The notes beneath the pieces were generated by a model, which did no database searches, was not told the DNA's origin, and worked only from the letters and a program-made list of their open reading frames with translations. A stretch of 27,268 bases of DNA from a virus: IMG/VR virus record IMGVR_UViG_3300047678_000047, positions 1-27,268 of that record; one strand, given 5' to 3'. Of this stretch, positions 1-27,268 are shown piece by piece; position 1 is the stretch's first letter, and every line of letters begins with the position of its first letter. The position numbers and the translations under genes were made by a program.

Positions 1-1087
1 GCCCTGCGCAGCGCATGTGCTGCAAGCCGCCGTTATAATTGCAATCCTCATACGTGTGAGCGACACCTCCGTCGTCAATCACACAGTAAGCCGTGGAACG
101 TGCATCGAACGCCGTTCGGACAACTGAGATTCTGTTTGTGTAGCCCTGCGATGCAGTCGGGTACGCTGCCATATCGCCGCCGTTCACTAACCACAGCTCT
201 GCGGTGATCGCGTTTTCGAGGAAGCAGTCCTCAAGTACAGACACCTCTGTCTGGTTGAATACAACGTTGTATTTGAACCCGTAGACAAAGACGTTCTTCA
301 GGGTGACGAAGTGGCCGCCGACCTGAAGGAACCCTATGCCGGTGTTGCCTGCGTTGCTGGCATAGATGCCCATGCTGTCGATGGACACCAGAGCGTTCGT
401 GCTGGAGTTGATGGGGTTGATCGAAGTGAACCCGCCGCTAACGCTGGTGAACTTCACCAGTGAGGCCCGCTGGCCCGCGCCTCGCAGCGTCACATTGTTC
501 GGAATGGCGATGTTGCCTGACGCGCACAGGTACGTGCCAGGCGGGAACCACAGTTCGCCGCCGGTTCCTGAGTTCAGTGCACCGACAGCGGCGAGAGCAG
601 CGGTGATCGCCGCACTGTCGTCTGTCGCGTTGTCTCCAGCGGCGCCGAAGTCTTTGACGCTGATCGTGTCGGATAGCTTGTCTTCGACCCAGCGGGCAAC
701 TGAGCCGGAGCCGCTCTGCTGGAACCCGATTAGGTCTGAGCCGCCGGGGGCTGCGTAGGCTGCCGAGAGGGCCGTCACGCCGTCGCTTATTCCATCGGCC
801 CGCCGAGTCCAGATAGTCGCTCCTGCGGCAGTCTTCAGCGCCAGGTCGTAGCCGCCAGGGGTCAGGAACAGCGGGGCGGGTAGTTCGCCGCGTGCGTTTA
901 GGGCAATGTAGAGGCCGCCCAGGCCATCGGACACGTAGGTGTGCGGGACCGAGGCTGCTGCGTCGGTGTAGGCGACCTTTTGCGTGGTCGTGCCAGGAGC
1001 GTAGGTGTAAAGTCTGTAGTTCGCCGCAGGCAAACCTGCATCGGTGAACTGCTGGACGTTAAAAACGCCTGAAAGGCTCGCTGTCAT
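1..1087 (-). CDS. Tailspike protein with pectate-lyase-like beta-helix (C-terminus cut by window edge)
   Basis: An open frame starts at ATG 1087 and runs off the left edge after 362 residues without a stop. Residues about 1-110 (LYTYAPGTTTQKVAYTD, then VSDGLGGLYIALNARG) look like the N-terminal virion-attachment domain seen in many podovirus tailspikes. Residues 144-157 (VKDFGAAGDNATDD) followed by LWFPPGTYLC at 179-188 are the hallmark entry into a right-handed beta-helix of the pectate-lyase superfamily (Pectate_lyase_3 type). Such proteins bind and usually cleave or deacetylate surface polysaccharide at the tail tip. The gene follows the third ejection-protein gene, the place of gene 9 in P22. 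A weak AAAG ribosome site precedes the start, behind a small hairpin that is also found before the coat gene. Substrate and catalytic residues cannot be assigned because the C-terminal part is missing. Confidence 0.88.
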   Translation of the reverse strand, partial: MTASLSGVFNVQQFTDAGLPAANYRLYTYAPGTTTQKVAYTDAAASVPHTYVSDGLGGLYIALNARGELPAPLFLTPGGYDLALKTAAGATIWTRRADGISDGVTALSAAYAAPGGSDLIGFQQSGSGSVARWVEDKLSDTISVKDFGAAGDNATDDSAAITAALAAVGALNSGTGGELWFPPGTYLCASGNIAIPNNVTLRGAGQRASLVKFTSVSGGFTSINPINSSTNALVSIDSMGIYASNAGNTGIGFLQVGGHFVTLKNVFVYGFKYNVVFNQTEVSVLEDCFLENAITAELWLVNGGDMAAYPTASQGYTNRISVVRTAFDARSTAYCVIDDGGVAHTYEDCNYNGGLQHMRCAG

Positions 1088-1115
1088 GATCTTTACGACG
1101 CCATCACGGCGCTGG
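1088..1115 (-). promoter_or_regulatory. Leader hairpin upstream of tailspike, near-copy of the coat-gene leader
   Basis: On the minus strand this leader reads CCAGCGCCGTGATGGCGTCG, then TAAAGATC and the ATG. The CGCC/GGCG stem closes a five-base loop just upstream of an AAAG ribosome site. The leader of the coat gene (10901-10927) is the same apart from two single-base gaps and the last few bases. This suggests a mobile or duplicated translation/stability element. No other copy was noticed in the window. Confidence 0.45.
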
Positions 1116-1121
1116 TAAGTT

Positions 1122-1268
1122 GTGAGTTATACCGAATACTTGCTGCTGAAGTTGCTGGTACTTGCTGTGCTCGTGTTTGTGTGGCAGTTCTGGCGCGGAC
1201 TCACCGGCCGGAAGCCAGGGCAGTCGGAGCGCCACGGTAAATCAGCGGCGCAGCGGCATCGCCACTAG
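1122..1268 (+). CDS. Possible small membrane protein on the opposite strand
   Basis: A GTG at 1122, straight after an in-frame TAA, opens a 48-codon frame ending at TAG 1266-1268. Residues 7-24 (LLLKLLVLAVLVFVWQFW) form one clear transmembrane helix, followed by a strongly basic tail (RGLTGRKPGQSERHGKSAAQ). This charge pattern predicts N-out/C-in or inner-membrane anchoring with a cytoplasmic tail. The hydrophobic part lies exactly in the gap between the two minus-strand genes, and only the basic tail overlaps the end of the 577-residue gene. No good ribosome site is visible; GGTAAG is only two bases from the GTG. It would be one of very few plus-strand genes here. I do not recognise a family. 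It could be fortuitous, but the composition is not what a random antisense frame usually gives. Confidence 0.35.
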   Translation: MSYTEYLLLKLLVLAVLVFVWQFWRGLTGRKPGQSERHGKSAAQRHRH

Positions 1269-2934
1269 CCGCCAGCAGGTCAAGCAATGCATTTGGCTTG
1301 CCAGTCACGGCAGACCGGGCGGCATCGCTGCTCAGCAGCATGTTTGCACCTCGGCCAGCCGCTGCCGCAACAGGCAGGAAAGGCAGCGCCCCGAAGCCGT
1401 GAGCGGCCCCGGCCGCGCCACCGCCGATCATCAGCCGTTGAAGCGCGCCATGCGGGCTCTCTCTGGTCCGCATGAACTGCGCAGCGATGTCGGCAAGCTC
1501 TTGCAGATCGGGGTTGCCAATGTTCTTCATGTTGGCCAGCCGCGCAGCCGATACCCCGCCCTCAGCGCCATTCTGCGCAAGGTTTTCGAGGTCAAGCATG
1601 TTGCCGTACTGTTGGCGCAACGTCCCGAACTCCTGAGCTTGCTGCGGCCCCAGGCTGTCGTTCAGTGCATTCATGAGCGACTTCTTGAGATCGCGCGCAT
1701 AGAACGCTTCCGGCGTGTTCCGGTTGCCGATGCGATCGAGCGTCTTCTTGATGTTGTAGGCGGCCTGCCCGTCAATCTCTCCGGCAGCGCCCTTGGTCTG
1801 GATTTCGGCGATCTGCTTTCGGATGATGGAAGATGCCTCGGGGCCTAGCTCGTTGTTCGCCTGTGTTTCGGCGTCTGCAAGCGCGGTCTTGAAAGCCGGC
1901 GTCATCTTCACGGTGTTGGCTTGCAGCACCGTATCGAACTTGCCGCCCAAGTCGGAGGATGCGGCGCGAAGGGCTTGCGTCACGTTGTCAGAGTTCTGCC
2001 CGAACGTGCGTGACAGGGCGCGGTTCAGTCCCGTGCCCATAGCTTCCTCGGTCGCGGCCCGGCCGGAGAACGGAACGTAGTTCAGTGTGGCCGCCAGCGC
2101 GTTCAGCGGCTTGCTGTTGATGATGCGGTCGGCCGGGATTTCAATGCCGAGCTGCTGCGCACGATCAGCCAGATCGGCCACAGCCGAAGATGCGCGCGGC
2201 GCGATTGCGTTGCCGATGGCAGAGCCTGCTTTGGCGCCTGCGCTGCCGGCGATTTGCAATAGCTTGGGCGCAACAGCTCCGATTCCTGCGCCTGCTGCGG
2301 CTTGCGATGGATCAACAGCGCCAGCAGACAGGCCGCCATTGATCGCCCCACCGACAGCCCGCACCAGCGGATTCGCAATCCCGGTAGCCGCCCCGGCTTC
2401 CATACCGCCAGTGCGCATAGCCGTCAACAGGTTCGGGACGGCAGCGGCCACGCCAGGGGCGCGCGTCAGCATGTTTGCCGCAGCACCACCAGCCCCAAGC
2501 GTGCCCGCAACCTCGGCGCCCAATTTGCCGACCTTGTAGAGCAGCGAATCAGGCTGCGCGCCCCAATCCTTAAGCGTGGCGTCCATCGCATCGCGCCGGG
2601 CGCGATTGGATTCGAGCGACAACCCCTTGCCGTTCAGTGCATCCGATGCAATGTCAATCGGCGCAAGGATCGTCGCGCCGATGGAACCCGCACCACGCAC
2701 GCCGCCAGCAACTAGGTTGCCCGCGCCTTGTACGATGGGGGCGACTGCTTCCCCGAAGTCCCGGCCAGCGCCCATGACGGCATCGCCGATCTTGGACAGC
2801 AGAGACTGTGGCGCGACCGGCGCAACGGTAGTCCCGCCAAACTGCTTCGCCAGCGCGGCATAGTCGGGGGCAGACGCGGCCACGGCCGGCTGCGTCGTGC
2901 CTCCGTACTGCTTTGCCAGTTCCGCGTAGTCCAT
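1201..2934 (-). CDS. Large ejection (internal virion) protein, P22 gp16-like position
   Basis: The product has 577 residues and starts at ATG 2934, whose A is the last base of the upstream stop codon (TGATG). A GTG one codon earlier (2937) would give GTGA overlap instead. The N-terminus carries two copies of a motif, DYAELAKQYGGTT and DYAALAKQFGGTT, about 20 residues apart, which resembles short linear repeats in other phage virion proteins. Residues about 50-230 are rich in Gly/Ala with amphipathic and hydrophobic stretches, as expected for proteins that leave the capsid and enter the host envelope with the DNA. No lytic-transglycosylase or peptidase motif was recognised. It is third of three ejection-type genes before the tailspike, and its length is close to P22 gp16 (about 609). 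Function is inferred from position, length and composition. Confidence 0.65.
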   Translation of the reverse strand: MDYAELAKQYGGTTQPAVAASAPDYAALAKQFGGTTVAPVAPQSLLSKIGDAVMGAGRDFGEAVAPIVQGAGNLVAGGVRGAGSIGATILAPIDIASDALNGKGLSLESNRARRDAMDATLKDWGAQPDSLLYKVGKLGAEVAGTLGAGGAAANMLTRAPGVAAAVPNLLTAMRTGGMEAGAATGIANPLVRAVGGAINGGLSAGAVDPSQAAAGAGIGAVAPKLLQIAGSAGAKAGSAIGNAIAPRASSAVADLADRAQQLGIEIPADRIINSKPLNALAATLNYVPFSGRAATEEAMGTGLNRALSRTFGQNSDNVTQALRAASSDLGGKFDTVLQANTVKMTPAFKTALADAETQANNELGPEASSIIRKQIAEIQTKGAAGEIDGQAAYNIKKTLDRIGNRNTPEAFYARDLKKSLMNALNDSLGPQQAQEFGTLRQQYGNMLDLENLAQNGAEGGVSAARLANMKNIGNPDLQELADIAAQFMRTRESPHGALQRLMIGGGAAGAAHGFGALPFLPVAAAAGRGANMLLSSDAARSAVTGKPNALLDLLAASGDAAAPLIYRGAPTALASGR

Positions 2935-4403
2935 CACTTGATCCCGGCAGCAGCCTTGAACTTGGCCGCAGCGTCAGCAGTCGGGAATGTGTGAACCTGG
3001 CCGTCTGGCGTGGTGACGGAGTTGGATGGCGCTGCGGCGGCTCCGGTCGAGTAGTTCGGCAACGTCGAGTCAGGCAGTCCGGCCGCACGCCGCTGTTCAA
3101 GCAGGTTCGTCGCCTGCGCGCCCATCACGGCGCGGTAGTGCTGAATCGCGCCCTTCAACTGCGCCGGGCTCTTGGCGTTGTCAAACGCCGCCTTGGCTTC
3201 GTCACGCTCATTGCCGGTGCCGCCCCCCGCCACGATGGCTTTCACCACTTCCTGACCCACGATTGCCTTGATCGCGTCGAAGTTGGTGATGTTCGGCTGG
3301 CCGGACTGCGTGGCAAACCAATTCTGCACTTTGTTGACGACGGGACTGTTCCCGTTGTTCATGGCATCGGCCAGTTCGCCGAGCTGGTCAAGGTGGGCAT
3401 TCGCCGTCGAGACAGACCGCAGCGCGTTCCCGAGGTCGCCGGACGTGAACTTGAGCGCCGCGCCCTTCTTGGCGTCGTAGGTCGTCTCATCCCAGCCGGG
3501 ATACTTGGCCTGCACCTGCGACACGATGGCCGCGCGCTGCGGCGCCGTGAGTCGCTGAAGTGCCAGCGTCGGGTTCAGCCGGTTCTGCCCGAGCATGTCA
3601 ACTAGGCTGTCCATCGTGCCGCCGATCGGCTTGCCGGTGTTGTCTATGCCGGCCACCAGCAAGTCTTTGCCGATGTTCGCCGCGTTGTTGGCACGACTGG
3701 TGGCGTTGTTCATGCCAGTCGTCTGCAGGCTGGTCGCGTTCGTGGCCGCCGAACGCGCGGTTTCCTGGGCCTGCTTGAAGCGCTCCTGAATTGCTACACC
3801 TTGCGCAAGCATGCGGTCCTTCACAGCCTGAAACTGCGTCGGGTCTTGCTGGATTTGCGCCACGAGGGGGGCGATTCGGTCGAAGTCCAGGCCGCCGTTT
3901 TTTACGCCGTCAGCGGCCCATTGCGAGAAGTCTTGCGGGGTGCTGACGCTCTGGAGGCGCTTGATACTTTCGTCGTGCGCCGCGATGGCAGCAGCTTGAG
4001 TCTTGGACGCTGCATCAGCCTGCGCTTGCGCTGCTTTGCCCTGAGCTTCAGCGGTCTGGCCCTCTGTCAGGCCGCCCGCAAGCCGTTCCTTACGCATTGC
4101 ATAGCCACGGTCAGCCGTCAGCGGATCGCCGATAAGCCCGTTCTCAACATCCGCTGGGTTGACGTTGCCGCCAGGTGCATTGGCGCGCACGCGGGAATAG
4201 ACCGCCTGGATTGCGTTCTGCGTGGCGATGGCCTGCTGGGCCTGCTGCGCCGCCTGCTGTCGGGTGATCGCCTGGAGTGCGTTTTGCCCGAGCGTGTTCT
4301 GCAACTGGGCGTTCAGCAAGTCACGCCTGTCCATGTCGGCAGAGTAGTCCATCACGGACTTCGGCGGCTGCAGGTACTGCTGGAAGATTGAAGCGTCGGC
4401 CAT
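2934..4403 (-). CDS. Ejection (internal virion) protein, P22 gp20-like position
   Basis: The product has 489 residues from ATG 4403 (MADASIFQQYLQ). An upstream in-frame start at 4466 would add 21 basic residues and is less likely, because AGGCG seven bases before 4403 can act as a weak ribosome site. The N-terminal third is Gln/Ala-rich and helical (QAAQQAQQAIATQNA), and long helical segments continue to about residue 300. The C-terminus (VTTPDGQVHTFPTADAAAKF) resembles short tails seen in other phage structural proteins. It sits second in a trio with lengths close to P22 gp7, gp20 and gp16 and ends in one-base overlap with the next gene, so the three are probably translated together. The likely role is DNA delivery through the host envelope. 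No enzymatic motif is seen. Confidence 0.62.
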   Translation of the reverse strand: MADASIFQQYLQPPKSVMDYSADMDRRDLLNAQLQNTLGQNALQAITRQQAAQQAQQAIATQNAIQAVYSRVRANAPGGNVNPADVENGLIGDPLTADRGYAMRKERLAGGLTEGQTAEAQGKAAQAQADAASKTQAAAIAAHDESIKRLQSVSTPQDFSQWAADGVKNGGLDFDRIAPLVAQIQQDPTQFQAVKDRMLAQGVAIQERFKQAQETARSAATNATSLQTTGMNNATSRANNAANIGKDLLVAGIDNTGKPIGGTMDSLVDMLGQNRLNPTLALQRLTAPQRAAIVSQVQAKYPGWDETTYDAKKGAALKFTSGDLGNALRSVSTANAHLDQLGELADAMNNGNSPVVNKVQNWFATQSGQPNITNFDAIKAIVGQEVVKAIVAGGGTGNERDEAKAAFDNAKSPAQLKGAIQHYRAVMGAQATNLLEQRRAAGLPDSTLPNYSTGAAAAPSNSVTTPDGQVHTFPTADAAAKFKAAAGIK

Positions 4404-4413
4404 TACATTGCGC

Positions 4414-4591
4414 CTAGAATAGCGAAGCCGGACAAGTGCTATCAACACCGCCCGGCCTCTGACCAATCAGCGAAAGGACCGCATCATGGCTAAGACCGAT
4501 CTTACCGAAGAGGCCGCCGCCGCTCACTTGACGGCCAAACGACTGCTGCATAAGGGATGCACGATCTAGGGCGAACTTCACGAGCCTATCC
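4414..4591 (-). CDS. Small ORF between ejection genes, doubtful
   Basis: The frame from ATG 4591, overlapping the stop of the upstream ejection gene, to TAG 4414-4416 gives 58 or so residues (MDRLVKFALDRASLMQQSFG at its start). It fills the gap between two tightly packed minus-strand genes, which favours it. Its third-position GC content is visibly lower than in neighbouring genes, and the C-terminal half is not protein-like (Cys, Pro, Ser mixture), which counts against it. On the other strand the same stretch holds a 27-codon frame with a good ribosome site, reported separately. At most one is likely to be real. Confidence 0.25.
4486..4569 (+). CDS. 27-residue plus-strand ORF with good ribosome site, doubtful
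   Basis: AAAGGA lies eight bases before ATG 4486, and the frame MAKTDLTEEAAAAHLTAKRL... ends at TAG 4567-4569. The peptide is Ala-rich and helical with a basic end. It lies in the only noticeable gap between the ejection genes and runs against the operon. It may be a remnant of the 5' end of an inserted gene or an antisense microprotein. No family was recognised. Confidence 0.25.
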   Translation: MAKTDLTEEAAAAHLTAKRLLHKGCTI

Positions 4592-5278
4592 ATACCACGG
4601 ATCAGACACCGGGCCACCCCAAGAACCGGAAGACCCCGATCCACCCGTCCCACTGTTCCAGTTCACATAATCTGGCGACTTGGTTTGCCGCGTATAAAGC
4701 GCAGCAAGTTGGTTACCCGCACCGCCCCAAATAGAGCCTTGGGCGAGTTGCGCGGCGCCGGTTGCGTTGCCTTGGCTCTGAAGTATGCCGCTGATCGCGT
4801 TGGCAAGTCCAGCGCCAGCGGCAGCACTTCCGGCCGTCGCAGTCTGCCCGACACCGGCCAGCGCAGCCAAGCGGTTCAGGCGGTCCTGGCTTCGCTGGTA
4901 AGCCGCACCGTAGCCAGTCGTCGCGTAGTTTGTGCCGTACTGCGCCGCAGCTTTCATCGCTGCGCCAGATACCCGGCCGCCACTCGCCGCAAACTTCCGA
5001 TCAAGCGCCAACTGGCCCTGGTCAAGCCCGAACTGATAGCCAGGGTCCGACATGACATCGGCGGCCGTCGTCGGTTGATTGATGTCGGTCTGAAGCTGCC
5101 CGAGCGCGTCCACTCCCGCAGAACGGTATGGCGCATAGTCGGACCGCGTGAGGTCGAACTGCCGCCGCTGTTCGTCAATGGCAGCCTGCGAAGACTGCGA
5201 TTGAGAATCCGCAGCGTTGCTTGCAGCGTTAGAGCCAATCAGTGCGCCACCGACGATTGCGGCTGCGGTCCACGGCAT
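4586..5278 (-). CDS. Ejection protein of the 'DNA transfer protein' type, P22 gp7-like position
   Basis: The product has 230 residues with a strong ribosome site (AGGAGG seven bases before ATG 5278). The N-terminus (MPWTAAAIVGGALIGSNAAS) is a short Gly/Ala hydrophobic segment, followed by a Gln-rich helical region (QSSQAAIDEQRRQFDLTRSD) and the motif YAPYRSAGVDALGQLQ. This arrangement, a glycine-rich hydrophobic start and then RQFDLTR..APYR.AG..AL, is typical of phage proteins often annotated as DNA transfer or ejection proteins. The C-terminus is Gly/Ser-rich (GTGGSGSSGSWGG). Length matches P22 gp7 (about 229) and it is first of three such genes ahead of the tailspike. The family similarity is from memory and the role is inferred. 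Confidence 0.7.
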   Translation of the reverse strand: MPWTAAAIVGGALIGSNAASNAADSQSQSSQAAIDEQRRQFDLTRSDYAPYRSAGVDALGQLQTDINQPTTAADVMSDPGYQFGLDQGQLALDRKFAASGGRVSGAAMKAAAQYGTNYATTGYGAAYQRSQDRLNRLAALAGVGQTATAGSAAAGAGLANAISGILQSQGNATGAAQLAQGSIWGGAGNQLAALYTRQTKSPDYVNWNSGTGGSGSSGSWGGPVSDPWYG

Positions 5279-5279
5279 A

Positions 5280-5813
5280 TCAAGCCTCCTTGCGAACGCA
5301 CACGATCATCGTGATGCGCTCGTATTCGGTTGGATTCGTCACCCAGTGCGTGTGCTCGTTCTTGAACGAGTACAGATCGCCGGGCATGGCTTCGAGCGAT
5401 TCGCCGTCGAAGCAGAAAAGCTGACCTGGCGCACTCGTGATCTGCAAGGCAAACTTATCGTGCGCGTCGGCATGCCAGCCGCTGTCGTGGTGCGGCTTGC
5501 ATGTTCTGCCCGGCGGGATGCGCGTGATGAGCACGCCACCGAGGATTGACCCGCCCACAAGGCGCATGATGTCCAGGCATACCGCTTTCACGCCGAGGAT
5601 GTGGGCTGGCGCGTGCCACCTTGCGTCGTGCGGCTTCGTCGGGTCCTGATCCGCCTCTCCGTAACGCACCCAGATGTCGTCCAGCCCGTGATGCGGGCTT
5701 GCAGAGTCTTGCGTGCGTGCCCGATTCTGGTTCCACAACTCAGGGTGCTGGCGCAGTGCCCAGTGAATCGCAGACACAGGCACATCACGCCGGATTAGTT
5801 CGAGGCATTTCAC
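5280..5813 (-). CDS. 2-oxoglutarate/Fe(II)-dependent dioxygenase of the Asp/Asn beta-hydroxylase type
   Basis: The product has 177 residues from GTG 5813, which overlaps the upstream stop as GTGA. Longer in-frame starts exist but would run through the upstream gene. The core shows the jelly-roll signature: an H-x-D metal pair at His108/Asp110 (CKPHHDSGWHAD), a distal His at 154 or 156 (NEHTHWVTN) and a following Arg at 166 (YERITMIV) that fits the 2-oxoglutarate carboxylate. GQLFCFDGESLEAMPGDLYSF between them fits the usual turn (x-M-x-P-G-D) before the distal strand. The family hydroxylates protein side chains or small molecules using oxygen and 2-oxoglutarate. The target here is unknown. 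Its place among virion genes suggests modification of a phage structural protein or of a host protein during late infection. All expected metal ligands are present, so it is probably active. Confidence 0.8.
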   Translation of the reverse strand: MKCLELIRRDVPVSAIHWALRQHPELWNQNRARTQDSASPHHGLDDIWVRYGEADQDPTKPHDARWHAPAHILGVKAVCLDIMRLVGGSILGGVLITRIPPGRTCKPHHDSGWHADAHDKFALQITSAPGQLFCFDGESLEAMPGDLYSFKNEHTHWVTNPTEYERITMIVCVRKEA

Positions 5814-6010
5814 AGCAATCCCTCTTTCACCCGTGCGTCGCGCAAAGCCAACATCTCGTCGGCAATGGCCGCGCACTCTTCTCGCGTGCGCGGCTGCGCA
5901 GAATCCCGCGTGGTGCCGGGGTGCAGGCTCATACTGACCACGGAAGCGAGGTACACGTCCCAGGCTTGTCGGCGCATGGTCACCCATAGCGGGTCGTGAT
6001 CTTCGTTCAC
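5810..6010 (-). CDS. Small helical protein of unknown function
   Basis: The product has 66 residues from ATG 6010, with ATGA overlap to the upstream gene and GTGA overlap to the downstream oxygenase. It is charged and predicted helical (MRRQAWDVYLASVVSMSLHP early, TREECAAIADEMLALRDARV late). No motif was recognised. The perfect coupling at both ends supports a real gene that is made together with the oxygenase and might be its partner, but that is only positional. Confidence 0.7.
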   Translation of the reverse strand: MNEDHDPLWVTMRRQAWDVYLASVVSMSLHPGTTRDSAQPRTREECAAIADEMLALRDARVKEGLL

Positions 6011-6348
6011 GAGAAGTAGCTCCCCGACAGCATGTGCGCGGTGATCGACGTACTCGCGCTGGCCAACGCCTGCAGGAACGCGCCGGCAGGCATCACCGGA
6101 AGGTCAATGTCCAGGTAGTCATTCGCAGCAACGCTCTTAGCCTTCACAAAGGCGTTCCCGTCAGCGGCAGACCCGCCAGACGGAACCGCATACGCGGTGA
6201 CTGTGATCGGCCCTGCCGTGGTGTTGGTTAGACGCACTCGGCCGCCACGCAGAAGCATGGTCGTCGGAGTCGCCGGCACCGTGAATAGCGTAGCGGCCGA
6301 GGTCGTTAGAACCGTAGGCGCGAAGAAGTTGGAATAAGTGATGCTCAT
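6007..6348 (-). CDS. Small beta-rich virion protein, possible needle tip or fibre
   Basis: The product has 113 residues from ATG 6348, coupled by ATGA to both neighbours. Alternating hydrophobic and Thr/Ser residues (RVRLTNTTAGPITVTAYAVP and DYLDIDLPVMPAGAFLQALA) predict a single beta-sandwich domain of the sort seen in small tail or capsid accessory proteins. It has no signal peptide and no Cys. It follows a coiled-coil protein just after the gp10-like gene, where P22 encodes its tail needle gp26, so it could form a needle tip with that partner. No family was named with confidence. Confidence 0.6.
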   Translation of the reverse strand: MSITYSNFFAPTVLTTSAATLFTVPATPTTMLLRGGRVRLTNTTAGPITVTAYAVPSGGSAADGNAFVKAKSVAANDYLDIDLPVMPAGAFLQALASASTSITAHMLSGSYFS

Positions 6349-6728
6349 TGCAAGCGGTCCTCAATCTGCTGCACGCGCCCGGCAAGAGCGGAATCAATCC
6401 TGGGGCCGGCCTCCAGCCTCGCCACCAAGTCATCCAGCGCCGCAAGGAGCCTGTCCTGCGAAGCGCGGATCGACTCCAGCGCGTGCCGCATGTCATCCAC
6501 GTCCCGCACAAGTTCATCCGTCCTCGGATCGCTTGCTGCGCCACTCGGCACATCGCTCTCAAGAATCGCAACTAGGTCATCAACGGAAAGTGTGGATGTC
6601 CCACCGGCCCGCGTGAAGAGGCTCTGCGCGAGATACCGCAGCCATTCCGGATGGATCATCACCGGCTGGCCGTTGACATCCATCCCGATTGGGATCTGCG
6701 CTTTCGGAGGAATCAGCGTTGTTGTCAT
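6345..6728 (-). CDS. Coiled-coil tail protein, possible needle shaft
   Basis: The product has 127 residues from ATG 6728 (ATGA overlap with the gp10-like gene). The N-terminal part (HPEWLRYLAQSLFTRAGG, residues about 26-43) is a motif often found at the start of small phage tail proteins. From about residue 65 onward heptad-like Leu/Ile/Val spacing (DELVRDVDDMRHALESIRAS and onward to the end) predicts a coiled coil. Longer in-frame upstream starts would run antiparallel to nothing useful and lack coupling, so 6728 was chosen. By position it corresponds to the P22 needle gp26 but is shorter, and the next gene could supply a beta-structured tip. This is a hypothesis. Confidence 0.65.
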   Translation of the reverse strand: MTTTLIPPKAQIPIGMDVNGQPVMIHPEWLRYLAQSLFTRAGGTSTLSVDDLVAILESDVPSGAASDPRTDELVRDVDDMRHALESIRASQDRLLAALDDLVARLEAGPRIDSALAGRVQQIEDRLQ

Positions 6729-8116
6729 GATGCTTGGACGTTGGCCCCGTGAATGGTCAAAGGCACTGCATCTGTGCAGCGCAGCCGGAACACGCGATCG
6801 AACGCTGAGCCGAGCATCAGCCACCGAACGCGCTGCATCCACTGGCCCGTGGCGCCGAGCGAACGCTGCAAAGGAGGCCCGAAGTTGAAGCCGCCGTCGT
6901 TGCTGATTTCGAGCGTGATGTTTCCGCCGTTGCCGGTTGTGCACGCGAGTTCGAGACCCGCGAACGTGGTCATTTCGGCGCTTGGCGACACCAGATGCGG
7001 CCAAGTGCGTTCCCGCACCAGCGGATCGCCGTCAAGGTCATAGGTTTGGTCATCGAGCGCATAGACCTTGGTCCCAGCGCAGGCGTAGTGCGTGCCAGCG
7101 AACAGCGTGACCAGATCGTCACGGCGGGCGATATACGCGCCTTCCAGCAATTCCGAGCGCTCGTGCCACTGCTGAGTCGATGCGTCGTAGACCAATGTCG
7201 TATTCATCCCTGGCGCGTTGATGCCGATGAACTCGTTTCCCTTGGTCTGATAGGTCCACATCGTCACCGCGGAAAGATCAGAGGAGGTCTTCAATGACTC
7301 TTCAACGGCCTGCGTGCTGATGCGAACCGGCTGATGGCCGCGCATCTGGTACACCAACCCACTGCCGGTGCGCGTCTGACCGACGAAGTAGAGCGTGTCA
7401 GCCGCATTGATGGCCGCCCTGAAACCGACGACACCGACATCGATCGGGGTTGAGTTGTAGCGGGTCAGCGGGAACAGCGTGTCTCCGGTGTAGACCCACA
7501 CCTCGGTCGAGAACTGACCGAACAGGAAAAGCTCCTGCTTCAGCACGCGGTGCGTCACCAAGTCGTCGGGCTGCGCATCTGCACTGCTGAAGTCCAGCGC
7601 GTCGAAGTTTGTCCCGTCGTCAATGGCGCTGATGTAGAACTGGTCCTTCCCGAAGTACGGGTCAATGAAGATGAAGGTGCCATTCAGTTCCTCCACCCAC
7701 TGCGAGCCGCGAAAGTCGGGGTCGGTGATCTGCGCGAAAACATTGGTGGCCAGCGTCAGCGCATACCCGTCGGAGCCGTCGACCAAGATGAGCTGATCGC
7801 GGCCGTGCTTCATGCTGACATAGCCTGAGCCGGTGCTTAGCGTTCCGCGTGAAACGCCAACACCGCCGAGCATTTCATACAGCGTGGCGCCTGCGACAAC
7901 GAAGTAGCGGGTTCCGGTGCAATAGGCGCCGCGCGTGCTGGCCCCGAGGTCGGCGAACAACGTCAGGCCGGGCGCGCTGTCGAGCACCACTTGCCGATCC
8001 TCGCCCAGGCCTTCGACCTGGCGCATGTACAGACCGATCGCGCGTTGAACTGCGCTCTTGCGGTCAACGAGCATGTAACTCGGACCCACGCACTGGATAA
8101 CGCGGTTGCCGGCCAT
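6725..8116 (-). CDS. Packaged-DNA stabilisation protein, P22 gp10-like tail hub
   Basis: The product has 463 residues from ATG 8116 (MAGNRVIQC), which shares one base with the upstream stop (TGATG). A TTG three codons earlier is possible. Repeated strand-turn units with aromatic and Gly residues (YCTGTRYFVVAGATLYEML, FIFIDPYFGKDQFYISAIDD, LFLFGQFSTEVWVYTGD) indicate a beta-propeller, and the whole matches the phage stabilisation protein family typified by P22 gp10 (472 residues). In P22, gp10 hexamers extend the portal-gp4 channel and close the tail so packaged DNA is kept in. The gene follows a gp4-like gene, as in P22. Confidence rests on the fold pattern, the length and synteny. Confidence 0.85.
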   Translation of the reverse strand: MAGNRVIQCVGPSYMLVDRKSAVQRAIGLYMRQVEGLGEDRQVVLDSAPGLTLFADLGASTRGAYCTGTRYFVVAGATLYEMLGGVGVSRGTLSTGSGYVSMKHGRDQLILVDGSDGYALTLATNVFAQITDPDFRGSQWVEELNGTFIFIDPYFGKDQFYISAIDDGTNFDALDFSSADAQPDDLVTHRVLKQELFLFGQFSTEVWVYTGDTLFPLTRYNSTPIDVGVVGFRAAINAADTLYFVGQTRTGSGLVYQMRGHQPVRISTQAVEESLKTSSDLSAVTMWTYQTKGNEFIGINAPGMNTTLVYDASTQQWHERSELLEGAYIARRDDLVTLFAGTHYACAGTKVYALDDQTYDLDGDPLVRERTWPHLVSPSAEMTTFAGLELACTTGNGGNITLEISNDGGFNFGPPLQRSLGATGQWMQRVRWLMLGSAFDRVFRLRCTDAVPLTIHGANVQAS

Positions 8117-8784
8117 CAGCGCCAACCTGCGAGGATATTGCCCTGCACATTGCGGCCAGCGATGATCGCCGGGTCCGCTGTCTGTCCGCCCATACCCGCT
8201 CGGGCAGCCCGCACGGCAAGCGTCACAGCCGGTGGGATTGAACCCAGGATGGACGGCGCCAGCGCCTCGGCCAGCATGGCGGATAGGCCCGACTTGTAGC
8301 CCTTCGGCATGATGTAGTCGGTGTCCAGGTCGGCGAAGTCGCTCACCGTCTGCTTCGTGCGTAGGGTGATCGTCTGTCCAGCAGCGGCCGGGTAGAGGTA
8401 AACCGTGTCCTGGCCGTCGTGTGCCCAGTTGCGCGGGATCGAGGCGGTGGACTTGATCGAGATGACTGCGTACTGCGCCATCGTGATCTCGTCCATCGGG
8501 ACATCCATGCCAGAAGAATAGGAAACGGTCGCGCCGATGATCTCGTCACCCGGCGAAAGGCTCCAGTTCGTTGACAGACTCGCACTGGCGCCCGTGATGC
8601 CGGTCAGCGAAGGCGTCAGCACCTCGCGGAACAAAAAGGCCTTCGAGCCGTTCAGGCGGTCTGCGATATGGTTCAGCGCCTCAAGGCACACCGAGCCAAG
8701 ATCAGGGTCCAGCGTTTCACCAGGCGCCAAGCGATTGAGGCTAAAGCGCAGCGTGCCGCTGATGATGTCGCGCGCCTTCGTCAT
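8116..8784 (-). CDS. Head-to-tail adaptor, P22 gp4-like
   Basis: The product has 222 residues from ATG 8784. The N-terminal helix pair (ARDIISGTLRFSLNRLAPGE then VCLEALNHIADRLNG) is the pattern of phage adaptor proteins that bind under the portal: a helix, a Pro-Gly-Glu turn, then a Leu-Asn-rich helix. The middle is beta-rich (SPGDEIIGATVSYSSG) and the C-terminus helical. It sits directly before the gp10-like gene, as gene 4 does in P22, although it is longer than P22 gp4 (about 166). P22 gp4 also has muramidase activity; no catalytic motif for that can be claimed here. Confidence 0.75.
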   Translation of the reverse strand: MTKARDIISGTLRFSLNRLAPGETLDPDLGSVCLEALNHIADRLNGSKAFLFREVLTPSLTGITGASASLSTNWSLSPGDEIIGATVSYSSGMDVPMDEITMAQYAVISIKSTASIPRNWAHDGQDTVYLYPAAAGQTITLRTKQTVSDFADLDTDYIMPKGYKSGLSAMLAEALAPSILGSIPPAVTLAVRAARAGMGGQTADPAIIAGRNVQGNILAGWR

Positions 8785-8788
8785 GGCT

Positions 8789-9040
8789 TTACGCCGGCAG
8801 CAGGCTCAGCAGGCGAGCGGCGCCGAACCGCTTGTCGTAGGGGATGCCGGCTGCGTCCAGCTGCGCGCGAAGCGATTCCACGGTATGGCCAGCGCCATCG
8901 TCCGAAGCCGGGTCGGCCTCAGGCTCGGCAAGCGCCATCTTTGGCTCGTATCCAATATCCGACAGGCGTGCGTGCTCCTGCTCATCGTTGGCAACAGCAA
9001 AGCCGATCAACGACGCATTGAAGACATTGAGGGGGTACAT
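8789..9040 (-). CDS. Small head protein with C-terminal HeH/LEM-like helix motif
   Basis: The product has 83 residues from ATG 9040, with AAGGAG a few bases upstream. The N-terminus is MYPLNVFNASLIGFAV, the middle is acidic (EPEADPASDDGAG), and the last 32 residues (TVESLRAQLDAAGIPYDKRF, then GAARLLSLL) match the helix-extended loop-helix pattern related to SAP/LEM domains, which occurs at the C-terminus of small phage head genes. Such domains bind DNA or protein. It lies between the possible decoration protein and the gp4-like adaptor. Its precise role is unknown. Confidence 0.7.
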   Translation of the reverse strand: MYPLNVFNASLIGFAVANDEQEHARLSDIGYEPKMALAEPEADPASDDGAGHTVESLRAQLDAAGIPYDKRFGAARLLSLLPA

Positions 9041-9050
9041 GCGACTCCTT

Positions 9051-9085
9051 GAAAGAAGGGCCGGATGCCTTTCGACTCCCGGCCC
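9051..9085 (-). terminator. Terminator-like hairpin between head genes
   Basis: On the minus strand GGGCCGG (9079-9085) pairs perfectly with CCGGCCC (9058-9064) across a 14-base loop, followed by TTCTTTC. This may be a partial terminator or an RNA processing/stability element, lowering expression of downstream adaptor genes relative to coat and decoration genes. The U tract is short, so complete termination is not expected. Confidence 0.5.
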
Positions 9086-9108
9086 GAATGCACTTCACCG
9101 AGGAGAAC

Positions 9109-9591
9109 TCAGGACGTGGCGGCCGGGGTCGCAGCGGTGCCGGTCTGGTTCATCACGCCGTCCAGTTGCCACAGCGTGGAACTGATGCAGGTCAGCCGGT
9201 AGCGGTCGCCGATGATCCCGCCAGTGGTCGTGCCGTTGCCGTTGACCGAGCGATGCGTGGTGCCGTTGAACGCGAAGAACTGGCCCGTGGTGGCACCCGA
9301 GTTCTGCAAGCCAACGCCACCGACGATGAAGGTTGTCGCCGCGTCGGTGACTACCTTGGCCGAGTTCGAGGTGATCGTGACCTTTGTCGCAAACTCGAAC
9401 TGCATGCCAACCACAGGGGCCGGCAGCGTGAACGTGTTGCCGGTGGCCAGGTCGAACAGACAAAGCGCGCCGGATTCTTCCGGTGCCAGCGTGCGGGTCG
9501 CGCCTACACCGTCGATCACCTGGCGAAAAGCGCCGGTCTGGATGCTCGGGCCGCCCGGATTGACGCGGACGATTGATGGAATTGCAGGCAT
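9109..9591 (-). CDS. Possible capsid decoration protein
   Basis: The product has 160 residues from ATG 9591 with a strong ribosome site (AAGGAG, six bases upstream). It is Thr/Gly/Ala-rich and beta-predicted throughout (NTFTLPAPVVGMQFEFATKV, TFIVGGVGLQNSGATTGQFF, RYRLTCISSTLWQLDGV), with no Lys-rich or catalytic regions. Proteins of this look and size directly after the coat gene are often head decoration or head-fibre proteins. Strong translation signals agree with a protein needed in many copies. No homology can be confirmed here. Confidence 0.6.
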   Translation of the reverse strand: MPAIPSIVRVNPGGPSIQTGAFRQVIDGVGATRTLAPEESGALCLFDLATGNTFTLPAPVVGMQFEFATKVTITSNSAKVVTDAATTFIVGGVGLQNSGATTGQFFAFNGTTHRSVNGNGTTTGGIIGDRYRLTCISSTLWQLDGVMNQTGTAATPAATS

Positions 9592-9622
9592 GTTGACTCC
9601 TTGATAGGTTGATGTGGCGGGA

Positions 9623-10897
9623 TCAGCCGGTGCGGCGAGCCGTCCACTCGGGACGAATCACCGCAGCGCCCCAAAGCACGTCGAAGCGGCTGATACGGCG
9701 GTTGTTCACGATGTCGAAGCCGCGCATGAAACGCAGAGAGATACCGCCCTGATCGGCCAGGGTGGAACAGGCCGCGTAGTCCATGCCGTTCGGCACTTCC
9801 ATTTCGGGCGAAACGAACGTCACCGCTTCTTTGTGCCAGAGCAGGTTCTGCGCGTAGGTCGTAGCAGCGGTGCCGGTCTTGACGGTGATGGCCGCAGACG
9901 CAGCAGGCCGAGCCGTCACGTTCTGGTACGCACCACCCGCGATGATGGCCGGGCTGATGATGGCAGTCAGGTTGCCAGAGCCATCAGACGAAGCGTTGGC
10001 CGTCACGACGAAGGTCGCCAAACTGCCCGTGTCCTGCTTCGTCTCCGGGTTCACCGAGTTCACGCCAGTGATCGTGATGACATCGCCCTTGTTCAGGCGT
10101 TGCGCAACCGCTGCGGTCCAACCGTTCGTCACCAGCGAGGTCGTTGCCGCATACGGGTTGTCAGTCAGGCCCGCATTGATGAGGCCCTGGTTGCCAGCGT
10201 TCACGGTCGGGGTGCCACCCAACGCGCCGACCGTGTGCGTCGGAACGTTCTGCGACATCATCAAGTCGATGCCGAGCTGCGTCTGCACGATGCCCTTGCG
10301 ATACTGGTCTTCAAGCGTGCCGCGCGGGTTGAACAGGGTCGCCAGGCCCGCCACGACTGCCGCATTCGCGTTGGGGTTCAGCGCCGCGAAGCGTTGACCA
10401 TCACGCGGGCATGCGCCGTTGTCCATCGGGATTTGGGCGTTCACCAGGTCAGTGACGCTCGACGGGCCGGTGCCAGGCGTGCCGACGAAGTTGTACGTCG
10501 CGTTCTTGATGAGCAGACCGAGTTGGAAGTCCAGTTCGGCCGAGATGCGCAACGCTGCCGGCTTCAGGAAGCGGTCACGAAACGCCTTGTCGACGCCGCC
10601 GTCATTGCGAACGGCCACCGCCAGATCGAAGTCCTGCACCGCAAAGTCGATGCCGAGTTCCGGGTTGATGGTGATCGGCACCGTGCTGTCGGTGATGTCC
10701 TGCACGTTCGCAGTCGCGCCGTTGCGGATCGTGAACTGCACCGGACGGCGGGCACTGATGGTCGCGCCGGGGGCGTATTTGCCCATCCAGTTCTTCTCGT
10801 AGTCGGTGCCAACGTTGCCCAGGAAGGCACTGGTGTTGTGGATGATGCGAACGATCTCGTTCGTGATGACCGTTGCGGTCTGGAAGGCGTTAGCCAC
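9623..10897 (-). CDS. Major capsid (coat) protein, P22 gp5-like
   Basis: The product has 424 residues from GTG 10897, with AAAGG seven bases upstream. The N-terminus (ATVITNEIVRIIHNTSAFLG) and the HK97-type E-loop and spine regions fit the P22 coat family. Residues about 268-320 (GDVITITGVNSVNPETKQDT, then TFVVTANASSDG) correspond to the inserted I-domain of P22 coat, which has the same GVNSV..xTK..TG pattern. Length is close to P22 gp5 (430). It assembles with the upstream scaffold protein into a procapsid. The start is preceded by a small GTGA-loop hairpin whose near-copy precedes the tailspike. No prohead-cleavage propeptide is evident. Confidence 0.92.
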   Translation of the reverse strand: MANAFQTATVITNEIVRIIHNTSAFLGNVGTDYEKNWMGKYAPGATISARRPVQFTIRNGATANVQDITDSTVPITINPELGIDFAVQDFDLAVAVRNDGGVDKAFRDRFLKPAALRISAELDFQLGLLIKNATYNFVGTPGTGPSSVTDLVNAQIPMDNGACPRDGQRFAALNPNANAAVVAGLATLFNPRGTLEDQYRKGIVQTQLGIDLMMSQNVPTHTVGALGGTPTVNAGNQGLINAGLTDNPYAATTSLVTNGWTAAVAQRLNKGDVITITGVNSVNPETKQDTGSLATFVVTANASSDGSGNLTAIISPAIIAGGAYQNVTARPAASAAITVKTGTAATTYAQNLLWHKEAVTFVSPEMEVPNGMDYAACSTLADQGGISLRFMRGFDIVNNRRISRFDVLWGAAVIRPEWTARRTG

Positions 10898-10900
10898 GAT

Positions 10901-10927
10901 GAACCTTTCGACGCCTCACGGCGCTGG
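10901..10927 (-). promoter_or_regulatory. Leader hairpin upstream of coat gene
   Basis: The minus strand reads CCAGCGCCGTGAGGCGTCG, then AAAGGTTC before the GTG start. CGCC and GGCG close a GTGA (GNRA) tetraloop right upstream of the AAAGG ribosome site. The element is nearly identical to the leader at 1088-1115 before the tailspike. It may stabilise the mRNA 5' end or mark a processing site. Confidence 0.5.
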
Positions 10928-10945
10928 AATGGATTGATTGGCGAG

Positions 10946-11812
10946 CTAGTCGAGGCCTTTGGCCTCCTGCTCGTTGCGCCACTTGACCCAGGCTTTCGTA
11001 TCCCGGAAGTCAGGTGCGCCGCTTTTGACTCCGCCACCGCGCACCTTCTCAATGGGCGCAGGGGCGTTGCTTCGTTCTGGACGTTCCTTGGCCTTGGCCG
11101 CCAGCTTGTCTTCCAGTCGCGCTATTGCACGAATGGCCTTGACTGCTGGCATCTTGCCGATGGCTTCGGCTTCGTCCGAGTGTTCGGGGTCAGCAAGGTA
11201 TTCGATCAGCGCTTTCGGGTCTTCGGCCTCGAAGATCGCATCCACTGCGGGCTTTGGCTTGCCGGAAGGCTCAGCCAGGCCATCGAATGCGTCATCAAGG
11301 TCCGATGCGAGCGCATCGAACTTCTCTTTCCCCAGGTCTTTCGCCAGCTTGTCGACAATGCCACGTCGGTGCTCTCTCTCGTCCTGCTGCTGCTTGATCG
11401 TCGGGGCTCGTTTGGCGGCCTCTTGGTCGATCAGCTTGTGCAACTCGGCTCGGGTGAGCTGTATGGGCTCGTCATCGCTTGGCGATTCGGTTCGCGTTAT
11501 ACCGCCGCTCTGAGGCTGCTGCAACGGCACATTTGCCGTCTGCGGTTGCGCCTGCCCCTGGTAGATACGCTTGGTCAGGTTGTCGACCCGCCGACGGAGG
11601 CGGCGAATCTCTCGCTCTTCCGGCGTGAGTTCCTTCTTCGCAGGTTCGCCTTCCGGCTTCTCTTCGCCTGCTGCGGCTTCGGAGCCTTCTTCTGCGCCCT
11701 CGGCGTTCGTTTCTTCGCCCTCGGCAAGCTGACCAGCGGCTTCGTTCTGCTGCTGTTCGCCCGCCTCTGCCGACTGTTCTTCGGCGGTTGGCAATGCGGT
11801 TTCGGTGCTCAA
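10946..11812 (-). CDS. Scaffolding protein
   Basis: The product has 288 residues. I chose TTG 11812 as start because AGGAG lies seven bases upstream; the in-frame GTG 11857 and ATG 11842 have no ribosome site. The N-terminal third is highly acidic and Glu/Gln/Ala-rich (TAEEQSAEAGEQQQNEAAGQ), the middle is coiled-coil-like (KKELTPEEREIRRLRRRVDN), and the C-terminus is basic (WVKWRNEQEAKG). A long, charged, helical, low-complexity protein immediately before the coat gene is the classical profile of a phage scaffold. Its length is close to P22 gp8 (303), whose basic C-terminal helix-turn-helix binds coat. No protease domain is present. Confidence 0.82.
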   Translation of the reverse strand: MSTETALPTAEEQSAEAGEQQQNEAAGQLAEGEETNAEGAEEGSEAAAGEEKPEGEPAKKELTPEEREIRRLRRRVDNLTKRIYQGQAQPQTANVPLQQPQSGGITRTESPSDDEPIQLTRAELHKLIDQEAAKRAPTIKQQQDEREHRRGIVDKLAKDLGKEKFDALASDLDDAFDGLAEPSGKPKPAVDAIFEAEDPKALIEYLADPEHSDEAEAIGKMPAVKAIRAIARLEDKLAAKAKERPERSNAPAPIEKVRGGGVKSGAPDFRDTKAWVKWRNEQEAKGLD

Positions 11813-11947
11813 TCTACTCTCCTGGGGTGCCCTCACGGACATGCCCTGACTACCCACTATTTAGGCCGGTGGGTCTGCGGCATCTGCTCAGCCTTGCGCT
11901 TCGTTGGGGGTCATCGCCGCATCCAGCGCGTTGGGGAGGCGGTGTCA

Positions 11948-12449
11948 TTAGCTTGTCAGCAGCGGGTGGCCTGGGTCAATGATGGTGCAGAAGCCGCTGC
12001 TGACCGTAGCGGTGTTCACACGCATCTGCCACTGCGCTTGGCGGTTGCGCAACATGCCGAAGTTAAGCGCGGCGGTCGTGATGCGCTTTAGGCGCGTGCC
12101 TGGAGTGGTGCGGACCTTGGTGTTCGACCATTGCTCCGCAGTCCGGCTGAAGAAGCAATTCCCCGGCCGCGTGGATGACGATTTCGGTGTTGCTCGTGCC
12201 GAGCAGGCCGGCAGCATCAAGCGCGGTCTGGATGGCGGTGCTGTTGGCGTCCGCAGAGCTGGCCGCATTGGCTGTCGGGGTGACGACGATCACCGCTGCT
12301 GCTTGTGCGGAGGTGAGAATCTGCGCCACGTCTGTGATCGCGGCAGCAGGGAACGCGAGGCTGTTGTCCTTCTTGACGACAGCTTCATACGCGCCTGTCG
12401 CGCTGTTGATCTGCGTCCGCAACGCATCAAGGGGTCGGAATTCGCTCAT
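11948..12449 (-). CDS. Head-module protein of unknown function interrupted by a +1 frameshift
   Basis: The gene begins at ATG 12449 (ATGA overlap with portal) and reads well for 96 codons, to VIHAAG at 12162. After that the frame becomes His/Arg-rich noise and stops at 12063. The frame reached by skipping one G of a GGGG run (plus-strand CCCC, 12161-12164) continues with NCFFSRTAEQWSNTK and strongly GC3-biased codons to TAA 11948-11950. The joined product would have 166 residues. The N-terminal half is Ala/Thr-rich with alternating helix and strand (AAAVIVVTPTANAASSADAN). The gene lies between portal and scaffold. Explanations are a sequencing homopolymer error, a recent mutation or, less likely, programmed +1 shifting. 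I do not recognise the family. Confidence 0.7.
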
Positions 12450-14638
12450 GGTGCGCTTTCGATGGAAGCGCCTTCAGGTTCTGGCGCGGGTTCTGGTGAT
12501 TGGGGTTCTGGGCTGGCTGACATTGCGGCCGGGAAGGGCTTCATTTCGTAGCTCTGCGGCTCGCCCTCTTGCTCGGGCTGCGGCATTGGTGCTGGCGCGG
12601 AAGCGGCGCTGATATCGGTGCGCTGCATGTCTTGCATCAGTCGGGCAACGATGGCCTCAATCTGCTGCTGGTTCGCCCCCGTGACCTTCAGACGCGCCGT
12701 CTCCGCGTTGTAGCGATCAAGGGCAAGCTCGGTGATGCGGGCCTCTTGCTCTTCTTCCTTGCTGGCCAACTGCTGCTGCGCCTGGTCGGCTTCGGCTTGC
12801 GCGTCCTGCGCGTGCTTGATGGCCTCTTGCAGGGCTTGCTTGACCTGTTCTAGTTGGGCCGCGAGTTGCGCCGTTGTCGGCTGCTTGTCGCTCTCGGGGC
12901 TCAGGATGGCCCTGACCTCTGGCGGCGCGGTCGCGGTGAGCACCTGGGCTAGTCTGTCGGCGTGCGGTACATCCAGCGACTGCGCCCACAGCGGCCCGAT
13001 GATCGGCAGCATCTGCGGATTCGCGCGGATCATCTCCTGATAGGCCGCAGCGGCTTGCTCGCGCTGCGTGCTGTAGGTCGCGCCAACAACAACCCGAACA
13101 TCGTATGAACCCTGGTTCGGGTTGATCGAAATGCCATCGTCCGTCTCCATGAACGGCTTGGGCTGTTTCGGGTCGACTCGCACCGTGCTCGGGGTGTTGT
13201 CGATACCGAGGATGCGCAGTTGGCGCCGGGTGTTGATGAGGCGCGGCACCATGTCCAAGCACAGCTTGCCGACCTGAGTCAGCGATGCAGCCAAGTGCGA
13301 CGGGAAATGGCTTGTGCTGGCCTCGCCCTGCTGCTTGCGGCTGTCGATCGCCACTCCGCTTGTCTCGTTGCTAGGGGCACCGAGGTTGGCCTGGTACATC
13401 CCTATCGCAGCCTGGATGTCGGCCTTCGCCTGCTCTGCGTTCTGGATGTGGTTCTGCAGGTTCGTCGCCACATTCATGCGCTGCGGAACCGGAAGGGCAA
13501 TCGTGGGATCGTCGGGGTCCGTTGAGTGATACGGCAGATAGGCGCGCGAGTCCACCGATGCGCGGTCCCACAGGCGTTCCAGACCTCGGATCGAACGCGC
13601 TTCAACCAACCAGGGGGACTTCGGCGCCTGACTCATCAGCACGCGCATCTCGCTCATGTGGTAGTTGTAGGCGCGCTGCGGCTCTCGGGCCCTCCGAGGT
13701 ATGCCGCAGTAGGTGAGGCGGCCATCGGCGAAGCTGACATAGCCGTAGACCGGAACGATTCCGATGCCGGTAGCAGGGTACGTGGTGGATGCGGTCAGCA
13801 CCTCGGAGCCGGACATGCGGCACCATTTGACGATGCGCTTCTTGTCCGAATAGTTGTACAGGAATGCAGGGTTCTGGCCGTTTTTCTTCGCGGTCCAATA
13901 GTCATCCTCGCTCAGGCTCACCTGATCGCCATTCGGCATGCCGCAGACGATGACGTTCTGCTTGTCCTCGCTGACGAGCCATTCATCGGCAACTAGGATC
14001 GTGTCGCGTTCGTCGCTGACGCGCTTCATTTCCTCATCGCCGAAGCTGATCTTCGCGGCCTTCTTGCCGAATGTGCGCTCGAACCTGGCGGGGCTGAAGG
14101 ATGTCAGGTGATAGCCGAAGTCGGCATCAGAACCGCCGAGATTGGTAGACCACGGATCAAGCAGAACCTTGAGCGGGTCGCCCTCGCTGTCGATGCGAGG
14201 CTCTTGGTAGTTCAGTGCTGCGTCTGTGACCTGGGGACGCACCAGCAGGTAGCCAATGCCTACGCGGGCCGCAGACGTGAGCACGCGGGCGTAGTGCTCA
14301 TTCGCCCGGCTGGCGTATTCGATCTGCCGGAAAAAGCCGTCAAGGCTTTCTGCGACCTTTTGGTGCCCGTCGACGGCGGGGATCGCGTGCAGGCTCGGCG
14401 GTCGCTGCTCGACTTGGCCGGCGACGTTCGAGACGTACTGCCCGAGCTGATCCATGACCAGACAGGGCCTGGCGCCACCCGGATCAGTCTCGCGCTGGCG
14501 CTTTTCCTCTTCGTCCCACTGCTGAGGATTGCACGGATCAGAGAACGCCAGATCCTCTCGAATCTGGTTTCTCTGATCGCGCATCGCGTCTATCGACTCT
14601 CGATAGCGTGACTGCGCCTCCGCTAGTGGGTCGGCCAT
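12446..14638 (-). CDS. Portal protein, P22 gp1-like
   Basis: The product has 730 residues from ATG 14638 (MADPLAEAQSRYRES); an ATG five codons upstream (14653) is possible. Length and layout match the P22 portal (725 residues). The N-terminal DPLAEAQSRYRESIDAMRDQ and NPQQWDEE segments, the wing/clip region in the middle, and a Gln/Glu/Ala-rich helical C-terminus (LEQVKQALQEAIKHAQDAQA through about residue 660) fit the long barrel helices of this family. The extreme C-terminus is Pro/Glu-rich (EPQSPEPAPEPEG). The portal forms the dodecameric DNA channel at one capsid vertex and binds terminase and the gp4-like adaptor. A strong hairpin lies directly before the start. Confidence 0.9.
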   Translation of the reverse strand: MADPLAEAQSRYRESIDAMRDQRNQIREDLAFSDPCNPQQWDEEEKRQRETDPGGARPCLVMDQLGQYVSNVAGQVEQRPPSLHAIPAVDGHQKVAESLDGFFRQIEYASRANEHYARVLTSAARVGIGYLLVRPQVTDAALNYQEPRIDSEGDPLKVLLDPWSTNLGGSDADFGYHLTSFSPARFERTFGKKAAKISFGDEEMKRVSDERDTILVADEWLVSEDKQNVIVCGMPNGDQVSLSEDDYWTAKKNGQNPAFLYNYSDKKRIVKWCRMSGSEVLTASTTYPATGIGIVPVYGYVSFADGRLTYCGIPRRAREPQRAYNYHMSEMRVLMSQAPKSPWLVEARSIRGLERLWDRASVDSRAYLPYHSTDPDDPTIALPVPQRMNVATNLQNHIQNAEQAKADIQAAIGMYQANLGAPSNETSGVAIDSRKQQGEASTSHFPSHLAASLTQVGKLCLDMVPRLINTRRQLRILGIDNTPSTVRVDPKQPKPFMETDDGISINPNQGSYDVRVVVGATYSTQREQAAAAYQEMIRANPQMLPIIGPLWAQSLDVPHADRLAQVLTATAPPEVRAILSPESDKQPTTAQLAAQLEQVKQALQEAIKHAQDAQAEADQAQQQLASKEEEQEARITELALDRYNAETARLKVTGANQQQIEAIVARLMQDMQRTDISAASAPAPMPQPEQEGEPQSYEMKPFPAAMSASPEPQSPEPAPEPEGASIESAP

Positions 14639-14640
14639 AT

Positions 14641-14662
14641 GGCGCCGAACCATACCGGCGCC
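14641..14662 (-). promoter_or_regulatory. Perfect hairpin around the portal start codons
   Basis: GGCGCCG (14641-14647) and CGGCGCC (14656-14662) form a seven-pair GC-only stem with an eight-base loop. On the minus strand the first candidate ATG (14653) lies in the loop and the second (14638) lies two bases after the stem. No Shine-Dalgarno sequence is visible for either start. The structure could limit portal translation, which is useful because only twelve copies per virion are needed. Confidence 0.45.
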
Positions 14663-14674
14663 AGGAGCTAATGG

Positions 14675-15124
14675 CTACGGCACTTTTGCCGTCTCAAGCG
14701 TCAACACATCAACGCCGTTGCCGCAGCCCGAATCGAACATGGCTGTAAGCTCTACAGCTTCGCGCGCCGACTTCCCAAGGTGCATGGCCATGAGCGCGAA
14801 GTCTCGGCCGCATCCAATCGCAAAGCGGCGATCTTCAATGACGCTCGGATATGGGCTGCGCTCATAGGTATGAAGAGTACCGTCCGCGCGCACGACAATG
14901 ATGGCGGACCAGTCTTCCTTGTCCCGCTGCGCGGCAGGGAACGCGTCCACCTTTTCGCCATCGCGGAACCAGGCGAGCATCTGGGCATTCAGCGCCGACT
15001 CTCCAGACAATCCGATCAGCGCATCGCCGACACGAAAAATCTTGCTAGTCGTCGTGATGAGCGTGCCGCGGCTTTGCCGCTTGTCCGCCGCCAGTGTCTT
15101 GCCGTCCCATGCGATGCAGGTCAT
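14675..15124 (-). CDS. HslV/proteasome-like Ntn hydrolase (family T1 peptidase type)
   Basis: The product has 149 residues from ATG 15124, with ATGA overlap to the upstream gene. It begins Met-Thr (MTCIAWDGKTLAADKRQ), so removal of Met would expose the catalytic Thr of the T1 peptidase fold. Asp14 in LAADKR and Lys28 in TTTSKIFRVGD match the Asp17 and Lys33 positions of HslV/proteasome beta subunits, allowing for a shorter first hairpin. GLSGESALNAQ, SAIIVVRADGTLH and AIGCGRDFALMAMHLGKSAR follow the HslV order (core loop, second sheet, then GSG-x-A and the helix starting SAREA). The gene is between terminase and portal. It might process a head protein or a host target. No ATPase partner (HslU-like) is seen in the window. 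The activity is inferred. Confidence 0.8.
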   Translation of the reverse strand: MTCIAWDGKTLAADKRQSRGTLITTTSKIFRVGDALIGLSGESALNAQMLAWFRDGEKVDAFPAAQRDKEDWSAIIVVRADGTLHTYERSPYPSVIEDRRFAIGCGRDFALMAMHLGKSAREAVELTAMFDSGCGNGVDVLTLETAKVP

Positions 15125-15297
15125 CGGAACCACTCCGTAAATCCGCACCGGACGCAGCGCTGCGCGACTGGGTTGTCGCCTTTGCTCAGGAGCTGGAACT
15201 CGTGGATTGAACAAGGGCCCGGCTTCGGGCGCTTGTGGGTCTTTGCGTCTGCGGCGCGCGCCTTTTTTAGGAGGCGTTTTAGGACTTCGGCCTTCAC
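15121..15297 (-). CDS. Small zinc-ribbon-like protein next to terminase
   Basis: Starting at GTG 15297, shortly after the TerL stop, the product has 58 residues. Basic N-terminal helix (VKAEVLKRLLKKARAADAK) is followed by CSIH...CVRCGFTEWF, a Cys-x2-His plus Cys-x2-Cys arrangement that could hold one zinc ion. In-frame ATGs at 15378 and 15390 would lengthen it by overlapping the TerL gene, and their extra residues are not convincing. AAGGAG lies 20 bases before the GTG, too far to decide. The end overlaps the Ntn hydrolase start (ATGA). A role in packaging or DNA binding is possible but unproven. Confidence 0.6.
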   Translation of the reverse strand: MKAEVLKRLLKKARAADAKTHKRPKPGPCSIHEFQLLSKGDNPVAQRCVRCGFTEWFR

Positions 15298-15307
15298 GGT
15301 GCGATGC

Positions 15308-16732
15308 TCAAAGTCTCGCTCCTTGTGCTGCGCTCTTGGTGTAGTCGTAGGGTTCAGGTTTGCGCCCGATGTCGCCATAGGCGACAGCATAGCGCCGCAT
15401 CATGTAGGCATATCGCATGCCGTCAAGAACGTCGTCGGCAGCCTTCACAATGTGTCCGCTGTCGTCGCGGTGATATTGCAGGAACTCATCGAAGAAGTCT
15501 CGCAAGCCTGCAAACACCTTGAACTTGCCCTTCATCATCAGGTCTCGAATCTCAAATATTCCAGCCTCGACACCGTTCGAGCCATCGGGCCAGGTGGCGT
15601 GATTCGGCAGCAGTTTGAACCCGGCTTCGACATAGTAGGACTTCTGCTGTTTTGCGCTGCCCTTCTCGGTCTGCAGTCCGTCAGCGGGCCAAGCGGTTGG
15701 CACTCCTTGCGCCCATGACTTCGTTGCCGCCCAAGCATCACTTGGCATCACGCGAGACTTCTTCCAGGCCTTGACGAGATAGAAGCACTCGGCATCGCGG
15801 TCCTCCACGAGCTGGACCTGAGCCTGCGGATGATCAAAGCCAAAATCCATGCCGTCGATCACCCGGAAGTGCGGCGGGATTGCGAATGGAGCGCACGTCA
15901 CATCCTCTTCGGCGATGTCGTAGATTCGACCGTGGCCGAGCATAGGAACGCCCTTCGTGCGCATCTCGCGTTGATGCGCGGGGAAGCTGGCCAGCAGGTC
16001 CGCCTTGACCTGCTCGCTCAGGTGCGGCGCATCGTCCCACCCCTTTTGCATACAGAACTGCGCTCGGCTCGGGTTGTCCATGAACTGGATCACCAGTTCA
16101 GTGCGCCCGTTCTCCGGGGTGAAGGTCAGGATGCCGCGCCCGCCTCGGCCGCGATTGCCTGATGCTGTACGCACCAGAACCTGCGGAAATATCGCAGCGT
16201 CTCTCGGCTCTTCGTCGATGTGGAACCAGTCCACGGCATCGCCCATCAGCGCGTGCTGACCCTGGCTGTAGCTCCAAAACTGGATTCGAGCCGTGCCGCC
16301 GGATGAGTGGCGCACCAGCAGCGTCCGCACCGCGTTTGGCGTGCCTGTCATTGACTCGTAGCCGATGATGCGATCAGCGGGAATCAGACCGCCCGCAAAG
16401 GTCTCGCCGTTCTTGCGCCCCACAAGTGGCGTCTGTAGGAGGTCGCGGGTCTTCTCGCCTGAGTAGCCAAGGCACCATATCAGCGGCGCATGGTCGAAGC
16501 GGTGCCCAGGCCAGTCCTCTGGATATTCGCCCAGCGCGTGGATTGCGTCGACGTAGGTGCCAAGGTAGGTCTTGCCGATCCGGTTGGCAGCTATCAGGCA
16601 GCACTGCGCACAGGCAGAGGTCGCAGCGATGAACTCGACTTGCCAGCCGTACAGGCCGGCGAAGATCGTGCGATAGCGGTTGGCCTCTAGCCTGGCAACT
16701 TGCTCTTCAAGCGCCAGAACAAGCTCTTCCAT
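15308..16732 (-). CDS. terL: Terminase large subunit (packaging ATPase and nuclease)
   Basis: The product has 474 residues from ATG 16732, two bases after the TerS stop; TTG 16750, with an AGGGG nearby, would add six residues. In the longer numbering, Walker A is AANRIGKT at 54-61, Walker B is DWFHIDEE at 174-181 with catalytic Glu, and the coupling motif lies near LTFTPENG (208-215). The C-terminal RNase H-like nuclease shows GMDFGFDHP at 300-308 (first Asp), ADGLQTEKG around 356-364 and ADDVLDGMRYA at 438-448 (last Asp). All metal ligands expected for the terminase nuclease are present. It drives DNA into the procapsid through the portal and cuts concatemers. The packaging mode (headful or cos) cannot be read from the sequence. 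Confidence 0.95.
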   Translation of the reverse strand: MEELVLALEEQVARLEANRYRTIFAGLYGWQVEFIAATSACAQCCLIAANRIGKTYLGTYVDAIHALGEYPEDWPGHRFDHAPLIWCLGYSGEKTRDLLQTPLVGRKNGETFAGGLIPADRIIGYESMTGTPNAVRTLLVRHSSGGTARIQFWSYSQGQHALMGDAVDWFHIDEEPRDAAIFPQVLVRTASGNRGRGGRGILTFTPENGRTELVIQFMDNPSRAQFCMQKGWDDAPHLSEQVKADLLASFPAHQREMRTKGVPMLGHGRIYDIAEEDVTCAPFAIPPHFRVIDGMDFGFDHPQAQVQLVEDRDAECFYLVKAWKKSRVMPSDAWAATKSWAQGVPTAWPADGLQTEKGSAKQQKSYYVEAGFKLLPNHATWPDGSNGVEAGIFEIRDLMMKGKFKVFAGLRDFFDEFLQYHRDDSGHIVKAADDVLDGMRYAYMMRRYAVAYGDIGRKPEPYDYTKSAAQGARL

Positions 16733-16733
16733 C

Positions 16734-17360
16734 TCAGACCGGGTTGCCAAGGCGCCCCTGAAGTTCTCGAATCCGCGCCGAAAGCTGTTCGTCAGTGATG
16801 CGCGCCAGCGCTTCGCCCTTCTGAGTGTTGTCGACCTCGTATCCGCCCAAGTGCTTCATGAGCATGTCAAGGTAGCCCTTGCGGTCGCCAATCTTGATCT
16901 TCTTGGTGAAGCCGATGGCCTTGCGCTCTTCTCCGCTCCCGCTGAATTCCTCCGTCACCTCGAAGCCGGCCAGCGCTGCGGCCGTATCGTCGTCCAACTT
17001 GGTCACGGACAGCAAACTACCGTCCTCGCCGAAGAACTTGCGCGGGTCGTGGAAGGCGCCGCGCGCAATCTCGCGCAGCGTGCGCTCTAGCGTGATGCAC
17101 GTAGCCTGCTGCACTTTGGCGATGACTTCGGCGCGATGGCTGTCAACCTCGGCTCGAATGTTCACACGACTTAACAGCCTAGATGCCTGCGCCGCCGCCG
17201 TTTTCTCGCTGTAGCCTGCCGCGATGGCTGCTCTACGCCCGTTGCGGTCGATCTTGTACTCGGCGATGAAGACGTTAACATCTGGCTTCTTTGGGGCGCC
17301 TTTCTTGGCCGATTTGTTGCGCGACTTCACGCTGCCTACTTTTGCGCGGACGGTTGGCAT
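16734..17360 (-). CDS. terS: Terminase small subunit
   Basis: The product has 208 residues from ATG 17360, with a strong AGGAGG eight bases upstream. A basic N-terminus (KSRNKSAKKGAPKK) leads into the Terminase_2-type helix-turn-helix (FIAEYKIDRNGRRAAIAAGY, then SEKTAAAQASRLLSR), which recognises packaging sites. The middle and C-terminus hold an ERTLREIARGAFHDPRKFF segment and the characteristic KIGDRKGYLDMLMKHLGGYE region. Immediately followed by TerL. The protein probably oligomerises into a ring that starts packaging. Upstream lies a GIY-YIG nuclease, an unusual companion. Confidence 0.92.
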   Translation of the reverse strand: MPTVRAKVGSVKSRNKSAKKGAPKKPDVNVFIAEYKIDRNGRRAAIAAGYSEKTAAAQASRLLSRVNIRAEVDSHRAEVIAKVQQATCITLERTLREIARGAFHDPRKFFGEDGSLLSVTKLDDDTAAALAGFEVTEEFSGSGEERKAIGFTKKIKIGDRKGYLDMLMKHLGGYEVDNTQKGEALARITDEQLSARIRELQGRLGNPV

Positions 17361-17378
17361 TGCACAATCCTCCTGGGC

Positions 17379-17936
17379 TCAGTGACTAGGAGCCGCCACC
17401 ACTTCAGCGGCGAGTTTGCACGCGAGCGCCATTGCGCGACTCAGGGCGTCGATGTGCTCCATGCGCGCGATGCTGGCCTCATGACTTTGGGGTTCCCAAG
17501 CAAGAGACTTGGCAATTTCCTGGGCCAGCATCTGAACCGTCTCGGCCAGCGTCTTTTCTGGAGTCGGCGCAAAGCTTGATGCTCGGTGGCCTCCGTTTCG
17601 ATTTGTCAGGCCCGCCCACCTGGCTATGGTGGCGCGCTCTATCTCAAGCGCTTCATCGCCCGTTGCGCACTTGGCCAATACGCGATGCTCGACGCGAAGT
17701 CCTTCTGCCAGAATGGCATCGATGCGCGCGCGCTTCTCAGAATTCGTAACGTAGCCGTCTTTCCGAAGCGCTTCCTTCTCGTGTTCGTACACCCGGCGCC
17801 CGCGACCCTTGCCGATGTAGAAGGGCATTCCGTCTCGCGGATCGGCGAGTGCGTAGACGTAGAACGGATAGCCGCGCGCTTCAGCCCCGGCAATCTCGGC
17901 CATCAACTTGTTTGCCGGAGCCTTCTTCGTCGCCAT
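17379..17936 (-). CDS. GIY-YIG nuclease (LEM-3-like group)
   Basis: The product has 185 residues from ATG 17936, one base after the preceding stop. FYVYALADPRDGMPFYIGKG at 25-44 carries both halves of the GIY-YIG signature (here YVY and YIG), followed by RGRRVYEHEKEA with conserved Arg47/48 and His52. EALEIERA near 95-102 supplies the metal-binding Glu, and GLTNRNGG at 109-116 matches the conserved Asn region of this subgroup. The C-terminus is helical. The nuclease would make single- or double-strand DNA cuts. It lies 18 bases before the TerS start. It may be a free-standing homing-type nuclease, or may help packaging or Holliday-junction resolution, as nucleases near terminases do in other phages. 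Confidence 0.82.
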   Translation of the reverse strand: MATKKAPANKLMAEIAGAEARGYPFYVYALADPRDGMPFYIGKGRGRRVYEHEKEALRKDGYVTNSEKRARIDAILAEGLRVEHRVLAKCATGDEALEIERATIARWAGLTNRNGGHRASSFAPTPEKTLAETVQMLAQEIAKSLAWEPQSHEASIARMEHIDALSRAMALACKLAAEVVAAPSH

Positions 17937-17937
17937 G

Positions 17938-18060
17938 TCAGCCGCCTTCCCGCTCGCGGAAGCTGCGCGCCCACTTTCCGCGCTTCTGCGGCCCGTAGCT
18001 GATCGCTGGCTGCACTCGCTGGGCCTGCGCGGTGCGCTTCGGTGCTTTCTTGGGCGTCAT
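17938..18060 (-). CDS. Small basic protein
   Basis: The frame gives 40 residues from ATG 18060 (MTPKKAPKRTAQAQRVQPAI...), overlapping the previous stop as ATGA and ending one base before the GIY-YIG gene. It is very rich in Lys/Arg and ends KWARSFREREGG, so nucleic-acid binding is possible. The same frame extends upstream to 18294, but that part is a shadow of neighbouring genes. Coupled spacing is the main support. Confidence 0.6.
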   Translation of the reverse strand: MTPKKAPKRTAQAQRVQPAISYGPQKRGKWARSFREREGG

Positions 18061-18185
18061 TGCTTCGCCTTTCGCCCCAACTCGGGCACCTTCGCCTTTG
18101 TCGTCGCCAGCGTCGGGCAACAGGCCATCGCTACCGGGCTCGGCATCAGCACTTCGACGCCGCGCGGTAACTCGACTTGGCTCAT
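18057..18185 (-). CDS. Small protein of unknown function
   Basis: The frame gives 42 residues from ATG 18185 (MSQVELPRGVEVLMPSPVAM...), with ATGA overlap on both sides. It has two adjacent Cys (ACCPTLATTK) and a basic end (ELGRKAKQ). No family was recognised. The double coupling argues for a real gene. Confidence 0.6.
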   Translation of the reverse strand: MSQVELPRGVEVLMPSPVAMACCPTLATTKAKVPELGRKAKQ

Positions 18186-18412
18186 GCCTCTTCCTTCGCA
18201 ATCCCGCGCGCCCGCAACCGGATAACGTGCGTCGATTCAAGCAACCCCTCATCCTGCAGCGCGTACACGGCATGGATGGCGGTTTTCCTGGCACACCCGA
18301 GCTTTTGCGCCACTTGATCGAACGACCCTAACTCTTCGCCAGGGTTGCGCGCGAAGAACTCGCGGAGCCTGTCCATGACACTGGCTGTCGGCCGCTCTTC
18401 GGCGCTGGTCAT
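18182..18412 (-). CDS. Small winged-helix DNA-binding protein
   Basis: The product has 76 residues from ATG 18412, with AAGG six bases upstream; an earlier in-frame start at 18451 lies in the preceding gene. Residues 14-66 give a compact winged helix-turn-helix: MDRLREFFARNPGEELGSFD, then QVAQKLGCARKTAIHAVYAL as helix-turn-helix and LLESTHVIRLR as wing. Second gene after the putative late promoter, so it may regulate late transcription or recognise packaging DNA. It is shorter than typical MarR or GntR regulators and has no effector domain. Confidence 0.75.
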   Translation of the reverse strand: MTSAEERPTASVMDRLREFFARNPGEELGSFDQVAQKLGCARKTAIHAVYALQDEGLLESTHVIRLRARGIAKEEA

Positions 18413-18419
18413 GCGAGCC

Positions 18420-18593
18420 TTACAAGCCCATCTTGCCGGCGATGGCCACAAAGAAGCTCTTCACCGCCTCCCACTCGTGGGCCAGGAACGGGGCCGAACT
18501 CTGCTCCAGTTGCTGGAGCTTGAACTCGGCTTCTGCGGCTTTTGCCCGCAGGTCGGCGATTTCAGCGGTCAGCGTCTCTCGAACGGTTGCCAT
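18420..18593 (-). CDS. Small coiled-coil protein, first gene after the late promoter
   Basis: The frame gives 57 residues from ATG 18593 (MATVRETLTAEIADLRAKAA...), ending at TAA 18420-18422. The first 30 residues are a heptad-patterned coiled coil (AEAEFKLQQLEQ) and the second half is amphipathic (HEWEAVKSFFVAIAGKMGL), possibly membrane- or protein-binding. AGGG lies about eight bases upstream of the start. It begins some 25 bases after the predicted transcription start, so it heads the late operon. Function is unknown. Confidence 0.72.
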   Translation of the reverse strand: MATVRETLTAEIADLRAKAAEAEFKLQQLEQSSAPFLAHEWEAVKSFFVAIAGKMGL

Positions 18594-18602
18594 GATGTCG
18601 GC

Positions 18603-18619
18603 CCTGTGGGGTACACAGG
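18603..18619 (-). promoter_or_regulatory. Dyad at the predicted late transcription start
   Basis: CCTGTG and CACAGG are perfect inverted arms around a five-base centre. The dyad begins about seven bases downstream of the -10 box, so it covers the expected start point. It may be a repressor operator, or a hairpin at the very 5' end of the late mRNA. Confidence 0.5.
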
Positions 18620-18625
18620 TCTGAC

Positions 18626-18654
18626 ACCATACGGACGACAGCGGGGGATGTCTA
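18626..18654 (-). promoter_or_regulatory. Sigma70-like promoter for the late (packaging/virion) operon
   Basis: On the minus strand TAGACA (18649-18654; five of six to consensus) and TATGGT (18626-18631; four of six) are separated by exactly 17 bases. No open frame with confidence crosses it, and the first late gene starts about 33 bases downstream of the -10 box. It is the best promoter-like sequence ahead of the terminase-to-tailspike genes. Confidence 0.6.
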
Positions 18655-18751
18655 GGGTGCTGCGTTTTTCACTTGCTGGTCACTTGATGCGCGCTTCGTC
18701 CCGGTGCACCCATTCTTTCCAGATCACGCCGGGCGGCATTTGGCCAAGGTA

Positions 18752-18898
18752 TCAGTGCTCAGCTTGCTGCGGTACACCGACCCGAGTAGTGCTCGGCCGA
18801 AGTCGAACAGGCCGTCGCCATCTGGGATCGGTGAACCCGATCACAAGATCGCACCAACGCACGGCCTTGGCATCGCAGTAAATGCACCGATCGGTCAC
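18752..18898 (-). CDS. Small Cys-containing protein, probably frameshifted
   Basis: GTG 18898 overlaps the upstream stop (GTGA) and gives 48 residues. The first 24 (VTDRCIYCDAKAVRWCDLVI) contain Cys5, Cys8 and Cys17 and look like a zinc-knuckle protein. After GFTDP the frame becomes Arg/Pro-rich (RWRRPVRLRPSTT), typical of an out-of-frame reading. The +1 frame from the same point (18827 region) reads DGDGLFDFGRALLGSVYRSK and ends at 18724, with well-biased codons. One extra base near CCCAGATGG would explain this. A further 15-codon frame (18680-18727) starts GTGA at that stop. No family was recognised. Confidence 0.5.
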   Translation of the reverse strand: MTDRCIYCDAKAVRWCDLVIGFTDPRWRRPVRLRPSTTRVGVPQQAEH

Positions 18899-19098
18899 GC
18901 GAATAGCTCCCCCTGCCCCTCGCACTCCACCCGCCGCGCCCTGGCTCTCAGCAGGCGCGGCGCAGTCTCTTTCGGGGCCATCACCCTGCGCAGATTCGGC
19001 GCCAACCCCAGCGCCTGAGCGCACACCGGGCCGACTGGTCCGGTCGGTGTCTCGACCGTCGCGTGCGTCAGTCGGCGGCGGCAGCGGGTGCAGTGCAT
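18895..19098 (-). CDS. Small zinc-finger protein
   Basis: The product has 67 residues from ATG 19098. MHCTRCRRRLTHATVETPTG, then PVGPVCAQALGL, gives C-x2-C-x-R-x-L and a later GP-x-C, the pattern of small single-zinc proteins frequent in phages and plasmids. The rest is basic (RRVMAPKETAPRLLRARARR), suggesting nucleic-acid contact. It begins one base after the stop of a 31-residue frame and overlaps the next gene by GTGA. Function is unknown. Confidence 0.7.
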   Translation of the reverse strand: MHCTRCRRRLTHATVETPTGPVGPVCAQALGLAPNLRRVMAPKETAPRLLRARARRVECEGQGELFA

Positions 19099-19099
19099 G

Positions 19100-19195
19100 T
19101 CACTCGCTGTAGCCCTGCAGATCGGCGCACGCGGCCACCATAGCGACCCACGTCGCCGGCAGCTTTGCGCGATGGCGGTGCTTGCGACTTTTCAT
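19100..19195 (-). CDS. Very small basic protein downstream of the tRNA cluster
   Basis: The frame gives 31 residues from ATG 19195 (MKSRKHRHRAKLPATWVAMV..., then ACADLQGYSE), ending one base before the zinc-finger gene. Codons are GC3-biased like neighbours. A basic head is followed by a short helix. No strong ribosome site is seen. Support comes from spacing and codon pattern. Confidence 0.5.
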   Translation of the reverse strand: MKSRKHRHRAKLPATWVAMVAACADLQGYSE

Positions 19196-19229
19196 AGTTC
19201 GCGTATCAACGAGTTAGGCGTGTTGTGGC

Positions 19230-19319
19230 TGGCGGAGCGTGAAGGGATCGAACCTTCGCGGCGGTTGCCCACCGGCTGCGGCTTAGCAAGCCGACCCATT
19301 GCCACTCTGGCAACGCTCC
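19230..19319 (-). tRNA. tRNA-Ser(GCT)
   Basis: Acceptor GGAGCGT pairs ACGCTCC; the anticodon loop is TTGCTAA (anticodon GCT, reads AGC/AGT); the T loop is TTCGATC; a long variable arm (CCGGTGGGCAACCGCC region) is present as in normal tRNA-Ser. The discriminator is G73 and CCA is encoded. Last gene of the six-tRNA cluster. Confidence 0.95.
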
Positions 19320-19325
19320 AAGCGA

Positions 19326-19417
19326 TGGCGGACGGTGTAGGGATCGAACCCACGCGGCCAGGTTCGCTGACCATCTCGGTTTTCAAGACCGGTGCATTAC
19401 CGCTCTGCCAACCGTCC
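19326..19417 (-). tRNA. tRNA-Ser(TGA)
   Basis: Acceptor GGACGGT pairs ACCGTCC; the anticodon loop is CTTGAAA (anticodon TGA, reads TCA and other TCN); the long variable arm (GGTCAGCGAACCTGGCC region) and TTCGATC loop are present. G73 and encoded CCA. TCA is expected to be uncommon in a GC-rich host. Confidence 0.95.
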
Positions 19418-19425
19418 GTTGCTTC

Positions 19426-19502
19426 TGGTGCCCCACCCCGGACTCGAACCGGGAGAATCTGGTTTCTAAGACCAGCGCGTATGCCAATTCCGCCAGCGGG
19501 GC
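19426..19502 (-). tRNA. tRNA-Leu(TAG) with short variable loop
   Basis: Acceptor GCCCCGC pairs GTGGGGC (one G-T); the anticodon stem CTGGT/ACCAG carries loop CTTAGAA (anticodon TAG, reads CTA and CTN). The D arm TGGCGGAATTGGCATACGCG is Leu-like and A73 is the Leu discriminator. Only five bases (ATTCT) lie between anticodon stem and T stem, so the long class II variable arm of bacterial tRNA-Leu is absent. Total is 77 bases including CCA. Confidence 0.93.
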
Positions 19503-19510
19503 AATGATCT

Positions 19511-19587
19511 TGGTAGGCCACCCGGGATTCGAACCCGGAACATCCGCCTTTTGAGGGCGTCGCGTCTGCCGGTTGCGCCAGCGGCCC
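19511..19587 (-). tRNA. tRNA-Leu(CAA) with short variable loop
   Basis: Acceptor GGGCCGC pairs GTGGCCT with two G-T pairs; the anticodon loop is CTCAAAA (anticodon CAA, reads TTG). The D arm TGGCGCAACCGGCAGACGCG resembles E. coli tRNA-Leu. The variable region is only ATGTT, as in class I tRNAs. A73 and CCA are encoded; T loop is TTCGAAT. Total is 77 bases. Confidence 0.92.
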
Positions 19588-19596
19588 GATGAATGA

Positions 19597-19683
19597 TGGT
19601 GGAGCGACCTGGATTCGAACCAGGACGGAACTAGCCGACCTCGGGGTTACAGCCCGGTGCCCTACCGAATAGGCGTCCGCTCC
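19597..19683 (-). tRNA. tRNA-Tyr(GTA)
   Basis: Acceptor GGAGCGG pairs TCGCTCC; the anticodon loop is CTGTAAC (anticodon GTA). The variable arm is long (GGTCGGCTAGTTCCGT), as normal for bacterial tRNA-Tyr. The top pair of the anticodon stem is a C-A mismatch. A73 and encoded CCA; T loop TTCGAAT. Confidence 0.93.
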
Positions 19684-19729
19684 GTGATGGAGCGTCAGTA
19701 ACTGAGTCGGGATCGACTGAGTAGGAAGG
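19684..19729 (-). other. Spacer hairpin between tRNA-Tyr and tRNA-Pro
   Basis: The longest spacer within the cluster contains CTGAGTCG-GGAT-CGACTGAG (plus strand), which pairs in seven of eight positions. It could guide precursor processing. No further tRNA is seen in it. Confidence 0.35.
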
Positions 19730-19808
19730 TGGTCTGGGTGGCAGGATTCGAACCTGCGGCCTCCGCGTTCCAAGCGCGGCCGTCTAACCGGGCTGACAAT
19801 ACACCCAG
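19730..19808 (-). tRNA. tRNA-Pro(TGG)
   Basis: Acceptor CTGGGTG pairs CACCCAG; the anticodon stem CCGCG/CGCGG carries loop CTTGGAA (anticodon TGG, reads CCA and other CCN). T stem GCAGG/CCTGC with loop TTCGAAT. A73 and CCA are encoded. First gene of the cluster, about 35 bases downstream of the predicted transcription start. Confidence 0.95.
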
Positions 19809-20006
19809 AGAGATTGAGGGTCGCGGGAGCGAGGCGTTCATGGTGCGCGTATTGTAGCGCGGCACCAGCAGCGCGCAAGGCCCGCACGCTACCATTTGCA
19901 CGCTTCGGAACCACACGCCCAACCCCTCGCTCAAGCGGAGAGCCGCCGGCAGCTTGGGTGGTGTCTTCATGCTTGGTCATGGGGCGTCTCCTGCTTAGCT
20001 CGAACG
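19809..20006 (-). other. Gap between tRNA cluster and HNH-like gene, with two doubtful ORFs
   Basis: Besides the tRNA promoter, AGGAGA stands seven bases before ATG 19980 (MTKHEDTTQAAGGSP...). That frame stays open through all six tRNA genes to 19192, so its 3' part cannot be a normal gene. A second frame from ATG 19970 (MKTPPKLPAALRLSEGLGVW) has better GC3 bias but no ribosome site and also runs into the tRNAs, to 19695. Either a short gene has lost its stop, perhaps when the tRNAs were acquired, or the signals are fortuitous. Confidence 0.35.
19851..19878 (-). promoter_or_regulatory. Sigma70-like promoter of the tRNA operon
   Basis: On the minus strand TTGCGC (19873-19878) and TACAAT (19851-19856; five of six to consensus) are 16 bases apart. 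The region after the -10 box is GC-rich (ACGCGCACC), as in stringently controlled stable-RNA promoters. The first tRNA begins about 43 bases downstream of the -10 box. Confidence 0.65.
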
Positions 20007-20546
20007 TTATGGCGCTCCCGCTGGGCATAGCGCCTCCGCCAGTTCGAACACGCTGCGCGGAGTCTTCGCCGACCGCCTCCACGTCTTGTTCGCCACAATA
20101 TCATTGACGGCGTGCCTGCTGACGCCGTAGCGCGCAGCAATGTCTAGCGCCCGCTCGCCAGCACTGAAGGCAACCCGAATCTCGTTTGCCTTCGCCTGGT
20201 CCAGCTTTGCCTTGCCTTGGGACACTGCCGCCCTTTGGCGCCGCAGGTACTCAGCAGGAGTGTCGCGGTTACCGTTGCTGTAGGACTTTGAGGTCACCTG
20301 TGACCTGGTGCGCTGGATCAGGCATTCAGGAGATAGGCACAGCTTTTGACCGCAGCGGGCCGCCACTACGCTTCCCGGCCTGATGGTCATCCCCATGTGC
20401 TTCTGGTACACATAGCGTCGCATGTTCCGCGGCTTGCCATCGACTCGCGCCATGGGATAGCCTGCGTCGTTCGTGCCGAGCCGCCAGAGCATGCAATTGC
20501 CCTCGCAGTCGCAGACTGAGCGCAGCATCTGCTCGTTCATGATCAT
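20007..20546 (-). CDS. HNH-like protein with HTH domain and degenerate active site
   Basis: The product has 179 residues from ATG 20546 (ATGA overlap with NinB); ATG 20540 is also possible. Residues about 14-80 follow the layout of phage HNH_3-type nucleases: CMLWRLGTNDAGYPMARVDG, then RRYVYQKHMG and VVAARCGQKLCLSPECL. In active relatives the last block reads like RHKCDNPLCVNPEHL, whereas here the catalytic-region His is Ala and the final His is Cys. Residues about 115-158 (LDQAKANEIRVAFSAGERAL, then DIAARYGVSRHAVNDIV) form a helix-turn-helix. It may be a nuclease that became a DNA-binding regulator, or may use a variant metal site. Located between NinB and the tRNA promoter. Confidence 0.68.
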   Translation of the reverse strand: MIMNEQMLRSVCDCEGNCMLWRLGTNDAGYPMARVDGKPRNMRRYVYQKHMGMTIRPGSVVAARCGQKLCLSPECLIQRTRSQVTSKSYSNGNRDTPAEYLRRQRAAVSQGKAKLDQAKANEIRVAFSAGERALDIAARYGVSRHAVNDIVANKTWRRSAKTPRSVFELAEALCPAGAP

Positions 20547-20944
20547 GCTTCTTGCTCCTGAAACTCCGGACGCTCAGCCTTCCATGCGTCGATGTAGCCC
20601 ATCAGGTCGCGCATCTGCTCCTGCGTCATCTTGCTCGTTGGGCTGTAGATCACGTCCACGCCGGCCCCGTCAAGCGCAGGCGCCATCCGCATTGCATGGC
20701 CCTCAGCGCGGGACCAGGCTGCCACTAGCAGGCGCTTCCATGCCTCGATGTCCCAACGCTGGCCGGCCCACAGCACGCGCTCGGCAATCTCGCCCAGCGT
20801 GGCGTGCAGCGCGGCATTGATGTCGAGGTTTCGCTTCGGCGGCTCGAACGTGACTTTCCACCCTTCGGGCGCGTCCTGAGCGAACTGCCCCACACCGCGC
20901 CGGGCTTCGGCGTGGCGTAGGTAGAAGATGCGCTTGTCGGTCAT
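20543..20944 (-). CDS. ninB: NinB recombination protein (lambda Orf family)
   Basis: The product has 133 residues from ATG 20944 (MTDKRIFYLRHAEARRGVGQ). The longer in-frame start at 21031 is rejected. The core PPKRNLDINAALHATLGEIA, then WDIEAWKRLLVAAWSRAEG and VIYSPTSKMTQEQMRDLMGY, aligns in order with lambda Orf (RNRSLDQNRKLWACLGDVSR, AESWKCVFTAAL, STSRMRVGEFAELLELI). Orf binds single-stranded DNA and SSB and can replace RecFOR in loading recombinase. It ends in ATGA overlap with the HNH-like gene. With NinG it shows a lambdoid recombination module. Confidence 0.9.
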   Translation of the reverse strand: MTDKRIFYLRHAEARRGVGQFAQDAPEGWKVTFEPPKRNLDINAALHATLGEIAERVLWAGQRWDIEAWKRLLVAAWSRAEGHAMRMAPALDGAGVDVIYSPTSKMTQEQMRDLMGYIDAWKAERPEFQEQEA

Positions 20945-21069
20945 GGCCAGCCTCGTGTCACAAGAATCGTTGCTCTTCCCACCCAGAGGCCCCCTAACCC
21001 CACTCGGGGGTTTTGAAGGTCTGGGCACCACCCCCTTTCGGGGCCATCACCATGTACTGCGCGGGTCAC
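20941..21069 (-). CDS. Possible small coupled ORF upstream of ninB
   Basis: The frame from GTG 21069 (GTGA overlap with the upstream gene) to TGA 20941 (ATGA overlap with NinB) gives 42 residues (VTRAVHGDGPERGWCPDLQN...). Both overlaps are the arrangement used throughout this operon. The composition is Gly/Arg/Trp-rich and the DNA is full of GC hairpins, so the region might instead be an untranslated leader. No family was recognised. Confidence 0.35.
   Translation of the reverse strand: MTRAVHGDGPERGWCPDLQNPRVGLGGLWVGRATILVTRGWP
20996..21043 (-). promoter_or_regulatory. Pair of GC hairpins upstream of ninB
   Basis: On the minus strand CCCC-GAAA-GGGG (21032-21043) forms a GNRA-capped stem, and AACCCC-CGAGT-GGGGTT (20996-21012) a second one. 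Read on the plus strand, the second hairpin ends in GGGGTTTT and resembles a weak terminator. They may stabilise or processively divide the early mRNA between primase and NinB parts. Confidence 0.4.
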
Positions 21070-21266
21070 GCACTACCCTCGGCCGTGATGAAAAAGGCCA
21101 GCCGCTGGAGTTTGTCGGGCTTGCACCGGGCATCGTTGCCGTACCAGCGCCGTTTCGGGTCGGTGCCCTGTGTTTCCTGCCGTGCCAGCCCATACAGGCC
21201 CAAAACCTTTCCGCGCGGCGAACGGTGTTTGAATTCACGAGACAGGCTCGCGGAGTTGCGTTGCAT
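21066..21266 (-). CDS. Small basic protein overlapping the primase end
   Basis: The product has 66 residues from ATG 21266, 32 bases inside the 3' end of the Toprim primase gene. Codons are strongly GC3-biased across the whole frame (GKVLGLYGLARQETQGTDPK, then RRWYGNDARCKPDKLQRLAF, ending FITAEGSA). It is basic and could bind nucleic acid. No domain was recognised. The start is uncertain because there is no clear ribosome site, but the frame beyond the primase stop is convincing. Confidence 0.6.
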   Translation of the reverse strand: MQRNSASLSREFKHRSPRGKVLGLYGLARQETQGTDPKRRWYGNDARCKPDKLQRLAFFITAEGSA

Positions 21267-22089
21267 CCATCATCAGCGAGGCGACCCTGAACAGCCCTTC
21301 GCTCTGGTGCAGATCGTTCGCATCCTGCCCCTTGCCAGCCATGCAATACCGCAGCCCGGTTGCGATCGCAGCTTGCTCTCCTGCTGCGCTCTCGTCGTTG
21401 TCAGCAAACACCATCGCATCGCCTTTGAGCAGCGATGCGACGTGGATCAGATTTCCAGCGCTGAAACAGATGAGCACCGAGTCGCGGAGCTTCAGCAAGC
21501 GAATGGCGGCCTCGACGCTCAGTCCTGTAGCAAACCCCTCGACAAGCCACGTTCGTGCAGCCATCGCCGAACCAAGCCGGAATACAGCCCCTTTGGCGCG
21601 CATGCCGGGAAGCATCTTCTTCTCATAGGTCATCTCGTCTGGAAGCCACCTGATGACCTGGGCGCCGACCAGAAAGTTGTCGGCCAGGCGACGCATCGGC
21701 ACCATCAAAGCACCGTCAGGCAGGACCAAGCCCGGCGTCTGGCCGAACCCCTTGAGCTGCAGATAGTTGTGCTCGGCCTGAACCGCAGTACCGAGCAGCG
21801 CCTGTGCGTTCCGGGCTGCTCGCGCCCATCCGGCTCGTAGCCGTGCATCGTGCGCGGCTACTTGGGCGTTGATGCGCTCCATGTTGACCTGGGGTGCATC
21901 GGCCTCTGGCCTCCAAACGGCAACGTCGACCATGGTGGCGTGGTTCTGTACGAATCCCACTTCCCCAAGCCACTTGTATGCGCCATTTTTCGACCTCGGG
22001 TGATCCTCTGTCGGCACGCGCACCCATCGGCCCGCGTCAAGCGAATCGACAATCAAGCCGTGCAACCGGCAGAAGGCGTCAAACTGCAA
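21235..22089 (-). CDS. Toprim-domain DNA primase
   Basis: The product has 284 residues from TTG 22089, which has GAGGAG seven bases upstream inside the helicase end and overlaps that gene by 11 bases. The N-terminal part (GRWVRVPTEDHPRSKNGAYK, then WLGEVGFVQNHATMVDVAVW) matches phage primases that begin with a substrate-binding module lacking a classical zinc finger. The Toprim core shows WLVEGFATGLSVEAA (Glu184) and GDAMVFADNDESAAG (Asp230, Asp232), the acidic triad for primer synthesis. GQDANDLHQSEG near the end is the typical final Toprim motif. It works with the adjacent SF2 helicase in phage DNA replication. Confidence 0.87.
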   Translation of the reverse strand: MQFDAFCRLHGLIVDSLDAGRWVRVPTEDHPRSKNGAYKWLGEVGFVQNHATMVDVAVWRPEADAPQVNMERINAQVAAHDARLRAGWARAARNAQALLGTAVQAEHNYLQLKGFGQTPGLVLPDGALMVPMRRLADNFLVGAQVIRWLPDEMTYEKKMLPGMRAKGAVFRLGSAMAARTWLVEGFATGLSVEAAIRLLKLRDSVLICFSAGNLIHVASLLKGDAMVFADNDESAAGEQAAIATGLRYCMAGKGQDANDLHQSEGLFRVASLMMDATQLREPVS

Positions 22090-23620
22090 CTGCCTGCTCC
22101 TCGCGCTGCTTCTTGAAAGCCTGCGCCTTGGCGATCTGGATTGACTTGATCTTGTTCAGCGTCGACTGCGTAATCTTGGTGTTCGGCGTCGTCTCGAATC
22201 GGAAAGCGTTGGGCCACTCCCCGATGATGTCCCGATAAAGATGCGCGGCTCGTCCCTTCGCGGTTTCCGGCTTGCCGTAGCTCCGGCAGTGCGTGACGAT
22301 CTGCTCATACAGATGACGGGAGTCGTCGGCCAGCTTCTTTTTGCCGATGACGATCTCGCGCATCTGCCCGGCCTGGGCCTCGACGAGCGCGGCCGACTGA
22401 ATCTCGAAACCACACGACATGCATCGCTTGGCAAAAGGCTTGAACCCGCACGATGGGCAGCCCTTCTTTGCCTTCTCTTCGTCTCGGCGAATCGTCTTGT
22501 CCAACTTCTCGCCTGAGTCCAACTCCTGCAGCCCATTGAAGAAGATGTCGGTGTAGTCCTCGGCGAAGCGAAGGATGTTCCCAGTGTGGTCCAAAAGTCG
22601 GCAGTCGACTTTTCCGGTGTCGGGTGATGCGCGAAGACCGCGCCCCCACATCTGGATCGCAGTCGAAAGGCTCTTGCGCAGCGGCCGGCAGTCAACGACA
22701 CAGCCAACGTCCGGCACGTCGAAGCCCTTTGCCAAAGCTTCCACGCTGATGAGCACCCGCAGCCGAGAGCCAGGCTTCCGGTACTCATCAAGTAGCGCCT
22801 TGCGCTCTGGCGCCGTCGTGTCCTTCGTGAACACCGCAGCCATGATTCCGGCTTCGTTGAACTGTCGGCAAAGCTCTTCGCAGTGCTTGATCGTCGAGCC
22901 GAATACGATGGTCTTGCGGTTGTCGCCGAACTTGACCCATTCCGTTACGACATCACCGACGATCCCAAGACCGCGCTCTTCGGCCGCCTTGTCGGTCCAC
23001 TCTCCGCCCGATGTCTCTGCCCCTTCCATATTCGTCGGAGTGCACGAAAACACCTTCATCGGCACCAGCACACCGGAGCGGGTCAGTTCGTCCATCGTCG
23101 CCGCATTGACGAGGTTCGTGAACAACTTTCCAAGGCCCGGACTGAACGGGGTCGCGGACAGGCCAACGACGGACGCTTGGCAATCGTTGATGTACTCAGT
23201 CCAGACCGATAGCTGCGTGTGCGCCTCGTCGATCACGATCACATCGGCCTCGGGCCATTTGCGCCGCTGGATCGTCTGCGCGCTGGCGATGATGAATCGC
23301 GCATCGGGGTCGTATCGCCAATGCTGTGCCTGCAGGATGCCGTGCGCGCTCAATCCGTAGCGGTCGGCCGTCTCACTGGTCTGGTTGATGAGGGTCGTCC
23401 GGTCGCAAACGAACACCGCGCGCCGACCCTTGAGCAAGGCTTCATGGCAGATCCGCAAACCGAGGTAGCTCTTGCCCGAGCCGGTCGGGGACATGAGCAT
23501 CTGGTTTTTGTGCCCCTGCCGTCTGCCCTCGCGTAAAGCCTCGTGCGCCGTCACCTGAAACGGTCGCGGATCAGGGAACGTCGCCGCGCCAAATGTCGGC
23601 TCTTCAAACAGTCCGCTCAT
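22079..23620 (-). CDS. SF2 DEAH-type helicase (ResIII family) with zinc finger
   Basis: The product has 513 residues from ATG 23620 (ATGA overlap with the ParB-like gene). Motif I is SPTGSGKS at 44-51, motif II VIVIDEAH at 127-134, motif III LSATP at 154-158, motif IV near KTIVFGSTIKHCEE at 236-249, motif V LISVEALAKGFDVP at 290-303 and motif VI QMWGRGLR at 323-330. A four-Cys zinc module, CPSC...CMSC, lies at 388-403, followed by a basic helical C-terminus. All catalytic residues are present. It probably unwinds or remodels DNA during replication start, as the paired primase suggests. Restriction-type functions are unlikely because no methylase or nuclease is attached. Confidence 0.93.
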   Translation of the reverse strand: MSGLFEEPTFGAATFPDPRPFQVTAHEALREGRRQGHKNQMLMSPTGSGKSYLGLRICHEALLKGRRAVFVCDRTTLINQTSETADRYGLSAHGILQAQHWRYDPDARFIIASAQTIQRRKWPEADVIVIDEAHTQLSVWTEYINDCQASVVGLSATPFSPGLGKLFTNLVNAATMDELTRSGVLVPMKVFSCTPTNMEGAETSGGEWTDKAAEERGLGIVGDVVTEWVKFGDNRKTIVFGSTIKHCEELCRQFNEAGIMAAVFTKDTTAPERKALLDEYRKPGSRLRVLISVEALAKGFDVPDVGCVVDCRPLRKSLSTAIQMWGRGLRASPDTGKVDCRLLDHTGNILRFAEDYTDIFFNGLQELDSGEKLDKTIRRDEEKAKKGCPSCGFKPFAKRCMSCGFEIQSAALVEAQAGQMREIVIGKKKLADDSRHLYEQIVTHCRSYGKPETAKGRAAHLYRDIIGEWPNAFRFETTPNTKITQSTLNKIKSIQIAKAQAFKKQREEQAVAV

Positions 23621-24480
23621 ACCTTTTCCGCCTGGCGCTGAAGGCTCTTGATGCGCCGCACCAGCTCGGCGTTCTGGTTCAGCAGCCCATCGACGCGGGA
23701 CTGCAAAACGACGTTCACAGCGGTCAGCCGCTTGACCTCGGCCAGCGCGGTTGCCATCGGATCGGCGGCTTCCATCGCGCGTTTGAACAGTTCGAGTGCT
23801 GCGGCTTCGGACTGCTCCAGTGCCTGCAGTTCATCTTCGGATGGGGCTTCGTCTTCGAGACCATCAGGCGCAGGATCGGACTTTCGCAAATGCCTCTCGC
23901 CCGACTTTTCAAGCCGCGCCGTCACGTCGTCTGGCTCTGTCGGTGTTTGGTGCTCAACCTTGCGCGACGCGAGTTGCGGCGCGACAGCGCGCACTGCTTG
24001 CGGCAAGCTGACCTCGCCAAGAGCAACCTTTTTTCCAAGCTCCGGGTCAGCCTTGGCAACTGCGTCGGCTCGCCGCTGAGTAGACACACTAGCCCCAGAC
24101 TCGGCGGCGCGTGTTCGCGCAGTTTCAAGTGCTCCCGGGAGCACTTGATCGGATCGGCGGTCACCACCATGCGCCTGAGTCGCCGCCCAATCACGGGCGC
24201 TAGCCACGAGGGCCGCCTGCTGAGGTGCGGTCATGTGTCTGCGATGCAGGTTTGCAGACAGAACGAAAGACACCAAGTTGCCGCCTGCGAATTCCGCAAA
24301 TACCGGCTCAACGCCAGCGTCTAGGCAAGCACGGTAGCGGTTCCCGCCGTCAAGGATCATTCCCTCATGAAGCACTATTGGCTGGCGCAACCCGTTGATC
24401 TTGATGTCGTCGCGCAATGTATTGAACTCGGCGCCTGACAGGCGCGGGAACAGGGTGCAGAGTGGGTGCAGTTCAAGCAT
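23617..24480 (-). CDS. ParB/Srx-fold protein
   Basis: The product has 287 residues from ATG 24480, with GAGG nine bases upstream and an eight-base overlap with the HNH gene. ATG 24504 is possible. Residues about 15-82 form the ParB N-terminal domain: FNTLRDDIKINGLRQPIVLH, then LDGGNRYRACLDAG (box like GERRxxA) and SANLHRRHMTAPQ. A helical middle follows, an acidic region (APDGLEDEAPSEDELQALEQ) and a C-terminal coiled coil (VVLQSRVDGLLNQNAELVRR). In phages such proteins bind DNA and may regulate transcription or partitioning; some ParB-fold proteins bind CTP or cut DNA. No ParA is next to it, so plasmid-like partition is not supported. Confidence 0.82.
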   Translation of the reverse strand: MLELHPLCTLFPRLSGAEFNTLRDDIKINGLRQPIVLHEGMILDGGNRYRACLDAGVEPVFAEFAGGNLVSFVLSANLHRRHMTAPQQAALVASARDWAATQAHGGDRRSDQVLPGALETARTRAAESGASVSTQRRADAVAKADPELGKKVALGEVSLPQAVRAVAPQLASRKVEHQTPTEPDDVTARLEKSGERHLRKSDPAPDGLEDEAPSEDELQALEQSEAAALELFKRAMEAADPMATALAEVKRLTAVNVVLQSRVDGLLNQNAELVRRIKSLQRQAEKV

Positions 24481-24829
24481 TGCGGAAAACCTCGAAAAGT
24501 TCATGAAGGCGGCGCCATCTGTCGTCGCCCTCTGCTGATACGTCGCCGATCACATTGACACAGGCTTTGCTGGCCTTCTCACTGCTGGAACGCGATTGAC
24601 CGATCAAGACGTGGATCGCGGCGTGGTGCGTAGGGCAGAGCCATTTGTGTTCGTGATTCGCTTCGGTTGCACCTCGATCAAACTGCACCGCAAGCGGCAC
24701 CAAGTGATGAGCTTGAGTAAGGCTTCTGTAGTTGCCGCACACGTAGCATGGCTGCCGCTTGCTATGCCTGAAAGATGCGCGCGCAGAAGCGACGAAAGCC
24801 TCCTTTCCCGATCTCTGTCGTTTGCTCAT
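24473..24829 (-). CDS. HNH endonuclease
   Basis: The product has 118 residues from ATG 24829 (ATGA overlap with the upstream gene). CYVCG at 28-32 and WLCPTHHAAIH at 63-73 provide metal-binding Cys/His pairs, and SLTQAHHLVPL with His41-His42 supplies the first catalytic His of the beta-beta-alpha-metal fold; ATEANHEHKW fits the Asn/His middle. All parts of a functional HNH motif are there. It lies between a four-Cys protein and the ParB-like gene in the early operon. Possible roles are homing, replication-linked nicking or host DNA damage. Confidence 0.85.
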   Translation of the reverse strand: MSKRQRSGKEAFVASARASFRHSKRQPCYVCGNYRSLTQAHHLVPLAVQFDRGATEANHEHKWLCPTHHAAIHVLIGQSRSSSEKASKACVNVIGDVSAEGDDRWRRLHELFEVFRNA

Positions 24830-25104
24830 GGCTTCTCGAAGTTGAAAGACGGGCACCGCTGCAGGACATCCGGTAGCACCGCATGGCCGTGCTTGCAGCG
24901 CGTGGAGGAAAGAAGGGCCGCGCACTCAAGGCACAGCCGGCGGTCGTCTCGGTCCTGATCCCGAAGGGCCAGCCGGTCGGCCAGCCTTTCGGCCGCGCCA
25001 TCGCTCAAACCGCGCCGCATCAGCAGGCCATGCCTGAACTGGAACCTGGCAATCTCGCGGTCGCCCCAGCGCTCCATTCGGCGGCTCATTTCGGCTGGAG
25101 TCAC
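24826..25104 (-). CDS. Small four-Cys zinc protein of the early operon
   Basis: The product has 92 residues from GTG 25104 (GTGA overlap with NinG). The N-terminal two-thirds are basic and helical (MSRRMERWGDREIARFQFRH). The C-terminus has Cys58, Cys61, Cys70 and Cys84 (RRLCLECAALL...RCKHGH...RCPSF), likely one zinc site. Similar small proteins with C-x2-C...C...C endings occur near replication genes of many phages, and are unnamed. It is coupled to the HNH gene by ATGA. Confidence 0.7.
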   Translation of the reverse strand: MTPAEMSRRMERWGDREIARFQFRHGLLMRRGLSDGAAERLADRLALRDQDRDDRRLCLECAALLSSTRCKHGHAVLPDVLQRCPSFNFEKP

Positions 25105-25748
25105 GCCACCCCCTCACCCGCGCGCATGTCCCTGGCAAGCGATCGGTACTTGTCCCGAATCTCGCGCAGTTCGTCGCGGGTCCACTTGTGCACGCGGTTG
25201 TCGGCGTAGAGCGCGTCCGCCGTTTCCTTGCCAAGCAGCCGCTCGGCCGCCTCGCGCATCACATGCGGCTTCGTCGCTCCGGCCGCGTTCGATCGCTTCG
25301 CCTGGCCGTGCACGTTGCGCTCATCGAAGCGAAGGTGATCGGCCTCGCTGCGGGATCGGATGTGGCCGGCGTCGAATCCGCCACCAACTCCACCCAGGCG
25401 CAGGATGTCTCCGGTGACGAAGCACGGCTTGCCGTTGTCGCGCAGTCGGATGTACCGATTGAAGGCCTCTTGCGCCTCTTTCTTTAGGCGTGGAACGCCC
25501 TTCATCGCCTCGAGCTGCGCCCTGGTCTGCCGCTTGTCTTCGGCTTGTGCCTTGCGCGCTTCTCTCTCCCGCTTGGCAGCGATCTTCACCGCGATTGCCG
25601 GCGCTGCCTCGGCCTCACACGCCGGGCTGCAATAGGGCTGGATCGGGCGGCGCCGCAAGAACGACTCCCGGCAGTGCTTGCACTTGCGCGGCTTCAGCAC
25701 CGGCACTGTGAGCCGGGCGCTGGCGTTTGGAATCCGCAGCGATGTCAC
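25101..25748 (-). CDS. ninG: NinG recombination protein (lambda Rap family), variant zinc site
   Basis: The product has 215 residues from GTG 25748, overlapping the upstream stop as GTGA. The N-terminal zinc finger is complete (CKHC at 23-26, CSPAC at 40-44), followed by a basic coiled coil. The nuclease-like core keeps FDAGHIRSRS (Asp127, His129) and FDERNVHGQ (Asn145, His147), and the C-terminal KWTRDELREIRDKYRSLARD aligns with lambda NinG. The second zinc knuckle is lost: lambda has CISC and CVVC, here CFVT and AKRS. Rap resolves Holliday junctions and D-loops. It may still be active, since the catalytic residues remain. Confidence 0.87.
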   Translation of the reverse strand: MTSLRIPNASARLTVPVLKPRKCKHCRESFLRRRPIQPYCSPACEAEAAPAIAVKIAAKREREARKAQAEDKRQTRAQLEAMKGVPRLKKEAQEAFNRYIRLRDNGKPCFVTGDILRLGGVGGGFDAGHIRSRSEADHLRFDERNVHGQAKRSNAAGATKPHVMREAAERLLGKETADALYADNRVHKWTRDELREIRDKYRSLARDMRAGEGVA

Positions 25749-25907
25749 ACCAACACCCCAGCGTTCGCCAGTTCGTACGCGCAATGCACCGGCATCCCTA
25801 GCGCCTTGGCGATGTAGACCTCAAGCGATGCCCCGCGTGACCTCTCCCAGCCATCGAGCGCCGCAATGGCATCGCACGTCACAAGCTCAGCGATGTCTCG
25901 GCGCATA
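25745..25907 (-). pseudogene. C-terminal fragment of a DUF4406-like (deoxyribosyltransferase-like) gene
   Basis: The frame from ATG 25907 gives 53 residues (MRRDIAELVTCDAIAALDGW..., then ERSRGASLEVYIAKALGMPV). This is the typical C-terminal half of small phage DUF4406 proteins, where full members (about 100 residues) have an additional N-terminal Rossmann half. The frame upstream of the ATG (STPEAGWEAC) still resembles the family, but no start exists and the 169-residue gene overlaps it by 21 bases. So the N-terminus seems to have been lost by recombination near 25925. It might still be translated, as GTGA couples it to NinG. Confidence 0.65.
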
Positions 25908-26396
25908 CAGGCTTCCCATCCGGCCTCGGGCGTAGACCTCGCTCAGGTGCGTGCGCTCTGCCGCGTACTCACCGATGCCGCCGAACACACTCGGCGCCTG
26001 CGTCACCGCGAATCGCTCAAGGATCGGCCTGGCGACGGTGCAAGGCACCTTGCGCCCGTCGATGATTCGCGTCTCGTGCGCAACGGGGACAGTCGTGCCG
26101 GCCGTCGCGTTCTTGAGCCTTTCGGCGCTCGCGATTCGCGCTGCCTGGGCGCGCTCTTTCACGCGGCGCTCGGCCTCGGAATGCGGCACTGAGGGGTCGC
26201 CGAAGTACCGCCAGCGCGGGCGCAATGCGCTCGGCGACTCGTTGACGCGCGTCAGCATGCCGTTCGCCACCATGTTCGCAAGGCGCGTTGCGAGAATGTC
26301 GGTGCGCTCGCTGGGATGGCATGCGGCGACGGCTTCAACGCTGTTCACGCCACCGGGGCGCTGGGCCAGTTCGTAGAGGGAGGCGCGGGGGATCAT
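25887..26396 (-). CDS. Possible winged-helix regulator
   Basis: The product has 169 residues from ATG 26396, with ATGA overlap to the upstream gene. Residues about 5-70 (SLYELAQRPGGVNSVEAVAA, then RTDILATRLANMVANGMLTR and a short beta wing RPRWRYFG) predict a winged helix-turn-helix. A charged helix (EAERRVKERAQAARIASAER) and a C-terminal region without motif follow. The C-terminal end (SEVYARGRMGSLYAPRHR) lies at the junction with the truncated DUF4406 fragment and may be a changed end. DNA-binding regulation of early genes is an inference. Confidence 0.6.
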   Translation of the reverse strand: MIPRASLYELAQRPGGVNSVEAVAACHPSERTDILATRLANMVANGMLTRVNESPSALRPRWRYFGDPSVPHSEAERRVKERAQAARIASAERLKNATAGTTVPVAHETRIIDGRKVPCTVARPILERFAVTQAPSVFGGIGEYAAERTHLSEVYARGRMGSLYAPRHR

Positions 26397-26632
26397 GGCT
26401 TCATCGCCTCCGCTGCGTCTGCCAAAGCATCGCCGAGCTTCACTTCGGCGATTGCCAGGTACTGCTCGGCCGCGGCCTCGGCCAGTCCGCGCACGCGGTT
26501 GATTCCGGCCGTCTCGCCATCTGTCGCCCATGAAACATCCGCTAGCAGCGGCCCGACGTTGTTCAGCGCCCGGAACGCCAGCTTCGCCCACTCTCGCAGG
26601 CGGATTTCATCGGGGTGCATTTCGCGCGGCAT
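26393..26632 (-). CDS. Small helical early protein
   Basis: The product has 79 residues from ATG 26632, with a strong AGGAG eight bases upstream. It is helical and acidic (MHPDEIRLREWAKLAFRALN, then EAAAEQYLAIAEVKLGDALA). It starts the coupled series that continues through NinG to the HNH-like gene. No family was recognised. Confidence 0.7.
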   Translation of the reverse strand: MPREMHPDEIRLREWAKLAFRALNNVGPLLADVSWATDGETAGINRVRGLAEAAAEQYLAIAEVKLGDALADAAEAMKP

Positions 26633-26646
26633 GTATCACTCCTGCG

Positions 26647-26759
26647 TTTCAAGTCTGTGCGTTTGAAAACACAGCGTCAGCACTGCTGATGACGCCACGG
26701 ACCCCATCCCCCTAACGGGCGGGATATCCCAATGTTTCGGGTTTGCTGCGGGGCAGCAA
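26647..26759 (-). promoter_or_regulatory. Cluster of palindromes upstream of the early operon
   Basis: Four dyads lie within 113 bases: TTTCAA...TTGAAA (26647-26668), TCAGCACTGCTGA within GCGTCA...GACGC (26675-26696), GGGATATCCC (26721-26730) and TTGCTGC-GGG-GCAGCAA (26743-26759). They surround the start region of the coupled early genes and might be operators for the nearby small DNA-binding proteins. The second is followed on the minus strand by TGTGTTTT and could act as an attenuator. No convincing -35/-10 pair was found. Confidence 0.45.
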
Positions 26760-26820
26760 TGGGCAGCCTTTCCGTTGATTCGCTGGCTTCAATCGCAGAT
26801 GCTTCTAGGCATGCGATCAC
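26677..26820 (-). CDS. Possible small coupled ORF after the RHH gene
   Basis: GTG 26820 overlaps the upstream stop (GTGA) and has GGAGG five bases before it. The frame gives 47 residues (VIACLEASAIEASESTERLP..., then IGISRPLGGWGPWRHQQC) and ends inside a palindrome. The strong ribosome site favours translation, while the palindromes within it (GGGATATCCC and a seven-pair hairpin) suggest regulatory DNA. No motif was recognised. Confidence 0.4.
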   Translation of the reverse strand: MIACLEASAIEASESTERLPIAAPQQTRNIGISRPLGGWGPWRHQQC

Positions 26821-27011
26821 GATTCCTCCGCTTCACGCACCACGGCCAGCAGACGGCGGGCTTCGTTCAGTTCGGCGGCCTGGCGCTCTTCGAGCCATTC
26901 GAGTGCGACCGCGAAACGCGACTGGCCTGGCCTGCTCTTGGCATCGAGCACGGCTGCCAACCGGCGCGGGATGTCTCCGCGCAGTTCGACGGTTTCTTTG
27001 TTGGCGGCCAT
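26817..27011 (-). CDS. Small ribbon-helix-helix-like DNA-binding protein
   Basis: The product has 64 residues from ATG 27011. ETVELRGDIPRRLAAVLDAK gives a short strand and first helix, SRFAVALEWLEERQAAELNE a second helix, and a third helix (RRLLAVVREAEES) follows. This order and size fit the Arc/MetJ ribbon-helix-helix group, which binds palindromic operators as dimers. It lies right after an intrinsic terminator and ahead of a palindrome cluster, which would suit an autoregulator of early genes. The assignment is by pattern only. Confidence 0.55.
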   Translation of the reverse strand: MAANKETVELRGDIPRRLAAVLDAKSRPGQSRFAVALEWLEERQAAELNEARRLLAVVREAEES

Positions 27012-27019
27012 GGGTCAGG

Positions 27020-27052
27020 GTGTAGAAAACCCCACCCGGCGAACCGGATGGG
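27020..27052 (-). terminator. Intrinsic terminator with UUCG tetraloop
   Basis: On the minus strand CCCATCCGG pairs with CCGGGTGGG (one G-T pair) around a TTCG loop, followed by GTTTTCTA. A nine-pair stem with a stable tetraloop and a U-rich tail is a standard rho-independent terminator. It ends transcription from the right just before the RHH-like gene, so that gene would need read-through or its own promoter. Confidence 0.75.
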
Positions 27053-27268
27053 CAATGCACGCGCAGCGGCTGGGGAGGACAGGCGCTGCACAGGAGGGAC
27101 TGCCTGCGTCAGTAGCGTGCGTGGAAGGACGAGCCAGCAGGCTGCCGTCGCCGCCGTGACGCGCCACGCCTGCGAGTCGTCTCGCTTCGGGTTCGCGCCC
27201 ATGTGTCACCGGCCAGTGACGTGCTGCCGTAAGCAGCGGCTTCGGCCATGTGCTGGCCCGTTGAATGG
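27053..27268. other. Right edge without an assignable gene
   Basis: Three short minus-strand frames compete here (ATG 27249, ATG 27202 and GTG 27209), all Arg/Ala/Pro-rich and none with a ribosome site. The frame from 27202 continues across the terminator and through the RHH-like gene out of frame. It recalls the ash-like ORFs annotated upstream of phage regulatory genes, but I regard that as non-coding similarity. Nothing firm can be assigned. Confidence 0.4.

Follow-up and report, generated by a model that had tools for sequence, protein, structure and literature searches.

Gene content and reading frames of the locus

The window, by which we mean the whole stretch of 27,268 nucleotides that was analysed (IMG/VR record IMGVR_UViG_3300047678_000047, positions 1 to 27,268), is, as judged from its sequence, a fragment of a P22-like phage. 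It encodes a P22-type portal and coat protein, a scaffolding protein, both terminase subunits and ejection proteins, and carries a small gene for a predicted proteasome-like protein between the large terminase subunit and the portal. The features of this region are the following:

9623-10897, minus strand: P22-type coat protein (PF11651, PHROG 283)
10946-11857, minus strand: head scaffolding protein (PHROG 8865)
12446-14653, minus strand: P22-type portal, downstream neighbour of the PPH gene (PF16510, E 5.5e-122)
14675-15124, minus strand: PPH-family proteasome-like Ntn hydrolase, 149 aa (PHROG 1040, AlphaFold2, Foldseek, alignments)
15119-15121, minus strand: codon ACC of the PPH gene, Thr2, the predicted nucleophile
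15122-15124, minus strand: ATG start codon of the PPH gene, with ACC (Thr) directly next and no propeptide
15121-15390, minus strand: overlapping 89-aa orphan ORF with a CxxH...CxxC motif, co-directional with the PPH gene
15308-16750, minus strand: terminase large subunit, upstream neighbour of the PPH gene (Terminase_6N/6C, PHROG)
16734-17360, minus strand: terminase small subunit (family-profile match)

The first-pass annotation had described a compact open reading frame with a Met-Thr start between terminase and portal, and the frame at 14675-15124 agrees with this exactly. It begins with the ATG at 15124 on the minus strand, its second codon specifies Thr, the protein starts MTCIAWDG, and a GGAG motif precedes the ATG by about 9 nt. 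Near the cassette we found one promoter-like site (15426-15399, minus strand), which is weak, with 0.4 expected by chance; a search for terminators on the minus strand around the cassette returned none, and these results say little either way about a promoter of the cassette's own. Elsewhere in the window, a GIY-YIG nuclease-like protein (PF22945; 17379-17936, minus strand) is encoded directly upstream of the terminase small subunit, and an array of six tRNA genes (Ser, Ser, Leu, Leu, Tyr, Pro) occupies 19230-19808 on the minus strand, where the long ORF at 19192-20082 is a spurious reading.

The 89-aa ORF starts inside the terminase gene and overlaps both the end of that gene and the first bases of the PPH gene, with which it shares the sequence ATGA. 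This overlap is weak evidence of coupling, because any ATG-ACN start contains TGA. The ORF is probably part of the same inserted segment as the PPH gene. It had been suggested as a partner of the hydrolase, and this suggestion found no support: no relative was detected in viral contigs or phage records, and the upstream neighbours of other PPH genes differ and are unrelated to it, which rules it out as a conserved partner. A different small Cys-rich protein is encoded directly upstream of PPH in loci L002 and L003.

The first-pass annotation was right that no HslU-like unfoldase lies nearby, since the window contains neither HslU nor another clear AAA+ unfoldase. AAA_2 gave no match in the window, and the sole AAA match was sub-threshold and fell on an SF2 helicase (22079-23620); this protein is RadD-like and was rejected as an unfoldase.

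Predicted fold, active site and family assignment

An AlphaFold2 model of the protein, computed from 27 sequences, of which 26 were viral-contig homologues and one the window protein itself, reached a pLDDT of 92.4 and a pTM of 0.86. Foldseek comparison of this model with the PDB retrieved HslV (6kui, E 1.1e-9) and BPH (5ovs, E 5.7e-9) with a probability of 1.00, and proteasome beta subunits were also among the matches. Against predicted viral proteins, Foldseek returned similar phage proteins, some of them labelled proteasome subunit beta or Ntn hydrolase. A PDB profile search with the protein family likewise matched HslV, BPH and the proteasome, and the single-sequence search was weak, with BPH 5ovu as the best match (E 0.0086). 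The proposed structure prediction and comparison with HslV thus yielded a predicted fold that is not unlike Ntn hydrolases, and the claim of an Ntn-hydrolase/proteasome fold is borne out at the level of the model. PHROG 1040 ('peptidase HslV family') matched residues 1-147 with E 4.8e-34. The Pfam Proteasome model PF00227 scored 19.9 bits, below its cut-off of 22.4; a six-frame scan of the window with the same model gave no match, in agreement with the protein score, and the NCBIfam HslV model had no listed match.

The predicted secondary structure contains one long helix (43-54) after strand S6, followed by a strand at 74-78. No helix precedes residue 43 in the AlphaFold2 model and no second long helix precedes the next strand, so that helix H2 is absent. 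We used hhalign to align the family of 58 sequences with a BPH and with the HslV proteins of host genomes that carry PPH. The gap in these alignments falls right after H1, at the place of the missing H2 and pore loop, where the window protein is about 40 residues shorter than BPH. The missing H2 and the sub-cut-off PF00227 score rule out HslV proper.

These features match a family that already has a name. PPH was named by Fuchs, Alva and Lupas in 2021 (PMC8665760) and comprises proteins of about 140 residues from tailed phages and their hosts that lack helix H2 and have no assigned function (PMC8665760). That survey reported neither an AAA+ partner nor an informative gene context for PPH (PMC8665760). 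It has been described as the first genuinely viral branch of the proteasome family. In the openly accessible literature we found no report on the activity or structure of a PPH, and none from virion proteomics. Because H2 is missing from the model, the alignment has a gap there and PHROG 1040 matches, the predicted protein is best filed under PPH and not under HslV. The earlier description as HslV/proteasome-like therefore stands for the proteasome-type Ntn fold and fails for HslV itself. The window protein is an additional member of the known, published PPH family, with membership judged by PHROG 1040, taken as the PPH model, and by published features rather than by PPH reference sequences.

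The loss of H2 bears on the idea that the protein docks on HslU (ClpY) or a different AAA+ ATPase of the host and turns degradation towards host proteins. HslU sits on the face of HslV that carries H2 and the pore loop. PPH has neither element on this HslU-facing side (PMC8665760), and in BPH, the closest relative that has been studied, the residues that contact HslU are lost, and its operons and host genomes suggest no companion ATPase (PMC5777263). A host unfoldase would be available, as a full HslU scored above the family cut-off in six of the eight PPH-bearing bacterial genomes; the ten PPH-bearing viral contigs searched, fragments among them, yielded no HslU. Taken together, we regard docking on a host ATPase as very unlikely.

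Conservation of the active site was examined in an alignment of 58 diverse sequences over 149 columns, in which identity falls to about 30% or less. Only four columns are 100% invariant, namely D14, K28, G41 and G104. The hhalign alignments equate T2 with Thr1, D14 with Asp17, K28 with Lys33 and G41 with Gly47; three of the four invariant columns are thus residues predicted beforehand from the proteasome (Asp17, Lys33, Gly47). The chance of finding all three among four random columns is (4x3x2)/(149x148x147), or about 7e-6, and the resemblance to the proteasome and HslV exceeds chance. The predicted catalytic set consists of Thr2 (Thr1 of the mature protein), Asp14 and Lys28, with Gly41 at the oxyanion position. 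Relatives likewise begin Met-Thr or Met-Ser, with Thr at position 2 in 55 sequences and Ser in three; for BPH, too, Ser is known as an alternative to the Thr nucleophile (PMC5777263). The Asp and Lys positions of T1 peptidases, which had been recognised in the sequence, are kept in 58 of 58 relatives, and loss of Thr2 or Lys28, named in advance as an observation that would speak against the assignment, was seen in none, position 2 being Thr or Ser throughout. The invariance of the triad argues against a degenerate or inactive homologue and suggests that the enzyme is in use.

The two further blocks that had been pointed out are also present. 'GCG' is the GSG(G/R) loop, in which the equivalent of Ser129 is Cys (Cys105) in the window protein, and 'SAREA' is the beginning of helix H4. 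At the Ser129 position the family alignment has Ser in 43 sequences and Cys in six, including the window protein. A second cysteine, Cys134, lies near the Ser169 position; it is common in the subclade and replaced by Ser or Thr in distant members.

PPH could also be a Thr/Ser-dependent transpeptidase or ligase instead of a peptidase, since connectase is a proteasome-fold protein able to ligate (PMC8665760). The compact PPH protein, however, has no insertion at S3/S4, the site of the two-helix element of connectase (PMC8665760), and we give this reading next to no probability.

Genomic context and optional presence of PPH genes

Relatives of the window protein occur in 497 phage records, among them hundreds of Salmonella and Escherichia phages including Jerseyvirus. 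Some of the carriers infect convenient laboratory hosts. Bacterial genome contigs, often with phage genes nearby (prophages), hold further relatives, as do a small number of plasmids from rhizobia and Chromobacterium. The plasmid copies (NZ_CP090091.1, NZ_CP071610.1, NZ_KM659098.1, NZ_CP050089.1) are annotated 'peptidase S14' (ClpP family), apparently a misannotation. Two copies (L024:1916-2488 and L034:5001-5585) have C-terminal extensions of about 45-50 aa that recall the RPC family (PMC8665760). In Aeromonas phage 4L372XY the adjacent gp205 and gp206 (L171:1932-3328) are both annotated as peptidase HslV family and possibly form a two-subunit phage proteasome-like pair.

Close relatives recur beside virion genes. 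PPH adjoins the portal in L004, L007 and L043, a T7-type head-tail adaptor in L013, the adaptor Ad1 in eight loci (L010, L015, L021, L022, L044, L048, L049, L051), Hc1 in L001, Ad3 in L014 and a terminase subunit, small or large, in L023, L030 and L042; in Caulobacter phage C1 it directly follows the terminase large subunit. The tree groups the window with L001 and L004, whose contexts differ, at a weakly supported fork. Other PPH genes neighbour HNH nucleases (L006, L046, DSL-LC04, Jerseyvirus), lysis genes, primase, PNK/RNA ligase or DNA ligase. In four loci of differing context (L006, L046, L035, L039) the gene immediately before PPH encodes an HNH-type nuclease, called from two record annotations, one PHROG and, for L006, the sequence only. 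Within the window subclade the link to virion genes is real, though not universal, and the count of head and connector neighbours is a raw tally that includes several related lineages. Many of the distant PPH genes are found away from late modules, so that late expression is not general.

To this we can add two samples of loci. Among 80 viral loci whose terminase is 63-86% identical to that of the window, searched with the PPH family profile, six carry PPH, always upstream of the terminase large subunit. No PPH gene lies between the terminase large subunit and the portal in the 72 of these loci with at least 1.5 kb downstream; where examined, a portal-like gene usually follows the terminase directly. 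In the second sample, 80 Ad1 head-tail-adaptor loci (L173-L252), PPH is present in ten (L174, L181, L194, L196, L203, L204, L205, L206, L209, L232), each time directly after Ad1, and this junction looks like an insertion hotspot. Because the terminase-portal junctions of the related-terminase loci hold no PPH, the gene is, as far as sequence comparison goes, an insertion in the window lineage that is dispensable at this site. The PPH-free junctions rule out a fixed gene of the packaging module, and the fixed role in P22 packaging that the first-pass annotation implied is not supported. The optional, accessory status of PPH is new in the present analysis.

Judged by the location of the gene, an assembly role of the window-subclade PPH would be attractive. 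As a morphogenesis protease, PPH would trim or remove scaffold, ejection or connector proteins in separate-scaffold heads that have no classical prohead protease. Its place beside the portal, Ad1, Hc1 or Ad3 in unrelated phages fits such a role, as do the head modules read: a separate scaffold (PHROG 206/784, 8865 or 3927) is encoded in the window, L018, L021, L044, L015, L004, L017 and L043, several of them with the P22-type coat (PHROG 283), and none of the head modules read has a recognised prohead protease, with L003 as a possible exception. The head protein of L003, however, shows weak similarity to head-protease fusions, distant PPH genes are located elsewhere, and P22 recycles its scaffold intact. 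Moreover, about 87% of adaptor loci and more than 90% of related-terminase loci have no PPH near the module, so that it is not required. We therefore think a morphogenesis protease rather unlikely. The narrower version, in which the window-subclade PPH would be a facultative virion-assembly protease, an unfoldase-free ring that phages with a scaffold but no prohead protease express from their head operon and that is directed at scaffold, connector or ejection proteins, we hold to be unlikely; if true, no earlier member of the proteasome family would have had a part in virus assembly.

A patchy distribution and movement between unrelated phages are typical of accessory genes, and together with the occurrence of PPH in prophages and on a few plasmids they could point to an anti-defence or anti-host factor, one that destroys a defence or regulatory protein of the host and is retained for its benefit in some hosts only. 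A position that recurs in late modules does not go well with an anti-defence role early in infection, and we judge this explanation distinctly improbable.

Proposed working and comparison with known systems

In our view, the window PPH is probably a late-expressed, unfoldase-independent Thr peptidase encoded by an accessory gene. It would be translated together with the late virion operon, after which host methionine aminopeptidase would take off Met1 and expose Thr1. The subunits may form a ring or double ring by analogy with HslV and BPH, and the loss of H2 could alter or prevent canonical rings. Thr1 would be activated by Lys28 and Asp14, with the oxyanion hole at Gly41, and the enzyme would cut flexible or unfolded chains with no AAA+ unfoldase of its own, as suggested by BPH and HslV. 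BPH loses its Met, has no known unfoldase and is modified at Thr1 by epoxomicin, and it is inert on standard peptides and casein (PMC5777263). The leading substrate candidates would be a morphogenesis protein of the phage or a protein of the host that becomes vulnerable late in infection. The late operons of unrelated phages would have acquired PPH as an accessory gene that packaging and assembly do not require.

The part that may be new is the pattern of genomic context. That PPH recurs in unrelated phages beside genes for the portal, adaptor and terminase is a first genomic clue to its function, and with this clue the family can be tested in laboratory phages.

With other PPH proteins the window protein shares a length of about 140-150 aa, a Thr directly after Met, the Asp/Lys/Gly catalytic set, the lack of H2 and of a C-terminal H5, and carriage by tailed phages or prophages. 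It is 59% identical to its nearest relative found, in L001, and differs from distant members in having Cys105 and Cys134 instead of Ser; unlike other PPH genes, its gene lies between terminase and portal beside an orphan ORF. BPH (5ovs, 5ovt, 5ovu) resembles it in fold, in the Thr1/Asp17/Lys triad and in having no propeptide and no known unfoldase, whereas BPH is about 190 aa long, has H2 and a long acidic pore loop and is chromosomal. The connectase two-helix insertion between S3 and S4 is absent from the model of the window protein. HslV (ClpQ) shares the fold, the triad and the GSGG/GSGR loop, but has H2 and the partner HslU; the window protein lacks the HslU-facing surface formed by H1 and H2, as H2 is gone, and falls under the Pfam proteasome cut-off.
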